From contig NZ_CP070326.1 of the NCBI RefSeq assembly GCF_016917755.1, positions 8,432,001 to 8,496,000 on the forward strand: a stretch of 64,000 bases of DNA. Reading direction: 5' to 3'. Below are positions 1 through 64,000 of this stretch, one piece after another. The notes beneath the pieces are model-generated. The model saw only the letters and a program-made list of their open reading frames with translations, ran no database searches and was not told the DNA's origin. How positions within the stretch are numbered: the first letter of the stretch is position 1; each line of letters starts with the position of its first letter. The position numbers and the translations under genes were made by a program. The stretch comes from Streptomyces noursei. Lineage in GTDB: Bacteria; Actinomycetota; Actinomycetes; Streptomycetales; Streptomycetaceae.

Positions 1-1
1 G

Positions 2-298
2 CAGACCGAGGTCGTGGCGTCCGCGACCGACACGGGCGGCGCCCAGGCAGTGGACGGCAAGCTGTCCGCCCCGCTGGTGCCGGGCGCCGGCACGGCGTCG
101 CCCACACCGCAGCCGAGCGCGTCGGCGCAGCAGCAGGCGGCGGAAGGGGCGCCGGACGGCGGCTGGTCCTCGGGCCGGTGGTCGGACCGCTGGGTGTGGA
201 CCGCGGTGGGCGGTGTGCTGGCGGCGCTGGCGGGCGTCGGCGGCTACCGCATGACGCGCGGGTCGGGCCGGCCGGCGCACCTGCCGCCGGGCGCCTGA
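2..298 (+). CDS. C-terminal part of a membrane-anchored protein (partial)
   Basis: The frame is open from the left edge, so the true start lies outside the window. What remains is a low-complexity Ala/Pro/Gln/Ser linker, then one hydrophobic segment (WVWTAVGGVLAALAGVGGY), then a short Arg-rich tail ending in LPPGA. This is the layout of the C-terminal anchor of a secreted or surface protein with a Pro/Ala-rich wall-spanning stalk. The extracellular domain is not visible, so no function can be assigned. The gene is followed by about 200 bp before the next start. Confidence 0.6.
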   Translation, partial: QTEVVASATDTGGAQAVDGKLSAPLVPGAGTASPTPQPSASAQQQAAEGAPDGGWSSGRWSDRWVWTAVGGVLAALAGVGGYRMTRGSGRPAHLPPGA

Positions 299-497
299 GC
301 GGACCGGTGGAGGTGCCGGGCGGTCGCGGTGGGGCTCCCCCGCCCCACCGGGGCCGCCCGGCCGGCGGAACCCACTCGTCCGGAAGCTGCCGGGCGCAAT
401 CGGCAACCTCGCGGCGGGAATCGCCCTCACTAGGGACGACAGCAGTACGCTCCGCGGGCCCGATCGGGCCCGCCCCATGTCCGTGGAGGATTTCTCA

Positions 498-938
498 GTG
501 AAGCCAGCCCGTCCCGTCCGCCGGGTCGCCGGCACCGCCGCCACCGCCCTGCTGCTGGCCGCCGGTGCCGTCGGCGCCCTGGCCTCCCCGGCCGTCGCCA
601 AGGCCAACTCGATCGCCGTCGGCAAGGTCGCGCTCGGCGCCGGCCGCCCCGCGGTCGTCACGGCCGAGATCACCTACTCCTGCGACCCGGGGTCGACCGT
701 CCACCTGGCGACCACCGCGACCGGCCTGGTCTCCAAGGGCCACCACAAGGCCGTGGCCACCGGAACGCTCGCGAACAAGAAGCTGCGGTGCGACGCCCGG
801 AACCACATCGTCCGGCTGGTCCTGCACCCCAAGCCCGGTTCGGTGTTCCACAAGAAGCAGCGCGTCGTGATCGAGGCGGCCGTCGTCACCCCGCGCGGCG
901 CCCACTACGCGGACGCTACCAAGGCCGTCACCCTCTGA
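498..938 (+). CDS. Small secreted protein with Sec signal peptide
   Basis: The product is about 146 aa. The GTG at 498 is preferred over the ATG at 477 because GGAGGA at 485-490 sits 7 nt upstream of it. The N-terminus has positive residues, a hydrophobic core (TALLLAAGAVGALA) and a probable cleavage site after SPAVA. The mature part is basic, with two cysteines (in YSCDP and LRCDA) that could form a disulfide, and repeated beta-strand-like stretches, so a small beta-sandwich is likely. I do not recognise a family. It is monocistronic, lying between the fragment on its left and the phosphatase that starts at 996. Confidence 0.75.
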   Translation: MKPARPVRRVAGTAATALLLAAGAVGALASPAVAKANSIAVGKVALGAGRPAVVTAEITYSCDPGSTVHLATTATGLVSKGHHKAVATGTLANKKLRCDARNHIVRLVLHPKPGSVFHKKQRVVIEAAVVTPRGAHYADATKAVTL

Positions 939-995
939 TCCGGCCCTGCGGCGGCCCTGCGGGCGCGGGAGCCGCCGCAGGTGTAGAGAAGAGGT

Positions 996-2108
996 ATGCG
1001 CGTCCGGCGCGGTCCGCTCCGCGAAGGCGGGCCCTGGCGGCTGAGCCACGGGCTGGTCGCCCTGCCGCTCGCCCTGATCGTGGCGGTCACCGCGCTGGAC
1101 ATCAGCTCGCCCACCACCATCCACCTGGGCCCGTTCCTGGTCGCGGCGCCGGCCCTCACCGCCGCGTTCGCGGGAGCCCGCCTCACCGGGGCCATCGGTG
1201 CCCTGGCGGTGGCCGCCCAGATCCTCATCGGCCATCTGCACGGCGGGCTGACGACCGCCAACCACGAGGCGCAGATCGCCGCGCTCTTCGTGCTCTCGGT
1301 GCTGGTCACGGTCTTCCGCTACGCCCGCGACCGGCACCAGCGGCAGCTGAGCCAGGTCCGGTCGGTGGCGGTGGCGGCCCAGCAGGTGCTGCTGTGGCCG
1401 CTGCCGCACCGGATCGGCCGGCTGCGCATCGAGTCGGCGTACATCGCGGCGGAGCAGGAGGCCGAGATCGGCGGCGACCTGTACGCGGCGGTGCCGGTGC
1501 CGGGCGGCACCCGCCTGGTGATCGGGGACGTGCGCGGCAAGGGCCTGCCCGCGATCGGGGAGGCCGCGGTGCTGATCGGGGCGTTCCGGGGCTCGGCCTA
1601 CCGGAACCTGCCGCTGCCGGCGATCGCGGCGCACCTGGGCAATTCGGTGTTCTGGAACCTCGCGCACGCCCCCGAGGAGTACTCGGAGTCCTTCGTGACC
1701 GCCGTGGTCCTGGACGTCTTCGACGACGGACCGCGCATCGAGATGGTCAACTGCGGGCACCCCCCGCCCCTGGTGCTGCGGAACGGGCGGGTCCGGCCGC
1801 TGGAGGTCACCGAGCCGGCGCTGCCGCTCGGACTGACCGCGCCGCTGGAGAGCGACTACAAGCTGGAGAGCTTCGCGTTCGGGCCGGACGAGGTGCTGCT
1901 GCTGTACACGGACGGGGTGATCGAGACCCGGAACCGCTCGGGCGCGTTCTATCCGCTGACCGACCGGCTGGCCCAGTGGAACGAGCCCGACCCGGCCGCG
2001 CTGGTCCGGCGCCTCCACGACGATCTGCTCCGGTACGCGGGCGGCAACCTGAGCGACGACGTCGCCGTGATCGCGATCACCCGGCCGCCGGAGTACGCGG
2101 CGCGGTGA
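996..2108 (+). CDS. Membrane PP2C-family (SpoIIE-type) serine/threonine phosphatase
   Basis: This 370-aa protein has three to four predicted membrane segments in residues 19-110, then a short linker and a SpoIIE/PP2C catalytic domain from about residue 140. The metal-binding and structural motifs are present: GGDLYA near 159, GDVRGKG near 176, NCGHPPP near 250, LYTDG near 302 and the terminal DDVAV near 353. In actinobacteria such proteins dephosphorylate anti-anti-sigma factors in partner-switching stress circuits. That role is inferred here because no partner gene is adjacent. It starts 57 nt after the small secreted protein and converges on the next PP2C gene. Confidence 0.88.
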   Translation: MRVRRGPLREGGPWRLSHGLVALPLALIVAVTALDISSPTTIHLGPFLVAAPALTAAFAGARLTGAIGALAVAAQILIGHLHGGLTTANHEAQIAALFVLSVLVTVFRYARDRHQRQLSQVRSVAVAAQQVLLWPLPHRIGRLRIESAYIAAEQEAEIGGDLYAAVPVPGGTRLVIGDVRGKGLPAIGEAAVLIGAFRGSAYRNLPLPAIAAHLGNSVFWNLAHAPEEYSESFVTAVVLDVFDDGPRIEMVNCGHPPPLVLRNGRVRPLEVTEPALPLGLTAPLESDYKLESFAFGPDEVLLLYTDGVIETRNRSGAFYPLTDRLAQWNEPDPAALVRRLHDDLLRYAGGNLSDDVAVIAITRPPEYAAR

Positions 2109-2144
2109 CCCGGGCCGGTCGGCGGGGCAGGTCGACGGCGGCGG

Positions 2145-3299
2145 TCAGCGCCGGCGGATGCGCGCGGCCAGCACCGCCACGTCGTCCTCGCCGCACCGGC
2201 CGCCGAGGCGCGCCAGCACTTCGTCGAGGACCTCGGCCACACCGGCACCGGCGGGCAGCCGCATCCGGGCGAGCCGGGCCAGGGAGGCGTCGATGTCCTC
2301 ACCGCGCCGCTCGACCAGGCCGTCGGTGAACATCAACAGGGTGTCGTCGGGGGTGAGCCCGCGGGTGACGATCTCGTAGCCACCTGCGCCGGTGCCCAGC
2401 GGAGGACCGGCGGGCACCGGCAGCGGCCGGGCGGTGCCGTCGGCGCCGAAGACGACCGGCGGGAGGTGGCCGGCGCTGGCGAACGAGGCGATCCCGCGGG
2501 CCGGGTCGATCTGGGCCAGCAGGCAGGTCGCCGGGCGGCGGTGGTCGTCCCGGGCCACCACCGCGTCGAGTTGGCGCAGCACCCGGTGGGGCGGCAGCTC
2601 GGCGGCGGCGACGTAGCGCAGCCCCGAGCGGTAGGCGGTCATCTCGACCGCGGCCTCCAGGCCGTGGCCCATCACGTCACCCATGACCAGCAGGGTCCGC
2701 CCGAAGTGCAGCCGCACCGCCTCGCACCAGTCGCCGCCGACCAGGGCGCCGCTGTCGACCGGCAGGTAGCGGGTGGCGAGTTCCAGGTTGGGGTGGGGGC
2801 GGCCGGGCTCGGCCAGGAGGGCGCGCTGGAGGTCCAGGGAGGTGCGCCGGGCGGCGGCGTGCCGGCGGGCGTGGGCGAGGTGGACGGCCGCCAGCCGCGC
2901 CGCGTGCTGGAGGGTGGCGGTCTCGTGCGCGGTGAAGCCGCCGCCGGCACGGGCGGCGCGCAGCACGCCGTACAGCCGGCCGTGGGCCAGCAGCGGGACG
3001 GACAGCGGGGCCGGTACGGCGGCGCCGCGCGGTTCCAGGAGGGGGGTGCGGCCCTCGGCCGCGACCCGGTGCAGGGCGGCCGGGCGGCCGTCGACCGCGT
3101 CGAGGTCGGCGGCGGGGTGGTCCGGGCTGTCGGGCAGCAGCTCCACCACGGCGGCGTCGCACAGCGACCGGCAGACGAACCGGGCGAGTTCGGCGCAGGT
3201 GGTGCCGGCGTCCAGCGTGGTGCCGATCCGCTCGGTAGCGTCCTCGGCCGCGCGCAGCCGCCGCGCCCGCTCGGCGTGGCCGGTGCTGATCGCGCTCAT
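2145..3299 (-). CDS. GAF-domain PP2C (SpoIIE-type) phosphatase
   Basis: The product is 384 aa. I start it at the ATG at 3299 (MSAISTGH), with GGAAG about 7 nt upstream, and not at longer in-frame starts whose extra residues look non-coding. Residues 15-160 form a GAF-like sensor and residues 175-384 a SpoIIE/PP2C domain with GGDWCE (about 188), GDVMGHG (about 205), ASAGHLPP, LMFTDG (about 322) and EDDVAV (about 372). All metal-ligand aspartates are kept, so it should be active. It is convergent with the membrane PP2C at 996-2108. The ligand of the GAF domain is unknown. Confidence 0.88.
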   Translation of the reverse strand: MSAISTGHAERARRLRAAEDATERIGTTLDAGTTCAELARFVCRSLCDAAVVELLPDSPDHPAADLDAVDGRPAALHRVAAEGRTPLLEPRGAAVPAPLSVPLLAHGRLYGVLRAARAGGGFTAHETATLQHAARLAAVHLAHARRHAAARRTSLDLQRALLAEPGRPHPNLELATRYLPVDSGALVGGDWCEAVRLHFGRTLLVMGDVMGHGLEAAVEMTAYRSGLRYVAAAELPPHRVLRQLDAVVARDDHRRPATCLLAQIDPARGIASFASAGHLPPVVFGADGTARPLPVPAGPPLGTGAGGYEIVTRGLTPDDTLLMFTDGLVERRGEDIDASLARLARMRLPAGAGVAEVLDEVLARLGGRCGEDDVAVLAARIRRR

Positions 3300-3471
3300 G
3301 GGTCCACTTCCGGAACTGCTGCTGGTGCGGAGAGCTGACGCGGAGGGGGCGGTGAGGGGACACTCCCCCGCGCCTTCGATCAAACACGGTGCGCAAGCCC
3401 ACCATCGGTACCGGCGGGCGGAGAGCGGATGAATTCTGGGTGCACGGCGTGCCCCGGCGTACGCCGGGGTG

Positions 3472-5028
3472 TCAGCGGGCGGTCGGTGCGGGAGCCGCAC
3501 CGGCCTCCGGGGCGGGCGAGCGGTAGGCGCGGTAGCCGCGGAAGCTGCCGGTGCCGGCCAGCGCCGCGGGCCGCCAGCCGCGGGCGAGGGCGGGCGGGGC
3601 GGCGGACGGCGGGACGAGCACCGCGACGGGCTGGTGGGCGGCCGTGGCGCGCAGCTGCTGGGGGGTGGTCCCGGCGTCGGGGCCGGCGGTCTGCCGGGAG
3701 GCGCAGCCGGCGTAGTAGGCGAGCTGGACGGCGTGGTCGCCGGTCAGGACGCAGGGCGGCCGGACGCCGAGCGCGTGCAGGGCGGTGGCGGCGGCCGTGA
3801 AGTCCTGGCGCATGTGTCGGTTGCGGGCGGTGTTCCCGGTCAGTACCGCGAACTGGACGGCCAGGTGGGCGGCGAGCGCCGTGGCGAGCAGCGCGGTGGC
3901 GCGCGGCCGGAGCCGGCCTCCGGGGGCGGCCAGTCGCCACAGGCCGTCGGCCACGGGGAGGGACAGCAGGGCGTAGGCGGGCAGCAGGAAGCGGGGCGCG
4001 GCGTAGTCGATGAGGAAGAGGTACGGCACCGCGGTCGCCGCCGCGACGGCGGTCGGCAGCAGCGCGGTGGCCGGGCGCCGGGCGCGCACCGCCGCCAGCA
4101 CGCCACCGGCGGTCAGGAGCGGCAGCAGGAACCACCACACGGCGGTGACGGGATGGGTCCAGGGCACGTCGCAGGGGCGGCACAGCCCGCGCCCGTCCAG
4201 GCTGCGGATCTGGTCGTCCACGGCCAGGTTCCAGCCGATGCCGCCCTGGATCTCGGCCGCGCGCTGCAGACGGGCGAGCAGGCCGCCATAGCGGAGGTAC
4301 GCCTCGACGATCCAGTCCGCGGCGCCCAGCAGCAGCCCACCCGCCAGCAGCGGGACCAGGGCGGGGCGCCGCCACCGGGGCACCGCGAGGGCCGCGACGG
4401 CCGGCACCAGCACCAGCCAGCCGGCGTCCGGCGGGCGCATCAGCGCCGCCGCCGCGACGGCCAGCGGCAGCCCGACGAGCGCCCGGCGGTCCGTGCGGTC
4501 CTGTACGGCGCGCAGGAAAAAGCCGGTGGCCGCCAGCGCCCCGTAGGCGGCCCAGAGGTTGGGCATGACCTGGGGCCCGTAGTAGAGGGTGATCCACAGC
4601 GTGGCGAAGAGCGCGCCGCCGAGGGCCAGCACCCGGGTGGGGAGCAGCCGCCGCCAGACCCGCAGCGCGACCCACAGGCCGGCGCCGGAGAGGAGCGCGA
4701 GGGGGATCCGCAGGGCGGTGGCGGACGGCGTCAGCGCGGCGACCGGGGCGATGAGGTAGGTGATGCCGCGGGCCCGGGGCGCGCTGAAGAAAGCGGCCGG
4801 TACATCCCGGGCGACCTGGCTGGCGTAGACCGTCTCGTCCCAGCCCAGACCGGTCCCGGGGACCACCAGGACCAGCTGGAGGAGGGCGAAGGCCGCGCCG
4901 GTGAGGGCCAGCCAGGGCAGCGGGCGCGCCGTGGCACGCGGCACGGCGGGCGGCCGGCAGTGCGCGGGGCCGGGCGCCGGGGCCATCCGCACCGCCCGGC
5001 CCTCCGGCAGGGACCGGCTCTCTTCCAT
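3472..5028 (-). CDS. Polytopic membrane glycosyltransferase-like protein (GT-C fold, family 39-like)
   Basis: This 518-aa protein starts at the ATG at 5028, preceded by GAGGTG. After a short cytoplasmic N-terminus there is a first membrane helix followed by GWDE, the acidic motif typical of the first external loop of GT-C enzymes that use polyprenyl-phosphate sugars. Eight to ten further hydrophobic segments follow, with a C-terminal extracytoplasmic region. The family assignment rests on this topology and motif; the acceptor (protein or cell-wall glycan) cannot be told. It is divergent from the ArsR-type regulator starting at 5241. Confidence 0.7.
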   Translation of the reverse strand: MEESRSLPEGRAVRMAPAPGPAHCRPPAVPRATARPLPWLALTGAAFALLQLVLVVPGTGLGWDETVYASQVARDVPAAFFSAPRARGITYLIAPVAALTPSATALRIPLALLSGAGLWVALRVWRRLLPTRVLALGGALFATLWITLYYGPQVMPNLWAAYGALAATGFFLRAVQDRTDRRALVGLPLAVAAAALMRPPDAGWLVLVPAVAALAVPRWRRPALVPLLAGGLLLGAADWIVEAYLRYGGLLARLQRAAEIQGGIGWNLAVDDQIRSLDGRGLCRPCDVPWTHPVTAVWWFLLPLLTAGGVLAAVRARRPATALLPTAVAAATAVPYLFLIDYAAPRFLLPAYALLSLPVADGLWRLAAPGGRLRPRATALLATALAAHLAVQFAVLTGNTARNRHMRQDFTAAATALHALGVRPPCVLTGDHAVQLAYYAGCASRQTAGPDAGTTPQQLRATAAHQPVAVLVPPSAAPPALARGWRPAALAGTGSFRGYRAYRSPAPEAGAAPAPTAR

Positions 5029-5240
5029 GGGCACACCTCGCGGGATGGGTGGGCGCACCTGGGGACGGTCCGCCGAGCGGTCCCGGACCGTCCCTGGTCG
5101 GGTCCACCGCCATCATGCGGGCCGAGGACCCGCCCGGCACTCCGCGCTCGCCTGTTCGGCAGGCTGCTTCGGCCTGCCGACGGGTCGGACACGCCGCCTA
5201 CACTGGGCGCTCTGGGCCACCGATGGGACGGAGTGCGGCA

Positions 5241-5606
5241 GTGGTGAGGAGCATCGAGGGGGAAGCCGCGACGGCCGATCCGTCCGCCGAGGTACTGGCC
5301 GAGGCTGCCGCGATGTTCGGGCTGCTGGCCTCTCCCCCACGACTGCACATCGTCTGGGCACTGGCCCAGGGCGAGAGCGACGTCAGCGGACTGGCCGAAC
5401 GGGTCGGCGGCGCCCTGCCCGCGATCAGCCAGCACCTGTCCAAGCTCAAGCTCGCCGGACTGGTGCGCTCCCGCCGCGAGGGCCGCCGGGTCGTCTACTT
5501 CGTCGACGACCCCGACACCGTCGCCGTGATGCGCACCCTCGTCGTCCAACTCGCCGCCCGCAGCGAGGGTGTGTCGCCGGCCCGCCTGCGTGAGCTCGGT
5601 GCCTGA
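5241..5606 (+). CDS. ArsR-family winged-helix transcriptional regulator
   Basis: The product is about 121 aa with a classic ArsR/SmtB helix-turn-helix: PPRLHIVWAL, then SGLAERVGGALPAISQHLSKLKLAGLVRSRREGR-type recognition helix and wing (quoted in parts, residues about 30-85). The GTG at 5241 is chosen because GGAG at 5230-5233 is correctly spaced; the ATG at 5223 lacks a ribosome-binding site. The family represses metal-transport genes. Its stop overlaps the start of the P-type ATPase by 8 nt, so the two are co-transcribed and the regulator probably controls that pump. No Cys-rich metal site (ELCVCDL type) is visible, so any metal site must use His/Asp/Glu, or it senses something else. Confidence 0.88.
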   Translation: MVRSIEGEAATADPSAEVLAEAAAMFGLLASPPRLHIVWALAQGESDVSGLAERVGGALPAISQHLSKLKLAGLVRSRREGRRVVYFVDDPDTVAVMRTLVVQLAARSEGVSPARLRELGA

Positions 5607-8343
5607 GATCACCGCGGCGCCGGGGGCCGGCCAGGTGCCCCCGGACGCGGAAGCGGTGCGCGCGGACGTCGAGGCCGGGACGGTGGAGCCGGCGGCGCTG
5701 ACCGCGCTGACGTCGTTGCAGCTGCTGCGGCGGTTGGACAGCGGGCCGCGCGGGCTGACCGAGGCCCAGGCCGAGGAGCGGCTGACCCGGTGCGGGGAGA
5801 ACACCGTGCCGTCGTGGCGTCCGGTGTCCTGGCCGCGGCGCTTCCTGGGTGCGCTGCGGGATCCGTTCACCACGGTGCTGCTGTGCCTGGGGCTGGTCTC
5901 GGCGGCCGTCGCGTCCTGGGGCACCGCCTGCGTGATCATGACGCTGGTGGTGGTCAGCTGTGCGCTGCGATCCGGCGGTGAGCACCAGGCCGGTCGGGCG
6001 ATGGCGGCGCTGCAGGAGCTGGTCGCCACCACCGCGACGGTGCAGCGCCGGTCCGCCGCGGACGCGCCGCCGCAGCTGCGGGAGCTCCCCGTCGACCAGT
6101 TGGTGGTCGGTGACGTGGTGCGGCTGGGCCCCGGCGACCTGGTGCCGGCGGACGTCCGGCTGCTGCGCGCCAACGGGCTGACGGTGCACCAGGCGGCGCT
6201 GACCGGGGAGTCCGCGCCGGTGCCGAAGCGCGCGGTGGACGCCCCGCCCGGCACCGACCAGGACGCGCCCGAGCCGCCGCACATGTGCTTCCAGGGCAGC
6301 AGCGTGGCGACCGGCAGCGGGACCGGTCTGGTGGTGGCGACCGGCGCGGACACCCGGTTCGCCGCCGCGTACCGCGGGCCGGCCCGGCGGCGCGGCGAGA
6401 CCGCCTTCGACCGGTCGGTGCACGGCATCGCCTGGACGCTGATCCGCTTCATGCTGCTGACGCCGCCGCTGGTGCTGATGGCCAATGCCGCGCTGCGCGG
6501 GCGGGGGCTGGAGACGCTGCCGTTCGCGGTGGCCGTCGCGGTCGGGCTGACGCCGGAGATGCTGCCGGTGATCGTGACCACCGCGCTCGCCCGGGGCGCC
6601 TCGCTGCTGGCCCGGACCAGCGGGGTGATCGTCAAGCGGCTGCCGGCGCTGCACGACCTCGGCGCGATCGACGTGCTGTGCCTGGACAAGACCGGCACCC
6701 TCACCCAGGACCGGCCGGTCGTGGTGCGGTCCGCCGGCCCGGACGGCGCGCCCGATCCGGACGTGCTGCACTGGGCGGCCGTGAACAGCTTCTGGACCAT
6801 CGAACTGGCCGAACTGCCGGTGCCGGACGCCCTGGACGAGGCGGTGCTGACCGCCGCGGACGAACGGGGCACCGACCCGCTGGAGTACGAGGGCATCGCG
6901 GCGCTGCCGTTCGACCCGATGGTGCGGATGTCCACGGCGGTGATCCGCCGCCCGGGGCGGCACGGCACCCACACCCTGGTCGTCAAGGGCGCGGTGGAGG
7001 ACGTGCTGGAGCGGTGCGGGCGGCTACGGACCGGCGGCGGCGAGACCGCGCTGGACGAGGCGGCCCGGGAACGGCTGCTGCGGTGCGCAGCCGAGGAGGC
7101 GGACGGCGGGTTCCGGCTGCTGGCGGTGGCTCGCGGCGACCGCCGGCCCCGGCTCGGCGGATACACCGACGGCGACGTGCGGGGCCTGACCTTCCTGGGC
7201 TTCGTGGCGCTGAGCGATGAGCTGGCGCCGTCGGCGGCGGACGCCCTGCGGGTGCTGACCGAGCGCCAGGTGGCGGTGAAGGTGCTCACCGGCGACCATC
7301 CCGGCACCGCGGCCCGGGCCTGCCGGGACCTGGGGCTGCCGCCGGGCGAGGTGGTCACCGCCGGCCGGCTCGCCGGGCTGGAGGGGCCGGCGCTGGCCGA
7401 GGCAGTCGGCGCGGCCACGGTCGTGGCGCGCTGCACGGCGCAGGACAAGGCCAGGATCGTCGCCGCACTGCGGGCGGACGGGCACACCACCGGGTTCCTG
7501 GGCGACGGGGTCAACGACCTGCCGGCGCTGCAAGCGGCGGACGTCGGGATCTGCCCGCGCGGGGCGGTACCGGTGGCGCGCGAGGGCGCCGATGTGGTGC
7601 TGGCCGAGAAGGACCTGACCGCGATCGAGCGGGCGATCACCGCCGGCCGGCACGCCAGCGGCAACATCGCGGCCTATCTGCGGATCACCCTGTCGTCCAA
7701 CCTCGGCAACGTGATCGCCATGCTGGCGGCGGGGCTGCTGCTGCCGTTCCTGCCGATGCTGCCGGCGCAGGTCCTGGTGCAGAACCTCTGCTTCGACGCG
7801 GCGCAGCTCTCGCTCGCCTTCGACCGGCCGACCGTGGGGGCGGCGCGCCGACCGGCGGTGCTGCGGCCGCGGGTCTTCCTCCGCTTCATCACCGGGTTCG
7901 GCCTGATCAACGCCATGGCGGACCTGGCGACCTTCGGGGTGCTGGCGTTCGTCGCCCATGCCACGCCGGGGACGGACAGCCCGACGATGTTCCACGCCGG
8001 GTGGTTCACCGAGAACCTGCTCACCCAGGGGATGGTGATGCTGCTGCTGCGTACGGGGCGGCGGGCCGCCGAGGGGCGCATGGTGGGACCGATCCACCTG
8101 GCGGTGACCGGGCTGGCGGTGGTCGGCCTGCTGCTGCCGGTGTCGCCGGTGGCGCCGCTGCTGGCCATGTCGGCCCCGCCGCCGCTGTACTACCTGCTGC
8201 TGTCGGCGGTCCTGACGCTCTACGGTGCGGCGCTGGCGTTCGCGCGGATGCGGTACGCGCGCCGGGAGAGCGGCGAGGGCGTGCCCGACGGATCGCCGGA
8301 ACGATCCGCGGAACACGCCCTCGTAGGGGGTCAGAACGCCTGA
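5599..8343 (+). CDS. mgtA: MgtA/MgtB-type magnesium-translocating P-type ATPase
   Basis: This 914-aa P-type ATPase starts at the GTG at 5599, inside the end of the ArsR gene. The ordered motifs are TGESAP (about residue 200, actuator), phosphorylation site DKTGTLT (Asp about 363), KGAVEDVL in the nucleotide domain and GDGVNDLPAL (about 635) in the hinge, with six C-terminal membrane segments. The layout and the FLGDGVND / NLCFDAAQLSLAFD stretches match type IIIB Mg2+-importing ATPases. No N-terminal heavy-metal CxxC domain is present, which argues against Cu/Zn export. Control by the co-transcribed ArsR protein is inferred. Confidence 0.88.
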   Translation: MPEITAAPGAGQVPPDAEAVRADVEAGTVEPAALTALTSLQLLRRLDSGPRGLTEAQAEERLTRCGENTVPSWRPVSWPRRFLGALRDPFTTVLLCLGLVSAAVASWGTACVIMTLVVVSCALRSGGEHQAGRAMAALQELVATTATVQRRSAADAPPQLRELPVDQLVVGDVVRLGPGDLVPADVRLLRANGLTVHQAALTGESAPVPKRAVDAPPGTDQDAPEPPHMCFQGSSVATGSGTGLVVATGADTRFAAAYRGPARRRGETAFDRSVHGIAWTLIRFMLLTPPLVLMANAALRGRGLETLPFAVAVAVGLTPEMLPVIVTTALARGASLLARTSGVIVKRLPALHDLGAIDVLCLDKTGTLTQDRPVVVRSAGPDGAPDPDVLHWAAVNSFWTIELAELPVPDALDEAVLTAADERGTDPLEYEGIAALPFDPMVRMSTAVIRRPGRHGTHTLVVKGAVEDVLERCGRLRTGGGETALDEAARERLLRCAAEEADGGFRLLAVARGDRRPRLGGYTDGDVRGLTFLGFVALSDELAPSAADALRVLTERQVAVKVLTGDHPGTAARACRDLGLPPGEVVTAGRLAGLEGPALAEAVGAATVVARCTAQDKARIVAALRADGHTTGFLGDGVNDLPALQAADVGICPRGAVPVAREGADVVLAEKDLTAIERAITAGRHASGNIAAYLRITLSSNLGNVIAMLAAGLLLPFLPMLPAQVLVQNLCFDAAQLSLAFDRPTVGAARRPAVLRPRVFLRFITGFGLINAMADLATFGVLAFVAHATPGTDSPTMFHAGWFTENLLTQGMVMLLLRTGRRAAEGRMVGPIHLAVTGLAVVGLLLPVSPVAPLLAMSAPPPLYYLLLSAVLTLYGAALAFARMRYARRESGEGVPDGSPERSAEHALVGGQNA

Positions 8344-8356
8344 CGGGGCGGGCGGC

Positions 8357-9727
8357 TCACCAGTCGCCGCCTCCACCGTCGAACCCGCCGCCGTCGAACC
8401 CGCCGCCATCGCCGAAACCGCCCGCGAAGTCGGCCGCGTTGAAGTCGGCGCCGGATTCGCTGCCGCCCTCGGGGCCGTTGAAGAACGACGGGGAGTCGGC
8501 GTACGCGCTCGGGGCGCTGAGCACCGAGCCGAGCACGGTCCCGGCGACCATGGCGGTGAGCACACCGCCGCCGCCGAAGTAGCCACCGGCCCACGGCGAG
8601 TAGGCCGGTCCGGCGTCCCAGTAGGGCTGCGGCCCGCCCGGGGTCTGGACGGTGCGGGACATCGGCTCCAGGCCGTCGGCCACGCGGGTGGCGTCGGCGG
8701 CGCAGGCCGGGACCGGGCGCGGGGCACCGCCGGGCGGGGCCCACTGGACGTCCGCGGTGGAGGGGCCGTGCCGCGGGTCGAAGAAGCAGGGCAGTCGACG
8801 CTCGGGCAGCGGGGCGCCGGTGCGGCGGGCGGCCAGCGTGGCCAGCGCGAACCGGCCGTCCTCCAGGGCCTCGGTCACCGGGCGCACGTCCTCGGGGCGG
8901 CGGGCCTCGGCCATCCGCGTCTTGGCGAGGTCGTAGGCGTCCAGGGCGCTGGTGTAGTCGGTGCGCATGGCGTCGGTGGCACCGGGCTCGGACGGGTTGA
9001 AGTCGAGGCGGTCCAGTTCCTCGCCGAAGGCGGTGATGTCCTCGTCGACGACCACCCGCAGGGCGTCCAGCTCGGCGCGCTCCCGCTCCTCACGCTGCTT
9101 CCTGGCGCGGCGCAGGAGGGCGTAGCCGCCCACGCCGCCGGCCACCACCACGGCGCCGCCGATGAGCAGGCCGGTGGCCGAGCCGCCGCCTTCGCCGTCG
9201 TTCCAGGACGAGGGTGCCGCGCCGTGCGCCTGGGCGGCGGCCTGCTGGACGAACTCGGTGACCATGCCCTTGGTGTCGCCCATGTGGGAATGTTGCGCGG
9301 CGAGCTTGAGGTTGGACGCCGCGTTGCGGGGCAGTACCTGTCGGTCGGCGCCGGCGTTGAAGCCGTTGGCGCCGATGTGGACGGCGTAGACGCCGGTGAT
9401 GCCGACCTTGGTGCGCAGGTCCCGCATCAGGGTCGGCCGGGGGAATTCGGGGGTGTCCGGCAGGACGGCGACGAAGACCGGCTTGTCGGCGTTCCGTATC
9501 TTCTCCGCGAGGGCGTTGCGGTCGGCGTCCGGGAACTGGTCGCGGACCCGCGGATCGACGTACACCGGGCTCTTCTTGAGCGCCTCGGCGACGGTGTCGA
9601 GGCCGGTGCCTGCGGCGTGGGCGGGCTGCGGCAGGCCAGCCCCGACGAGCAGCACCAGGGCCGCCAATAGCAGGCCGGTCAGGAGTCTGGGCAGAGCGCC
9701 GGGCGATGGCCGGCGAAGGGCGGACAT
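8357..9727 (-). CDS. Secreted/membrane TPM-domain-like protein with Gly-rich tail
   Basis: The product is 456 aa. The ATG at 9727 gives a good signal peptide (LLTGLLLAALVLLVGAGLPQPAHA); AGGAG lies 12 nt upstream, a slightly long spacing. A TPM-like alpha/beta domain follows (residues about 35-165), then a transmembrane helix (GLLIGGAVVVAGGVGGYALL), a charged coiled-coil-like region rich in Arg/Glu, a Cys-containing segment and a tail with repeated GGGFDGGGFDGGGGDW. Actinobacterial TPM proteins commonly end in such Gly-rich tails. A role in membrane quality control or photosystem-type repair is known only for distant relatives. It converges closely (14 nt) with the ATPase gene. Confidence 0.72.
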   Translation of the reverse strand: MSALRRPSPGALPRLLTGLLLAALVLLVGAGLPQPAHAAGTGLDTVAEALKKSPVYVDPRVRDQFPDADRNALAEKIRNADKPVFVAVLPDTPEFPRPTLMRDLRTKVGITGVYAVHIGANGFNAGADRQVLPRNAASNLKLAAQHSHMGDTKGMVTEFVQQAAAQAHGAAPSSWNDGEGGGSATGLLIGGAVVVAGGVGGYALLRRARKQREERERAELDALRVVVDEDITAFGEELDRLDFNPSEPGATDAMRTDYTSALDAYDLAKTRMAEARRPEDVRPVTEALEDGRFALATLAARRTGAPLPERRLPCFFDPRHGPSTADVQWAPPGGAPRPVPACAADATRVADGLEPMSRTVQTPGGPQPYWDAGPAYSPWAGGYFGGGGVLTAMVAGTVLGSVLSAPSAYADSPSFFNGPEGGSESGADFNAADFAGGFGDGGGFDGGGFDGGGGDW

Positions 9728-9821
9728 AGGGCTGATCTTCTCCTCAACATCATGGTGATACAGGGGACATGGGCAAGAGGTGACGTACCGGTGCCGGTGC
9801 TCGCCGCGCGATGCGCTGCGG

Positions 9822-11330
9822 CTAACCGTACGAGAGATCGGAGCACGGGTCGTCGGCGGCGGAGCGTGTGGCGCCGCCCGCGCTTCCCGACGGGGTGGTC
9901 GGGGCGCCGGCGCCGAGGGCGGGCCGGTCGGCGTAGTCCCGGCCGAGGGTGACGCGGACGCCGGGGGCGGCGGCCTGTCGGAGGACCGCACCGGGGAAGT
10001 ACCGGGCGACGGTCCGGGCGGGCTCCTGCCGGCCGGGGCCGTATCCGATGACGGTGGTGGTGCGCTGCTGACCGGCGGCGGTGGCGGTGCGGGTGACGTC
10101 GAAGCCGGCCGCGCGCAGTTCGGCGGCGGCGTGCGCGGCGAGCCCGGGGACGGTGGTGCCGTTGTAGACCGCGACGCCGATGCCGGCCACGGGCGGTGCG
10201 GCGTCCGGCGTCGGGACGGGCGGCGGGGCCTTGCCGTCGTCCGGGGCGCCGGTGCCGCCGGCGGCCCGGCCGTCCACGGCGCGGTCGGCACGCAGCCCGG
10301 CCCACAGCTCGTCGGCGTCCGGGTGGACGATCGCGACCCGGGCGCCCTGGTAGCGCCAGGGCAGGGTCCGGAACGTGGTGTCGTGCAGGTCGACGTCCCG
10401 CATCGACAGGGCGAAGGCCAGGAGCCGGTCCGCGGAGCCCAGTCCGGGGTCCACGGTCAGGGCCGCGGTGGCCGCCCGGGCCAACGGGAGCAGCGCGGAC
10501 GGGTTCATGCCGTGGGACCTGACCTTCTTGATCAGCGCGGCGGTGAACGCCTGCTGTCGCTTGATCCTGCCGATGTCGGAGCCGTCCCCGATGCCGTGTC
10601 GGAGGCGTACGTAGTCCAGCGCCCGCTGACCGGAGACGGTCTGCGGGCCCCGGGCGAAGACCAGCCCGCCGCGGGCCCCGCGGTTCGGGTCGAGGTCCCC
10701 CTGGTAGACGTCCTGGGGCAGGCAGACGGGCACCCCGCCGACGGCCGTGGTCAGCGCGGCGAAGCCCGCGAAGTCGACGACGACGGTGTGGTCCACCCGC
10801 AGCCCGGTGAGCTGCTCCACGGTGTTCTGGGTGCAGGCGGGGTTGCCCTTGGTCGTGCGGCCCACGGTGAACGCGGAGTTGAACATCGCGTCGGACTGCG
10901 TCGGGGTCCATCGGCCGTCGGGCAGCCGGCACGGCGGGATCTCCACCAGGGTGTCCCGGGGGAAGGACACCGCGAGCGCGTGCCGGCCGTCGCCGTAGAC
11001 GTGCAGCAGGAACGCGGTGTCCGAGCGCCCCACGTCGCCCTCCCCGCCGCCGAGTCGGCGGTTGCCGCCGGCCCGCGAGTCGGAGCCGATCACCAGGACG
11101 TTGCTGCCGCCGCCCGCGGCGGGCCGGTTCGCGCTGAGGCCGTCCGCGCCGAAGGTGTTGATGTCGCCGTTGAGCTGGAGGTAGACCCAGCCCGCGCCGG
11201 CGATCAGCAGCACCAGGAGCGAGAGGGTCAGCGCGGCCGCCGCCCGGATCCCGCCGAGCCCGCGCCGCCCCTCTCCGGCGGCTCCGTCCCCGCCCCCGTG
11301 TGCGGCGCCTGCGGTGTGGCTGCGTGTCAC
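9822..11330 (-). CDS. LytR-CpsA-Psr (LCP) family cell-wall glycopolymer ligase with LytR_C domain
   Basis: This 502-aa protein has a short cytoplasmic N-terminus, one membrane helix (about 30-50) and an extracytoplasmic LCP domain with the expected residues: IGSDSR at 81-86, RSDT at 102-105, SFPRDT at 122-127 and the later DYVRLRHG. A Pro/Ala linker leads to a C-terminal LytR_C domain (VAVYNGTTVPGLA onward). LCP enzymes transfer polyprenyl-phosphate-linked polymers such as teichoic acids or arabinogalactan to peptidoglycan. A second, non-LCP enzyme identity is unlikely because all active-site arginines are present. Confidence 0.9.
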   Translation of the reverse strand: MTRSHTAGAAHGGGDGAAGEGRRGLGGIRAAAALTLSLLVLLIAGAGWVYLQLNGDINTFGADGLSANRPAAGGGSNVLVIGSDSRAGGNRRLGGGEGDVGRSDTAFLLHVYGDGRHALAVSFPRDTLVEIPPCRLPDGRWTPTQSDAMFNSAFTVGRTTKGNPACTQNTVEQLTGLRVDHTVVVDFAGFAALTTAVGGVPVCLPQDVYQGDLDPNRGARGGLVFARGPQTVSGQRALDYVRLRHGIGDGSDIGRIKRQQAFTAALIKKVRSHGMNPSALLPLARAATAALTVDPGLGSADRLLAFALSMRDVDLHDTTFRTLPWRYQGARVAIVHPDADELWAGLRADRAVDGRAAGGTGAPDDGKAPPPVPTPDAAPPVAGIGVAVYNGTTVPGLAAHAAAELRAAGFDVTRTATAAGQQRTTTVIGYGPGRQEPARTVARYFPGAVLRQAAAPGVRVTLGRDYADRPALGAGAPTTPSGSAGGATRSAADDPCSDLSYG

Positions 11331-11486
11331 GTGTGCACCCTCGTCCGTGCGTTTTCCTGCCGGCAGAAGGCTCTCCCCCGCCCAGGGTTATACAGTTGCG
11401 CAATGTAGCAAGTGATACCCGCGGCCGGAGCCACGCGACCGGGCGCAGAAACCGACCGTGGTGACAACGAGAGAAGGGTGGCAGCG

Positions 11487-11822
11487 ATGCTGCGCAACGG
11501 ACTGGAACCCTGGCATCTGCTGGTCGTGGCGCTCGTGGTGATCCTCCTCTTCGGCTCCAAGAAGCTGCCGGACACCGCCCGTGCGCTGGGCAAGTCGCTG
11601 CGCATCCTCAAGAGCGAGACCAAGGCGATGAAGGACGACGACGGGACGCCGCCCACCACCACGTATGCGCACGGCCCGCAGGAGCCGGTGGAGGCACCGC
11701 GCACACTGCACCCGGCACCCGGCGCTCCCGCCACCGCCGGGGCGACGTCCGGAGGCGTCACCTCCGAGCACCCGGCCGCCGCCCGTACGGACCGGGAGGC
11801 CGGGCCGAACCCGGCACCGTGA
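11487..11822 (+). CDS. tatA: TatA/TatE-type twin-arginine translocase subunit
   Basis: The product is 111 aa. Residues 1-22 hold the short N-terminal membrane helix ([14 protein letters not shown]), then [23 protein letters not shown], the FG hinge plus amphipathic helix that defines TatA (cited in two overlapping parts), and then a disordered Pro/Ala-rich tail. The ATG at 11487 is chosen because it puts this helix at the extreme N-terminus as in all TatA proteins. It is not next to tatC, so it is probably an additional paralogue of the main Tat operon. Confidence 0.88.
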
Positions 11823-11926
11823 GGCGGGGCGGCAGCGGACGCCCGACACCGGATGCGGTGCGCGCCAACTCCCCCTCGGGGGACCGCCCCTCAAGGGTCC
11901 ACCCTGCGCGCGGAGTTGGCCCCGCT

Positions 11927-12178
11927 TCACGGACTCACCCCGTCGAAGCCGTACCGCAGCGGCTCGCTCTTCACCTTCAGGTCGCGGCGGTAGATGTGCA
12001 GCGCCGCGACCTGCATGCCGTCCGGGGCGTTCTCGACCCGGCAGGGGTGGCTCACCTGCAGCACGCTCGGCCGGCCGGTCAGGCGCAACCGCACCCCGTC
12101 GGCGGGCCCGCCGAAGAGCACCGCCGTCTCCCACGGCTCCACGTCCGCCATGCCCCGCATCGCCTTCATGTCATCCAT
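11927..12178 (-). CDS. Small conserved-looking hypothetical protein
   Basis: The product is about 83 aa, beginning MDDMKAMRG; a GTG at 12187 and further ATGs at 12169 and 12160 are alternative starts and none has a strong ribosome-binding site. The sequence has alternating hydrophobic residues (AVLFGGPADGVRLRL, VAALHIYRRDL) typical of a small all-beta fold and one Cys. I know of no function. It is convergent with tatA and divergent from the membrane protein at 12335. Codon-position GC bias supports it as a real gene. Confidence 0.6.
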   Translation of the reverse strand: MDDMKAMRGMADVEPWETAVLFGGPADGVRLRLTGRPSVLQVSHPCRVENAPDGMQVAALHIYRRDLKVKSEPLRYGFDGVSP

Positions 12179-12334
12179 GAGCAACACTTTAGGGATTGCG
12201 CAATCAGGGAACCATCAAGAGGTGCGCCGCGTTGTCCGGACAGTGGCCCGACATCGCCCTCGTCCGGGCCGCGCGGCCCCGCACCGGACCGGACCGTCGG
12301 GCAACCTTGACTCTCGACCCATCGGGGAAGACAC

Positions 12335-13153
12335 GTGCACCAGAACGACCGCTTACAGGCACCGGACACCACCGCATTCGAGCGCACCGTGGACCAGGCC
12401 CTGAGCTCCCCGGAGATCAGGGCGGCGCTGTCGCAGACGGCCGGTTCGCTCAATGCCGAGCAGCTGCGCAGCGCGGCGCTCGGGGCGCGCGACACCCTCG
12501 CCGCCACCGCGACCACCGAGTACCGCGAGCTCGTCCGGCAGCGCGCCGCCGCGGCCGACGCCCCGCGGCCGGTGCCGCCCCCGCGCGCCGCCGGGACGTC
12601 GTCCCGGAGCGGCGGGGTGCTGCCCGCACTGGGAGTGCTGGTGCCCGGCCTGGCCGCCACCGCCGCGGTCGTCTTCCTGCTGTTCGGCTTCGGGCTGCAC
12701 ACGGTGGCCACGTCGTCCCGGCTCGCCGACGAACTGCTCACGGCGGGCTGGACGTCCGCCGGGGTCGCCGGCGTGGCGGTCCTGATCGGGCTGGTCTGGA
12801 TGCTGGTGACGGCCTCACGCAACCGTGCGGCGGCCGACGCCCGGACGCCCGCCGGGGCCGATCCGAACGTCGCGCGGGCGCACGAAGCCTGGCAACTGGC
12901 CCTGCTGGAGCGGGGGATCATGCCGTTCCTGCTCGGTCGGCTCGATACCGCGACCAGCGGCGGCAGACCCCTCGGGCGACCGGCGCTCCCCCGCCCGGCC
13001 ACGGCCGGGGTGGCCGGCGGCGCGGGCGAGGCCCGTCCGACACCGGCCGACGGCCGCGGCTTCAGCTCTCCCGACTACGCCGCCCCGGACTTCACCGCAC
13101 CCGACTTCGGCAGCCCGGGCTTCTCCGGGCCGACGGCGCCCGGGGCGCCCTGA
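12335..13153 (+). CDS. Two-helix membrane protein with PDF-rich C-terminal repeats
   Basis: This 272-aa protein starts with GTG at 12335, with GGGGAAG 4 nt upstream. Residues 1-85 are a soluble, helical, Ala-rich domain. Two membrane helices follow (ALGVLVPGLAATAAVVFLLF and AGVAGVAVLIGLVWMLV), then a cytoplasmic helix containing HEAWQLALLERGIMPFL. The tail repeats short Pro-Asp-aromatic units (SPDYAAPDFTAPDFGSPGF). It resembles hypothetical membrane proteins seen across Streptomyces, and no enzymatic motif is present. It is probably monocistronic. Confidence 0.72.
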   Translation: MHQNDRLQAPDTTAFERTVDQALSSPEIRAALSQTAGSLNAEQLRSAALGARDTLAATATTEYRELVRQRAAAADAPRPVPPPRAAGTSSRSGGVLPALGVLVPGLAATAAVVFLLFGFGLHTVATSSRLADELLTAGWTSAGVAGVAVLIGLVWMLVTASRNRAAADARTPAGADPNVARAHEAWQLALLERGIMPFLLGRLDTATSGGRPLGRPALPRPATAGVAGGAGEARPTPADGRGFSSPDYAAPDFTAPDFGSPGFSGPTAPGAP

Positions 13154-13265
13154 CCGGGGCCGTCGAGGCACCCCCTCGGCGGCGCCGGCACCGTCCGGCT
13201 ACGCCCACGGCCGCCGATCCGCGGCCCTCCCGACACCGGCGGCCGGGAGCGCGCGGACCGGGAAC

Positions 13266-13847
13266 TCACAGATGCGCGGCGATGATGGGCATCAGATCCT
13301 CGAAGGTGCGGCCGTGCGCGGGCGCGCCGAGCGCCGTCATCTCCCAACCGCCGTCCGACCGGAAGACCTTGGCCATGATCTGGGCGGTGTGCGAGCCGCC
13401 GCCGGAGAGGGAGTAGCGGGCCAGCTCCTGGCCGTTGGTCTCGTCCAGCAGCCGGCAGAAGGCGTTCTCCACCTCCTGGAAGGTCTGCCCGGTGAAGGAG
13501 TTGACGGTGAAGACGATCTGGTCGACATGGACCGGCACGCGCGCCAGGTCCACCAGGATCGACTCGTCGTCGCCCCCCTGGCCGGCGCCACCGACGAGGT
13601 TGTCGCCGGTGTGGCGCACCGAGCCGTCGTCGCTCACGAGGTGGTTGAAGAAGACGACGTCGACGGGCTGCTGGCCGGCGAAGAGCACCGCCGAGGCGTC
13701 GAGGTCGATCTCCCGGGCGGTGAGCCGGGCGAGAAAGCCCTTGCGGCGCGCGGCCTGCCAGCCCAGGCCCATCCGGACCACGCTCAGCGCGCCGCCGTCG
13801 GACTTGCTCAGGCTGACCTTCTGGCCCTTGCTCAAGTTCACACTCAT
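13266..13847 (-). CDS. TerD-family stress/tellurite-resistance protein
   Basis: The product is 193 aa when started at the ATG at 13847 (MSVNLSKGQKVSL); an ATG 12 nt upstream (13859, GGAG 8 nt before it) is equally possible. TerD hallmarks are visible: NLSKGQKVSLSKS at the N-terminus, IDLDASAVLF, VFFNHLVSDDGSVRHTGDN, DDESILVDLARVP, then IVFTVNSFTGQTF and RYSLSGGG. These acidic loops form the two Ca2+ sites in characterised TerD proteins. Family members act in envelope and stress responses. No other ter genes lie next to it. Confidence 0.9.
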   Translation of the reverse strand: MSVNLSKGQKVSLSKSDGGALSVVRMGLGWQAARRKGFLARLTAREIDLDASAVLFAGQQPVDVVFFNHLVSDDGSVRHTGDNLVGGAGQGGDDESILVDLARVPVHVDQIVFTVNSFTGQTFQEVENAFCRLLDETNGQELARYSLSGGGSHTAQIMAKVFRSDGGWEMTALGAPAHGRTFEDLMPIIAAHL

Positions 13848-13994
13848 CTGATTCCCCATATGTCGGTCTCCAGTGGAAACGGATGCACCGGCACGGCAGT
13901 TCCGGCTTCCGCCGACCAATCCGCAGGTCGGCTCGCGGGAGGGGCCGACACCGCGGCCCGGAGGCCGCCGCCGGCCGCCGGACCGGGCACCCGT

Positions 13995-14261
13995 TCAGTT
14001 CCGGGAGTTGCCGAACAGCAACCGGTAGACGATGAGCAGGACCAGGGCACCGGCGACGGCCGCGACCCAGGTGGCGAGGTCGAAGAAGTTGTGCGCGATC
14101 GGCCGGTGCAGGAACTTCGCCGACAGCCAGCCGCCGATGAACGAACCGGCGATGCCGATGAGCGTGGTGCCCACCAGACCGCCCGGATCGCGTCCGGGAA
14201 GCAGGAACTTGGCTATCGCCCCGGCCAGGAGCCCGAGCACGATCCAGCTGATGATGCCCAC
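13995..14261 (-). CDS. GlsB/YeaQ/YmgE-type small membrane stress protein
   Basis: The product is 88 aa, started at the GTG at 14261 with AGGAGAGGA upstream. It has three hydrophobic segments. The first (GIISWIVLGLLAGAIAKFLLPG) and the second (VGTTLIGIAGSFIGGWL) carry the glycine patterns of the transglycosylase-associated / GlsB family. Members are integral membrane proteins of about 85 aa linked to general stress; the molecular role is unclear. A weakly related start further upstream would add a non-conserved Arg-rich stretch and is rejected. Confidence 0.87.
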   Translation of the reverse strand: MGIISWIVLGLLAGAIAKFLLPGRDPGGLVGTTLIGIAGSFIGGWLSAKFLHRPIAHNFFDLATWVAAVAGALVLLIVYRLLFGNSRN

Positions 14262-14380
14262 GGGACATCCTCTCCTCGGTCGTTGTCCACGGCGGTCGCC
14301 GTCCACGGCCCTCGCCGCGTAACGGACGTCGCTCTCCAAGGACGCCCTGATGACGACCGCCGTTGCGTACGGACCGAAAA

Positions 14381-14396
14381 TCTACATCACTGTAGA
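14381..14396. promoter_or_regulatory. Palindromic candidate operator upstream of alcohol dehydrogenase
   Basis: TCTACATCACTGTAGA is a perfect 6-bp inverted repeat with a 4-bp centre. It lies about 80 bp before the dehydrogenase start, in a locally AT-richer stretch between two divergent genes. TACA/TGTA arms are used by BlaI/CopY-type and some other winged-helix repressors. Which regulator binds here is not known. Confidence 0.4.
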
Positions 14397-14473
14397 AGTT
14401 GGTTGGGCACGAACGAGCCAGGGCGGTCCGCGCAGCGTTTGCCCGGGTGACGGGCGGGCGGGACGCTGGAGGC

Positions 14474-15520
14474 ATGGCGTGCGCCGCGCTCCCGGAGACG
14501 CTGTCCGGGTGGGCCGTCGAGCGGCCGGGGCCGATTGCCTCCGGGCCGCTGACGGCGGTGCGCCGGCCCGTTCCGGAGCCGGGGCCCGGGGACCTGCTGG
14601 TGAGGGTGGAGGCTTGCGGTGTCTGTCGTACGGATCTGCATCTCGCTGAGGGTGATCTTCCATCGCACCGGCCGGCGACCATACCGGGACACGAGATCGT
14701 GGGCCGGGTGGCTGCCGCGGGTGCGGCGGTGACGCGGTTCCGGACCGGCGACCGGGTGGGCGGGGCCTGGCTGCGCGCCACCTGCGGGGAGTGCCGGTAC
14801 TGCCGGGCCGGCGCCGAGAACCTCTGCCCCGTCTCGCGGTACACCGGGTGGGACGCGGACGGCGGATTCGCGGACCTGACGCTGCTCGCGGCGGACTACG
14901 CCTACCCGCTGCCGGAGTCGCAGGACGCGGCGACGCTGGCGCCGCTGCTCTGCGCGGGGATCATCGGCTACCGGGCGCTGCGGCGGTGCGCGCTGCCACC
15001 GGGCGGGCGGCTGGGCATCTACGGCTTCGGTGGCTCGGCACACCTGGCCGCGCAGGTCGCGGTGGCCGAAGGGGCCCGGTTGCACGTGCTCACCCGATCC
15101 GCGCGGGCCCGTCAACTGGCGCGCGAACTGGGCGCGGTGTCCACCGGCGACGCCTACGACCGCCCGCCCGAGCCGCTGGACTCCGCCATCCTCTTCGCAC
15201 CGGTGGGCGAGCTGGTGCCGGTGGCACTGGCGGCGCTGGACCGCTCCGGGACACTCGCCGTCGCCGGCATCCACCTCACCGACATCCCCCCGCTCACCTA
15301 CCAGGAACACCTCTTCTACGAGCGGAACCTGTGCAGCGTGACGGCGAACACCCGGCGCGACGGGCGGGAGTTCCTGGAGACCGCGGCACGGATCGGGATC
15401 CGCGTGACCACCACGCCGTATCCCCTGGGCCGGGCCCCCGAGGCGCTCGGCGACCTGGCGGGCGACCGGGTCCAGGGGGCCGCGGTGCTGCTGCCCGACC
15501 CGGACTTCAGTCCGTCGTGA
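14474..15520 (+). CDS. Zinc-dependent alcohol dehydrogenase (MDR superfamily)
   Basis: This 348-aa protein has the MDR GroES-like domain with catalytic-zinc ligands Cys48 (in ACGVCRTD) and His73/Glu74 (GHEIVG), and a structural zinc lobe with cysteines 104, 107, 110 and 118. A Rossmann domain follows with [12 protein letters not shown]. The NAD-binding glycine motif is slightly atypical. The probable reaction is oxidation of an alcohol or reduction of an aldehyde. The start at 14474 has GGAGG immediately before it (spacing too short), so a leaderless GTG at 14447 remains possible. The palindrome at 14381 may control it. Its 3' end overlaps the convergent YjbR gene by 14 bp. Confidence 0.85.
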
Positions 15521-15872
15521 GATAGGCCGCGACGAGGTCAGCGGGGGCCGCCTGCTTCCAGGAGTCGACGAGGATGTCGCGGAGTTCGTCGAGGTCGTCG
15601 AGGGCGGCCAGGCGCACCCGGACCCAGTTCGAACCCGCCTCGTGGGGCGGCACCCAGAACTTCTCCGGCTCCGCCGCGATCAGTTCGCCCCGCTCGTGCA
15701 TCGGGCACCGCACGGCGAACGAGGTCTCGTCGTCCGGCACGGTGATGAACATCTTCCCGGCGACCCGGAAGGTGGGCATCCCCCAAGCCTGCTTCTCCGC
15801 GGTCTGCGGAAGGGCGAGCGCGATGCGGCGGACGTCGTCGGAGTCGGGCGTGGAGCCGGATACGGGGGTCAC
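15507..15872 (-). CDS. MmcQ/YjbR-family protein
   Basis: The product is about 121 aa when started at the GTG at 15872. Family features are [22 protein letters not shown] near the start (cited in part), the [15 protein letters not shown] strand and the GSNWVRVRL segment, all typical of the MmcQ/YjbR fold (a CyaY-like alpha/beta domain of about 110-120 aa). Members were first described as DNA-binding-like proteins, but no general function is established. The start is uncertain because no good ribosome-binding site is seen. The end overlaps that of the dehydrogenase. Confidence 0.8.
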
Positions 15873-15990
15873 GGCACCAGCGTACGGTGCGATGATCTCC
15901 ACGCGGGACGCACCGGACCGCCGGAGCGGGGCACCGCGCCGGGGCACCGCGCCGGCGCCCCGCGCTCCCCGCTCCCCGGGCCGTCGGGGC

Positions 15991-17451
15991 TCACCAGGGG
16001 GACGGTGCGTAGTCCTTGAGGAAGCAGCCGTGGACGTCCTCGCCCTGCTCGCCGCGGACGATCGGGTCGTAGACCCGGGCCGCGCCGTCCACCAGGTCGA
16101 GCGGGGCGTGGAAGCCCTCGTCGGCCAGGCGCATCTTGTCCGGGTGCGGGCGCTCGTCGGTGATCCAGCCCGTGTCGACCGCGGTCATCAGGATGCCGTC
16201 GGTCTCCAGCATCTCGCGGGCGCTGGTGCGGGTGAGCATGTTGAGCGCGGCCTTGGCCATGTTGGTGTGCGGGTGGCCCGGACCCTTGTAGCCGCGGCTG
16301 AACTGGCCTTCCATCGCGGAGACGTTCACCACGTACTTACGGCGCGCACGGGAAGCCGCCATCGCCGGGCGCAACTTGCTGACCAGCAGGAACGGCGCGG
16401 TCATATTGCAGAGCTGGACCTCCAGCAGCTCGACCGGGTCGACCTCGTCCACCGTGTGGATCCAGCTGTTGGTCGCGTGCAGGTCCGGCACCAGGCCGCC
16501 GGCGTCGATCGCGGTGCCCGCCTCGATCCGGGCGGGCGAGGCGGAGCCGCTGGTCAGCGCGAGGGCGGTGAGGTTCTCCGCGGTCAGCTCGGTCGCCCCG
16601 CCGGGTGCCACGGCGGGCAGCGCGGGGGCACCGCTGCCGAAGCGGCCCAGGACGACGGAGGTCGGCAGCTCTCCGGCGGGCAGCGGCGCCGACTCGGCCT
16701 CGATCAGCCTGCCGTACGCCTCGGGCGAGCGGCGCACGGTCTGCGCGGCGTTGTTGATCAGGATGTCCAACGGGCCCTCGGCGCCGACCGTCTCGGCGAG
16801 CGAGAGGACCTGCGACGGGTCGCGGAGGTCGATGCCGACGATCTTCAGACGGTGCAGCCACTCCGCGCTGTCCGGCATCGCCGTGAAGCGCCGGATCGCG
16901 TCGTTGGGGAAGCGGGTGGTGATGGTGGTGTGGGCACCGTCCCGCAGCAACCGGAGCGCGATGTACATGCCGATCTTGGCCCGGCCGCCGGTGAGCAGCG
17001 CCCGCCGCCCCGTGAGGTCCGTACGGGCCTCACGGCGGGCCCGGTTCTCGTGGGCGCAGGACGGGCACAGCTGGTGGTAGAAGGCGTCGACCTCGACGTA
17101 GCGGCTCTTGCAGACGTAGCAGCTGCGGGGGCGCTGCAGGATGCCGGCGTACTCCGTGCTCACCGAGCTGGCCAGGGCGCGGCCCATGGTCTCGTCGTCG
17201 ATGCGGTCGGCGGCGCCGGTGGCGGTGGCCTCGGTGACCGCCTTGTCGTGGGCGGTCTTGGCGGACCGGCGCTCCTGCCGGCGGCGGCGCTTGACCTCGC
17301 GGAAGATGCCGGCGGTGGCCCGCCGTATGGTGATCGCGTCGGGGTGGTCCACCGGCAGCTCGTCCAGTTCCTCCAGGACGCTCAGGCAGATCGCCATCCG
17401 CTCCGCGTCGATTCCGGCGCCCTCGGCCCGGCCTTCTTCGATCACCGTCAT
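15991..17451 (-). CDS. SDR-fold protein with N-terminal zinc ribbon and no catalytic tyrosine
   Basis: This 486-aa protein is much longer than a classical SDR (about 250 aa). Residues 1-105 are helical and very basic (REVKRRRRQERRSAK). Residues 111-132 hold a zinc ribbon with CxxC pairs Cys111/Cys114 and Cys129/Cys132. A Rossmann SDR domain follows: TGGRAKIG at 154-161, NNAAQ at 233-237 and VNVSAM with Ser378. At the YxxxK position the sequence is T396-N-M-A-K400, so the catalytic Tyr is missing while Lys is kept. An insertion (about 250-320) widens the substrate region. It may bind a nucleotide or RNA without classical dehydrogenase activity. The product is unassigned. Confidence 0.8.
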   Translation of the reverse strand: MTVIEEGRAEGAGIDAERMAICLSVLEELDELPVDHPDAITIRRATAGIFREVKRRRRQERRSAKTAHDKAVTEATATGAADRIDDETMGRALASSVSTEYAGILQRPRSCYVCKSRYVEVDAFYHQLCPSCAHENRARREARTDLTGRRALLTGGRAKIGMYIALRLLRDGAHTTITTRFPNDAIRRFTAMPDSAEWLHRLKIVGIDLRDPSQVLSLAETVGAEGPLDILINNAAQTVRRSPEAYGRLIEAESAPLPAGELPTSVVLGRFGSGAPALPAVAPGGATELTAENLTALALTSGSASPARIEAGTAIDAGGLVPDLHATNSWIHTVDEVDPVELLEVQLCNMTAPFLLVSKLRPAMAASRARRKYVVNVSAMEGQFSRGYKGPGHPHTNMAKAALNMLTRTSAREMLETDGILMTAVDTGWITDERPHPDKMRLADEGFHAPLDLVDGAARVYDPIVRGEQGEDVHGCFLKDYAPSPW

Positions 17452-17743
17452 CGCCGCTGCCGCTTTCCTGGATCGTTCGGTCTCTCGGGGCCTTGGGCCC
17501 TCGGGACCGCATGTTCGAGCTTCGGCGGAACTTTACTTGACTTCCGCGCCCCCGCCCAAAGACGGGGATCACACCCCCGGTCGGCGGACCGTCCCGCGGG
17601 TTCCCGTCCCGCGGCACCGCACGGCCGGGCGCACGCGGCCTCCCCGCCCCCTGCGGGCCGAGCCGTGTCACGGCCGGCCGGGCTGTCTCGTCCCAGGTGA
17701 CGAAAACAGCTTCGGGAATCCGGAAGGCGCTGGTCATGCGAGT

Positions 17744-18325
17744 GTGCGCGGCAGATGGGGGCGGGGTCGTGGGACGGCGACGGCCGCCTCGGCGGCGGGG
17801 CGTTCGGAGGCCGCGTGCCGTCAACTCGCCGTGCGCGCACGGCGCCACGTGGCGGCCGGCCGGCCCCGGTTCGAGGCCGACCGCACCGAGCGTGAGGAAC
17901 TCGCCGGGCGGTTCTTCGACGCCTTCAAGGAGGGTGACGTCGACGGGTTGCGGGAGCTGCTGGCCGCCGATGTGCAGGCGGTCGGCGACGCCGGCGGCAA
18001 GGCCCCGCCGTGGGGCCGGGGCGCCTTCGGCATCGAGAACGTGGCCCGGCTGCTCGCCGCGTTCGCCCCGCGGTTCACCGGGATCGGCGGCATCGTGGAG
18101 CCGTGCGAGGTGAACCGGCATCCGGGCGCGATCTTCCGCGACCGCGACGGCAAGGTCCTCGGCGCCTGGGCGCTCGACATCCTGGACGGGCAGATCCAGG
18201 CGATCCGCGCGGTCCTCAACCCCGACAAGCTCGGCCACGTGGGCCCGGTGGCGGACGCCTGGGCGGCCCTCCGCGAGGCGAACGCGTCGTTCCGCTGCCA
18301 TGATCACCGGCGGTCGACACAATGA
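17744..18325 (+). pseudogene. ECF41-type (SigJ-like) sigma factor remnant: C-terminal SnoaL-like domain only
   Basis: The translated frame contains the end of region 4 (GRSEAACRQLAVRARRHV), then the C-terminal SnoaL/NTF2-like extension typical of ECF41 sigma factors. That extension has DAGGK (canonical DGGGK) near the middle and NPDKL near the end, both signature motifs of that group. Sigma region 2, the WLPEP linker and most of region 4 are missing upstream, where sequence similarity stops abruptly around 17780. GTG at 17744 could start a 193-aa product. Either it is a truncated pseudogene or a free regulatory domain. In intact ECF41 proteins this domain modulates core-polymerase binding. 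Confidence 0.75.
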
Positions 18326-18329
18326 GGGC

Positions 18330-18722
18330 GTGCCGAATCACGCTGAACTCACCCTCGCCGATGGAACATCCATCCGCTTGGAGCTCGCTCCGGCGCACGG
18401 CGCGCCCCGGCCGGCGGACTCCTCGGACGGGGACCCCGCGGCCGATCTGCCGGGCGGGATCGAGGAGTTGATGCCGAGGGCGCGCGGCGGCGAGCGGGCC
18501 GCGGCGACCGCGGTGGCGGCGCTGCGCACCACGCTCCGGCCGCTGGGCCCGCTGCTCCAGGAGATCCATGACGCGGTCGCCTCCGCCGAACAGCCCCCGG
18601 ACCAGATGTCGGTGCAGTTCGGGGTGCAGATCGGCCAGGACCTCAAGCTCGGCATCGTCGGGGCCAACGGGCGGGCGTCGTTGACGATCACCGCCACCTG
18701 GCGGCCGCAGCAGGCCGAGTGA
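18330..18722 (+). CDS. CU044_2847-type (trypsin-co-occurring domain 1) small protein
   Basis: The product is about 130 aa. The N-terminal strand ELTLADGTSIRLEL and the C-terminal part with MSVQFGVQIGQDLKLGIVG and a final SLTITATW are the recognisable ends of this small beta-rich family, with an Ala-rich helix between. The family co-occurs with trypsin-like peptidases in actinobacterial conflict-type systems, but no peptidase is adjacent here. GTG at 18330 with GAGGGC just upstream is used; ATG at 18300 would overlap the sigma remnant. The function is unknown. Confidence 0.7.
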   Translation: MPNHAELTLADGTSIRLELAPAHGAPRPADSSDGDPAADLPGGIEELMPRARGGERAAATAVAALRTTLRPLGPLLQEIHDAVASAEQPPDQMSVQFGVQIGQDLKLGIVGANGRASLTITATWRPQQAE

Positions 18723-18762
18723 GGGGCCGGTGCTCCGCCGCACCCGGGACCCCTATATCGAG

Positions 18763-18779
18763 CTTTCGTCATTCGAAAG
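18763..18779. promoter_or_regulatory. Inverted repeat in AT-rich gap (operator or terminator)
   Basis: CTTTCGTCATTCGAAAG is a perfect 6-bp inverted repeat with 5-bp spacer in an AT-rich patch 40 bp after the small gene and 157 bp before the PP2C start. It could be a terminator for the former or an operator/promoter element for the latter. There is no T-run, and I cannot choose. Confidence 0.35.
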
Positions 18780-18935
18780 ATGAATTTCACCATTTGATCG
18801 ACGCTGCCGCCGACCGTCGAACCGGGCGAGGAGCTGCCGAACCGCAGCGGTGATCCCCGCACCGGCTCCGGCGAGGCCGCACCCCGCCCGGCGGCGTAAC
18901 GTCAGCACTGTGCCGCGGCTGTGGGTAGGTGCGCC

Positions 18936-21044
18936 ATGACGACCGGCGGGGCCGAGAAGGCTCCGCTGGGCCAGGAACTGCTGCGGACGAGGGCGGAGAC
19001 CGGGGCCTCGTCGGCCATGGTCTACGAGCTGGCGCCGGACGCGCCGGTGCTGCGGCTGACCGCGCTGAGCGGGATCCCGCCGCCGGTGCTGGAGCCCTGG
19101 CGGCGGATCGCGCTGGCGGCCCCCATCCCGGTGGCGGTGGCGGCGCGCCGACAGCGGCTGGTGTGGGCGGCCGACCACCAGCAACTGGCCCGGGACTTCC
19201 CCCGTACGGCAGTGGCGCTGCCGTACGACTTCGCGCTGGGCGCGGCACCGCTGGACGACGGGACCGGCTGCCGGGGCGCGGTGGTGCTGCTGTGGCCGTC
19301 CGGCCACGGGTCCGCGCTGTCGGCGGCCGAGCGCACCGCGTTCGAGGCCGCCTGCCGGCGACTGGCGGCACTGCTGCCCGGTGGCGGCACCCCTGACGGG
19401 CCGCTGGTGGTCCTGGAGCCCCCGGCCCGCGTCGTCGGCCCCGACGAGGCGCTGGCCGCCGTCGACTACGTCGAGCGGCTGCCGGGCGGCGGCTGCGCGC
19501 TCGACCTGGAGGGCCGGGTCACCATGCTCAGCGCCGGCGCGGCGGGGCTGCTGGGCGCGGACCCGGACGTGCTGCGCGGTGCCCGGCCGTGGGAGGTGCT
19601 GCCCTGGTTGGCCAGCCCGGCCTTCGAGGACCGCTGCCGCGCGGCGGTGTTGAGCCGCCGCCCGGTCTCGTTCACCGCCTGCCGCCCGCCGGGGCAGTGG
19701 CTGGCGTTCCGGCTGTTCCCGGACGGCCGCGGGGTGAGCGTGTGGATCAGCGCCTCGGACGAGGAGCCGCGCCCGGAGGTTCGCTGGCCCACGGAGGCCA
19801 TCCCGCTGCGGGCCGGGCAGATGTACCACGTGCTGCACCTGGCGGCCGCGCTCACCGAGGCGGTGGGCGTCAAGGACGTCATCGAGCTGTTCGCCGACCA
19901 GATCGTGCCGGCGTTCGGCGCCCAGGGCATGCTGATGTACGCCGCGGAGGCCGGCCGGCTGCGGACCGTCGCCGAGCGCGGCTATCCGCCGGAGGTCGTG
20001 GAGGCGTTCGAGGGCCTGCCGCTGAGCACCGCGCAGAGCCCCACCGTGCGCGCCCTGGCCACCGGCGAGCCGAGCTTCTTCAGCTCCGCCGAGGAGACCG
20101 AGGCCCGCTTCCCGGGGCTGGCCCGGCAGACCGGGATGGCCGCCCGGGCGGTGCTGCCGCTGATCGTCTCCGGCCGCCCGGTGGGCTGCTGCGTCCTGGC
20201 GTACCGGCGTCCGCGGACCTTCAGTCCGGAGGAGCGGCAGGTCCTGACGTCGCTGGCCGGGCTGATGGCCCAGGCCCTGGACCGGGCCAGCCTCTACGAC
20301 ACCGCGCAGCAGCTGGCACACGACCTCCAGGCGGGTCTGCTGCCGCACCGGCTGCCGCCGGTCCACGGACTCCAGGTCGCCGCGCGCTACCTGCCCGCTA
20401 CCCGCGGAATGGACATCGGCGGCGACTTCTACGACCTGATCCGGCTCGGCGAGCACCAGGTGGCCGCGGTGATCGGCGACGTCCAGGGGCACAACGCGGC
20501 GGCCGCGGCGCTGATGGGCCAGGCCCGCACCGCCGTACACGCCTACGCGACCGCAGGCGCGGCGCCGGACGAGGTGCTGGCCCGCACCAACCGGCTGCTC
20601 GCCGACCTGGACCCGGACCTGTTCACCAGCTGCCTCTACGTCCACCTCGACCTGGCCACGCACCTGGCCCGCCTGGCCAGCGCCGGCCATCCGCCGCCGG
20701 TGCTGCGCCATCCCGATGGGCGTACCGACGTGCTGCGGGTGCCGCCCGGGATGCTGCTGGGCGTCGCGCCGGGCACCCGCTTCGCGGCCACCACGGTCGC
20801 CCTGCCGCCCGGGGCGGTGCTCGCGCTCTACACCGACGGGTTGGTCGAGCGGCCCGGCACGGACCTGGACGACGGGGTGGCGGCCCTGGCCGCCGATCTG
20901 GGCGCGGCGCGGTATCCGGACCCGGACCCGAGCGGCCTCGCCGACACGGTCCTCGCCCGACGCGGGGCCCATACGGAACGACTGGACGACGTGGCGCTGC
21001 TGCTGCTCGCCCCGACCGCCGACGTACCGGGCGGCGGAGCATGA
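18936..21044 (+). CDS. GAF-PAS-GAF-PP2C (SpoIIE-type) sensor phosphatase
   Basis: This 702-aa soluble multidomain protein has an N-terminal GAF-like domain (about 5-150), a PAS-like domain (about 170-290), a second GAF domain (about 305-450) and the SpoIIE/PP2C domain (about 460-690) with GGDFYDLI, IGDVQGHN, ASAGHPPPV, LYTDGLVER and DDVALLLL. All metal ligands are kept. GDVQGHN replaces the more usual GKG/GHG triad. It probably dephosphorylates anti-anti-sigma proteins in response to ligands of the sensor domains. The start at 18936 follows GTAGGT. The next gene, a DNA glycosylase, lies 57 bp downstream on the same strand. Confidence 0.88.
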   Translation: MTTGGAEKAPLGQELLRTRAETGASSAMVYELAPDAPVLRLTALSGIPPPVLEPWRRIALAAPIPVAVAARRQRLVWAADHQQLARDFPRTAVALPYDFALGAAPLDDGTGCRGAVVLLWPSGHGSALSAAERTAFEAACRRLAALLPGGGTPDGPLVVLEPPARVVGPDEALAAVDYVERLPGGGCALDLEGRVTMLSAGAAGLLGADPDVLRGARPWEVLPWLASPAFEDRCRAAVLSRRPVSFTACRPPGQWLAFRLFPDGRGVSVWISASDEEPRPEVRWPTEAIPLRAGQMYHVLHLAAALTEAVGVKDVIELFADQIVPAFGAQGMLMYAAEAGRLRTVAERGYPPEVVEAFEGLPLSTAQSPTVRALATGEPSFFSSAEETEARFPGLARQTGMAARAVLPLIVSGRPVGCCVLAYRRPRTFSPEERQVLTSLAGLMAQALDRASLYDTAQQLAHDLQAGLLPHRLPPVHGLQVAARYLPATRGMDIGGDFYDLIRLGEHQVAAVIGDVQGHNAAAAALMGQARTAVHAYATAGAAPDEVLARTNRLLADLDPDLFTSCLYVHLDLATHLARLASAGHPPPVLRHPDGRTDVLRVPPGMLLGVAPGTRFAATTVALPPGAVLALYTDGLVERPGTDLDDGVAALAADLGAARYPDPDPSGLADTVLARRGAHTERLDDVALLLLAPTADVPGGGA

Positions 21045-21101
21045 CCCGGTATACCGGGAGGCGGTGCGTCCGCGGGCGGCGTACGGAGCGGAGGGGCACG
21101 G

Positions 21102-21875
21102 ATGGATCCGGAGCCGGGCGGTGCACCACCGGACACGGAGGACCGCGGGTATCCGGCGCACCAGGCGCCGGGGTGCGCGGGACTGCCGGCGCTGGACGCC
21201 GCGGTGGCGGGGTGCCGGGCCTGCCCCCGGTTGGTGGCCTGGCGGGAGCAGGTGGGGCGGGAGCGCCGGGCGGCGTTCCGGGACTGGGAGTACTGGGCGC
21301 GGCCGGTGCCGGGCTTCGGCCCCGCGGACGCGGCGTTGGCGGTGGTGGGCCTGGCACCGGCCGCGCACGGCGGCAACCGCACCGGCCGGATGTTCACCGG
21401 CGACGCCTCCGGGGACTTCCTGTTCGCGGCGCTGCACGCGGTGGGGCTGGCCTCGCAGCCGACCGCCACGCACCGGGGCGACGGGCTGGAGCTGTACGGG
21501 GTGCGGGTCACCGCGCCGGTGCACTGCGCTCCGCCGCAGAACCGGCCGACGCCGGCCGAGCGGGACACCTGCCGCCCCTGGCTGGTGCGGGAGCTGGATC
21601 TGCTGGCGCCGGGGCTGCGGGTGGTGGTGGCGCTGGGCGGGTTCGGTTGGCAGGCGGTGTGGCCGGCGCTCGGTGCGGCGGGCTGGCCGGTGCCCCGTCC
21701 GCGGCCGGCGTTCGGCCACGGTGCCGAGGTGACCCTGCCGGCCGCCGCGGGGCGCGGGGAGCTGCGGGTGCTCGGGTGCTACCACCCGAGCCAACGCAAC
21801 ACCTTCACCCGCACGCTCACCCCGGAGATGCTGGTGGAGCTGCTCGCCCGGGCCCGCGCATGCGCCGGGCTGTGA
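21102..21875 (+). CDS. Type 5 uracil-DNA glycosylase (UDGb, Fe-S)
   Basis: The product is 257 aa, starting at ATG 21102 behind a strong GGAGGGG site. The GLAPAAHGGNRTGRMFTGD segment (family motif 1, no catalytic Asp, as in family 5) and the C-terminal HPSQRNTFTRTLT (motif 2) identify UDGb. Cysteines in CRACPRL and further in the chain are in the right places for the 4Fe-4S cluster. The enzyme removes uracil and some deaminated purines from double-stranded DNA, useful in a high-GC genome. Motif 2 has Arg where Gln is usual (HPSQQNTF). Confidence 0.92.
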   Translation: MDPEPGGAPPDTEDRGYPAHQAPGCAGLPALDAAVAGCRACPRLVAWREQVGRERRAAFRDWEYWARPVPGFGPADAALAVVGLAPAAHGGNRTGRMFTGDASGDFLFAALHAVGLASQPTATHRGDGLELYGVRVTAPVHCAPPQNRPTPAERDTCRPWLVRELDLLAPGLRVVVALGGFGWQAVWPALGAAGWPVPRPRPAFGHGAEVTLPAAAGRGELRVLGCYHPSQRNTFTRTLTPEMLVELLARARACAGL

Positions 21876-21984
21876 GCGGGGCGGTGAGGGGGACCGAAAG
21901 CCCCGAGGCCAGTACCCTCAGATGGGGTAAATACCACATATAACGCATGCATCCTGCTCGTCCGGCAGAGACGGAACGGCTCAG

Positions 21985-24423
21985 ATGGTGGACTTCGAGG
22001 AGCACGGCCACGGCGGGCGGCGAGCGCCGCTCGACATCGCCGATGCCGCCCTGGTGCTGTGCGACGCCCGCGGGCGCGTGGAGAGCTGGCCGGAGGGCGC
22101 CGAGCGACTGTTCGGCCACCCGGCCGCGGACGTGGTGGGCCGGGCCGCCGCGGCGCTGCTGGCCCCGGACGACGCGGACCGGCTGCCCGAGCTCGCCGCG
22201 GAGTGTCGGGCGCACGGCAGCTGGAGCGGGACGCTCACCGCCCGGCGCAAGAACGACGCCCCGGTCGACGTCATGGTGCAGCTGGCCCGGGTGACCGACG
22301 GCGAGGGCGCCGCGCACTGGCTGGTGGTGGCGGCCGAGGCGTCGTCGTTGCCGGGCTGGGAGATGAGCCGGGCGGTGCTGGAGAAGCTCCTGATGCAGAC
22401 GCCGGTCGGCATGGCCGTGGTCGACACCGACCTGCGGTTCGTCTGGTCCAACCTCGCCCTGGAGCGGTTCGGCGGCGGCCGGGCGCGGGACCGGATCGGC
22501 CGGCGGCTGGCCGAGGTCCAGCCGGGCCTCGACGCGGAGGCGTTGGAGGAGCAGATGCGCCGCGTCCTGGAGAGCGGCGAACCGGTGCTGGGCTACGAGC
22601 ACATCGGCCGCCCGCAGTCCGAACCGCGCCACGAACGGGCCCACGCGATGTCCTTCGTCCGGCTCGACGGCTTCAACGGCCGCCCACTCGGCGTGTGTTA
22701 CACCGTCATCGACATCACCGAGCGGTACCGCAACCGCCAGCGGCTGGTCCTGCTGGACCGGGCCGGCACCGCCATCGGCCAGACCCTGGACGTGCTGCGC
22801 ACCGCGCAGGAACTGGCCGACGTCGCGGTGCCCGACCTCGCCGACTTCGTCACCGTGGACCTGCTGGACTCGGTGATCCGCGGCGGCGAGCCGCTCACCG
22901 GGCCGCCCGGCGACGCGGACCGGGTCGCACTGCGCCGCGGCGGCCAGCAGTCCTCCCGGGCGGGCATCCCCGAAGCGGTCGTCGCCGTCGGGGACCTGGC
23001 GTCCTACCACTCCTGGTCCCCGCCCATCCGGGCGATGGCCGACGGCACGTCGTGGCGGGTGGAGTGGCTGGACCCGCACGGCCCGGAGTGGGCCGCCGAC
23101 GTCCCCGGCGGCCGGCGGCGGCAGCTGCGGGAACAGGGCCTGCACACCGCGATGGTGGTGCCGATCCGGGCGCGCGGCACGACCATGGGCGTCACCAGCT
23201 TCTTCCGCTGCGCGCCCGGCGAACCGTTCGGCCCGGACGACCAGCGGCTGGCCGAGGAGTTCGTGGCCCGGGCCGCGGTGTGCCTGGACAACGCCCGCCG
23301 CTACACCCGGGAGCGCGCGGCGGCGCTCACCCTCCAGCGCAGCCTGCTGCCGCAGGGCGTCGCCGACCACAGCGCACTGTCCCTGGCGACCTGCTACCGG
23401 CCGGCCGACGAACTGGCCGGGGTGGGTGGCGACTGGTTCGACGTCATCCCGCTGTCCGGGGCACGGCTGGCGCTGGTGGTGGGCGAGGTGCGCGGGCACG
23501 GCATCAGCGCGATCGCCACGATGGGCCGGCTGCGCACCGCGGTACAGACCCTCGCCGCCCTGGACCTGCGCCCGGAGGAGCTCCTCGCCCGCCTCGACGA
23601 CCTGGTCAGCCGGGTGTCGGAGGAGGGCGGCAAGGGCGCGGAGACCGGCGCGACGGGCACCAGCTGCCTCTACGCGGTCTACGACCCGGTCGGCCGCTGC
23701 TTCACCATGGCCAGCGCCGGGCACCCGCCGCCGGTCATCGTCGCCCCCGACGGCACCGCCGCCTACGCGGAGCTCCCGGTCGGCCCCCAACTCGGCGTCA
23801 GCGGGCTGCCGTTCGAGGCCGTCGAGGTGGCCGTCAAAGAGGACAGCGTGCTCGCGCTCTACACCGACGGGCTGCTGGCCGGCGCGGACCGCGAGGCCGG
23901 CCAACCGGCCAAGGAACGGCTGCTGCACGCCCTCGCCGCGCCCGGCGACTCCCTCGACGCGCTGTGCGAGTCGGTCATCGGCGCACTGGTGCCGCGCCGG
24001 CAGCACGACGACGTCACGCTGCTGCTGGCCCGGACCCGCGGGCTGGCCACGGACCGGTTCGCCTCATGGGAACTGGCCGCCGACCCCGCCGTGGTGGGCC
24101 GGTCCCGGGAGATGGCCGCCCGGCAGCTGGCCGAATGGGGCCTGCCGGCGCTGACGTTCACCACCGAGCTGGTGGTCAGCGAGCTGGTCACCAACGCGAT
24201 CCGGTACGGGTCGGGGCCGATCCGGCTGCGGCTGATCCTGGAGCACACCCTGATCTGCGAGGTGTGCGACGGCTCCAGCACCTCGCCCTACCTGCGGCAT
24301 CCGCGGACGACCGACGAGGGCGGCCGCGGGCTGTTCCTGATCTCCCAGTTCACCCACCGCTGGGGCACCCGCTACACCACCGACGGCAAGGTGATCTGGG
24401 CGGAGCAGGTGCTGACCACCTGA
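21985..24423 (+). CDS. PAS-PAS-GAF-PP2C phosphatase with C-terminal anti-sigma kinase-like ATPase domain
   Basis: This 812-aa protein has two PAS domains (about 15-125 and 130-245), a GAF domain (about 255-440), SpoIIE/PP2C (about 455-670; VGGDWFDV near 480, SAGHPPPV, LYTDGLLAG, HDDVTLLL) and a C-terminal HATPase_c domain of the RsbW/SpoIIAB type (VVSELVTNAIRYG, N-box; GRGLFLIS, G-box). One chain thus carries both phosphatase and putative anti-sigma kinase activities, a common Streptomyces architecture. The start at 21985 has only a weak ribosome-binding site. The upstream gap contains an AT-rich promoter-like stretch (GGTAAATACCACATATAACG). Confidence 0.9.
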   Translation: MVDFEEHGHGGRRAPLDIADAALVLCDARGRVESWPEGAERLFGHPAADVVGRAAAALLAPDDADRLPELAAECRAHGSWSGTLTARRKNDAPVDVMVQLARVTDGEGAAHWLVVAAEASSLPGWEMSRAVLEKLLMQTPVGMAVVDTDLRFVWSNLALERFGGGRARDRIGRRLAEVQPGLDAEALEEQMRRVLESGEPVLGYEHIGRPQSEPRHERAHAMSFVRLDGFNGRPLGVCYTVIDITERYRNRQRLVLLDRAGTAIGQTLDVLRTAQELADVAVPDLADFVTVDLLDSVIRGGEPLTGPPGDADRVALRRGGQQSSRAGIPEAVVAVGDLASYHSWSPPIRAMADGTSWRVEWLDPHGPEWAADVPGGRRRQLREQGLHTAMVVPIRARGTTMGVTSFFRCAPGEPFGPDDQRLAEEFVARAAVCLDNARRYTRERAAALTLQRSLLPQGVADHSALSLATCYRPADELAGVGGDWFDVIPLSGARLALVVGEVRGHGISAIATMGRLRTAVQTLAALDLRPEELLARLDDLVSRVSEEGGKGAETGATGTSCLYAVYDPVGRCFTMASAGHPPPVIVAPDGTAAYAELPVGPQLGVSGLPFEAVEVAVKEDSVLALYTDGLLAGADREAGQPAKERLLHALAAPGDSLDALCESVIGALVPRRQHDDVTLLLARTRGLATDRFASWELAADPAVVGRSREMAARQLAEWGLPALTFTTELVVSELVTNAIRYGSGPIRLRLILEHTLICEVCDGSSTSPYLRHPRTTDEGGRGLFLISQFTHRWGTRYTTDGKVIWAEQVLTT

Positions 24424-24448
24424 CCCCGCCCGGCCCGGCTCACCCGGC

Positions 24449-25867
24449 TCACCCGGCCTGCGCGGCGCCGGCCGCCTGCGCCGTCGCCCGCGCCCGGGCC
24501 GCCGCCGCGGCCTCCGGTGCGCCCACCTGCTCCGCCAGCCGGGCCTTGGCCGACCAGTTGTAGGGGCAGATCGGGCGGAGCCGGCTGCGCTCGCTGAGCA
24601 GCGTGCGGGCCAGGTCGTGCCGGCCGGCCCGGAGCGCGGCCTCGACCAGGGTGCGCTGGACGGCGTCGCGCTGGGCGTGGCTGCCGCCGAAGTCGTTCAG
24701 CCGGTGGCGGACCGGCAGCAGCAGATCGGCGGCGCCGGCGAAGTCGCCCCGGCCGTAGGCGAGCAGGGCCCGGCAGACGGGCAGGCCGATGTCGGCGGTC
24801 ATCGCGCGGTTGGCGGGCGTCGGGCCGGCCGGGGTCCGCGCCAGCCACTGCTCGCGGTCCCGGACGAGCCGCTCGGCCCGGTCCGGGCGGTCGGCACCGA
24901 CGTACGCCATCACCGCATGGGCGTCGTTGAAGGCGTAGTACGGGCCGTCGTCGCGGCGCTCCCAGGCGTCGGCGACGGCGGCCCAGCGGGCGCTCAGCTC
25001 GTGCCCGGCGAGGTGCAGGCGCCACAACAGGGCGGCGGCGTCGATGAGTTCCATGGCCACGTCCCGCGTCTCGTCGTGGCGCAGCGCGGCGTCGTAGATC
25101 TCCAGGACCCGGGCGGTGTCGCCGGATTCCAGGGCGTACAGGGCGTAGTGCCACCAGTTGTGGACGGTGAGCAGGGTGCCCTTGGACCAGGCGTCGGTGC
25201 GGGCGTCCAGGAAGCGGGTGCCGTCGGTGAAGCGACCGCGCATCTCGTAGGTGTGCGCCACGCCGTGGATGGCCCAGACGTCCTGCGGGTGCCGCTCCAG
25301 CGCGGCCAGGCCGGTCTGCTCGGCGTGTTCGTAGTGGCCGTTCTCCTCCAGGCCGAAGGTGTACATGCCCAGCAGCGGGCCGTAGTGCGGATCGTCGTCG
25401 TCCCAGGCGTCCAGGGCGCCGCCGACCCGGTCGCGCAGCCGCAGCGCGTCGCCGGTGAGGAAGTCGTGCTGGTGGCCGGCGAAGAGGGCCAGCAGGTCGC
25501 GGGGGTGGGCGACGGTGATCTCGCCGAGGATCCGTCCGGCGGTGTCGAGGTCGCCGTCCAGCCACGCCTCCGCGGCGGCCAGGTGCATCCGCTCGCGCGG
25601 GGTGAGGCGGGCGGGGTCGAGGCCGGTGCGGAAGGCGGTGAAGGTGTCGCGGGCGGCCGCCGCCTGCTGCTCCTCGGTGCCCAGCACGCCCAGATAGGCG
25701 GCGAGGGCGTGGCCCATCGGGGAGCGGGGCGCGGCGGTCAGCACCGCCCGTGCGGGCTCCTCGACGCCGGGGCGGAAAAACAGCAGGTCGTCCAGGGCCC
25801 GTTCGTAGTGACCGAGGGCCTCGGTGCCGGTCTCGGTCATGGCGTGCCCGTGCCGGTCGGCTGTCAT
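24449..25867 (-). CDS. TTC38-like tetratricopeptide repeat protein
   Basis: This 472-aa protein starts at ATG 25867 with AGGAG 6 nt upstream. It is helical throughout, with TPR-like pairs and the motifs AIHGVAHTYEMRGR and TVHNWWHYALYALE that mark homologues of the eukaryotic TTC38 family (usual length about 470 aa). No catalytic residues are recognised, and a scaffold role is likely. It is convergent with the phosphatase (25 bp gap) and divergent from the CoA transferase at 25997. The long reading frames on the opposite strand across this gene are compositional. Confidence 0.82.
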   Translation of the reverse strand: MTADRHGHAMTETGTEALGHYERALDDLLFFRPGVEEPARAVLTAAPRSPMGHALAAYLGVLGTEEQQAAAARDTFTAFRTGLDPARLTPRERMHLAAAEAWLDGDLDTAGRILGEITVAHPRDLLALFAGHQHDFLTGDALRLRDRVGGALDAWDDDDPHYGPLLGMYTFGLEENGHYEHAEQTGLAALERHPQDVWAIHGVAHTYEMRGRFTDGTRFLDARTDAWSKGTLLTVHNWWHYALYALESGDTARVLEIYDAALRHDETRDVAMELIDAAALLWRLHLAGHELSARWAAVADAWERRDDGPYYAFNDAHAVMAYVGADRPDRAERLVRDREQWLARTPAGPTPANRAMTADIGLPVCRALLAYGRGDFAGAADLLLPVRHRLNDFGGSHAQRDAVQRTLVEAALRAGRHDLARTLLSERSRLRPICPYNWSAKARLAEQVGAPEAAAAARARATAQAAGAAQAG

Positions 25868-25996
25868 GGTGACTCCTGCGGGTGCGTGGGTGCCGTCGGA
25901 TCCTGCCGGATCCATGGGTCCGTCGGTCCGGATCCACGGGCACATAGGTACCCCCGTCGCCCCGCTCCGCCCCGTCTCTTCTGGAAAGGTCCGCTT

Positions 25997-27160
25997 ATGC
26001 TCCCGCTGGACGGCATCACCGTGGTCGCACTCGAACAGGCGGTCGCGGCCCCCTTCGCCACCCGCCAACTCGCCGACCTGGGCGCCCGGGTCATCAAGGT
26101 GGAGCGCCCCGGCACGGGCGACTTCGCCCGCGGCTACGACGAGACGGTGCGCGGGATGTCCAGCCACTTCGTCTGGCTCAACCGCAACAAGGAGTCCCTC
26201 GCGCTCGACGTGAAGAGCCCCCAGGACGCCGCGGTGCTGCACCGGCTGCTCGCCCGGGCCGACGTCTTCGTGCAGAACCTCGCGCCGGGGGCCGCCGAAC
26301 GGCTGGGCCTGGACGCCGCGACGCTGCTCGCGGCCCACCCGCGACTCGTGGTGTGCGGCATCTCCGGCTACGGCACCGGCGGCCCGTACGCCCACGCCAA
26401 GGCGTACGACCTGTTGGTGCAGTGCGAGGCCGGGGCGATGTCGCTGACCGGCACGGAGCAAGAACCGGCCAAGATCGGGATCCCGGTGGCCGACATCGCC
26501 GCCGGGATGTACGCCTACAGCGGCATCCTGACCGCCCTCTACGAGCGCGAACGCACCGGCCGGGGCGGCGCCTTCGAGGTCTCGATGCTGGAGGCGCTGG
26601 GCGAATGGATGGGCTACCCGGCCTACTTCACCCGCTACGGCGGCACCACCCCGCCCCGCTCCGGCGCCGAGCACGCCGCCATCGCCCCCTACGGGCCCTA
26701 CCCCGCGGCGGACGGCACCCGCGTCTTCCTCGGCGTCCAGAACGAGCGGGAGTGGGCGGCGTTCTGCGCCGAGGTGCTGGAACTCCCCGAACTGGCGGCC
26801 GATCCCCGGTTCGACCGGAACTCCGCCCGGGTCGCCCACCGGGAGGCGCTGCGGGAGCGGATCGAGGCGTGCTTCGCCCAACTGGCGGCCGAGGAGATCG
26901 AACGGCGGCTGGCCGGCGCCCGGATCGCCCACGCACGGCTGCGGGACGTCGCGGAGTTCACCGCGCACCCGCAGCTCGCCGCCCGGGACCGCTGGCGCAC
27001 CGTGGACTCCCCCGTCGGCCCGCTGGACGCGCTGCTGCCGCCGGTCACCGTCGCCGGCCGGGAACCCCGGATGGACCGGATCCCGGCCCTGGACGAGGAC
27101 CGGACGCGCATTCTGGCGGAACTCGACGCCACGGAACGGGAAACGGAAGGCAAGCGGTGA
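25997..27160 (+). CDS. Family III (CaiB/BaiF) CoA transferase
   Basis: The product is 387 aa. The start ATG at 25997 has GGAAAGG upstream. Family III features are the N-terminal LPLDGITVVALEQAVAAPFA and LGARVIKVERPGTGDFAR, the NRNKESLALD segment, FVQNLAPGAAERLGLD with the conserved region, the following GISGYG, and DLLVQCEAGAMSLTG where the catalytic Asp lies. Members move CoA between acids (for example racemisation-related or catabolic acyl-CoAs). The substrate is not inferable. The gene is single, in a divergent pair with the TPR protein. Confidence 0.9.
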   Translation: MLPLDGITVVALEQAVAAPFATRQLADLGARVIKVERPGTGDFARGYDETVRGMSSHFVWLNRNKESLALDVKSPQDAAVLHRLLARADVFVQNLAPGAAERLGLDAATLLAAHPRLVVCGISGYGTGGPYAHAKAYDLLVQCEAGAMSLTGTEQEPAKIGIPVADIAAGMYAYSGILTALYERERTGRGGAFEVSMLEALGEWMGYPAYFTRYGGTTPPRSGAEHAAIAPYGPYPAADGTRVFLGVQNEREWAAFCAEVLELPELAADPRFDRNSARVAHREALRERIEACFAQLAAEEIERRLAGARIAHARLRDVAEFTAHPQLAARDRWRTVDSPVGPLDALLPPVTVAGREPRMDRIPALDEDRTRILAELDATERETEGKR

Positions 27161-27276
27161 CGGCCCTCTGGCCAGCCGCCGCCCGTCGTACGACCATGTC
27201 CCCGGCCCCGTCGCTAGGTTCCCGTCGTCCGGGAGTCGACGGCCGGGCCCACCCTCCCTCCGAAAGGAACCCGTCC

Positions 27277-28236
27277 ATGGGCAGACCCCTCGCCGCCCGC
27301 GGCCGTCCCGTCCCCGCGCCGCTGGCCGCCCTGCTGGTGCTCGTCCTGGCACTCCTCGCGGTACCCGCACCGCCCGCGCACGCCGCCGGCGCGCCCGGAG
27401 ACCCGGCCTCCACCGTCGACGCGTACTGGAGCGCGCGGCGCATGGAGGCCGCCGAACCCGTGGTGGACAAGGGGCCCGAGGCCCCCCGGCCCCGTGCCGC
27501 CACCACGCCGATCCCGCCCAGCCACCCCTTCGCGGGCCTGCCCCAGGTGGGCACGTTCTTCTGGACGGACGGCAGCAACACCGGCCGGTTCTGCGGCGGG
27601 ACGGTGATCCGCAGCCCGCACCGCGACCTCGTCATCACCGCGGGACACTGCCTGCGCTCCCCCGACCCGAAGAAGTACCTGTCCTTCGTGCCGCAGTACC
27701 ACGACGGGCTCAAGCCGCACGGCATCTACCCCGTCGAGCGGATCTACCTCGACCAGCGCTACTACGACCTCGGTACGGACGCCGGCGCCCGCTGGGACTA
27801 CGCGCTCGTGCGGGTCGGCCCCCGCGAGGACGGCTCCCGGGTCCAGCAGGTCACCGGCGGCTTCGACCTCCTCCCCTACCCCGGGTACGACCACTCCGAC
27901 GTCCGGCTCATCGGCTACCCCGGCAGCAGCGACGCCCACTACCCCGAACCGCTGGACTGCTCCTCGTCCACGCACCGCTACACCAGCACCGACCCGGCCG
28001 CGCCGGGGGACTTCCTGGAGATCCCCTGCGCCGGCTACATCGGCGGCACCTCCGGAGGGCCGTTCCTGGTACGGGACTTCCGCGGCTACGCCGTGATCGG
28101 GGTGATCGGCGGCTACCACACCGGCGGGGACACCCCGGACATCTCCTACAGCTCGTACTTCACCCTCGACATGGCGATGCTGTACCTGCACGCCGTGCGG
28201 GGCGACACCCCGGCGGCGCCGCGCACCGCGACCTGA
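27277..28236 (+). CDS. Secreted trypsin-like serine peptidase
   Basis: This 319-aa protein starts at ATG 27277 (GAAAGGAA upstream). The signal peptide is PLAALLVLVLALLAVPAPPAHA. The catalytic triad is clear: TAGHC (His near residue 123), WDYALVRV (Asp) and GGTSGGPF (Ser near 260). Four or more cysteines are placed to form disulfides. This is the V8/trypsin-fold group common in Streptomyces secretomes. A propeptide of about 50 residues precedes the catalytic domain. Extracellular proteolysis is expected, and the specificity is unknown. Confidence 0.9.
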   Translation: MGRPLAARGRPVPAPLAALLVLVLALLAVPAPPAHAAGAPGDPASTVDAYWSARRMEAAEPVVDKGPEAPRPRAATTPIPPSHPFAGLPQVGTFFWTDGSNTGRFCGGTVIRSPHRDLVITAGHCLRSPDPKKYLSFVPQYHDGLKPHGIYPVERIYLDQRYYDLGTDAGARWDYALVRVGPREDGSRVQQVTGGFDLLPYPGYDHSDVRLIGYPGSSDAHYPEPLDCSSSTHRYTSTDPAAPGDFLEIPCAGYIGGTSGGPFLVRDFRGYAVIGVIGGYHTGGDTPDISYSSYFTLDMAMLYLHAVRGDTPAAPRTAT

Positions 28237-28439
28237 CGCGACCGGGCGTACACGGGACCGCCGGGTGGCCTGAATTCCCCTGTGCCGATGGCCGGTTCAC
28301 GGCCATCATCGTTCGACCACAGAGGTCATTCGTTCGTCTGTTCTTCATCCGGTGGACGCGGCCGAGTCCATCCGGTGGCTTCTAGGGTTACCGCGCTCCT
28401 TCCCCCCATACGCTCGTCACTTCTGTCCGGAGGACAGTC

Positions 28440-29333
28440 ATGACCGCAGTCAAGGCGCGCAAGCGCACCCGGCGTTCCCTCACCGCGCTGGCCGGCGCGG
28501 CGGCCCTCGCCGCCGCCTCGGTCGGCCTGTGGGCCGCCACCGGCGCCACCGCGACCGCGCAGACCACCGGGCTCCCCTCGCCCGACCACGTGGTCGTGGT
28601 GATGCTGGAGAACCACGCCTACGGGCAGGTGGTCGGCAGCTCCAGCGCGCCCTACCTGAACTCCCTCAAGGCCGGCGGCGCCGACCTCACCCAGTCGTTC
28701 GCCCTCACCCACCCCAGCGAGCCGAACTACTACATGCTCCTCTCGGGCTCCAACCAGGGCCGCACGGACGACAGTTGCGTGTCGGTCGGTTCGATGTCCG
28801 CGCCCAACCTCGCCTCCGAGCTGCTCGCCGCCGGCCAGACCTGGGCGAGCTACAACGAGGGACTGCCGAGCCAGGGCTCGACCACGTGCAGCAGCGGCGA
28901 CTACGCACAGAAGCACAACCCGTGGTTCGGCTTCTCCAACGTGCCGACCGACACCGCCAAGACGATGGACCAGTTCCCGTCCGACTACAGCACCCTGCCG
29001 AAGGTCTCCTTCGTCATCCCCGACCTCTGCAACGACATGCACGACTGCTCGGTGGGCACCGGTGACACCTGGATCAAGAACAATCTGAGCGGCTACGCGG
29101 AGTGGGCCAAGACCCACAACAGCATGCTGGTCGTCACCTTCGACGAGGACAACCGGCTGTCCGGCAACCGCATCCCGACGCTGTTCTACGGCGCGCACGT
29201 GGCACCCGGCAGCTCCAGCAGCAGCACGTACAACCACTACAACGTCCTGCGCACGCTGGAGGACCTGGCCGGCCTGAGCACCCACGCCGGCAACGCCGCA
29301 TCGGCCTCCGACGTCACCGGCATCTGGAACTGA
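28440..29333 (+). CDS. Secreted alkaline-phosphatase-superfamily phosphoesterase (acid phosphatase/phospholipase C-like)
   Basis: This 297-aa protein has a strong GGAGGA site. A basic N-terminus containing KRTRRS precedes a hydrophobic stretch; the twin Arg is not in a canonical Tat context. The mature domain begins PDHVVVVMLENHAYGQV, the metal-binding Glu/Asn motif of phosphoesterase family PF04185. It continues with THPSEPNYYMLLSG, then SFVIPDLCNDMHDC and VVTFDEDN (metal ligands). Four cysteines may pair. The product is likely an extracellular phosphomonoesterase. Phosphate control is plausible, but I could not confirm a PHO box upstream. Confidence 0.88.
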   Translation: MTAVKARKRTRRSLTALAGAAALAAASVGLWAATGATATAQTTGLPSPDHVVVVMLENHAYGQVVGSSSAPYLNSLKAGGADLTQSFALTHPSEPNYYMLLSGSNQGRTDDSCVSVGSMSAPNLASELLAAGQTWASYNEGLPSQGSTTCSSGDYAQKHNPWFGFSNVPTDTAKTMDQFPSDYSTLPKVSFVIPDLCNDMHDCSVGTGDTWIKNNLSGYAEWAKTHNSMLVVTFDEDNRLSGNRIPTLFYGAHVAPGSSSSSTYNHYNVLRTLEDLAGLSTHAGNAASASDVTGIWN

Positions 29334-29339
29334 CGGCCC

Positions 29340-30677
29340 GTGTACCTCGCGGACTCCCGCAACAGCACCACGCGCACCTCCACCGCCGCCCCGGGCAGCA
29401 CCCGCCCGGGGCGGCGGCCCGCGGTGCCCGGCACGGTGCTCGCACTCGGCGCGGTCAGCCTGATCACCGACGTCTCCGCGGAGATGATCACCGCGGTGCT
29501 ACCGCTGTACGTGGTCACCGCGCTCGGGCTGTCGCCGCTCGGCTTCGGCCTGTTGGACGGCATCAACAACGGCGTGGGCGCCCTGGTCCGGCTCGCCGGC
29601 GGCCATCTTGCGGACGGCGGCGGGCGCCGGCACAAGGTGGTGGCCGGGATCGGCTACGGCCTGTCGGCGGTGTGCAAGCCGCTGCTGCTGCTCGCCCACG
29701 GACTGCCGGCGATCAGCTCCGTGCTGGCCGCGGACCGCGCCGGCAAGGGACTGCGCACCGCGCCCCGGGACGCGATGATCTCGCTGGCCACCCGGCCCGA
29801 GCACCGCGGCCGGGCGTTCGGCGTGCACCGTGCCATGGACACCGCCGGCGCGCTCCTCGGACCGCTGACGGCGTTCGCGGTGCTGCGGGTCGCGGTCGAC
29901 GGCTACGACGCGGTGTTCACGGTGAGCGCGTGCGTGGCGGCGCTGGGCGTGCTGGTGCTGGTCCTCTTCGTCCCGGCCCGACTCGACTCCGGGCAGCCGG
30001 CGTCCCGACCCGCGGCCGTCCGGCCCGCACTGCGCGACTCGCTGGCCCTGCTGCGCCGCCCCGGACTGCGCCGGCTGACGCTGTGCGCCACGCTGCTCGG
30101 CCTCACCACCGTCAGCGACGCCTTCCTCTACCTCCTCCTCCAGCGCGAACTGGGCGTGCCCGCCGACCTGTTCCCGCTGCTGCCACTGGGCACCGCCGCG
30201 GTCTTCCTGCTGCTCGCCGTGCCGCTGGGCGCGCTCGCCGACCGGATCGGGCGCCGCCGGCTCTTCCTGGCCGGGCACGCCGTCCTGCTCCTCGCGTACG
30301 CACTGGTGCTCTCCCCGCTGCGCGGCCCGGTCACCGTGGGCACCGTGCTCGTCCTGCACGGGGCCTTCTACGCGGCCACCGACGGGGTACTGGCCGCCGC
30401 CACCGCGGGCGTGGTCCCGACGGAGCACCTGGGCGCCGGACAGGCCCTGGTGGGCACCGGCCAGGCACTGGCCCGCTTCGTCTGCTCGCTGGCGTTCGGC
30501 GCGGCCTGGAGCCTGTGGGACGGGCGGGACGCACTGGCGGTCGCGGCCGTCGCGCTCGCCGCCGCCGCGCTGTGCGCCGCGCGACTGCTGCGGACCGGCG
30601 ACCCGTCGGGCGCGGACCGCGACCCCGGCGACGCCGACCACGACGACCGCCGTACCCCCGAGGGAGCACCCCGATGA
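29340..30677 (+). CDS. MFS transporter
   Basis: The product is 445 aa with twelve hydrophobic segments. The cytoplasmic loop 2-3 motif (GGHLADGGGRRHKV) and GALADRIGRRRLF in the second half are MFS signatures. It starts with GTG 6 nt after the phosphoesterase and runs into the beta-propeller gene through an ATGA overlap, so the three genes form one transcriptional unit. The long Asp/Arg-rich C-terminal tail is cytoplasmic. The substrate is unknown; efflux is likely from the general layout. Confidence 0.85.
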   Translation: MYLADSRNSTTRTSTAAPGSTRPGRRPAVPGTVLALGAVSLITDVSAEMITAVLPLYVVTALGLSPLGFGLLDGINNGVGALVRLAGGHLADGGGRRHKVVAGIGYGLSAVCKPLLLLAHGLPAISSVLAADRAGKGLRTAPRDAMISLATRPEHRGRAFGVHRAMDTAGALLGPLTAFAVLRVAVDGYDAVFTVSACVAALGVLVLVLFVPARLDSGQPASRPAAVRPALRDSLALLRRPGLRRLTLCATLLGLTTVSDAFLYLLLQRELGVPADLFPLLPLGTAAVFLLLAVPLGALADRIGRRRLFLAGHAVLLLAYALVLSPLRGPVTVGTVLVLHGAFYAATDGVLAAATAGVVPTEHLGAGQALVGTGQALARFVCSLAFGAAWSLWDGRDALAVAAVALAAAALCAARLLRTGDPSGADRDPGDADHDDRRTPEGAPR

Positions 30678-31696
30678 ACCGTAGGACCCGCCTGGCCGTG
30701 CTGCTGACCGCGGTGGTGCTGCTGGGGACGGTCGGCACCGCGGCGGTGCTGCGGGCCGCCGACCGGTCCGCCGTCCGCGACCGGCAGCAGACGGACGGCC
30801 CCACCGTCCGCACCGGCGACGTCGTGCTCCGGCCGCCCGGGGAACGGCAGTTGCTGGTGCGCAACCTGGCCTGGGGCCCGCACCGCGACGAGATCGCCAC
30901 GGTGCCGGCCGGGCACCCCGACGGGCCACGCACCGCCTCCGGCGTGAAGTGCCTGCGCTTCCACGCCGCCGCCGGCACCGGCATCTGCCTCCAGGCCGAG
31001 CGCGGCGCAGTGGCGGACACCTACCGGGCGGTGGTGCTCGACGCCCACCTGCGGATACGGCACCGCTTCCCGGCGCCCGGCATACCGACCCGGTCCCGGG
31101 TCTCCCCCTCCGGCCACCTCGTCGCCTGGACGGTCTTCGTCAGCGGGGACTCGTACGCGGGCACCGCCTTCTCCACCCGCACGGCCATCGCCGACACCCG
31201 CACCTGGGCGCTCGACGACAACCTGGAGGAGTACGCGGTCACCAAGGACGGCCACCCGTACCACGCCTCCGACATCAACATCTGGGGCGTCACCTTCGCC
31301 GACGACACCCGCTTCTACGCCACCCTCGCCACCGGCGGCCGGACCTACCTCGTCCGCGGCGACCGCACCGCCCGCACCCTGACCACCCTGCACGGCAACG
31401 TCGAATGCCCCTCGCTCTCCCCCGACGGCACCCGCATCGCGTACAAGAAGCGGCTCCCCGGCGCCTCCCAGGACGCCCCCTGGCGGCTCTACGTGCTGAA
31501 CCTCGCCACCATGAAGGAGACCGCCACCGCCGAGCACCGCAACGTCGACGACCAGGCGCTCTGGTCCGGCAACGACACCCTGGTCTACGCGCTGCCCGGC
31601 GACTACGGCTCGGACCTGTGGACGGTCCCGGCCGACGGCTCGGGCACCGCCCGACGGATGATGACCTCGGCGGTCGCGCCCGCGTACGCCGGCTGA
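30674..31696 (+). CDS. TolB/WD40-like beta-propeller membrane-anchored protein
   Basis: This 340-aa protein has one N-terminal membrane helix (AVLLTAVVLLGTVGTAAVL), so it faces the outside. The rest is made of repeated beta-blade motifs of TolB/PD40 type (for example SPSGHLVAW, CPSLSPDGTRIAYKK, DLWTVPADGSG). The start ATG overlaps the MFS stop. It may act with the transporter or sense an extracellular ligand. No enzymatic residues are seen. Confidence 0.78.
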   Translation: MNRRTRLAVLLTAVVLLGTVGTAAVLRAADRSAVRDRQQTDGPTVRTGDVVLRPPGERQLLVRNLAWGPHRDEIATVPAGHPDGPRTASGVKCLRFHAAAGTGICLQAERGAVADTYRAVVLDAHLRIRHRFPAPGIPTRSRVSPSGHLVAWTVFVSGDSYAGTAFSTRTAIADTRTWALDDNLEEYAVTKDGHPYHASDINIWGVTFADDTRFYATLATGGRTYLVRGDRTARTLTTLHGNVECPSLSPDGTRIAYKKRLPGASQDAPWRLYVLNLATMKETATAEHRNVDDQALWSGNDTLVYALPGDYGSDLWTVPADGSGTARRMMTSAVAPAYAG

Positions 31697-31708
31697 CAGA
31701 AGGACCGG

Positions 31709-32641
31709 CTAGCCGCCGTGCCCGGGCCGCCCGCGCGGGGCCCGGGGCAGCGGTTCGCCGATCTGACCGGTCGCCAGATCGCGGGCGAGCGAGACCTGGG
31801 ACATCAGCACCGCGCCCCACAGGACGAGGCCCACGCCGAGCGCTTCGGGGAGCAGCCACCACCCGGCGCGGACCCGTTCGTCGAAGAGCGTGACCCCCAG
31901 GGAGAGACTGACCAGCGCGTCGCCGACGGTGAGCACCGGCTGCGAGGCGGTCAACGGGCCGGACTGCATGGCGTTCTCCATCATGAACAGCGCCAGGACG
32001 CCGGTCAGCGCGAAGCCGTAGCTCTGCCAGGACGTGAAGAACCGGGCCGGACCGCCGCTCGCCCAGGCGTGGGTGGCGTCCTTGAGCAGCGCGGCGGTCA
32101 GCGCGTATCCGACCGCGGTCGCCGCGCCGAAGCAGGCGGCGCGGAAGCTGCCGGCCCCGCGCCGCAGTCCCGCGCCGACCGTCACGAAGATCACCGAGCC
32201 ACAGGCGATCAGGGCCGGCACCCAGCGGCTCAGCGGGGCGTGGTCGCGCCCGGCCGTGGGCGCGGCGGCGGCCAGCGCCGTGCCCAGCCCGACGACCAGC
32301 AGTCCCACACCGGCCCAGCCGCGCCGGGAGATCCGCACCGGCACCGGTCCGCCCAACAGCACCCGGCCGATGAGCAGCGCCAACGGGAGTTCCAACACGA
32401 AGATCGGCTGAACCACCGACAGCGGCCCGAACAGCAGCGCCAGCGCCTGGAAGCAGGCGGCCGGCAACACCATCAACATCCCCGCGAGCCACGCCGCGCG
32501 ATGCAACAGGTCGGCGATCAGGCCCAGCCGCAGCCGCCCCGCAACCGGTACGGTGCGCGCCGCGCGGCGCTGCAACACCGTGGACAGCGCATTGCACGCA
32601 GCCGCGAGCACCGCGAACAGGACGGCCGTCCAGATGGCCAC
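31709..32641 (-). CDS. DMT-superfamily (EamA-like) membrane transporter
   Basis: The product is 310 aa, started at GTG 32641 with AAAGGTGG upstream. It has nine to ten hydrophobic helices in two halves (for example AIWTAVLFAVLAAACNALST, GLLVVGLGTALAAAAPTAG, LGVGLVLWGAVLMSQVSLA), the repeat layout of the DMT superfamily. The substrate is unknown. It is convergent with the beta-propeller gene, 12 bp apart. Confidence 0.82.
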   Translation of the reverse strand: MAIWTAVLFAVLAAACNALSTVLQRRAARTVPVAGRLRLGLIADLLHRAAWLAGMLMVLPAACFQALALLFGPLSVVQPIFVLELPLALLIGRVLLGGPVPVRISRRGWAGVGLLVVGLGTALAAAAPTAGRDHAPLSRWVPALIACGSVIFVTVGAGLRRGAGSFRAACFGAATAVGYALTAALLKDATHAWASGGPARFFTSWQSYGFALTGVLALFMMENAMQSGPLTASQPVLTVGDALVSLSLGVTLFDERVRAGWWLLPEALGVGLVLWGAVLMSQVSLARDLATGQIGEPLPRAPRGRPGHGG

Positions 32642-32799
32642 GCGCCCACCTTTCCCTCGACCGACGTCCACCCGACGCTAACCGCAGCCCACCCGGACCG
32701 CCCGCGCGGTCGTACAGGAGGGTCCGCCCCTGTCGTTCGTCCGCGTGACACCCCGGCGCGTCGCTTGGCCACCCGGCGCCCCTCCCGCACGGTGAGACC

Positions 32800-33036
32800 G
32801 TGCGCCGCATCGCTCCCCTCCTCGCCACCGCGCTGGCCGCCGCCTCCCTCGCCGCCGCCAGCTGCACCTCCGCCCCCGACGCCGGCCCGAGCCCCGGCGG
32901 CTCGGCCCGACGCACGGTCGCACCGGGCCGGCCCTCGCCGGTACTGATGCCATGGCCGGTGACGGCGGAAGGTCCACCGGGCGCACTGGCCGACCGGCGC
33001 ACGATGTCCCGATGGGAGCATGTGGCGATCGGCTGA
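32800..33036 (+). CDS. Small predicted lipoprotein
   Basis: The product is 78 aa from GTG 32800 (GGTGAG upstream). The N-terminus MRRIAPLLATALAAASLAAASC forms a short signal peptide (cited in parts) ending in AAASC, an imperfect lipobox with Ala at -3. The rest is Pro/Ser-rich with a WEHV end. There is no known family. The downstream cupin gene begins 63 bp later, so they may be co-transcribed. Confidence 0.45.
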   Translation: MRRIAPLLATALAAASLAAASCTSAPDAGPSPGGSARRTVAPGRPSPVLMPWPVTAEGPPGALADRRTMSRWEHVAIG

Positions 33037-33098
33037 CACCCGGCCGACCGGCGGGCCCGCGCGACACCGGCCCACGGCCCGAGAGGGAAAGGATCGCC

Positions 33099-33617
33099 AT
33101 GCCGCCACACGACCCGACGCCCCACGCCGCGTCCCCCACCCCCGCGCCCCGCGGCTCCGCCGCCCCCGGCGACGCATTCCATCCCCACCTCCGCGACCCC
33201 GACCCCACCGCCGAGGACGACCGCCGGCCCCTGCGGACCCGCCTGCACCACATCCGCGCCGACGCGCTGGACGGTGACACCGCACAGACCGGCGGAATGC
33301 GACGCTTCGCCGCGATCAGCGGCCAACGGGTCGGCTCGGAACGCCTCTGGATGGGCCAGACCCACGTCGCCCCCGCGACCGCGTCCGCCAACCACCACCA
33401 CGGCGCCGCGGAAACCGCGATCTACGTCGTCAAGGGACACCCGGAATTCGTCTTCGCCGACGACACCCGAGAGGAGGTCCGCCTCCGGACCGCCCCCGGC
33501 GACTACATCTTCGTCCCGCCCTACGTGCCCCACCGCGAGGAAAATCCCCACCCCGACGAGGAGGCCGTGGTGGTGATCGCCCGCAGCACGCAGGAGGCGA
33601 TCGTCGTGAACCTTTGA
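33099..33617 (+). CDS. Cupin-domain protein
   Basis: The product is 172 aa with GAGAGGGAAAGG before ATG 33099. The cupin metal-binding motif is visible (ANHHHGAAETAIYVVKG, with three consecutive His), and the second strand motif is GDYIFVPPYVPHREENP. The first 45 residues are Pro-rich and probably disordered. It is a single-domain cupin. Catalytic type (dioxygenase, isomerase or binding) is not assignable. It is the last gene before the repeat-rich gap. Confidence 0.85.
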   Translation: MPPHDPTPHAASPTPAPRGSAAPGDAFHPHLRDPDPTAEDDRRPLRTRLHHIRADALDGDTAQTGGMRRFAAISGQRVGSERLWMGQTHVAPATASANHHHGAAETAIYVVKGHPEFVFADDTREEVRLRTAPGDYIFVPPYVPHREENPHPDEEAVVVIARSTQEAIVVNL

Positions 33618-33649
33618 CGTGGGCCTCCCACGTTGTCGGCTCCCCCGCC

Positions 33650-33721
33650 GTGTCCGCCTGACGGCGGGTTGTTTCGTCCGCTGCGTGTCCGCCTGACGGC
33701 GGTTGTTTCGTTGTCCGCTGC
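33650..33721 (+). repeat. Tandem 35/37-bp direct repeat with mini-hairpins
   Basis: Two abutting copies, 33650-33684 and 33685-33721, share GTGTCCGCCTGACGGCGG and the ending TCCGCTGC and differ by short indels (a G lost and TG gained in the second copy). Each contains the hairpin CCGCC-TGAC-GGCGG. A third degenerate copy is at 34095-34110 on the opposite strand, overlapping the stop codon of the SDR gene. Confidence 0.85.
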
Positions 33722-33832
33722 GCGGGGCTGTCGGGTGCGGTGACGGGCCTGCGGGGGTGGTGTGCAGGACTGCTGCGCTTTACGTCCTGCACACCACCCC
33801 CTCCGGCCCGTCCCCTCCCGTGAGTGGGTGGG
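33715..33832 (+). repeat. Hairpin unit 1 (structured element, conserved loop)
   Basis: An 18-bp perfect stem (33753-33770 with 33784-33801) closes the loop TGCTGCGCTTTAC at 33771-33783, and an outer 8-bp stem (33742-33749 with 33805-33812) extends it. The flanks 33715-33741 and 33813-33824 match unit 2. It may be a structured RNA, a hairpin recognised by a transposase, or a terminator-like element. Confidence 0.85.
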
Positions 33833-33931
33833 AAATACAGGTGCGTCCACCCTCACGCCGGTGGTCTGCTCACGGTCACCACTCCACAACGAACCCGCAG
33901 GCGACCACCGGCACACACCCACCCACCGTTT

Positions 33932-34054
33932 CCATGACCACCCACGGGAGGGGACGGGTCTGCGGGGCAGGGGTTGACCGGACGTAAAGCGCAGCAGTCC
34001 GGACAACCCCTGCCCCGCAGACCCGTCACCGCACCCAACAGCCCCGCGCAGCGG
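33932..34054 (-). repeat. Hairpin unit 2, inverted relative to unit 1
   Basis: Arms 33953-33976 and 34004-34027 pair over 24 bp, continued by 33978-33983 with 33997-34002. One A-A mismatch lies between. The loop at 33984-33996 is the exact complement of the unit 1 loop. The inner stem is unrelated in sequence to that of unit 1 but still pairs. The flank 34028-34054 matches 33715-33741 at 26 of 27 positions. Confidence 0.85.
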
Positions 34055-34100
34055 ACCCGCCCCGCGCAGCGGCACGCAGCGGACCCGCAACACCCCACCG

Positions 34101-35021
34101 TCAGGCGGACAGCCGCGAGCCATACACCGGCCACGCCGGCTCCGCCGCCGCGAGGAGTTCGCGGGTGGCCGCTCCCACGTCGGACGGGGCCCAACGGGCC
34201 CCTCGGTCGGTGCTGGGCCCCGGTCGCCAGCCCTCCATGACGGTGATGCGGCCGCCCTCGGCCTCGAAGACCCGGCCGGTGACGCCGGTGCTGTCGGCGG
34301 AGGACAGCCAGACGACCAGTGGGGAGACGTTCTCGGGGGCCATGGCGTCGAAGACGCCGTCCGTGGGGGTTGCCATCGTCTCGGCGAAGGTCTGCTCGGT
34401 CATCCGGGTGCGGGCCGCCGGGGCGAGGGCGTTGACCTGGACGCCGTAGCGGCCCAGTTCGGCGGCGGCGACGAGGGTCAGGCCGAGGACGCCGGCCTTG
34501 GCGGCGGAGTAGTTGCCCTGGCCGACGCTGCCCAGCAGTCCGGCGCCGGAGCTGGTGTTGACGACCCGGGCGTCGGGCGTCCGCCCGGCCTTGGCCTCGG
34601 CCCGCCAGTGTGCGGCGGCGTGCTTGAGGGGCAGGAAGTGGCCTTTGAGGTGGACCCGCATCACCGCGTCCCAGTCGTCCTCGTCGAGGTTGACCAGCAT
34701 CCGGTCGCGCAGGAAGCCGGCGTTGTTCACCAGGGCGTCCAGGCGGCCGAAGGCGTCCAGGGCGGTGGCGACGAGGGAGCGGGCACCGTCGTCGGTGGTG
34801 ATGTCGTCGGTGTGTGCGACGGCCCGGCCGCCGCGCGCCCGGATCTCCTCGACGACCTGTTGGGCGGGGCCGGTGGAGGCGCCGGCGCCGTCGGCCGCCA
34901 CCCCGAGGTCGTTGACCACGACGGCCGCTCCCTCGGCGGCCAGGGCGAGGGCGTGGGCGCGGCCCAGGCCCCGGCCGGCCCCGGTGACGGCGGCGACGCG
35001 TCCGGTGCAGATTCCGGTCAT
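34101..35021 (-). CDS. SDR oxidoreductase of the steroid C/D-ring cluster (HSD17B4-like)
   Basis: The product is 306 aa. Rossmann motif TGAGRGLG, NNAG (in ALVNNAGFLRD), catalytic Ser in NTSSGAG and YxxxK (NYSAAKAG) are all present. The AEGAAVVVNDLGVAADGAG segment and extra C-terminal 50 aa resemble 17beta-HSD type 4-like enzymes and the first SDR of the mycobacterial KstR2 cluster (Rv3548c position). It ends inside a copy of the 35-bp repeat. It is 1 nt downstream of the next SDR, so the two are translationally coupled. Confidence 0.85.
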   Translation of the reverse strand: MTGICTGRVAAVTGAGRGLGRAHALALAAEGAAVVVNDLGVAADGAGASTGPAQQVVEEIRARGGRAVAHTDDITTDDGARSLVATALDAFGRLDALVNNAGFLRDRMLVNLDEDDWDAVMRVHLKGHFLPLKHAAAHWRAEAKAGRTPDARVVNTSSGAGLLGSVGQGNYSAAKAGVLGLTLVAAAELGRYGVQVNALAPAARTRMTEQTFAETMATPTDGVFDAMAPENVSPLVVWLSSADSTGVTGRVFEAEGGRITVMEGWRPGPSTDRGARWAPSDVGAATRELLAAAEPAWPVYGSRLSA

Positions 35022-35022
35022 C

Positions 35023-35811
35023 TCATGGCTCCTTGGGGTGGTTGACGGTGGCGGCGTCGAGGAAGGCGGGGCGTTCGCCGCCGCCGTGGACGAGCAGGCT
35101 GGCGCCGCTGACGTAGCCGGCGCGGCCGGAGGCGAGGAAGACGCAGGCGTCGCCGATCTCGGTGGGTTCGGCGAGCCGGCCGAGCGGCACGGTCGCGCCG
35201 ACCGCGGCGATACCGTCCTCGTCCCCGTAGTGCAGTGCGGTCAGTTCGGTCCGCACCATGCCGAGGACGAGGGTGTTGACCCGGACGTGCGGTGCCCATT
35301 CGACGGCCATCGAGCGGGCGAGGTTGTCCAGGCCGGCCTTGGCGGCGCCGTAGGCGGCGGTGCCGGGCGAGGGGCGGGTGCCGCTGACGCTGCCGATCAT
35401 GATCACCGAGCCGCCGTCCGGTTGGCCGCGCATCACTTCGTACGCGGCGAGCGAGGCGGTCATCGGGGCGACCAGGTTGAGCTCGACGACCCGGGCGTGG
35501 CGTTCCGCGGTGGTCTCGCCGAGCAGCCGGTAGGGGGTGCCGCCGGCGTTGTTGACCAGGCAGTCCAGGCGCCCGTGGTCGGCCGCGACGGCCTGGAGGA
35601 GTTCCCGGACGCCGTCCGGTTCGCGCAGGTCGACGGGGCGGAAGCGGGCGGTGCGGCCGTCCGCGGCGATCGGGGCGTCCGGCGGTCGCCGGGCGCAGAC
35701 GACGACCGCCGCGCCGGCCTGGAGGAAGGCGCGGGCGATGCCGGCGCCGACGCCCCGGGTGCCGCCGGTGACGACGGCGACCCGTCCGGTCAGATCGAGG
35801 TTCAGGGACAA
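35023..35811 (-). CDS. SDR oxidoreductase of the steroid C/D-ring cluster
   Basis: The product is 262 aa with TGGTRGVG, NNAG, Ser in IGSVSG and YGAAK. It occupies the place of Rv3549c beside echA20 in the mycobacterial KstR2 regulon. The exact step (likely a 3-hydroxyacyl-CoA or keto intermediate of HIP-CoA breakdown) is not proven. It is the first gene of a two-gene unit leading leftward and is divergent from echA20 across the KstR2-like box at 35857. Confidence 0.85.
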   Translation of the reverse strand: MSLNLDLTGRVAVVTGGTRGVGAGIARAFLQAGAAVVVCARRPPDAPIAADGRTARFRPVDLREPDGVRELLQAVAADHGRLDCLVNNAGGTPYRLLGETTAERHARVVELNLVAPMTASLAAYEVMRGQPDGGSVIMIGSVSGTRPSPGTAAYGAAKAGLDNLARSMAVEWAPHVRVNTLVLGMVRTELTALHYGDEDGIAAVGATVPLGRLAEPTEIGDACVFLASGRAGYVSGASLLVHGGGERPAFLDAATVNHPKEP

Positions 35812-35856
35812 CTGGTACCTCCCGCGGCGGGCGATCCGCTGCTAACTTCGCTACCT

Positions 35857-35870
35857 AACAAACGCTTGGT
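35857..35870. promoter_or_regulatory. KstR2-like operator between SDR and echA20
   Basis: AACAAACGCTTGGT fits the published KstR2 consensus AnCAAGnnCTTGnT at 9 of 10 defined bases. It lies in the divergent promoter region and shares a longer context (CCTA before it, GG after it) with the box at 48094. KstR2 releases such sites when HIP-CoA accumulates. Confidence 0.7.
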
Positions 35871-35891
35871 GGAAAGGTAGCTGATCTGCTC

Positions 35892-36659
35892 ATGGGTGTC
35901 TCCACCTCCGCACCCGACCGCGGCGTCGCGGTCGTCACCGTGGACTTCCCCCCGGTCAACGCCCTCCCCGTACAGGGCTGGTACGACCTCGCCGACGCCA
36001 TACGGGCCGCGGGCCGCGACCCCGACGTCCGCTGTGTGGTGCTCACCGCCGCGGGCCGCGGATTCAACGCCGGCGTCGACATCAAGGAGATGCAGCGGGA
36101 CACCGCAGCCGGCGGCCACCGGGCACTGATCGGCGCCAACCGCGGCTGCGCCGAGGCGTTCGCCGCGGTCTACGAGTGCGAGGTGCCGGTGGTCGCCGCC
36201 GTGCACGGCTTCTGTCTGGGCGGCGGGATCGGCCTGGTGGGCAACGCCGACGCGATCGTGGCCAGCGACGACGCCACCTTCGGCCTGCCGGAGCTGGACC
36301 GGGGCGCGCTCGGCGCCGCCACCCACCTCGCCCGGCTGGTCCCCCAGCACCTGATGCGGGCGCTGTACTACACCTCGCGGACCGCCACCGCGCGGGAACT
36401 GCATGCGCACGGCTCGGTCTGGCAGGTCGTACCGCGTGACGAACTGGCCGATGCGGCACAGGAGTTGGCACGGGAGATCGCCCGCAAGGACGGCTACCTC
36501 CTCCGGCTCGCCAAGGCCGCCATCAACGGCATCGACCCGGTCGACGTGCGCCGCAGCTACCGCTTCGAGCAGGGCTTCACCTTCGAGGCCAACCTCAGCG
36601 GGGTGGCGGACCGGGTACGCGACACCTTCGGCACGGAGAACGAGGAGGTCCGGGCGTGA
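35892..36659 (+). CDS. echA20: EchA20-type crotonase (HIEC-CoA ring hydrolase)
   Basis: The product is 255 aa. It has the crotonase fold with oxyanion-hole segments (AAGRGFNAGVDIKEMQ and HGFCLGGGIGLVGNADAIVA). The position before ipdA, ipdB and ipdC, with ATG/GTG overlaps, is exactly that of Rv3550. In Mycobacterium EchA20 opens the last ring D-derived cyclic ketone of HIEC-CoA. ATG 35892 has GAAAGG 15 nt upstream, slightly far. It is the first gene of a four-gene operon behind the KstR2-like box. Confidence 0.85.
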   Translation: MGVSTSAPDRGVAVVTVDFPPVNALPVQGWYDLADAIRAAGRDPDVRCVVLTAAGRGFNAGVDIKEMQRDTAAGGHRALIGANRGCAEAFAAVYECEVPVVAAVHGFCLGGGIGLVGNADAIVASDDATFGLPELDRGALGAATHLARLVPQHLMRALYYTSRTATARELHAHGSVWQVVPRDELADAAQELAREIARKDGYLLRLAKAAINGIDPVDVRRSYRFEQGFTFEANLSGVADRVRDTFGTENEEVRA

Positions 36660-37495
36660 CCGACAAGACCATGACCCCCGAGGACGTCGTCGCGCGGCTG
36701 CGCAGCGGGATGACCCTGGGCATCGGCGGCTGGGGCTCCCGCCGCAAACCGATGGCGCTGGTGCGGGCGCTGCTCCGCTCCGACGTCACCGACCTGACCG
36801 TGGTCTCCTACGGCGGACCGGACGTGGGGCTGCTGGCCGCCGCCGGGAAGATCCGCAGGCTGGTCACCGCGTTCGTCACCCTCGACTCGATCCCCCTGGA
36901 GCCGCACTTCCGGGCGGCCCGCCAGGAGGGCTCGTTCGAGTTGAGCGAGGTCGACGAGGCCATGTTCATGTGGGGGTTGCAGGCCGCCGCCAACCGGCTG
37001 CCGTTCCTTCCCGTCCGGGCCGGGCTCGGCTCGGACGTGATGCGGGTCAACCCCGAGCTGAAGACGGTCACCTCGCCGTACGAGGACGGGGAGACCTTCG
37101 TCGCGATGCCGGCGCTGCGGATGGACGCCGCGCTGGCCCACGTCAACCGCGCCGACCGGCTCGGCAACGGCCAGTACCTGGGACCCGACCCGTACTTCGA
37201 CGACCTGTTCTGCGAGGCGGCGGACAGCGCGTACGTCTCGTGCGAGGAACTGGTGGCCGACTTCGGCACCGCCGCCCCGCAGTCCCTGCTCATCAAGCGC
37301 CATGCGGTCACCGGCGTCGTGGCGACGCCGCACGGCGCGCACTTCACCTCCTGCGTCCCGGACTACGACCGCGACGAGGCGTTCCAGAAGCTCTACGCGA
37401 CCACGCCCTGGCCGGAGTTCGCCGCGCGGTTCCTGCACGGGGACGAGAAGAGCTACCAGTCGGCCGTCCAGACCTGGCACGAGGAGAGCGCATGA
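36656..37495 (+). CDS. ipdA: IpdA: CoA-transferase-like subunit A of COCHEA-CoA hydrolase
   Basis: The product is 279 aa. GTG at 36656 overlaps the echA20 stop by 4 nt. The N-terminal GMTLGIGGWGSRRKPMALVR is the class I CoA-transferase subunit A start. It carries the SYGGPDVGLLAAAGKIRRLV stretch and GLGSDVMRVNPELKTV. The IpdAB complex, despite its transferase fold, hydrolytically opens the last steroid ring. The identification rests on gene order with ipdB and ipdC as well as fold. Confidence 0.87.
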   Translation: MTDKTMTPEDVVARLRSGMTLGIGGWGSRRKPMALVRALLRSDVTDLTVVSYGGPDVGLLAAAGKIRRLVTAFVTLDSIPLEPHFRAARQEGSFELSEVDEAMFMWGLQAAANRLPFLPVRAGLGSDVMRVNPELKTVTSPYEDGETFVAMPALRMDAALAHVNRADRLGNGQYLGPDPYFDDLFCEAADSAYVSCEELVADFGTAAPQSLLIKRHAVTGVVATPHGAHFTSCVPDYDRDEAFQKLYATTPWPEFAARFLHGDEKSYQSAVQTWHEESA

Positions 37496-38220
37496 CCAGT
37501 CGCGCCGAATACTGCGTGCTCGCCTGCGCCGACGCCTGGCGCGACAACGGCGAGGTGCTCGCCAGCCCGATGGGCACCGTGCCCGCCATCGGCGCCCGGC
37601 TCGCCAAGCGCACCTTCTCCCCCGACCTGCTGCTCACCGACGGCGAGGCGCTGCTGGTCGGCCTCGACGGGCGGGCCGAGGGCTGGCTGCCCTACCGCCA
37701 GCACCTGGCCATGGTCACCGGCGGCAGGCGGCACGTGATGATGGGCGCCAGTCAGCTCGACCGGTTCGGCAACCAGAACATCTCCTGCATCGGTGACTGG
37801 CAGCGACCCGCCCGACAGCTCCTCGGCGTCCGCGGTGCTCCGGTCAACACCCTGAACAATCCGACGAGTTACTGGGTCCCCAAGCACTCCCGGCGGGTCT
37901 TCGTCGAGAAGGTCGACATGGTCTGCGGCGTCGGTTACGACAGCGCGGCCGCCGCCGGACCCTCCGCCACCCGCTACCACCGCATCCCGCGGGTGGTCAG
38001 CGACCTCGGCGTCTTCGACTTCGCCACCCCGGACCACACCATGCGGCTGGTCTCGCTGCACCCGGGCGTCACCGCCGAGGAGGTGCAGGACGCCACCGGT
38101 TTCCCGCTGGCGCGCGCCGACGAGGTCCCCTGCACCCGTGAACCCACCGCCGAGGAACTGCGGTTGATCCGCGAGGTGATCGATCCGCAGGGGCTCCGGG
38201 ACCGCGAGGTGCCGGCATGA
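37492..38220 (+). CDS. ipdB: IpdB: CoA-transferase-like subunit B of COCHEA-CoA hydrolase
   Basis: The product is 242 aa. ATG 37492 lies inside the ipdA stop (ATGA). It resembles subunit B of class I CoA transferases, with VTGGRRHVMMGASQLDRFGN and ISCIGD. The glutamate and serine-glycine pocket of ordinary transferases is altered in the known IpdB, which fits a hydrolase function. It is fully coupled to ipdA and ipdC. Confidence 0.87.
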   Translation: MTSRAEYCVLACADAWRDNGEVLASPMGTVPAIGARLAKRTFSPDLLLTDGEALLVGLDGRAEGWLPYRQHLAMVTGGRRHVMMGASQLDRFGNQNISCIGDWQRPARQLLGVRGAPVNTLNNPTSYWVPKHSRRVFVEKVDMVCGVGYDSAAAAGPSATRYHRIPRVVSDLGVFDFATPDHTMRLVSLHPGVTAEEVQDATGFPLARADEVPCTREPTAEELRLIREVIDPQGLRDREVPA

Positions 38221-39320
38221 GCGCCGACGCCGCGTCGGCCACCGGCCGCCCCCCGGCCGTCGAGGAACCCCCGGTCATCGCCACTGCGCTGACCGAGCTG
38301 ACCGGGGTGCGGCATCCGCTCGTGCAGACCGGCATGGGCTGGGTGGCCGGCCCCCGCCTGGTGTCCGCCGCGGCCAACGCCGGCGCGCTGGGCATCCTGG
38401 CCTCCGCCACCATGAACCCGGACCAGTTGCGGTCGGCGGTCCGCGAGGTCAGATCCCGTACGGACCGGCCGTTCGGGGTCAATCTGCGGGCCGACGCCGG
38501 CGACGCGGCCGAGCGCGTGCGGATCATCGTGGACGAGGGCGTACGGGTCGCCTCCTTCGCGCTGGCGCCCTCGCGGGAGCTGATCGCCCGGCTCAAGGAC
38601 GCCGGGGTGGTGGTCATCCCGTCCATCGGGGCCCGCCGGCACGCCGAGAAGGTCGCGGCCTGGGGCGCCGACGCGGTCGTCGTCCAGGGCGGCGAGGGCG
38701 GCGGCCACACCGGGAGCGTCGCCACCACCGTGCTGCTCCCCCAGGTCGTGGACGCGGTGGACATCCCGGTGATCGCCGCGGGCGGCTTCTTCGACGGCCG
38801 CGGCCTGGTCGCCGCGCTCGCCTACGGGGCCGCCGGGATCGCCATGGGCACCCGCTTCCTGCTGACCTCGGACAGCACCGTGCCGGCGGCCGTCCAGGAC
38901 CACTACCTGGCGGCGGGGGTCACCGACGTCACCGTGACCACCAGGGTGGACGGGCTGCCGCACCGGATGCTGCGCAGCGAGCTGGTCCGGGCGCTGGAGC
39001 GGTCCGGGCGGACGTCGGCGCTGCTCACGGCGGTGCGGCACGCCGCATCGTTCCGCAAGCTGTCCGGCCTGAGTTGGGCCCAGATGGTCCGTGACGGTCT
39101 GGCGATGAAGCACGGCAGGGACTTGACGTGGAGTCAGGTCCTGTTGGCGGCCAACACCCCGATGCTGCTGAAGGCGTCGATGGTGGACGGCCGCACCGAC
39201 CTCGGCGTGATGGCCTCCGGGCAGGTCGCCGGGGTGATCGCGGATCTTCCGTCGTGCGCCGAACTGGTCGACCGGATCATGGCCGAGGCGCACCGGACGC
39301 TGGCGGGCCTGCCCCGCTGA
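38217..39320 (+). CDS. ipdC: IpdC: nitronate-monooxygenase-like flavoprotein
   Basis: The product is 367 aa. ATG 38217 overlaps the ipdB stop. TIM-barrel FMN features are LVQTGMGWVAGPRLVSAAANAG (cited in part), VVQGGEGGGHTG with the catalytic His region, VIAAGGFFDGRGLVAALAYG and GTRFLLTSDS. In mycobacteria IpdC acts on 5-hydroxylated HIC-CoA in C/D-ring breakdown. A hairpin terminator at 39327 closes the operon. Confidence 0.85.
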   Translation: MSADAASATGRPPAVEEPPVIATALTELTGVRHPLVQTGMGWVAGPRLVSAAANAGALGILASATMNPDQLRSAVREVRSRTDRPFGVNLRADAGDAAERVRIIVDEGVRVASFALAPSRELIARLKDAGVVVIPSIGARRHAEKVAAWGADAVVVQGGEGGGHTGSVATTVLLPQVVDAVDIPVIAAGGFFDGRGLVAALAYGAAGIAMGTRFLLTSDSTVPAAVQDHYLAAGVTDVTVTTRVDGLPHRMLRSELVRALERSGRTSALLTAVRHAASFRKLSGLSWAQMVRDGLAMKHGRDLTWSQVLLAANTPMLLKASMVDGRTDLGVMASGQVAGVIADLPSCAELVDRIMAEAHRTLAGLPR

Positions 39321-39326
39321 CCCCGC

Positions 39327-39360
39327 CCCGGGTGCGGACCGGCACCGGACCGCACCCGGG
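39327..39360 (+). terminator. Hairpin terminator after ipdC
   Basis: CCCGGGTGCGG (39327-39337) pairs with CCGCACCCGGG (39350-39360), an 11-bp stem and 12-nt loop starting 7 nt after the ipdC stop. It has no T-run, as is usual in Streptomyces. Confidence 0.7.
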
Positions 39361-39389
39361 TCCCTCCCCTCCCCCTCAGGAGCTGCCGC

Positions 39390-40316
39390 GTGTTCCCCTC
39401 CCGACGACGCGTCACCACCCTGCTCTTCGGCTCCGCGCTCACCCTCGGCGGGCTGACCGCCGGCGGCTGCGGAGCCCCCGCCGACGCCGCCATCGCGCCG
39501 CCCGCCCGGCGGAGCGCCCCACCACCCGACCGCCGCGTCCCGCTGCACGGCGCGGTCAACTGCCGTGATCTGGGCGGCTATCGCGCCGAGGACGGCCGGC
39601 AGCTGCGCTCCGGCCGGCTGTTCCGCTCCGACGCGCTCGCCAAGCTGACCCCGGAGGACGTCACCGCGCTGGGCCGCCTCGGACTGACCACCGTCATCGA
39701 CATGCGGGTGGCCTCGGAGATCTCGTTCGACGGCGCGGACCGGTTGCCGACCGGCCTGGCGGTGACGTCGCTGCCGGTTGACGACACCGGGCTGTTCGCC
39801 GCCATGCAGGCGGCCATCGCCACCAGGGACCCGGTCGAGCAGCAGCGCCGGCTGGGCGACGGCAAGGCGGAGGCCCTGATGCGCGCCATGTACCCGACGT
39901 TCGTCACCAACGCCGCCGACCGCGCTGCCTTCGGCGCCCTGCTCACCCGGATCGCCGACGGAGACCGGTTGCCGCTGCTGTACCACTGCACCTCGGGCAA
40001 GGACCGCACCGGCTGGCTGAGCTACCTCCTGCTGCGCCTGCTCGGCGTCCCGCACGCCACCGCCCTGCGGGACTACCTGCTCTCCAACACCCTGCGCCGC
40101 GACGCCGACGCCGCGGTCCGCGCGCAGCTCAAACAGGCCGGGCTGATGCAGAACCCGGACCTGCTGATCCCTCTCCAGGAGGTGCGCACCGGCTATCTGG
40201 CGGCCGGGCTCGACCGGCTGCAACGGGACTACGGCGGCATCCCCCGCTACCTCAGCGCCGGACTCGGCGTGGACGCCCGCACGACGGCCCGGATCCGCGC
40301 GCAGCTGCTGCACTGA
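39390..40316 (+). CDS. Secreted/lipoprotein-like tyrosine phosphatase (PtpB-type, PF13350)
   Basis: The product is 308 aa. GTG 39390 has CAGGAG upstream. The N-terminus has a signal and LTAGGCGAP, a possible lipobox. The catalytic loop HCTSGKDRTG has its Cys at residue 200. The early NCRDLGGYRAEDG and DMRVASEI are the other marks of the tyrosine phosphatase / PtpB family, which hydrolyses phosphotyrosine or phosphoinositides. A terminator hairpin follows at 40320. There is no steroid link beyond proximity. Confidence 0.88.
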   Translation: MFPSRRRVTTLLFGSALTLGGLTAGGCGAPADAAIAPPARRSAPPPDRRVPLHGAVNCRDLGGYRAEDGRQLRSGRLFRSDALAKLTPEDVTALGRLGLTTVIDMRVASEISFDGADRLPTGLAVTSLPVDDTGLFAAMQAAIATRDPVEQQRRLGDGKAEALMRAMYPTFVTNAADRAAFGALLTRIADGDRLPLLYHCTSGKDRTGWLSYLLLRLLGVPHATALRDYLLSNTLRRDADAAVRAQLKQAGLMQNPDLLIPLQEVRTGYLAAGLDRLQRDYGGIPRYLSAGLGVDARTTARIRAQLLH

Positions 40317-40319
40317 TCC

Positions 40320-40338
40320 GGGCCCGGGCGCCGGGCCC
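40320..40338 (+). terminator. Hairpin terminator after the phosphatase
   Basis: GGGCCCGG (40320-40327), loop GCG, CCGGGCCC (40331-40338): an 8-bp GC-only stem starting 4 nt after the phosphatase stop. It also lies at the truncated end of the ABC ATPase fragment. Confidence 0.7.
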
Positions 40339-40346
40339 CTGGCCCG

Positions 40347-40748
40347 CCGGTCGGCGGCATCAGCAAGGTGGAACCGCTCCAGCAGTTGTTCCACCACGCT
40401 CTCCGCCTGGCGCCGGTCGAGGTGGCCGAGTCCGGCCATCAGCCGCTGATTTTCCCGCCCGGTCAGTAACTCGTCCACGGCGGAGAACTGCCCGGTCACT
40501 CCGATCGACGCACGTACCTGGTCGGCCTCGCGGCGTATGTCGTACCCGGCGACCTGAGCCTGACCGGCGTCCGCGGGGAGGAACGTGGACAGGATCCGGA
40601 CTGTGGTGGTCTTGCCGGCCCCGTTGGGTCCGAGCAGGGCGTAGACGGTGCCTGCCGGGACGGTCGGGTCGACTCCGGCGACTACCTCGTGGTCGCCGGA
40701 GGACTTGCGTAGCCCGGCGACCTCGATCCCACTGCTTCTCGTAGTCAT
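40347..40748 (-). pseudogene. Truncated drug-resistance-type ABC ATPase (DrrA-like N-terminal part)
   Basis: About 134 residues remain from ATG 40748. Walker A GPNGAGKTT lies at residues 40-48, followed by LSTFLPADAGQAQVAGYDI and VRASIGVTGQFSAVDELLTG, all typical of DrrA/CcmA-like ATPases. The sequence then stops matching at ADR, just where the signature motif (YSGGM) and Walker B should follow. The protein cannot hydrolyse ATP normally. The break coincides with the terminator of the neighbouring phosphatase. Confidence 0.8.
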
Positions 40749-40907
40749 GCCCACCATGCTGAGAGGCTGTCGCTGCGTCAGGGCCAACTGTCGCGGCTAC
40801 GCGGCCTCGCAGACTCGGGACGTCGGCCGCTGCCTCACACCGGCCACGGTCAGCCGTGATGTGAGCACGGAGGGTCCAGCCCACGCGCGTAGGGCGTGAT
40901 CCAGCGG

Positions 40908-41136
40908 TCAGCTCAGTTCGTCGGCTCCCAGTTCGCGTCGCATCGCTGTGCGGAGCTTCGTGAGGGCGGCTTCGTATTTTCCTCTCCCGCCGGTGTAGCA
41001 CTCGTCGCCGGGGAGCGTGCCTTGGGCTGCGAAGTCGCGGACGTCGCGCAGCCGCCGAAACGCGTCTTCCGATGCTGTGACCGAGGGTCGCGATGACCGC
41101 TCCCACGATCGCACTTGCTAGCGTCCACCACTGCAT
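40908..41136 (-). pseudogene. Possible frameshifted small membrane protein
   Basis: One frame begins MQWWTLASAIVGAVIATLG (ATG 41136), a plausible membrane helix. In the overlapping next frame it continues as ASEDAFRRLRDVRDFAAQ and ends KLRTAMRRELGADELS at 40908. A single indel near 41080 would join them into one protein of about 75 aa. Codon usage is less GC-biased than in neighbours. This is weak evidence, and the frames could be independent. Confidence 0.35.
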
Positions 41137-41296
41137 GCCGGGACGCTGAGCGACGTCCCGACGGGTGCGGTAGGGCGCAGCCGGTCGGAGATGTTGCGGT
41201 GGCATGGGGTCGCCGGCGACCCGGCAGTGCAGGGCGGACTCTGCGTCCCCCCCCCAGGCTCCGCGAGCCGCCGACCTCGACCTGTTCTGGTCGCGG

Positions 41297-42085
41297 CTAA
41301 GCGGTCTTGAGCAAGTCTTCTGTGGTTGGTGTCAGTGCTGTTGCCCGTCGGGTCATTGCCTGGTCGACGGCGGTGTGTAGTGCGGTGGTGCTGGTGTAGG
41401 CACGGACGGGCATGTCCTGGTACTTCACTGAGCGCCATATGCGCTCGATGAGGTTCAGCTCCGGCGATCGCGGTGGGAGGTAGAACAGGTGGACGCCGAT
41501 GGCCTCCAGTTCTTCACGCCGTCCCTTGAAGAGTCTGGCGTGGTGGATCTGGGCGTTGTCCATGACGATCGTGCACGGTCTGACCCGCCGCCAACCAGGC
41601 GGCGGGTCAGTGAGACTGTCCGTTCCTTTGGGCAGGCGTGCGATGTGCGTGCAGACGAAGTCGAGAACCATCGAAGCGTCAATTTTGTGGTCGACGGCCC
41701 TCCACACCAGTTCGGGGCCTGGCCCGCTCTCGCTCAGTGCTCCCAGGACGTTGACCCGCCGGTTCTTGGTGTCCTCCCGCTTGACGACAGCGCGGACACC
41801 GGTGCGGGCCCAGGTGAAACCGGTGGGCAGGGTCGGAGAGAACCCGGACTCGTCCAGGTAGTACAGATCCTCGGTACCGGCTTCGGCCCTCAGCCGTACA
41901 GCCGTAGGCCCTCCAGCCGCTCCCACGCGGCGGCCTGGAGGGCCGGGCCGGCCTTGTGCCGCAGACTGTCGCGGGTACGTTTCCAGCGGAAACCGTCCCG
42001 GTGCAGCAGCACCGACAGCCAGGAAGAATCGACATTTACCCCACGCTCTCGGCGCAGCCACTCCGCCAAAGCGGGCAGCGTCCAC
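41297..42085 (-). CDS. IS630 transposase C-terminal part (DDE frame)
   Basis: The DDE_3 catalytic domain shows DLYYLDESGFSPTLP (first Asp and following Glu), CTIVMDNAQIHHARLF (second Asp) and RSPELNLIERIWR (final Glu). Useful coding starts near 41910, in the overlap with the HTH frame. The TAG stop is formed from the target-site TA and the next host base, so the protein ends exactly at the element boundary. Confidence 0.85.
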   Translation of the reverse strand: MDAARFGGVAAPRAWGKCRFFLAVGAAAPGRFPLETYPRQSAAQGRPGPPGRRVGAAGGPTAVRLRAEAGTEDLYYLDESGFSPTLPTGFTWARTGVRAVVKREDTKNRRVNVLGALSESGPGPELVWRAVDHKIDASMVLDFVCTHIARLPKGTDSLTDPPPGWRRVRPCTIVMDNAQIHHARLFKGRREELEAIGVHLFYLPPRSPELNLIERIWRSVKYQDMPVRAYTSTTALHTAVDQAMTRRATALTPTTEDLLKTA

Positions 42086-42469
42086 GTGGTCCCCTCAGCC
42101 GCCGCGGTATCCAGCATCGCCTCCAGCGCGTCCAGGTCCTCGCGCGTCCACCGTGGCGGCCGGCCCGACCGGGGCGCGTCGGCCAGGGCCTCGAAACTTC
42201 CGTCAAGGAACCGGCGCAGAGCTTTGCGCACGGTGACCACATGCCGGTCGACAATGGACGCGATCTCGGGAGCGTTGCGGCCCTGGGCCGACAGCCGCAC
42301 GCATTCCAACCGCACCCGCTCATTCACCGGCAAGTCCCGAGCCCTCAACCGCCGCCCCAACTCCGCCTCATCCTCCGACGAGAGCTCCACCCACAACGGT
42401 CCTGCCATTCCAAACCCCCCTCCTGGTATGGCACATACCCAAACAGCACCACACTTCACCAAGACCGCT
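41300..42469 (-). mobile_element. IS630-family insertion sequence
   Basis: The 1170-bp element begins AGCGGTCTTGAGCAAGTCTT at the left and ends, on the opposite strand, AGCGGTCTTGGTGAAGTGTG, imperfect terminal inverted repeats (about 15 of 20). It is flanked on both sides by TA (41298-41299 and 42470-42471), the IS630/Tc1 target duplication. Two overlapping reading frames on the minus strand encode the HTH and DDE parts of the transposase. Confidence 0.88.
41890..42462 (-). CDS. IS630 transposase N-terminal part (HTH frame)
   Basis: The product is 190 aa. Winged helix-turn-helix regions include RVRLECVRLSAQGRNAPEIA and VTVRKALRRFLDGSFEALAD, then PRSGRPPRWT, and a second HTH-like segment (LPALAEWLRRERGV). 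It stops at TGA at 41890 while the DDE domain continues in another frame. Whether a frameshift joins them is unknown. No clear slippery heptamer is visible. Confidence 0.85.
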   Translation of the reverse strand: MVKCGAVWVCAIPGGGFGMAGPLWVELSSEDEAELGRRLRARDLPVNERVRLECVRLSAQGRNAPEIASIVDRHVVTVRKALRRFLDGSFEALADAPRSGRPPRWTREDLDALEAMLDTAAAEGTTWTLPALAEWLRRERGVNVDSSWLSVLLHRDGFRWKRTRDSLRHKAGPALQAAAWERLEGLRLYG

Positions 42470-42890
42470 TAGCTCGGCGGCGCGCAGCGAGTTGGCCCGC
42501 CTTCCCGGACGGGGTGACAGTCCCGTTGCCCCCGGGTGTTGCCATTGCCGGGCAAGTGCGGGAGTCGACCGCGTGTTGGCTCCTCGAAGGGGGACGGTGG
42601 TGGCGGGTCGGCTCCACCCGACCCGGGGGCGCTGGCGGCACTTGATGGTGTTGGCTGTCGTCACGTGAGGGTTCTTTATGCTGGGGGGATGATCGTCCGC
42701 TGCAACCAGATCATCAGTCCCGTGACCGCGAAGTAGACAATGACCATCCGGGACAGAGCTGACGTTCGTTGCGGGCCAACGGCTATCGTCACCCGCCACG
42801 CCGAAGCACCGTCATCGGGTTCTCGGCATGGGCGAGTTGCTCGATGCGCGCGGGTTTGGCGAGCGGGTGCACCCGTAGACGGGCCGGCTG
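42470..42890. other. Gap without a recognisable gene
   Basis: The stretch between the IS element and the NUDIX fragment shows only weak features: an imperfect hairpin GGGTCG/CGACCC at 42605-42624 and a short ATG-initiated reading frame ending at 42736 that lacks homology I can name. Base composition is lower in GC than the neighbourhood. Confidence 0.5.
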
Positions 42891-43067
42891 ATGTCGTACA
42901 CGACGTGCGCCCCGATCTCTGGCGAAGCCCACACCGCGGACACCGAGGAGCTGGCCGAGGTCGCGTGGGTCGCCCATGGGGAGATCCCCGAGTACGTGCC
43001 CTGCAGACTGTTCGAGCCGGTGCAGGGGTACCTCGACGCAGAGCTGCAGCCGGACCCCGGGGAGTGA
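42891..43067 (+). pseudogene. NUDIX hydrolase C-terminal fragment
   Basis: 58 residues from ATG 42891 match the end of Streptomyces NUDIX proteins: ADTEELAEVAWVAHGEIPEY, then LFEPVQGYLDAEL. The Nudix box (GX5EX7REUXEEXGU) is absent upstream, so it is a non-functional remnant. Confidence 0.65.
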
Positions 43068-43148
43068 CACATCGCCTTCGCGTTCTTCCTGGGGCTGACG
43101 ACAACGGGCCAGCTCATCGCCTGGTCCTGAACCTGTAAGGAGTAGATC

Positions 43149-44096
43149 GTGACCGCTCTCACCTTCGGTGATGTGAAGCAGGCTGCTGACCGTATCGCTG
43201 GGCGTGTGCGTCCGGTGTCGGTGGCGCCTGTCGATCCTGGGGCCCTCGGTCCGGAGTCGTGTCGGGTGTGGCTGGCGCTGGAGTTCATGCAGCACACGGG
43301 CAGTTTCAAGGCTCGGGGCGCGGTGAATTTCCTGCTGGCTCATCGGGAGGCTGGGACGTTGCCGGAGGTGGGAGTGACGCTCGCGTCTGGCGGGAACGCC
43401 GGCCTGGCGTGTGCGTGGGCTGCGCAGCAGCACAGCGTGCACGCCACGGTGTTCCTGCCGGAGACGGCCCCGTCGGTGAAGGTGGAGCGGCTGCGGGGGT
43501 ACGGGGCGGATGTCCGGCTCGTCGGCGCCGAGTACGCCGAGGCGGCTGCCGCCTGCGCCGAGTTCGCGGCGTCTACGGGGGCTCTGGCCTCGCATGCCTA
43601 TGACCATCCGTTGATCGCTGCTGGTGCGGGGACGCTGCTGGAGGAGGTCCGGCAGCAGGTGGCCGACTTGGACACGGTGGTCGTCGCGGTCGGCGGTGGG
43701 GGCTTGTTCTCCGGTGTCGCTGCGGCGGCCGAAGCGCATGGCGTCCGAGTGGTCGCGGTGGAGCCCGAGAATTGCCGGGCGCTGAATGCAGCCGTCGAGG
43801 CTGGCCAGGTCGTCGATGTGCCTGTTGAGTCGATCGCTGCGGATTCGCTTGGTGCGCGCCGTGTGTCGGAGATGGCTTTGCATGCTGCTCGGCGAGGCGA
43901 TGTTCGCTCGGTTCTGGTGGAGGATGATGCGGTCGTGCGTGCTCGGCGGGCGCTGTGGGATCACCGGCGGCTGGTCGTGGAGCACGGGGCGGCGACGGCG
44001 TTGTCGGCCTTGACGAGCGGTGTCTATGTACCCGGCGAGGGCGAACGGGTTGCGGTGGTGCTGTGTGGGGCGAACACCAGCACTGCTGATCTCTAG
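43149..44096 (+). CDS. Threonine/serine dehydratase-like PLP enzyme
   Basis: The product is 315 aa; GTG 43149 has AAGGAG 6 nt upstream. PLP-enzyme fold type II marks: LEFMQHTGSFKARGA with the Schiff-base Lys, TLASGGNAGLACAWAA, and VVVAVGGGGLFSGVAAA binding the phosphate. It fits the threonine dehydratase / serine racemase group. It lacks the ACT regulatory domain of biosynthetic IlvA. Codon use includes more A/T-ended codons than neighbours, consistent with recent acquisition. It sits inside the decayed interval that splits the steroid cluster. Confidence 0.85.
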   Translation: MTALTFGDVKQAADRIAGRVRPVSVAPVDPGALGPESCRVWLALEFMQHTGSFKARGAVNFLLAHREAGTLPEVGVTLASGGNAGLACAWAAQQHSVHATVFLPETAPSVKVERLRGYGADVRLVGAEYAEAAAACAEFAASTGALASHAYDHPLIAAGAGTLLEEVRQQVADLDTVVVAVGGGGLFSGVAAAAEAHGVRVVAVEPENCRALNAAVEAGQVVDVPVESIAADSLGARRVSEMALHAARRGDVRSVLVEDDAVVRARRALWDHRRLVVEHGAATALSALTSGVYVPGEGERVAVVLCGANTSTADL

Positions 44097-44119
44097 CGGC
44101 CGGAGGACGTCCTCGGCCG
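44097..44119 (+). terminator. Hairpin terminator after the dehydratase
   Basis: CGGCCG (44097-44102) pairs with CGGCCG (44114-44119), with an inner AGGA/TCCT stem and one bulged G. It begins immediately after the stop of the dehydratase gene. Confidence 0.7.
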
Positions 44120-44149
44120 GGCGGCTGCGGCTGCCCGGCATCCGGGCCC

Positions 44150-44287
44150 CTGGGAGAAACCCATATAACTGATGCCGGTGTGCTTCTTGTTGACCGATAA
44201 GCGTTCGTCGGTCAGGCCAGCTCGGACGTCGGTTTCAGGCACGACCAACCAGATCGGGGTTCCATCCCTCAGGGCCACCCGGTGCAT
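44150..44287 (-). pseudogene. Cytochrome P450 N-terminal fragment
   Basis: 46 residues from ATG 44287 (MHRVALRDGTPIWLVVPETD, then VRAGLTDERLSVNKKHTG and YMGFSQ) match the beta-sheet and B-helix region of bacterial P450s (DGTPAWLVT, DVRAALADPRLS). The haem Cys region and everything else are missing. It is a remnant. Confidence 0.65.
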
Positions 44288-44367
44288 GGGCCCTGCAACC
44301 CGCAGACGGGCACACAGCGGACCGTGGTGAGTGCGGCCCAGGAGAGCTCACCACGGCCCAACACTCG

Positions 44368-44604
44368 TCAGACCGGGTTACCGGTTCGCGGCGACCGCAG
44401 CGCGGCGAGGCCGACAGAGGCAGGCAGCAGTGAGCTGCCGCCGATGACGAAGGACAGCGGGGGCGCCGCGTGGTACAGCGGCAGCAGGGCGATCGGGGCC
44501 ATCGCCGCGCCGCCGAACCGGCAGCCGGAGACCGCTGAGAGCGCGCCGCCCCGGTTGTCGGGCACCTCGCGGACGGTGAGGTTCTGCAGGCACGCGTCGA
44601 GCAT
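44368..44604 (-). pseudogene. MFS drug-exporter C-terminal fragment
   Basis: 78 residues, including GALSAVSGCRFGGAAMAPIA, LLPLYHAAPPLSFVIGGSSL and LPASVGLAALR, match the last two helices of DHA-type MFS exporters. The ten preceding helices are missing. It is on the same strand as the P450 fragment downstream, so both may derive from one lost cluster. Confidence 0.6.
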
Positions 44605-44948
44605 CGAGTAGGCGATCTCGGACCGGGCTGCGCGGCGCCGGGCCTGCCGTCGGTGGTGCTCCCGCACCCTCGAAGGCCGGGCGGATCCGCTTCACCGACG
44701 TCAGCCACGTCCCTGGGTGGGGAACAAGGGCAGGTCCGGGGTACGGAGCCGATCGGCGGTGGGGAAATGCAGGAATCCTCATCAGGTCTTCAAGGTGCTG
44801 CAGACACGGGGGGGGACAGGGAACATGGTCGGTAGGGCGAGTGGGCCAGCGACGCCTCATGGGACAGACACTGTCTCCCAGTTGCCTCCCATCCGAGGGA
44901 TTGAACGGGGCGAAAAACAAGGTCAGTTGGGGTGGCAACGGATCACTG
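44605..44948. other. Gap without a recognisable gene before fadA6
   Basis: No convincing coding frame. There is a short hairpin GACAG-ACA-CTGTC at 44863-44875 in A-rich surroundings, which could be the terminator of the leftward fadA6 operon. Confidence 0.4.
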
Positions 44949-46106
44949 TCAGAGGCGTTCGATGATCGTGACGTTGGCCTGGCCGCCGCCCTCGCACATG
45001 GTCTGCAGGCCGAACCGCCCGCCGGTGCGCTCCAGTTCGTTCAGCAGTGTGGTCATCAGCCGGACGCCGGTCGCACCCAGCGGGTGCCCCAGGGCGATGG
45101 CACCGCCGTTGACGTTGACCCGCTCCGGATCGGCGCCGGTCTCCTTCAGCCAGGCCAGCACCACCGGCGCGAACGCCTCGTTGATCTCGACCAGGTCGAT
45201 GTCGTCGATCGTCATCCCGGCCTTCTTCAGCGCGTGCGCGGTGGCGGGGATCGGCGCGGACAACATCCGGATGGGGTCCTCGCCGCGGACCGAGAGGTGG
45301 TGGATCCGGGCGCGCGGCGTCAGGCCGTGCTCGGCCACCGCCCGCTCGGAGGCCAGCAGCATCGCCGCCGCCCCGTCGGAGACCTGCGAGGAGACCGCGG
45401 CGGTCAGCCGACCGCCCTCCACCACCGGCGCCAGCGCGGCCATCTTCTCCAGCGAGGTGTTCCGCCGCGGCCCCTCGTCCGCGGTGACATCCCCGTAGGC
45501 GACGATCTCCCGGTCGAAGCGGCCCTCGTCGATGGCCCGGACCGCCCGCCGGTGGGAGCGGAGCGCGAACTCCTCCATGTCCCGGCGGGAGATGTCCCAC
45601 TTGGTGGCGATCAACTCGGCGCCGTGGAACTGGTTGACCGGCTGGTCACCGTAGCGGGCCCGCCAGCCCACGGAACCGGCGAAGGGGCCCTGGGTGAGCC
45701 CCAGGGGCTCGGCGGCCTGGCGGCTGGCGAAGGCGATCGGGATCTGCGACATGTTCTGCACCCCGCCCGCCACGACCAGGTCCTGGGTGCCGGAGAGCAC
45801 CCCCTGTGCGGCGAAGTGCACGGCCTGTTGCGAGGACCCGCACTGCCGGTCGACGGTGACGCCGGGCACCTCCTCCGGCAGCCCGGCGGCCAGCCAGCAG
45901 GTCCGGGCGACGTCCCCGGCCTGCGGCCCGACCGTGTCGAGGCAGCCGAAGACGACGTCCTCCACCGCCGCCGGATCGATCCCGGTGCGCTGCATCAGCG
46001 CGGTCAGCACATGTGCGCCGAGGTCGGCCGGATGGACGGCGGACAGCCCGCCGCCCTTCTTCCCCACCGGGGTGCGGACGGCATCGACGAGGTACGCCTC
46101 GGACAT
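44949..46106 (-). CDS. fadA6: FadA6-type acetyl-CoA acyltransferase (thiolase)
   Basis: The product is 385 aa with AAGGAG before ATG 46106. Nucleophilic Cys89 lies in DRQCGSSQQA; the second-half active site is NGGAIALGHPLGATG and the C-terminal CEGGGQANVTI. In the KstR2 regulon FadA6 releases acetyl-CoA from the opened-ring intermediate. It is the last gene of the leftward unit fadE30-ipdF-kstR2-fadA6, 36 bp after kstR2. Confidence 0.88.
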   Translation of the reverse strand: MSEAYLVDAVRTPVGKKGGGLSAVHPADLGAHVLTALMQRTGIDPAAVEDVVFGCLDTVGPQAGDVARTCWLAAGLPEEVPGVTVDRQCGSSQQAVHFAAQGVLSGTQDLVVAGGVQNMSQIPIAFASRQAAEPLGLTQGPFAGSVGWRARYGDQPVNQFHGAELIATKWDISRRDMEEFALRSHRRAVRAIDEGRFDREIVAYGDVTADEGPRRNTSLEKMAALAPVVEGGRLTAAVSSQVSDGAAAMLLASERAVAEHGLTPRARIHHLSVRGEDPIRMLSAPIPATAHALKKAGMTIDDIDLVEINEAFAPVVLAWLKETGADPERVNVNGGAIALGHPLGATGVRLMTTLLNELERTGGRFGLQTMCEGGGQANVTIIERL

Positions 46107-46142
46107 GGTGAACTCCTTGGTCAGATTCTGCGGATATACCTG

Positions 46143-46727
46143 TCAGTCCCGCAAGGCGATGCCGTCCAGGACCATCGAGAGGTACTGGCGGGCGATCTCC
46201 TCGGGGCCGTGGCGTGCGCCCGGCCGGTACCAGGAGGCGGCGACCCAGACGGTGTCGCGCAGGAAGCGGTAGGCCAGCCGGATGTCGAGGTCGGCGCGGA
46301 AGGTCCCGTCGGCCACGCCGCGCTCCAGCGTGCCGAGCCAGGCACCCGCGAACCGGAGCCGGGCGTCGGCGAGGTAGCCGAAGCGCGGATGCCGGTCGGC
46401 CAGGTGCCGGGCCTCCTTCTGGTAGATCGCCACCGCCGCGCGGTGCCGGTCGATCTCCCTGAAGGACTCGGTGACCAGCGCCTCGATGGTCTCCCGCGGC
46501 CCCAGGCCCGCCTCCAGCACCGCGTCGTAACCGGCCCACAGCTCGTCCAGGAAGGCGGTGAGGATCTCGTCGACCATCGATTCCTTGGAATCGAAGTGGT
46601 AGTAGAGGCTGCCCGCCAGCATCCCGGCCGCGTCCGCGATCTGCCGGACCGTGGTCGCGTTGTAGCCCTGCGCGGCGAACACCTCGGCGGCGGTGGCGAG
46701 GAGTTCGCCGCGCCGCTCCTCAGGCAT
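46143..46727 (-). CDS. kstR2: KstR2-like TetR-family regulator
   Basis: The product is 194 aa. The TetR HTH (GELLATAAEVFAAQGYNATT followed by VRQIADAAGMLAGSLYYHF) is at residues 8-47. Its place next to ipdF, fadE30 and fadA6, and two matching palindromes in the neighbourhood, support KstR2, the repressor released by HIP-CoA. Its start overlaps ipdF by 8 nt. Confidence 0.85.
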   Translation of the reverse strand: MPEERRGELLATAAEVFAAQGYNATTVRQIADAAGMLAGSLYYHFDSKESMVDEILTAFLDELWAGYDAVLEAGLGPRETIEALVTESFREIDRHRAAVAIYQKEARHLADRHPRFGYLADARLRFAGAWLGTLERGVADGTFRADLDIRLAYRFLRDTVWVAASWYRPGARHGPEEIARQYLSMVLDGIALRD

Positions 46728-47502
46728 GCTGCGAGCTGACCGAGACGGTCTCCCCGGTCATGTACGAGGCGTAGTCGCCGGCCAGGAAGACGATCACGTT
46801 GGCCACCTCCCAGGGCTCGGCGTAGCGGCCGAACGCCTCCTTCTCGGTCAGCTCGGCCAGCAGCTCAGGGGTGGTGACCTTCACCAGGTGCGGGTGCATG
46901 GCCAGGCTGGGCGAGACCGCGTTGACCCGCACGCCGTACTCAGCGGCCTCCATCGCGGCACAGCGGGTCAACGCCATCACCCCGGCCTTGGCGGCGGCGT
47001 AGTGGGCCTGGCCGCGCTGGGCGCGCCAGCCCACCACAGAGGCGTTGTTGACGATCACACCGCCCGCTCCGGACGCCTTCATCCGGCGCAGCGCGGCCCG
47101 GGTGCAGCGGAAGGTGCCGCCCAGCGTGACGTCGATGACCTTCGCCCACTGGTCGTCGGTCATCTCCACGAGGTCGGCGGTGCCGCCCAGCCCGGCGTTG
47201 TTGACCACGATGTCGAGCCGGCCGTGCCGCTCCTCGGCGAGTGCGTACAGCGCGGCCACCTGCGCCTCGTCGGTCACGTCGCAGGGCAACCCGGCGACCC
47301 GGTCGGCCCCGAACTCCTCGGCCAGCGCGGCCGCGCTGGCCGCCAGCCGCCGGGCGTGCGCGTCCCCGATGACGATCCGGGCGCCCTCCTCCAGGAACCG
47401 GCGGGCGGTGGCCCCGCCGATCCCCGCCCCGGCGGCGGCGGTGATCACGGCGGTCCGCCCCGTGAGCAGATCGTGACCGGCCACGTACGACGGCGCTGTC
47501 AT
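46720..47502 (-). CDS. ipdF: IpdF-type SDR dehydrogenase
   Basis: The product is 260 aa with cofactor motif TAAAGAGIGG, NNAG, Ser in NNASVV and YAAAK. Gene order (between fadE30 and kstR2) matches Rv3559c. IpdF oxidises the 5-hydroxyl of the HIC-CoA intermediate. It overlaps both neighbours by 4-8 nt, so translation should be coupled. Because fadE30 upstream is broken, expression could be impaired by polarity. Confidence 0.87.
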   Translation of the reverse strand: MTAPSYVAGHDLLTGRTAVITAAAGAGIGGATARRFLEEGARIVIGDAHARRLAASAAALAEEFGADRVAGLPCDVTDEAQVAALYALAEERHGRLDIVVNNAGLGGTADLVEMTDDQWAKVIDVTLGGTFRCTRAALRRMKASGAGGVIVNNASVVGWRAQRGQAHYAAAKAGVMALTRCAAMEAAEYGVRVNAVSPSLAMHPHLVKVTTPELLAELTEKEAFGRYAEPWEVANVIVFLAGDYASYMTGETVSVSSQHA

Positions 47503-48077
47503 GCCTTCGCCTCCTTCGGCAGGCCGAGCACCCGCTCGGCGCTGATGTTCCGCTGGATCTCGTTGGAGCCCGCGTAGCGGGTGTCGGCGCGGGAGAAGAG
47601 GAAGAGCCGCTGCCAGTCGTCGAGGTCGTAGGGCGCGCCGGCGGCGATCATGCCGCCCGCGCCGCAGACGTCCATGGCGAGTTCGCCCAGTTCGCGGTGC
47701 CAGGTCGCCCAGTAGATCTTCCCGATGGACGCCTCGGGGCCGGGGCGCCGGCGGCGACGCCCGCCAGCATCCGCGGGGCGTTGCAGCGGATGGTCTCCAG
47801 GCCGATCCAGGCCCGCGCCAGCCGGTCGCGGATCAGCGGGTCGTCCGCCACCCCGTTGCGCCGGGCCAGCTCCATCAGCGTTGCCAACTCCCTCCGGAAT
47901 ACGACCTGTTGGCCGAGGATGGAGACCCCTCGTTCGAATCCCAGGGTGGCCCTCGCGACCCGCCAGCCGTCGCCCGGCGCACCGACGACGTGCGGCGCGC
48001 GGCGAGGTTGGCCCGCAGCCAGCTGCGGATCTCGGTGCGGAACTCTCGACGGCGGTGGGGGCCTCGACGCTGCTCAT
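47499..48077 (-). pseudogene. fadE30: FadE30 acyl-CoA dehydrogenase, internally deleted and frameshifted
   Basis: Pieces in three frames: an N-terminal FRTEIRSWLRANLAARR, then GDGWRVARATLGFERGVSIL to PRMLAGVAAGAP, then GPEASIGKIYWATWHRELGE to the normal end RVLGLPKEAKA. A frameshift lies near 48044 (one base lost after the first 11 codons), a deletion of roughly 190 codons removes the middle domain, and another shift lies near 47740. A full FadE30 is about 385 aa, and only 193 codons are left. No active enzyme can be made. It is the first gene behind the KstR2-like box at 48094. Confidence 0.88.
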
Positions 48078-48093
48078 GGCCGTACGTTAACCT

Positions 48094-48107
48094 ACCAAAC
48101 ACTTGTT
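48094..48107. promoter_or_regulatory. KstR2-like operator between fadE30 and the enoyl-CoA hydratase
   Basis: ACCAAACACTTGTT matches AnCAAGnnCTTGnT at 9 of 10 defined bases and is part of the longer near-palindrome CCTACCAAACACTTGTTAGG. It lies 16 bp from the fadE30 start and 18 bp from the start of the divergent hydratase, so a bound repressor would cover both. Confidence 0.75.
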
Positions 48108-48124
48108 AGGGAAGGAGGTCGCCG

Positions 48125-48976
48125 ATGACCGCCGGCGAGGAAACGCCCGTGGTGCGCTATGCCCGGCAAGGCCCGGTCGCCACCGTCACGATGAACCGCC
48201 CGGACTACCGCAACGCCCAGAACTCCGCAATGACCTACGCCCTGGACCGCGCCTTCTACCGCGCCGCGGACGACGACGAGGTCAAGGTCGTGGTGCTGGC
48301 CGGCGAGGGCCGGCACTTCTCCGCGGGACACGACATCGGCAGCCCCGGCCGGGACGCGCATCTCCCCTTCGACCGCAGGGCCGGCCTGTGGTGGGACCAC
48401 TCGGACAAGACCGGAGCGGAGAGCCGCTACGCCCGCGAGTCCGAGGTCTACCTGGGGATGTGCCGCCGATGGCGGGAGCTGCCCAAACCGGTGATCGCCT
48501 CGGTCCAAGGGGCCTGCGTGGCGGGCGGGTTGATGCTCGCCTGGATCTGCGATCTGATCGTCGCCGCCGACGACGCCTTCTTCGCCGACCCGGTCGTGCG
48601 GATGGGCATCCCCGGCGTGGAGTACTTCGCCCACCCGTGGGTGATGCCGCCCCGGATCGCCAAGGAGTTCCTCTACACCGGCGACCGGATGCCGGCCCAG
48701 CGGGCCTACCAGTTGGGCATGGTCAACCGCGTCGTCCCTCGCGCCGAACTGGCTGACCGCACACGGGAGTTGGCGGAGCGCATCGCCGAGATGCCCCGCA
48801 TGGGCCTGGCACTGACCAAGTGCGCGGTCAACCAGGCGGAGGACCTCCAGGGCCTGCACACCGGCCTGGACTCGGTCTTCGGCCTGCACCACCTCGCCCA
48901 CGCCCACAACGCCGAGACCGCCCCGGACCCGCTCGGCGGCATGGACATCAAGAAGATGAAGGAGGCCGGTTCCTGA
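48125..48976 (+). CDS. Enoyl-CoA hydratase/isomerase (crotonase)
   Basis: The product is 283 aa. GGAAGGAGG precedes ATG 48125 closely. Oxyanion-hole segments are GEGRHFSAGHDIGS and VQGACVAGGLMLAWICDLIV. It begins the rightward operon behind the KstR2-like box, in the place held by fadD3 in mycobacteria. It is not orthologous to EchA20, so it likely hydrates another beta-oxidation intermediate. Its stop overlaps the dehydrogenase start (TGATG). Confidence 0.88.
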   Translation: MTAGEETPVVRYARQGPVATVTMNRPDYRNAQNSAMTYALDRAFYRAADDDEVKVVVLAGEGRHFSAGHDIGSPGRDAHLPFDRRAGLWWDHSDKTGAESRYARESEVYLGMCRRWRELPKPVIASVQGACVAGGLMLAWICDLIVAADDAFFADPVVRMGIPGVEYFAHPWVMPPRIAKEFLYTGDRMPAQRAYQLGMVNRVVPRAELADRTRELAERIAEMPRMGLALTKCAVNQAEDLQGLHTGLDSVFGLHHLAHAHNAETAPDPLGGMDIKKMKEAGS

Positions 48977-50184
48977 TGGACCTGGACGCAAGCGACGCCG
49001 ACGCCGCGTTCCGGGCCGAGGCCCGCGCCTGGCTCGCCGCGCACGTCCCTGCGACGCCGCTGCCGTCACTGGAGACCCGCGAGGGCTTCGCCGCACACCG
49101 CGACTGGGAACGCCGACTCGCCGCGGACCGCTGGTCGGTGGTCTCCTGGCCGGCCGAGTACGGCGGCCGGGACGCCTCCCTCTTCCAATGGCTGATCTTC
49201 GAGGAGGAGTACTACGCGGCGGGCGCCCCCGGCCGGGTGAGCCAGAACGGCATCAACCTCCTCGCCCCCACCCTCTTCGAGCACGGCACCCCGGAACAGC
49301 GCGCCCGCGTCCTCGGCCCGATGGCGACCGGTGAGGTCATCTGGGCCCAGGCATGGTCCGAGCCGGAGGCCGGCTCCGACCTCGCGTCGCTGCGCTCGAC
49401 GGCGGTCCGCACCGACGGCGGCTGGCGCTTGCGCGGCCAGAAGACCTGGTCGTCCCGGGCCGCCTTCGCCGACCGCGCGTTCGGCCTGTTCCGCAGCGAA
49501 CCCGGCACGCCGCGCCCGCACCAGGGCCTGACGTATCTGATGTTCCCGCTGGACGCCCCCGGGGTGACGGTGCGTCCGATCGGCCGGCTGGACGGCAAAC
49601 CGGCCTTCGCCGAGCTCTTCCTCGACGAGGTCTTCGTCCCGGACGCGGACGTCATCGGTGAGCCCGGCCAGGGCTGGCGGGTGGCGATGAGCACCGCCGG
49701 CAACGAACGCGGGCTGACCCTGCGCAGCCCCGGCCGCTTCACCGCCGCCGCCGAGCGGCTCACCGCACTGTGGCGGGAGGCCGCCGACCCGACCGACACC
49801 GCACTGCGCGACCGGGTCGCCGACGCGGTGATCGGCGCCCGCGCCTACCAGCTGTTCACCTACGCCAACGCCTCCCGGCTCGCCGCCGGCGACGGGGACG
49901 CCCCCGGTCGAGCGCCGTCGAAAGTGGGGGACCTGGGCGCCGCATCCAGCCTCAACAAGGTCTTCTGGTCGGAGCTGGACATCGCCCTCCACGAGACCGC
50001 CCTGGACCTGCTCGGGCCCCACGGCACGCTCGCCGACGACGCCGACGAGGCGCCGGCACACGGCAGTTGGGCCGACGGCTACACCTTCTCCCTCGCCGGC
50101 CCCCTCTACGCCGGCACCAACGAGATCCAACGCAACATCATCGCCGAGCGGCTGCTCGGTCTGCCGAAGGAGGCCCGGGCATGA
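48976..50184 (+). CDS. Acyl-CoA dehydrogenase (FadE31/32-type) with in-frame repeat insertion
   Basis: The product is 402 aa. ACAD features: WSEPEAGSDLASLRSTAV (FAD and substrate loop), KTWSSRAAFADRAF, PGQGWRVAMSTAGNERG, and YAGTNEIQRNIIAERLLGLP at the end. About residues 310-320 (DAPGRAPSKVG) are an extra stretch encoded by a 30-bp palindrome at 49901-49930 of a type often dispersed in Streptomyces genomes. It is in frame, between helices, so the enzyme may still fold. It is probably one half of a heteromeric steroid ACAD with the gene at 50342. Confidence 0.85.
   Translation: MDLDASDADAAFRAEARAWLAAHVPATPLPSLETREGFAAHRDWERRLAADRWSVVSWPAEYGGRDASLFQWLIFEEEYYAAGAPGRVSQNGINLLAPTLFEHGTPEQRARVLGPMATGEVIWAQAWSEPEAGSDLASLRSTAVRTDGGWRLRGQKTWSSRAAFADRAFGLFRSEPGTPRPHQGLTYLMFPLDAPGVTVRPIGRLDGKPAFAELFLDEVFVPDADVIGEPGQGWRVAMSTAGNERGLTLRSPGRFTAAAERLTALWREAADPTDTALRDRVADAVIGARAYQLFTYANASRLAAGDGDAPGRAPSKVGDLGAASSLNKVFWSELDIALHETALDLLGPHGTLADDADEAPAHGSWADGYTFSLAGPLYAGTNEIQRNIIAERLLGLPKEARA
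49901..49930 (+). repeat. Dispersed-type palindromic repeat inside a coding sequence
   Basis: The 30-bp sequence begins CCCCCGGTCGAGCG and ends AAAGTGGGGG. Its 5' CCCCC/3' GGGGG ends are complementary, and similar short palindromes are widespread in Streptomyces intergenic DNA. Here it adds eleven codons (DAPGRAPSKVG) to the acyl-CoA dehydrogenase. Confidence 0.65.
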
Positions 50185-50283
50185 CGGAACGCGGCACGGT
50201 CCGGCCGGGGGTCCGGGGGTTGCCCACCGGGACAGCACAGCGCCGAGCGGCTGCTCGGTCTGCCGAAGGAGGCCCGGGCATGA
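50142..50283 (+). repeat. 43-bp direct repeat spanning the end of the dehydrogenase
   Basis: Positions 50142-50184 and 50241-50283 are identical and each encode AERLLGLPKEARA plus a stop. The second copy lies in non-coding DNA. It is probably the tail of a second acyl-CoA dehydrogenase lost by deletion or gene conversion. Confidence 0.85.
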
Positions 50284-50341
50284 GTACCCGTACGCACCGG
50301 GGCGGCGCGCGCCGGCCCGGCCTGCCGGAAGGGTGCCGGTG

Positions 50342-51325
50342 ATGCGGTTCCTGCTGACCGCTGAGCAGCGGGAGTTCGCCCGTACGCTGGACTCCCTGCT
50401 GGGTGCCGCCGGCACCCCGGCCGCCGTCCGCGCCTGGGCGGCCGGGGAGCACAAGCCCGGCCGTGACCTGTGGGCCCGGCTCGCCGGGACCGGGGTGTTC
50501 GCCCTCGCGGTCCCCGAGGAGCACGACGGCATGGGCCCGCTTCCCGTAGAACTCGCCGTCGCCTACGTTGAGTTGGGGCGCCACGCGGTACCGGGCCCGC
50601 TCGTGGAGACCGTCGCCGCTGCGGCCTTCCTGCACCGGCTGGGGGACCCCGACGCGGCGGCCGACTGGCTGCCGCGGATCGCCGCCGGTGACGCACTCGT
50701 CGGCCTGTGCGTCCAGGACGCCCCGTTCGCCCTGGACGCGGACGCCGCCGACACCGTCCTGGTCGTCCGGGACGACACGGTGTGCCACACCGAGACCCAC
50801 GGCCCGGTCCAGCCCGCCCTCGACCCGGCCCGACGGCTCTCCCGCCCGCTGGGCGGCACTGTCCTCGCCCGCGGCCCGGCGGTCACCGCCGCCGCCCGCC
50901 ACGCCACCGACCTGGCCCGGCTGCTCACCGCCGCCCAGGCCCTGGGCCTGGGCCGGGCCCTGCTGGACGGGACCGTCGACTATGTGAAGCAACGCACCCA
51001 GTTCGGGCGGCCGATCGGCTCCTTCCAGGCGGTCAAACACCGGCTGGCGGACACCCTGATCGGGCTGGAGTTCGCCCAGCCGCTGGTGCACGCCGCGGCC
51101 CTGGCGCTGGCCGCGGAGGACCCGTCGGCCGGCACTCAGGCCGCGGCGGCGAAGGCGGCGGCCGGCGAGGCGTGTTACGCCGCCGCCCGCACCGCCCTCC
51201 AACTGCACGGCGCGGTCGGCTACACGGACGCGCTGGACCTCTCCCTCTGGATCCGCAAGGCCCGCCCGCTACGGGACGCCTGGGGCACCCCGGCCGCCTG
51301 CCGGGCCCGAGTGCTGGCCGGCTAG
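50342..51325 (+). CDS. Acyl-CoA dehydrogenase, short subunit (FadE-like)
   Basis: The product is 327 aa, shorter than usual (about 380). GAAGGG precedes ATG 50342. C-terminal ACAD motifs are TVDYVKQRTQFGRPIGSFQ, VKHRLADTLIG and LQLHGAVGYTDALDLSLWIR. The N-terminal half is compact and the substrate-loop motif is weak, as in the small subunits of alpha2beta2 steroid ACADs (FadE32/FadE33 type). It is likely a partner of the longer dehydrogenase upstream. Confidence 0.85.
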   Translation: MRFLLTAEQREFARTLDSLLGAAGTPAAVRAWAAGEHKPGRDLWARLAGTGVFALAVPEEHDGMGPLPVELAVAYVELGRHAVPGPLVETVAAAAFLHRLGDPDAAADWLPRIAAGDALVGLCVQDAPFALDADAADTVLVVRDDTVCHTETHGPVQPALDPARRLSRPLGGTVLARGPAVTAAARHATDLARLLTAAQALGLGRALLDGTVDYVKQRTQFGRPIGSFQAVKHRLADTLIGLEFAQPLVHAAALALAAEDPSAGTQAAAAKAAAGEACYAAARTALQLHGAVGYTDALDLSLWIRKARPLRDAWGTPAACRARVLAG

Positions 51326-51414
51326 CCCGGCGGACGCGGCGGACGACACCAAGGCCGCAGCCCCGAAACACATTCCCGGAACTCGCAGCAAAAGACCCTC
51401 ACCCGGGAGGTCGC

Positions 51415-51590
51415 GTGCCCACCTACATCCCGCCCACCACTCCCCCGCCCCCACCACAAGGTTCGACGACGCCGCGATGCGGGACGCGCTCAGCCGCTTC
51501 TGCACCGGCGTGGCCGTGATCACCGCGGTCCAGCCCGGCGGCCGCCCCACAGGCACGGCCGTCCAGTCGTTCTCCTCGGTGCTCTACTTC
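51415..51590 (+). pseudogene. Truncated and frameshifted flavin reductase
   Basis: GTG 51415 with a GGGAGG site starts VPTYIPPTTPPPPP. The flavin-reductase domain start FDDAAMRDALSRFCTGVAVI, then TAVQPGGRPTGTAVQSFSS, is in another frame, shifted within a C-run near 51450. Homology stops near 51585, right at the end of the padR gene. The FMN-binding core is lost. Such reductases feed flavin to two-component hydroxylases of the HsaAB type. Confidence 0.75.
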
Positions 51591-51598
51591 CGGCGCAC

Positions 51599-52255
51599 CT
51601 ACGGGCGCTTGGGCCCCTCGTCGCCGGCACCGTCACCGGCACCGCCGGCGGCTTGGGTGGCCGCCATCTCGTCCAGGTCGGCCAGCATCGCGTCCGCCAG
51701 GTCGCGTTCGGAGGCGTAGTACCGCTCCGACCACTTCAGGGCGAGCGAGGGGTAGGCCCAGGCCGCGTCGGCGCGGGCGCCCGCGGCGTCCGCCTCGGCG
51801 CTCCGCCGCATGGTCTCGGCGTACTCCCGGTGCCGACCGAGCACCTCGCGCATCTGGTCGGCCTCCAGCAGGTGCCCCAACCACAGGCGCAGCATCACCC
51901 CGTGCTTGAGCACCGGCGGCTCCACCGGCGCCTCGCGCGCCCATCGCCGGACCGCCGCCATGCCCTCGTCGGTGATGACGTAGACCCGCTTGTCGCGGTT
52001 GCCGGTCTCCTGGGCGACCATCCGCGAGCTGACGTAACCCGCCGTCTCCAGGCGCTTGAGCTCGCCGTAGATCTGACTGAACGACGGGCTCCAGTAGAAG
52101 AAGCGCAGCGACCAGTCCGACCACTTCTTGAGGTCGTAACCGGACAACTCCTCGCCGAAGGACAGCAGTCCGAGCACCGCCCAGCTGGTCGCCGGCAGCG
52201 CCGGGCGCTCCGCGCCGTCCCCTGCCCGCGGTCCGCGCACCTTCTTCTCCGTCAC
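51599..52255 (-). CDS. PadR-family transcriptional regulator
   Basis: The product is 218 aa from GTG 52255. Winged helix: SWAVLGLLSFGEELSGYDLK and SPSFSQIYGELKRLETAGYV, then the wing RDKRVYVITDEGMAAVRRW. The C-terminal dimerisation coiled coil (residues 130-200) is of the long Vir_act_alpha_C type. It is divergent from the monooxygenase operon and a likely repressor of it. It ends next to the broken flavin reductase, suggesting that a rearrangement brought it here. Confidence 0.87.
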   Translation of the reverse strand: MTEKKVRGPRAGDGAERPALPATSWAVLGLLSFGEELSGYDLKKWSDWSLRFFYWSPSFSQIYGELKRLETAGYVSSRMVAQETGNRDKRVYVITDEGMAAVRRWAREAPVEPPVLKHGVMLRLWLGHLLEADQMREVLGRHREYAETMRRSAEADAAGARADAAWAYPSLALKWSERYYASERDLADAMLADLDEMAATQAAGGAGDGAGDEGPKRP

Positions 52256-52389
52256 GCTCCGCAGTCTACGGCCTGGGTCGCGTCCGCGAAGTCCCGCCCG
52301 CCGTCGTGCACCCGGCACGTCCCCGGACCCACGACGGGACATCGCCGATCCCCCTTCCCTATTACCACGTATACCTGCTAGACATATTC

Positions 52390-52402
52390 CTATTAGAAAT
52401 AG
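52390..52402. promoter_or_regulatory. Palindrome in the padR/monooxygenase divergent promoter
   Basis: CTATTAGAAATAG is a 5-bp inverted repeat with 3-bp centre in AT-rich DNA, 34 bp before the monooxygenase start. The position suits a PadR operator; binding is inferred. Confidence 0.4.
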
Positions 52403-52435
52403 CCTTCGCATCCTCCAGAACGAGGAGGCAGTTCC

Positions 52436-53563
52436 GTGAAGTTCTCGATGATCTTCGAGGCGCAGCTGGCCGACCCGACGCCCGAACGGGAGCGCCAGGT
52501 CATCCACGACTGCGTCGAACAGGCCGTCTACGCCGAGGAGATGGGCTTCGACCGCATCTGGGCGGTGGAGCACCACTCGCTCACCCAGTACGCGCACATG
52601 AGCGCCTCGGAGATCTTCCTCACCTGGGTCGCCGCCCGGACCTCCCGGATCCGGATCGGCCACGGCGTGGTCACCATGCCGTTCGGCTACCAGCACCCGG
52701 TGCGGGTCGCCGAACGGGCCGCGATGCTCGACGTGCTCTCCGGCGGCCGGGTGGACATCGGTGCCGGACGCGGCGCCACCAAGCAGGAGATGGCGATGTA
52801 CGGGGTCCGCCCCGAGGACACCTACCCGCAGATGGAGGAGGCGCTGCGGATCTTCAGCAACGCCTGGCGGGAGCAGACCTTCGAGTGGCACGGCGCACTC
52901 GACATCGGCCCCGGCGCGATCCTCCCCCGCCCCGTGCAGGCCCCGCACCCGCCGCTGTTCATGGCCTGCTCCAAGCACGACACCCTCAAGCTCGCCGCCG
53001 AACTGGGCATCGGCGCCCTGGTGATGGGGTTCGCCGGCGCCGACGACGTGCGCGCGATGCGCAAGGTCTACGACGAGGCGATCGCCACCCGCGGCGGCGA
53101 CCGCTTCGTCTCCACCGAGGCCAACGACCACTTCTCCGCGCTGTGCCCGACGGTCGTGCTGGACGACGGCCCGGCCGCGTACCGCATCGGCACCCGCGGC
53201 CAGCGGTTCTTCGCCGAGGCGATCGCCCACTGGTATGGCAACGGCCCGGCGCCCACCGTCCACGACGAGCACGACGACCACGTGGCGGCGCTGGCCCAGG
53301 ACCGCGAGGAGCTGGTCGCCAAGCTGCACGAGGCCAACATCCCGGCCCGCCCGGTCGACACCGGCACCTACAACGCCCGGCACGCCTACGGCACCGCCCA
53401 GGACGCCATCGCCTACGCCGGACAGCTCCGGGGGATCGGGGTGGACGAGGTGATGTGCCTGATCCAGATGGGCACCGTGCCGCAGGAAGCCTGCCTGGAG
53501 ACCATCCGGCACTGGGGCGAGACGGTCATCCCGCACTTCCGGGCCCTGGAGGGACGGGCATGA
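52436..53563 (+). CDS. Luciferase-like (LLM class) flavin-dependent monooxygenase
   Basis: The product is 375 aa; GTG 52436 has GAGGAGG upstream. TIM-barrel LLM marks: MGFDRIWAVEHHSLTQYAHM, IRIGHGVVTMPFGYQHPVRV, DVLSGGRVDIGAGRGATKQE and EALRIFSNAWR. It uses reduced FMN or F420 and oxygen. The substrate is unknown; a terpenoid or steroid-derived ketone is plausible given the SDR and hydrolase in the same operon. The stop overlaps the SDR start. Confidence 0.88.
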   Translation: MKFSMIFEAQLADPTPERERQVIHDCVEQAVYAEEMGFDRIWAVEHHSLTQYAHMSASEIFLTWVAARTSRIRIGHGVVTMPFGYQHPVRVAERAAMLDVLSGGRVDIGAGRGATKQEMAMYGVRPEDTYPQMEEALRIFSNAWREQTFEWHGALDIGPGAILPRPVQAPHPPLFMACSKHDTLKLAAELGIGALVMGFAGADDVRAMRKVYDEAIATRGGDRFVSTEANDHFSALCPTVVLDDGPAAYRIGTRGQRFFAEAIAHWYGNGPAPTVHDEHDDHVAALAQDREELVAKLHEANIPARPVDTGTYNARHAYGTAQDAIAYAGQLRGIGVDEVMCLIQMGTVPQEACLETIRHWGETVIPHFRALEGRA

Positions 53564-54315
53564 GCGCCGCCGACGGGGCACGGCTCGACGGCAAGGTCGC
53601 GGTGATCACCGGCGCCGGTCGCGGGCAGGGCGCGGCGGAGGCCCGGCTGTTCGTGGCGTCCGGCGCCCGGGTGGTGCTCGGCGACGTCCGTGAGGAGGAG
53701 GGCCGGGCGCTCGCCGCCGAACTGGGCGACGCGGCCCGGTTCGTCCGGCACGACGTCACCGACGCGGACGGCTGGCGGGCGGTGGTCGACACCGCGGTCA
53801 CCGCCTTCGGCCGGCTGGACGTCCTGGTGAACAACGCCGCACTGTGGCGGACCGCGCCGGTCGACCAGGAGACCGAGGAGAACTTCGACCGGCTGTTGCG
53901 GGTCAATCTGCTCGGCCCGTTCCTGGGCATCCAGGCGGTGATCCCCGCGCTGCGCACGGCGGGCGGCGGCTCGGTCGTCAACATCTCCTCGACCGCCGGA
54001 CTGCGCGGCATCCCCGGTCACTCGGCCTACGGGGCGAGCAAGTTCGGGCTGCGCGGGCTCACCAAGTCCGCCGCGCTCGATCTGGCCGGTGACCGGATCC
54101 GGGTCAACTCCGTCCACCCCGGCATGATCGACACCCCGATGGTGGCGGACGTCCTGGGCCCCGCCCCCGGCGAACAGGACTGGCCGCGGGTGCCGCTGCG
54201 CCGCGTTGGCCGCCCGGACGAGGTGGCCGAACTGGTCCGCTTCCTGGCGTCCGACGCGTCCGGCTACATCACCGGCGCCGAGTTCGCGGTGGACGGGGGG
54301 CTGACCACCCGATGA
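53560..54315 (+). CDS. SDR similar to 3alpha/20beta-hydroxysteroid dehydrogenase (FabG3-like)
   Basis: The product is 251 aa. TGAGRGQG cofactor loop (with ARLFVASGARVVLGDVREEE giving NAD preference), NNAA, Ser in NISSTAG and YGASK. The segments RIRVNSVHPGMIDTPM and GYITGAEFAVDGGLTT closely resemble the Streptomyces 20beta-HSD family. The start lies inside the monooxygenase stop (ATGA), and the next gene starts inside its own stop. Confidence 0.87.
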   Translation: MSAADGARLDGKVAVITGAGRGQGAAEARLFVASGARVVLGDVREEEGRALAAELGDAARFVRHDVTDADGWRAVVDTAVTAFGRLDVLVNNAALWRTAPVDQETEENFDRLLRVNLLGPFLGIQAVIPALRTAGGGSVVNISSTAGLRGIPGHSAYGASKFGLRGLTKSAALDLAGDRIRVNSVHPGMIDTPMVADVLGPAPGEQDWPRVPLRRVGRPDEVAELVRFLASDASGYITGAEFAVDGGLTTR

Positions 54316-55311
54316 CCGGCACCCCGCCCGGGCCGGCCGCCGGCGCCCCCGATCCCCTCTCCCCCCGGGCGCGGCTCATCGTGAACGCGCTGTCCGCGGA
54401 CTTCCCGGACCCGGCGCGCGGCCCGCTGGACGCCGCCGCGCTGCGCCGCGCCTCCCGGGCCGCCCCGCCCGAGCCCGGCGACGACGGGGTCGCCTCGGCC
54501 GACCGCACCGTCCCCGGCCCGCCCGGCGCGCCCGCCCTCCCGGTCCGCGTCTACCGGCCGGACGGCCCCGCCGCCGGGCCCCGCCCGCTGATCGTCTTCT
54601 TCCACGGCGGCGGCTGGGTGCTCTGCGACCTGGACACCCACGACGGTCTGTGCCGCCAACTCGCCCGGCGCTGCGGAGCGGTGGTGGTCTCGGTGGATTA
54701 CCGCCGGGCCCCCGAGGACCGCTTCCCGGCCGCCGCCGAGGACGCCTACGCGGCGACCGCATGGGCCGCCGCGCGGGCGACGGAGCTGGGCTGCGACCCG
54801 GCCCGGGGTGGCGGTCGTCGGCGACTCCAGCGGGGGCAACCTGGCCGCCGCGGTCACCCTGATGGCCCGGGATCGCGGCGGCCCGCCGCTCGCCGCCCAA
54901 CTGCTGCTCTACCCGGCCCTGGACCACCGGCTGGCGGGCCGCTCGGCCGTCGACCACGCCACCGGCTTCTTCCACACCACGGCCCATATGCGCTGGTACT
55001 GGGACCAGTACCTGGGCCCGGACGGCGACCGCGGGCACCCGTACGCCTCCCCGGGACTCGCCCCGGACCTGACCGGGCTGCCGCCCGCGCTGCTGGTGCT
55101 GCCCGAGTGCGATCCGCTGCGGGACGAGGGGCGCGCCTACGGGGAGGCACTGCGGGCCGCCGGCGTGGCGGCGCGCGTGGCCGAATACCCCGGCACCTTC
55201 CACGGGTTCCTCGGGGCGGCGGGGCGGCTGCCGGCCGCCGACGCCGCGCTGGAAGCGGCCACCAACTGGCTGGTCGGCACGCTGTGTGACGGTGGCGTGA
55301 CGAGCGGGTGA
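54312..55311 (+). pseudogene. Alpha/beta hydrolase (HSL-like, fold-3) disrupted by a frameshift
   Basis: The first frame encodes LIVFFHGGGWVLCDLDTHDG and VVVSVDYRRAPEDRFPAA, the oxyanion HGGG and following motif of HSL-type esterases. The second frame continues with VVGDSSGGNLAAAV (nucleophile Ser), later DPLRDEG (Asp) and GTFHGFLG (His). The frames meet in GGGG at 54805-54808; with GGG the protein would read through (DPARVAVVGDSSGG). It is a recent inactivation or a sequencing error. Confidence 0.75.
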
Positions 55312-55452
55312 GCGGCGGGTGGCTAGGGTGGTGACACTGTGCGGGGGCGCCGTGGCGGGCCGTCGATGCGGTGCGCCGCCGCACGTCGAGTGCCAGACTT
55401 GAAGCACCGCGCCCGGCCGCCGGCCGGGGCCCATGTGACCGAGGGGAACGAC

Positions 55453-55746
55453 ATGACCTGGGCATCTTGGACGACGGTGGGGATTCACGCCCGCCCCGGC
55501 GCGGTGCAGACCGAGGAGATCGGCCCGATGCAGGGCGACCTGACCATCCACACCACGTGGTCGGAGGACGAGGCGCACGTCGCCGTCCAGTACACCGGCT
55601 CCTCGGACTGGTACACCATGGTCGGCAGCCCCGTCCCCTGTCACTCGGAGGCGGACAGTCGGGCCTTCCACCAGGCCGTCGTCGAGGCGGTCCGGGGCGG
55701 CGAGAAGGCCCACGCGTCGTTGGAGGAGCTCTTCCGCACCGGATAG
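55453..55746 (+). CDS. Small acidic hypothetical protein
   Basis: The product is 97 aa; GAGGGGAAC precedes ATG 55453. It contains DLTIHTTWSEDEAHVAVQYT and SSDWYTMVGSPVPCHSEADS and ends ASLEELFRTG. The pattern suggests a small alpha/beta domain, and similar short proteins occur in Streptomyces. The function is unknown. A perfect 26-bp palindromic terminator follows at 55771. Confidence 0.7.
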   Translation: MTWASWTTVGIHARPGAVQTEEIGPMQGDLTIHTTWSEDEAHVAVQYTGSSDWYTMVGSPVPCHSEADSRAFHQAVVEAVRGGEKAHASLEELFRTG

Positions 55747-55770
55747 CCCCCTCGGCATCCCCGCGCGCAG

Positions 55771-55796
55771 GCCGGGACGGCGATCGCCGTCCCGGC
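55771..55796 (+). terminator. Perfect palindromic terminator
   Basis: GCCGGGACGGCGA / TCGCCGTCCCGGC forms a 13-bp perfect stem followed by TTCGTC, 24 bp after the small gene. Rightward termination is likely. Confidence 0.8.
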
Positions 55797-55860
55797 TTCG
55801 TCATGCCCGGAAACTTCCGCACGCCGCGGGGCAACCCCGGCGCGATCTGGTGAGTCTCTC

Positions 55861-55960
55861 CCGTCGGAACACGATTGGTCATCTTCCGACTACCTAAAGC
55901 TGATCAATTATCAATTTTTGACTACCTAGTGTTGAAAATTGATCATTTCTCTTTACATGC
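55861..55960. promoter_or_regulatory. AT-rich regulatory region upstream of the M4 protease
   Basis: In DNA of over 70 percent GC this stretch falls to roughly one-third GC. TGATCAATT (55901-55909) and AATTGATCA (55937-55945) are perfect inverted repeats. GACTACCTA occurs twice, at 55888 and 55920, 32 bp apart (about three helix turns). It is probably the promoter/operator of the protease. The binding protein is unknown (possibly Lsr2-like or a dimeric repressor). Confidence 0.65.
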
Positions 55961-56078
55961 CCATGCCAGGCAGACCAGGGTCTGTGCGGGGCCGGACGGC
56001 CCCCGCGGTGTGCAACGCCACCGCGTGTACGGGCGGTTGGCGCATTCCACCGCTCACAGCACATAAGGACGCAGATCT

Positions 56079-57854
56079 GTGCGTAGACCCCACATACGCA
56101 GTCGCCGCCTGGCGATAGCCCTGGCCGTGACCACGGCCGCCACCCTCAGCGCGGGCGCCGCCGTCGCGACGCCGGCCTCCCCCTCCGCACCATCGGCCAC
56201 CGGCACCCCCGCGATCGTCGACGCGGCGCGCGCCGCCGCCTACGCCCACTCCGCCACCACCGGCGTCGGCGCACAGGACACCCTCAAGGCCACCGACACC
56301 CTGGTCGACGCCGACGGCAGCCGGCACGTGCGGTTCGTCCGCACCCATCGCGGCATGCCGGTGCTCGGCGGCGACCTGGTCGTCCACCTCGGCGCCGACT
56401 CCTCCTACCAGGGCGTGACCCGGGCCGCCCGCCACACGGTCGATCTGCCCACCGCCGACCCGAAGCTGTCGGGCCGCCAGGCCGCCGCCAAGGCCGCCGC
56501 CGTGGCACAGGGCACCGCCGGCGAGCCCCGACTCGTCGTCGACGCCCGCGCCGGCCGGACCGCCCTCGCCTACCAGGTGCAGGTCGACGACAGCGGCACC
56601 GCCGAGGCCGGCGGCGCCCGGACCGTCGTCATCGACGCCGCCACCGGCAACGTCCTCAGCAACATCCCGGTCAACGAGCCGTTCCTGTCGCCGTCGGTCC
56701 AGCACAAGCTCCGGCAGCGCGGCGAACGGCTCACCCCCGGCACCGCGGTGGCCGCCACCCCGCCCGCCCCGGGCAAGCCCGCCGCCGGCCACTACCCGGC
56801 CCCGGCCACCGGCTCCGGCGTGTCCTTCTTCGTCGGCACCGTGCCGCTGTCCACCACCCAGACCACCAAGAACGCCTTCGTCCTGCGGGACGGCACCCGC
56901 GGCAACACCGAGACCCGCGACGCCGGCGGCAAGGAACTCGACAAGTTCCTCACCGGCAAGCCCTTCACCAGCGGCACCAACAGCTGGGGCAACGGCACCA
57001 CCGGCAACCGCACCACCGCCGCGGTCGACGCCCAGTTCGGCATCACCAGCACCCTGGACTTCTACAAGAAGACCTTCGGCCGCAAGGGCATCAAGAACGA
57101 CGGCGCCGGCGCGCACGCCCTAGTCCACTACGGCGCGAACGTCGGCAACGCCTTCTGGTCCTCGGACTGCGGCTGCATGCTCTACGGCGACGGGGACGGC
57201 AAGCTCTTCACCAAGCCGCTGGTCGTCCTGGACGTCACCGGCCACGAGCTGACCCACGGCGTGGTCGACGCCACCGCCGGCCTCGAACCCACCCGCGTCG
57301 ACCCCGAGGGCCGCCAGTTCGGCGAGCCGGGCGCGCTCAACGAGTCGCTCGCGGACATCTTCGGCAGCGCGGTGGAGTTCGCCACCAACAACCCGAAGAA
57401 CCCGCCCAACTACCTCATGGGCGAGAAGCTCGGCCTGGCCCAGAAGTTCCTGCGCCGGCTGGACAAGCCGTCCCTGGACAAGCTCGAAGGGACCGTCGAC
57501 TACTGGTCGAAGGACACCTACGACACCGAGGTGCACGCCGGCTCCGGGGTCTCCTCGCACGCCTTCTACCTGCTGGCCGAGGGCAGCGGCAAGAAGACCA
57601 TCGGCCGCGTCGCCTACGACTCCGCCACCTACGACGGCGCCAAGGTGACCGGCATCGGCCGGGACAAGGCCCTGGCGATCTTCTACCGGGCGCTGACCCG
57701 GTACATGGTCTCCACGACCGACTTCCACGACGCCCGGACCGCCACCCTCCAGGCCGCCAAGGACCTCTACGGCGCGGGCAGCACCGCGTACCGCACGGTC
57801 GATCGCGCCTGGGCCGCGGTCAACGTCACCGCCGCCAACGCCCCCCGGCGCTGA
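56079..57854 (+). CDS. Secreted M4 (thermolysin-like) metalloprotease
   Basis: This 591-aa preproprotein starts at GTG 56079. Signal: RRLAIALAVTTAATLSAGAAVA. The FTP/PepSY propeptide region is about residues 45-215 (for example FVRTHRGMPVLGGDLVVH). The catalytic domain has zinc ligands His389 and His393 in GHELTHG and Glu422 in ALNESLADIFG, and the SGVSSHAFYLL substrate region. The size and order fit Streptomyces griseus-type neutral proteases. It is probably controlled by the AT-rich region upstream. A terminator follows at 57873. Confidence 0.93.
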   Translation: MRRPHIRSRRLAIALAVTTAATLSAGAAVATPASPSAPSATGTPAIVDAARAAAYAHSATTGVGAQDTLKATDTLVDADGSRHVRFVRTHRGMPVLGGDLVVHLGADSSYQGVTRAARHTVDLPTADPKLSGRQAAAKAAAVAQGTAGEPRLVVDARAGRTALAYQVQVDDSGTAEAGGARTVVIDAATGNVLSNIPVNEPFLSPSVQHKLRQRGERLTPGTAVAATPPAPGKPAAGHYPAPATGSGVSFFVGTVPLSTTQTTKNAFVLRDGTRGNTETRDAGGKELDKFLTGKPFTSGTNSWGNGTTGNRTTAAVDAQFGITSTLDFYKKTFGRKGIKNDGAGAHALVHYGANVGNAFWSSDCGCMLYGDGDGKLFTKPLVVLDVTGHELTHGVVDATAGLEPTRVDPEGRQFGEPGALNESLADIFGSAVEFATNNPKNPPNYLMGEKLGLAQKFLRRLDKPSLDKLEGTVDYWSKDTYDTEVHAGSGVSSHAFYLLAEGSGKKTIGRVAYDSATYDGAKVTGIGRDKALAIFYRALTRYMVSTTDFHDARTATLQAAKDLYGAGSTAYRTVDRAWAAVNVTAANAPRR

Positions 57855-57872
57855 CCGGGCACCGCACCGATC

Positions 57873-57906
57873 GGACCGGTGCCCCCGCCACGCGGGGCAC
57901 CGGTCC
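57873..57906 (+). terminator. Hairpin terminator after the protease
   Basis: GGACCGGTGCCCC (57873-57885) pairs perfectly with GGGGCACCGGTCC (57894-57906), 8-nt loop, 19 bp past the protease stop. Confidence 0.8.
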
Positions 57907-57941
57907 TGGCCGGCCGGGGCGCCGGCGCCTACGTTGACGCC

Positions 57942-59144
57942 ATGACCGTGCGCACCGGGCGGAGGCGCCGCCTCGGCAGCCCCGCCGCGGCGGGCGTCTT
58001 CGCGATCGGCATGGCCGGGACGACCCTGCCCACCCCCCTCTATGGGCTCTACCGGCAGCAACTGGGCTTCTCCGAGCTGATGGTGACGGTGGTCTTCGCC
58101 ACCTACGCCGTCGGGGTGATCGCGGTGCTGTTCGGCGCCGGCAACGTCTCCGACGCCACCGGCCGGCGCCCGGTGCTGTTCGCCGCGCTGGGCCTGTCCG
58201 CGGCGAGCTCCCTGTGCTTCCTCCTTGAGGACGGTCTGCCGCTGCTGCTGCTCGGCCGGGTGCTGTCCGGCTTCGCCGCCGGGCTGTTCAGCGGCGCCGC
58301 CACCGCCGCCGTCCTCGAACTGGCCCGCCCCGGGCGGGAATCCCGGGCCGGCTTCGCCGCCACCGCCGCCAACATGGGCGGCCTGGGCTGCGGCCCGCTG
58401 CTGGCCGGACTGCTCGCCCAGTACGCGCCCCGGCCACTGGCCCTCCCCTTCCTCGTCCACCTGGTCCTGCTGGTCCTCGCCGCGCAGGTCACCTGGTTCC
58501 TGCCGGAGACCGTCGCGCACCCGCACCGACCCCGCTCCCCGCGTCCCCAGGGGATGCGGATCCCCCCGGCCGTCCGCGGGGTGTTCGCCCCCGCCGCCAT
58601 CGCCGCGTTCGCCGGCTTCGCGCTCCTCGGGCTGTTCACCGCGATCGCGCCGAGCTTCGTCGCGCGGACCCTCGGCGAGCACAACCTCGCGGTCTCCGGG
58701 GCGGTCGTCTGCACGGTCTTCCTGGGCTCGACGCTCGGCCAGGCCCTGACCGGCCGGCTCGGCGTCCGCACCGCCCTGCCGGTCGGCTGTCTGGTCCTGG
58801 TGCTGGGGCTCTGCCTGGTCGGCGCCTCGCTCGCCGCGGACTCGCTGCCCGTCCTGGTCGCCGGCGCGCTGTGCGGCGGCACCGGCCAGGGCCTGGCGTT
58901 CCGCGCCGGACTCACCGCGGTGGGCGCCGCGGCCCCGCCGGAACACCGCGGCGGCACCCTGTCCGCCTTCTTCCTCGTCGCCTACCTCGGCATCTCCCTG
59001 CCGGTGGTGGGCGTCGGCGCGCTCACCATGGCCCTGGGGCTGCGCGGGGCGGGGCTCGTCTTCGCCGGATGCGTCATCGCGGTGGCGGTGGCGGTCGGCG
59101 GGTACGTCCTGCGGCACCCCCTGCCGGCGGAGGACGCCGCCTGA
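57942..59144 (+). CDS. MFS transporter (drug-exporter-like)
   Basis: The product is 400 aa from ATG 57942. Twelve helices; loop 2-3 has GAGNVSDATGRRPVL (MFS motif A variant), and helix 5 has TAANMGGLGCGPLLAGLLAQ (antiporter motif C). This is the DHA family layout. The substrate is unknown. It is monocistronic. Confidence 0.85.
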   Translation: MTVRTGRRRRLGSPAAAGVFAIGMAGTTLPTPLYGLYRQQLGFSELMVTVVFATYAVGVIAVLFGAGNVSDATGRRPVLFAALGLSAASSLCFLLEDGLPLLLLGRVLSGFAAGLFSGAATAAVLELARPGRESRAGFAATAANMGGLGCGPLLAGLLAQYAPRPLALPFLVHLVLLVLAAQVTWFLPETVAHPHRPRSPRPQGMRIPPAVRGVFAPAAIAAFAGFALLGLFTAIAPSFVARTLGEHNLAVSGAVVCTVFLGSTLGQALTGRLGVRTALPVGCLVLVLGLCLVGASLAADSLPVLVAGALCGGTGQGLAFRAGLTAVGAAAPPEHRGGTLSAFFLVAYLGISLPVVGVGALTMALGLRGAGLVFAGCVIAVAVAVGGYVLRHPLPAEDAA

Positions 59145-59432
59145 ACCCCGTGCGTCCGCTCCGGACTGACCGGCCGGATTTCGGGCAAGGCTCCAACGAC
59201 CGTTTGCCACAGTCGAATTGGGCGGCCCGTGAGCGTCGACGACGGCACGGCGACGCTCCCGGGGAACGCCCGGACACCCACAGGAGCGAGACGTCCGGAA
59301 GGAGGGCCGCCCGTCCGCCGGCAGACCCGGCGGTGACGATCCGGTGGCCGCGCACCACACCGGTACAGGGCCCGCGCGCATTCATCGAGCCCCGTGCCGG
59401 CGCCCGGCACGCCGCACCACAGGAGTCCCCGC

Positions 59433-59690
59433 ATGACCGAAACCCGCGCCACCGCCCGCCCTGCCGACACCGCCCCGCCCGACGGCTGCGAACTGCTCGT
59501 CCGCGACGCCCGCCTGCTGGTCGTCGACGCCGACACCGAGATCCCCGGCGGCTGGATCGCGCTGCGGGACGGCCGGGTCGCGGCCTACGGACGCCCCGGC
59601 TCCGAGCCCACGGGGGCCGCCCGGACGCTCGTGGCCACCGGCCGCCTGGTCACCCCCGGCCTGATCAACACCCACCACCACCTCACCAGG
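59433..59690 (+). pseudogene. 8-Oxoguanine/guanine deaminase N-terminal fragment
   Basis: ATG 59433 with AGGAG. About 84 residues, with DGRVAAYGRPG and LVATGRLVTPGLINTHHHL, the first metal-binding HxH region of amidohydrolase deaminases. Homology breaks within the loop after NTHHHL, exactly where the antisense permease remnant begins. The remaining 370 residues are missing. Confidence 0.78.
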
Positions 59691-60456
59691 GCGACCACCA
59701 GCGCCGCGGTCGAGGGGCTGCCGAAGACCAGTTGCCACCACTGCGGGAAGCGGTGGTGGATCCGCGGGGCGACGACCGGCAGCATCCCGACCCGATCGCC
59801 GCCGCCCCGACGAGGAGGTTGTCGCCGTGGTCGAGCCCGGCCCGGCGCAGAAGGGAGATGTCGACCATCGCGACGGTGGCGAAGCACATCAACGAGACGG
59901 CACCGACGACGGGTTGGGGCAGGGAGGCGATCAAATCGCCCAGCTTGGAGAGCGTTCCCAGGAGCACCATGGCGGCGCCGCCGGCCGCGGTGACGTACCG
60001 GCTGCGGACGCCGGTCATGAGCGTGAGCCCGATGTTCCCGGCGAAGACGGTGTCGGGGAAGGAGTTCATGGCGCCGCCGAGCACCCCTGACAGACCGTCG
60101 GCGGCCAGGCCGCGCCGCAGGGCCCGGTCGGTCAGCGGCCGCTCCACCGCCTCGCCGACGGCGATCATCTGCGCGGTCGACTCGGCGAACACCGGCAGCC
60201 TGGCGCCGAGGAGGCGCCCGACGCCCAGGCTCTGCACCAGGGTGACGACGCCGGCGACGAAGACGTCCGCGTTGACCAGGACGCCGACCGATGCCTCGTC
60301 CAGCCCCGCACCGGCCCCGAACATCAGCGGCACCGCGATGGCCCCCGCGTACATCACCAGCGCGTGCTGCACGCCGAGGCCCACCGTCCGGCCGGCGGTG
60401 GGGTGCCGTTCCCCGTCGGCGCGGGCGGCCCGCGGGCGGTGGTGACGTTCAGTCAC
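59685..60456 (-). pseudogene. NCS2 xanthine/urate permease, internally deleted and frameshifted
   Basis: Starts GLGVQHALVMYAGAIAVPLM (NCS2 N-terminus), reaches GVGRLLGARLPV, then jumps to FAESTAQMIAVGEAVERPLT. That skips the central helices including the substrate-binding NCS2 motif. Near 59820 the frame shifts so that the end VVAPRIHHRFPQWWQLVFGS is in another frame, and it terminates at the deaminase fragment. Its GTG start overlaps the end of the dioxygenase gene, so it was once co-transcribed with it. Confidence 0.8.
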
Positions 60457-61510
60457 CCTTGGCGGCGCGCAGTCGGGCGGCCTCGCGGGGCGAGTTGGCG
60501 TTGGGCTTCCCGGCCCGCGAGCCGCCCAGTTTCTCGGCGAGGTGCCGGCCGACGGTCGTGGGCGGGTACAGCGGCTCGGTGCCCGCCGGGACGCAGCCGG
60601 GCAGACAGCTGATCTCGGCGTCCCAGTTGCCGTCGTGGAAGAACGCGGCGGAGCGGCGGCGCACCACCCGCCCGGTGGCGTCGGCCGGCGGCAGCACCCG
60701 GTGCAGCGTCGACAGCCACCGGTCGTTGGTCCAACGGGCCAGCAGATCGCCGAGGTTGACGAGAAGACAGCCGGGCTCCGGCAGGACGTCGTGCCAGCGC
60801 CCGTCGGTGTCGAGGATCTGCAGCCCGGGGACCCGGTCGGCCCACAGCACGGTGACGATGCCGTAGTCGGTGTGGGCGCCCATGCCCATCTGGTCGCGGT
60901 CGAGGGCCACTTCGCGCTCGGGGAGCGGGTAGTGGTTCATCCGGAGCACGTCGAGGGAGTGGTCGGTGAACGGTGCGAAGTGGTCCGCCGGCAGGCCCAG
61001 GGCGTGCGCGAAGATCCCGGTCAACCGGCGGGCGAGCCCGCCGGCCTGGGTGCACCACTCCTCCACCGCCTCCCGGAATCCCGGCAGCGCCGGCCAGATG
61101 TTGGCCGGGTAGTGGGCCGCGGGCAGTGCCAGGTCCGGGTAGGCGGCGGCCTCCGCTCCGACGTTGAACGCCTCGAAGAGGTCCTCGGTCGCCGCCGGCA
61201 CGCCCAGGCTCAGGCTGAGCTTCTCGGTGCGCGGCGGGGTGTAGCCGCGGTTGACGTCCGGGGACGGGGCGCACAGCGCCTTCTTCTCGTCCATCGGGAG
61301 GGCGAAGAAGGCGTCCAGCGCCGCGGCGAACGCGTGCGCCGCGGCGTCGGCGATGCCATGCCCCTTGATCTGCATGAATCCGACGGTGCGGGCGGCCCGG
61401 TCGATCTCGCCCGCGATGCCGGCCCGGTCGGCGGCGGTGCCGTCCGCCCAGGCGGAGATGTCGATGACGGGTACGTCGAGTACCCCGTTCACGGCCGTGG
61501 CCCTGCCCAT
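60449..61510 (-). CDS. Isopenicillin-N-synthase-like 2OG-Fe(II) dioxygenase
   Basis: The product is 353 aa. N-terminal DIOX_N domain (VPVIDISAWADG, VGFMQIKGHGI). The 2OG-FeII_Oxy domain has the iron motif GAHTDYGIVTVL (His and Asp) and LHRVL (distal His). The operon with a purine permease suggests hydroxylation of a purine or related heterocycle; this is an inference. Start ATG 61510 is not well supported by a ribosome-binding site but agrees with family length. Confidence 0.85.
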   Translation of the reverse strand: MGRATAVNGVLDVPVIDISAWADGTAADRAGIAGEIDRAARTVGFMQIKGHGIADAAAHAFAAALDAFFALPMDEKKALCAPSPDVNRGYTPPRTEKLSLSLGVPAATEDLFEAFNVGAEAAAYPDLALPAAHYPANIWPALPGFREAVEEWCTQAGGLARRLTGIFAHALGLPADHFAPFTDHSLDVLRMNHYPLPEREVALDRDQMGMGAHTDYGIVTVLWADRVPGLQILDTDGRWHDVLPEPGCLLVNLGDLLARWTNDRWLSTLHRVLPPADATGRVVRRRSAAFFHDGNWDAEISCLPGCVPAGTEPLYPPTTVGRHLAEKLGGSRAGKPNANSPREAARLRAAKGD

Positions 61511-61727
61511 CGCAGCCTTCCTTCCCTCGCGCCGTTCCCCTCCCCTGGGGTGTCCGCCGGTCCCGCGCGGCGCCCACCCTCCCCTATCCGCTTCAACAGT
61601 TTGATGAACTTCTTGTTAACGCTCCCGAGCCGAACGAGCCGAAATCAGCCGCCCATTGACCGGGACGCCCCGTCGACTCCCCTGTATGCGGCGCGCCTTC
61701 GCCGATTTCCGGACACGCGCGAGACCC

Positions 61728-62402
61728 TCAGCGCGCCGGCGCCCGCCAGTCCGGCGCGCGTCCCAGCAGCGCCAGGATCCGGTCCATTTCCCCGGCACCC
61801 TCGGTCACCGGCAGGCCGGGCCGGAAGGAACTGCCGGCGGCGAGCCGGTTCGGGCCGTCGGGGACGGCCCGGGCGATCGGCAGCGACGCGTCGAGGAGTT
61901 CGGGGTCCGGCGCGTAGGGCAGGCCCAGTGTGCGGGCGAGGTCCCAACTGTGGACGACGTAGTCGATGAGGTGGAAGCCCATGGCCCGGGCGGCGGGGAC
62001 GGTCCGCTCGGTGGTGAATTCCGGGAGCGCGAACGGGCGGTCGGGGTCGTCCACGGTCGCGAAGGCCGCGAGGACGTCCTCGGCGGCGTGGCGGTAGCGC
62101 GTCACCGCCGTCGCGATGTCGTCGCCGAGCGGGCGGACTGCCCAGTGCGCCAGGTCCTGCCCGCGCCCCAGCGCGGCCGCCGCGAACCCCCGGTGCTGGG
62201 CCGTCAGATGGCCGAGCAGCGCCGCCAGGTCCCAGCCGGCGCAGGGCGTCGGCCGGGCGAGGTCCCCGGGAGCCAGCCGGTTCACCAGTGCCACGCTGTC
62301 GCGCACCGCGCGGGCGTCGAGCCTGCGCAGGCGGTCCAGGTCCGGCGCTCCCGTCGTCGCGAACACCCCGTCCACCGCGTCCCGTTCCAAGTTCATATGC
62401 AT
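61728..62402 (-). CDS. TIGR03086-type DinB-fold metal-binding protein
   Basis: The product is 224 aa. The helical DinB/maleylpyruvate-isomerase fold has PTPCAGWDLAALLGHLTAQH and FHLIDYVVHSWDLART, whose histidines bind the metal in this family. The role is thiol (mycothiol)-linked detoxification in some relatives. It is divergent from the MarR gene at 62455, so probably under its control. Confidence 0.85.
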   Translation of the reverse strand: MHMNLERDAVDGVFATTGAPDLDRLRRLDARAVRDSVALVNRLAPGDLARPTPCAGWDLAALLGHLTAQHRGFAAAALGRGQDLAHWAVRPLGDDIATAVTRYRHAAEDVLAAFATVDDPDRPFALPEFTTERTVPAARAMGFHLIDYVVHSWDLARTLGLPYAPDPELLDASLPIARAVPDGPNRLAAGSSFRPGLPVTEGAGEMDRILALLGRAPDWRAPAR

Positions 62403-62454
62403 GTGCCTACGATCTGTGTGAGCACATGATCTGTCAAGGGGTATTTTCCTGTCC

Positions 62455-62949
62455 ATGGCCGAGAACGCAGCACCGAGGGACACCCCGACCGGAGGGCGGC
62501 CGACGGCCCGCCCCGACCTGGCCGCGATGCTGGTCCCGCTGTGCCGCGCCCTGGTGGACGCCGAGCGGCCGGTCCTGGACGCGCACGGCCTGACCATGTG
62601 GGCCTACTCCGTGCTGCTGCGCCTCGACGACACCCCGATCCGCACCCAGGCCGCCCTGGCCGACGCCATCCGGGCCGACCGGACCCGGATCATCCCGGTC
62701 CTCGACGACCTGGAGTCCCGCGGGCTGATCCACCGCCGACCCGACCCCGGGGACCGCCGGGTCCGGCTGGTCTCCCTCACCCCCGAGGGGCGGCGCGTGC
62801 GGGACGCCGTCCAGGGGGACATCCAGCGCGGCGAGGAAGAACTGCTCACCCGCCTCCCGGCCGCCGACCGGGAAGGTTTCGTGCGCGGCCTGCTGACGCT
62901 GCACGCCCTCCCCGAGATCCCTCCGCACCGCCCCTCCGGCGCCGCCTGA
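62455..62949 (+). CDS. MarR-family transcriptional regulator
   Basis: The product is 164 aa. Winged HTH: RTQAALADAIRADRTRIIPV, LDDLESRGLIHRRPDPGDRR, then VRLVSLTPEGRRVRDAVQG. The preceding gap has two GATCTGT copies (62411 and 62428, 17 bp apart) and TGTG-TGAG-CACA at 62415-62426, candidates for its operator. It likely regulates itself and the divergent DinB-fold gene in response to a small aromatic ligand. Confidence 0.88.
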   Translation: MAENAAPRDTPTGGRPTARPDLAAMLVPLCRALVDAERPVLDAHGLTMWAYSVLLRLDDTPIRTQAALADAIRADRTRIIPVLDDLESRGLIHRRPDPGDRRVRLVSLTPEGRRVRDAVQGDIQRGEEELLTRLPAADREGFVRGLLTLHALPEIPPHRPSGAA

Positions 62950-62982
62950 GCGGCACCGGAGGGCGACCCGGCACCGAACGCG

Positions 62983-63034
62983 GCGGGTGCCGGCCGGGCA
63001 CGCCCGAAGGCGGTGGTTCCCGGCCGGCACCCGC
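62983..63034. terminator. Bidirectional hairpin terminator
   Basis: A 16-bp perfect stem (62983-62998 with 63019-63034; arms GCGGGTGCCGGCCGGG and its complement) with a 20-nt loop, between two convergent genes. Confidence 0.8.
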
Positions 63035-63093
63035 GTGAGGCTGCGTCCGACGAGGTGACGCGGGGGCGCCCGGCCCGCAGGCCCGGCGCCCGC

Positions 63094-63324
63094 TCACTCC
63101 CCGTCGAAGCGCTCCTTGCCGTGGGAGAAGTGACCCCGGTGCGCACCGTCATGGAAGATCGGGTTGCCGTCGACGACGGCCGCGTCGAACGAGTAGCCGT
63201 GGTACCAGCCCCTGCCGTAGTTGCGCTCGTGGTAGTCGTCGTCCCCGGCGAGTGCGGTGCCCGCCGCGCCGAGGACGATGGTGGCGGCCAGGGCGCTGGC
63301 AGCGATCGCGGCACGGATACGCAT
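63094..63324 (-). CDS. Small secreted His-rich protein
   Basis: The product is 76 aa. Signal peptide AAIAASALAATIVLGAAGTALAG (cited in part). The mature 50 residues are rich in His, Tyr, Gly and Asp (DDDYHERNYGRGWYHGYSFD, then FHDGAHRGHFSHGKERFDGE) and could bind metal. No family is recognised. Confidence 0.72.
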   Translation of the reverse strand: MRIRAAIAASALAATIVLGAAGTALAGDDDYHERNYGRGWYHGYSFDAAVVDGNPIFHDGAHRGHFSHGKERFDGE

Positions 63325-63532
63325 GTCTGCTCCTCAGGAAGCTCGAAGTGTGATATCAGCCCTTTCAGGAATCACCCTGGCGAAAGCGACCAAAACCCCA
63401 CTTACCGCCAATCGTGCGGGCCCCGCCGGCCGGAACCGGCGGCCCCACCGCCTCACCCCCAGGCCGCGCTCGCGTCAACTCTCCGTCTTTGCCACCGAGT
63501 TGGCGGGCTGCACCGGGGCATCCCCGGAACGG

Positions 63533-64000
63533 TCACGGGGCGGTGCGGGGCACCGGCCGCAGCCCGAGCGTCACCAGAATGACGGCCACCGCCAGGAAGC
63601 CGGCGAGCACCGCGAAGCCGGTCAGACTGGTCCCGGTGGCATCGGTGAGCCAGCCGACCAGGTACGGACCGGCGAAACCGCCGAGGTTGCCGAGCGCGTT
63701 GATCAGCCCCATCGCCACGGCCACCACCTCGAAGCGGAGCAGCTGGCCCGGGATCGCCCAGAAGGGTCCGTAGGGGGCGTAGACCGCGGCGGCCGTGACG
63801 CACAGCAGCAGCATCCGCGGCAGCGCGCCGTGCACCGTCTGACCGAGCAGCAGCGCGACGACGCCCACGACCAGGGGTAGCGCGACCGCCTGCCGCCGTC
63901 GGCCGGTGCGGTCCGACCAGGCGGCGTTGGCGATCATCGCCACGAGCGCGACGGTGAACGGGACCGCGGTCAGCAGCCCGACCTCGGTGGCGGAGCCGTT
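63533..64000 (-). CDS. MFS transporter, C-terminal part (partial at right edge)
   Basis: The frame remains open to the window edge. Visible: NAAWSDRTGRRRQAVALPLV (MFS motif in the loop 8-9), four helices, INALGNLGGFAGPYLVGWLT (typical of the anion:cation symporter family) and the end at 63533. The substrate is not identifiable without the first half. Confidence 0.85.
   Translation of the reverse strand, partial: NGSATEVGLLTAVPFTVALVAMIANAAWSDRTGRRRQAVALPLVVGVVALLLGQTVHGALPRMLLLCVTAAAVYAPYGPFWAIPGQLLRFEVVAVAMGLINALGNLGGFAGPYLVGWLTDATGTSLTGFAVLAGFLAVAVILVTLGLRPVPRTAP

Follow-up and report, generated by a model that had tools for sequence, protein, structure and literature searches.

A dispersed family of composite palindromes in Streptomyces with a near-constant loop on freely changing stems

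The two hairpins found in the window (the whole 64,000-nucleotide stretch of Streptomyces noursei DNA analysed here) are the halves of one composite palindrome that is dispersed over its own genome. The family to which it belongs consists of dispersed composite palindromes and occurs almost only in part of the genus Streptomyces. The reading that we favour, and to which we would give an even chance, is that of a REP/REPIN-like palindrome without RAYT, whose stems would be maintained by arm copying and gene conversion, whose loop would be read by a putative factor and which would stop transcription from both sides.

In the window, the two long hairpins lie head to head in the gap between two convergent genes, which encode a cupin protein and a short-chain dehydrogenase. 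The features of the locus are the following.

33099-33617, + strand: cupin protein gene (Pfam Cupin_2, 6e-09; searched part 33099-33614), its 3' end facing the element; the frame in the ORF list starts at 32952
33627-33652, + strand: outermost small hairpin module, CCCACGTTGTCGG..CCCGCCGTG; 7 copies of the pattern in the own genome
33654-33667, + strand: small hairpin CCGCCTGACGGCGG, with a second copy at 33689-33702 (direct repeat and inverted repeat)
33713-33763, + strand: left outer arm of the composite element, 90% complementary to 34006-34056 over 51 nt
33715-33725: mini-hairpin CCGCTGCGCGG in the left outer arm
33739-33815, + strand: unit 1 long hairpin, an inverted repeat with RNA and DNA folds on both strands
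33767-33787, + strand: unit 1 core, GGAC-TGCTGCGCTTTAC-GTCC, with the loop at 33771-33783
33816-33949, no strand: spacer between the hairpins, partly palindromic (GCCGGTGGTC..GACCACCGGC) and poorly conserved between species
33950-34030, - strand: unit 2 long hairpin, in the opposite orientation to unit 1 and with a different stem; 34-nt arms 94% complementary
33980-34000, - strand: unit 2 core, with the loop at 33984-33996
34006-34056, - strand: right outer arm of the composite element, complementary to the left arm
34044-34054 and 34062-34072: mini-hairpins CCGCTGCGCGG near the right outer arm
34101-35021, - strand: short-chain dehydrogenase gene (Pfam adh_short, 4.2e-42), its 3' end facing the element

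The preliminary description of this DNA had reported two inverted hairpins with an identical loop, and the window sequence confirms both at their places. Unit 1 has 18 bp around a 13-nt loop, followed by a TGC/TCC internal loop and an outer stem, while the arm of unit 2 is paired throughout apart from a single A-A mismatch; the 18-bp stem, the mismatch and the C-G to T-A change in the outer stem GACGGG(C/T)C are all present as first described. The 21-nt cores of the two units are 100% complementary to each other. Both units have the loop TGCTGCGCTTTAC with its GGAC/GTCC closing, and the remaining stem sequence differs. The fold z-scores range from -6.15 to -9.97 over both strands, and 0/200 shuffles were equally stable. 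The element goes beyond the earlier account in being larger and multicopy: small hairpins accompany the two long ones from about 33627 and are mirrored to about 34111, and several copies of the CCCACGTTGTCGG..CCCGCCGTG module adjoin units or unit fragments elsewhere in the genome.

Two smaller features of the structure can be recorded here. The flanking mini-hairpins (33654-33667, 33689-33702, 33715-33725, 34044-34054 and 34062-34072) have complementary strands with GNA or GNNA loops (CCGCGCAGCGG, CCGCCGTCAGGCGG). Many units have a recurrent internal loop of 3x3 (TGC or TCC opposite TCC) some 18 bp from the terminal loop; its site in unit 1 is at window positions 33747-33758 and 33797-33808, and in other units this site is paired (GGA/TCC or TGC/GCA).

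The 21-nt core has 27 exact copies in the own genome, and three more with one or two mismatches, against none for the reversed control; 48 blastn matches to unit 1 were also found there. The cores lie at 2.22-8.47 Mb of 9.86 Mb, none of them at a chromosome end. Because the stem types of unit 1 and unit 2 recur at other loci of this genome, a recent local duplication of the two units is ruled out. The preliminary description had allowed for a single duplication of this kind with no further covariation, and for a loop missing from the copies of other genomes; instead, there is much further covariation, and other genomes keep the loop.

Compared with a collection of 84,980 species, the exact core matched 46 stretches, all titled Streptomyces. 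The pattern GACTGCTKCGCTTTACGTC, which takes T or G at one loop position, was found in 15/392 sampled genomes of the genus (1 to 50 copies, controls 0). It was also found in 15/391 genomes of the order (at most 65 copies each), every one of them a member of the same genus, in a sample that overlaps the genus sample and holds only 23 genomes from outside the genus; 23 different carriers result in all. All genome samples are draws, and the class-wide sampling is thin. Eight further carriers of the order sample (G425, G464, G509, G510, G559, G567, G580 and G632) have 3-65 copies, and the core regions of one or two loci of each (L339-L350) were inspected.

The covariance-model search suggested in the preliminary description was run on the 392 genus genomes with a model of 42 units, chosen among the units in hand, and it found further copies with covariation. 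At E <= 1e-6 it matched 16 genomes, namely the 15 pattern carriers and G035, whose match is a hairpin with a different loop; for each genome at most the best 11 are among the matches listed. The element had no match in IMG/VR or in the phage records. Among the plasmid records it matched only a 2.8-Mb non-mobilizable replicon of Streptomyces sp. BHT-5-2, and short-hairpin queries against plasmids and phages returned one Streptomyces replicon, one weak phage match and nothing else. A phage or plasmid origin of the element thus finds no support. The Rfam search that had also been suggested gave no match at gathering score in the whole window, and none in the two loci outside the genus described below (L351 and L352); a scan of the window with a lax E-value returned sub-threshold matches only, nearly all to microRNA models. 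Membership of a known Rfam family is therefore rejected. No report of this repeat was found in the open-licence papers searched.

The preliminary description had proposed that structure and loop are kept while the stem sequence changes, and both the covariation and the ortholog comparison bear this out. Across the 35-bp helix of the 42 units, 23/35 pairs are changed on both sides, in 216 cells, against a shuffle mean of 67.5 and 11-51 for slid structures. These units have 1332 cells, of which 1237 are Watson-Crick, 4 G.T, 8 A.C and 83 other; many of the 83 belong to the recurrent internal loop (TCC/TCC or TGC/TCC) or lie further out. In 130 unique stems, the 20 pairs outside GGAC/GTCC are Watson-Crick in 2291/2600 cells. 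The inner 11 pairs of the same stems are Watson-Crick in 1402/1430 cells (G.T 3, A.C 11, other 14). Perfect inner stems account for 54 of 77 unique ones. A difference at a single position separates 69 pairs of inner stems, which are not mutually independent; 40 of these differences affect both arms and leave the position paired, while 29 affect one arm; for 26 of the 40 two-armed differences no G.U intermediate is possible. Since the inner stems are nearly all Watson-Crick, the pairing seems to be kept in DNA, with arm restored from arm, and not as a wobble-tolerant RNA. According to the available part of PMC3733652, GT pairs are frequent in GTAG REPs and are taken as a hint of transcription.

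The loop behaves differently from the stems. The exact core is present in 192/201 units (104 T, 88 G), a share that is too high because the query that retrieved most loci contained the loop; the 27/30 of the own genome is the fairer figure. A search of 1.14 Mb of the same loci for any perfect arm of at least 16 gave 195 palindromes, of which 164 have the exact loop and 8 a near variant of it. Other loops were found among the covariance-model matches of carriers with few exact cores. G194 has eight distinct hairpins with 14-nt loops TGCTG(A/T/G)CGCTTTAC (one further changed) and one with the usual loop (loci L386-L396), and G263 has five with TGCTTCGCTTGAC and two usual ones (loci L397-L402); in G303 the loop is kept and the closing stem is GGGC/GCCC in three hairpins. 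In one of these two variant-bearing carriers, G194 and G263, the change is confined to the loop apex. The loop variants, too, are common to several loci within G194 and within G263, and because of them the loop is to be called strongly conserved, not invariant. Such a near-constant loop on freely changing arms suggests that something in the cell recognises the loop.

On the complementary strand the loop reads GTAAA-GCGMAGC-A, with the position that differs between most genomes at the centre of a GNA. The G194 loops read GC-GNCA-GC on that strand, and both loop changes fall on the same apex. The oligonucleotide d(GCGAAGC) has high stability, and the loop complement may resemble a stretch of 16S rRNA. 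A GNA mini-hairpin in the loop complement is only a suggestion, because the folding program does not form it.

To compare copies between and within genomes we used 200 units from a set of 201 with distinct context, in which up to 4 core mismatches were allowed. In 42 groups of orthologous loci, defined by matches of both flanks in different genomes, a unit is retained. Over 159 orthologous pairs, the mean difference is 0.251 edits per site in the stems and 0.0058 in the loops (12 loop sites, K omitted). For same-genome non-orthologues the stem value is 0.270, and for other pairs 0.332. Near-identical stems, however, were found in 249/1834 same-genome pairs vs 10/159 orthologous and 193/17,906 other pairs. 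The nearest stem lies in the same genome for 127.7/177 units of nine genomes, while 200 label shuffles gave a mean of 20.6 and a maximum of 32. For 97/116 units, some paralogue in the same genome is nearer than any orthologue, a count that favours paralogues because they are more numerous. Furthermore, stem types are common to several loci within one genome. Any conversion among copies would be only partial, since orthologous stems are on average slightly closer than same-genome ones.

The units are found at gene ends. With a purpose-written codon-usage gene caller, 69 gaps with units are convergent, 56 tandem and 1 divergent, vs 10, 72 and 52 of the unit-free gaps longer than 150 bp in the same loci; none of the genes predicted by this caller contains a unit. 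The corresponding Fisher values, 1.2e-17 for convergent and 1.6e-16 for divergent gaps, are too small, because each orthologous gap was counted on its own and the background loci had themselves been selected for their units. These counts supersede those of a cruder caller, which had placed 121 units as 60 convergent, 38 tandem, 1 divergent, 9 in frame and 13 undetermined. Adjacent cores within 320 bp are in +- orientation in 71 of 74 cases (++ 2, -+ 1, the latter in L343); an earlier count on fewer loci gave 67 +-, 2 ++ and 0 -+. Lone units in tandem gaps are sense in 18 cases and antisense in 11.

At the window locus, the element, or the part of it that fits before the contig end, is found beside the dehydrogenase gene in G311, G175 and G265. 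In S. albospinus (G191) the same two genes, cupin and dehydrogenase, adjoin with no element between them, and in ten more carriers (G137, G390, G294, G348, G194, G064, G263, G086, G303 and G060) the fetched dehydrogenase flank has no core. A gain in the ancestor of the own genome (G000), G175, G311 and G265, or losses elsewhere, would fit, because these four group together in the dehydrogenase tree (37 rows, one gene; support 99/94). Ten carriers also group together in this tree (97/92), nine of them with 10-50 exact cores and G137 with one, while G194, G263, G086, G303 and G060, with 1-2 exact cores each, fall outside; as the tree requires three label changes, a single carrier clade is not demonstrated. 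No target-site duplication is readable at the window locus.

The only hairpins of this kind outside the genus came from the class sample of 394 genomes, 354 of them from outside the genus. The pattern was found in the own genome, the only match among the 40 genus genomes drawn, and once each in G703 (family f33) and G755 (family f27).

L351:1490-1536 and L352:1466-1550, sense of the upstream gene: single hairpins outside the genus

Both have the same 13-nt loop on unrelated stems, in which 7 (G703) and 5 (G755) perfect pairs directly adjoin the loop and additional pairs follow further out. From its translation, we take the frame just upstream to be infB in G703 and rplA in G755. By rough arithmetic, about 0.03 chance hits are expected. 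By contrast, 32 IMG/VR stretches match a 15-mer of the loop; none of these matches is within a hairpin and at most 2 consecutive pairs are formed, so the loop as a chance viral sequence match was discarded. The G703 and G755 hairpins are the best sign that the loop itself may be recognised and may be older than the Streptomyces family.

Their sense placement also lends weight to a possible role in RNA. Under such a reading, which we regard as possible if rather doubtful, the units would be sense-strand 3'-end hairpins, acting as terminator or exonuclease shield, with a loop UGCUKCGCUUUAC bound by a putative RNA-binding protein, and the Streptomyces copies would have been amplified from a 3' element that is old in actinobacteria. 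The 3' location of the units, the strong RNA folds and the same-loop hairpins in gene sense after the presumed infB and rplA frames are consistent with it. A structured RNA would, however, be expected to combine compensatory changes with G.U pairs, and here the former are many while the latter amount to 3 of 1430 inner cells; likewise, lone units in tandem gaps are sense only 18 times against 11, and no Rfam family reaches the cut-off. The structured RNA family put forward in the preliminary description is hence weakened by the near absence of G.U pairs and of Rfam matches, and favoured by the sense-strand hairpins outside the genus. Among its three candidates, a putative factor that binds the hairpin or cruciform is still the best. 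If the RNA reading were true, the units would represent a 3'-end element of actinobacteria not described before.

The two hairpins outside the genus also fit a less probable version of loop recognition in DNA, which we consider unlikely. An old actinobacterial system would include a putative factor that reads the loop of a DNA-extruded hairpin on any stem, and the family would be a transposase-free homing palindrome. A break or stall would drive repair from sister copies, leading to conversion, matched arms and spread through part of Streptomyces, while the lone copies downstream of infB and rplA would represent the resident state from which the family arose.

The REP/REPIN-like palindrome without RAYT that we favour could work as follows. 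The hairpin would form in DNA, as a cruciform or in single strand at the replication fork, and template switching would copy a mutation of one arm to the other, so that the arms stay paired and no G.U intermediate is needed. Where the palindrome is cleaved or stalls the fork, repair would draw on other copies by ectopic gene conversion. SbcCD and RecA are the textbook candidates for such palindrome cleavage and stall repair. Conversion of this type would spread genome-specific stems and loop variants, and occasionally add or remove copies, while selection would hold the loop, as a candidate sequence- or shape-specific factor reads it. Stopping transcription from both sides is probably an additional role, and the element may be tolerated or kept at gene ends because it would do so. 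In the carriers studied we found no cognate protein, target-site duplication or transposition intermediate. If this reading is true, the family offers a natural case in which one short loop is held and DNA pairing, not stem sequence, is conserved, at tens of loci and in many species. Two old questions would become testable, namely by what means long palindromes persist and convert in bacteria and what maintains REP-like families that have no transposase, and the 21-nt core could serve as bait for a new hairpin-binding factor.

The units could also be plain strong bidirectional terminators spread by recombination, with a loop that has no role and is kept only by conversion among copies; this we hold to be improbable. 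A stable stem-loop downstream of a gene is indeed present, as in intrinsic terminators, and convergent gaps are favoured. The available text of PMC8269248 describes many structured 3' ends lacking a U tract in Streptomyces clavuligerus, strong GC stem-loops downstream of genes like those seen here, and that of PMC8355165 proposes hairpin clusters as terminators. One loop common to many loci is, however, not described in that part of PMC8269248. Conversion alone would homogenise stem and loop alike, but orthologous stems differ about 40 times more than loops, and in two other families this loop is found on stems of unrelated sequence.

It is very unlikely that the family is a true REP/REPIN mobilised by a RAYT (Y1/HUH) transposase. 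As in the REPINs and the GTAG-tagged REPs with RAYT covered by the available parts of PMC3116915 and PMC3733652, the elements are dispersed and intergenic, form head-to-head inverted pairs, show compensatory stem changes and prefer tandem and convergent gaps. But in our family the loop is conserved and the stem is free, and stems of about 30 bp, much longer than in REPINs, carry a 13-nt loop instead of the short ones given in those parts of the two papers. G.T pairs are also nearly absent here, no unpaired GTAG tag at the foot of the hairpins caught the eye, and Y1_Tnp was not found in 13/15 carriers. The CGTC-tagged REPs in the available part of PMC3733652 are likewise palindromic repeats without an associated transposase gene, but they are described there from other phyla, with stems of 8-9 bp, loops of 4-5 nt and a CGTC tag that is unpaired. 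At E <= 0.001, Y1_Tnp is present in 2/15 carriers vs 3/15 of the non-carriers tested, and the carriers that have 49 and 50 copies gave no match. Being rare in carriers and not found in the high-copy ones, it argues against a RAYT-dependent REP. The earlier proposal of a REP-like element with a transposase holds as regards dispersal, 3' location and head-to-head pairing, and is not supported as regards Y1 mobilisation. The own genome has a single Y1_Tnp gene, of the IS200 type (L118:1501-1863, G000:C1:5795360-5795722).

The least probable alternative is a site for a telomere-type protein, by analogy with Tap-bound telomere palindromes: it would draw on the complementary strand GTAAA-GCGMAGC-A with its GNA loop, on the mini-hairpins CCGCGCAGCGG and on a most variable position that is the middle of the GNA and becomes GNNA in G194, but most sampled genus genomes have no element, though the telomere system is common in Streptomyces, the copies are internal and the folding program does not form the mini-hairpin. 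In the available part of PMC4513846, sheared G-A pairs close the GCA loops of telomere palindromes II and III, to which Tap binds; such GNA loops would be shared with our family, but the telomere palindromes described there lie only at chromosome ends and differ in sequence.

Finally, the own genome holds traces of incomplete elements. In L108, L109, L111 and L112 the long hairpin is missing or cut. A pair of units spaced by 1.2 kb (3402760/3403958) was considered as the possible capture of a gene; inspected by eye, the stretch shows a site that misses the long hairpin, and gene capture was set aside. Two half-elements, L033 (2232838) and L113 (2248842-2249013), lie about 16 kb apart and have in common, at the inner edge of each and oppositely oriented, a stretch of about 30 bases; an element may have been split or copied here by a rearrangement.
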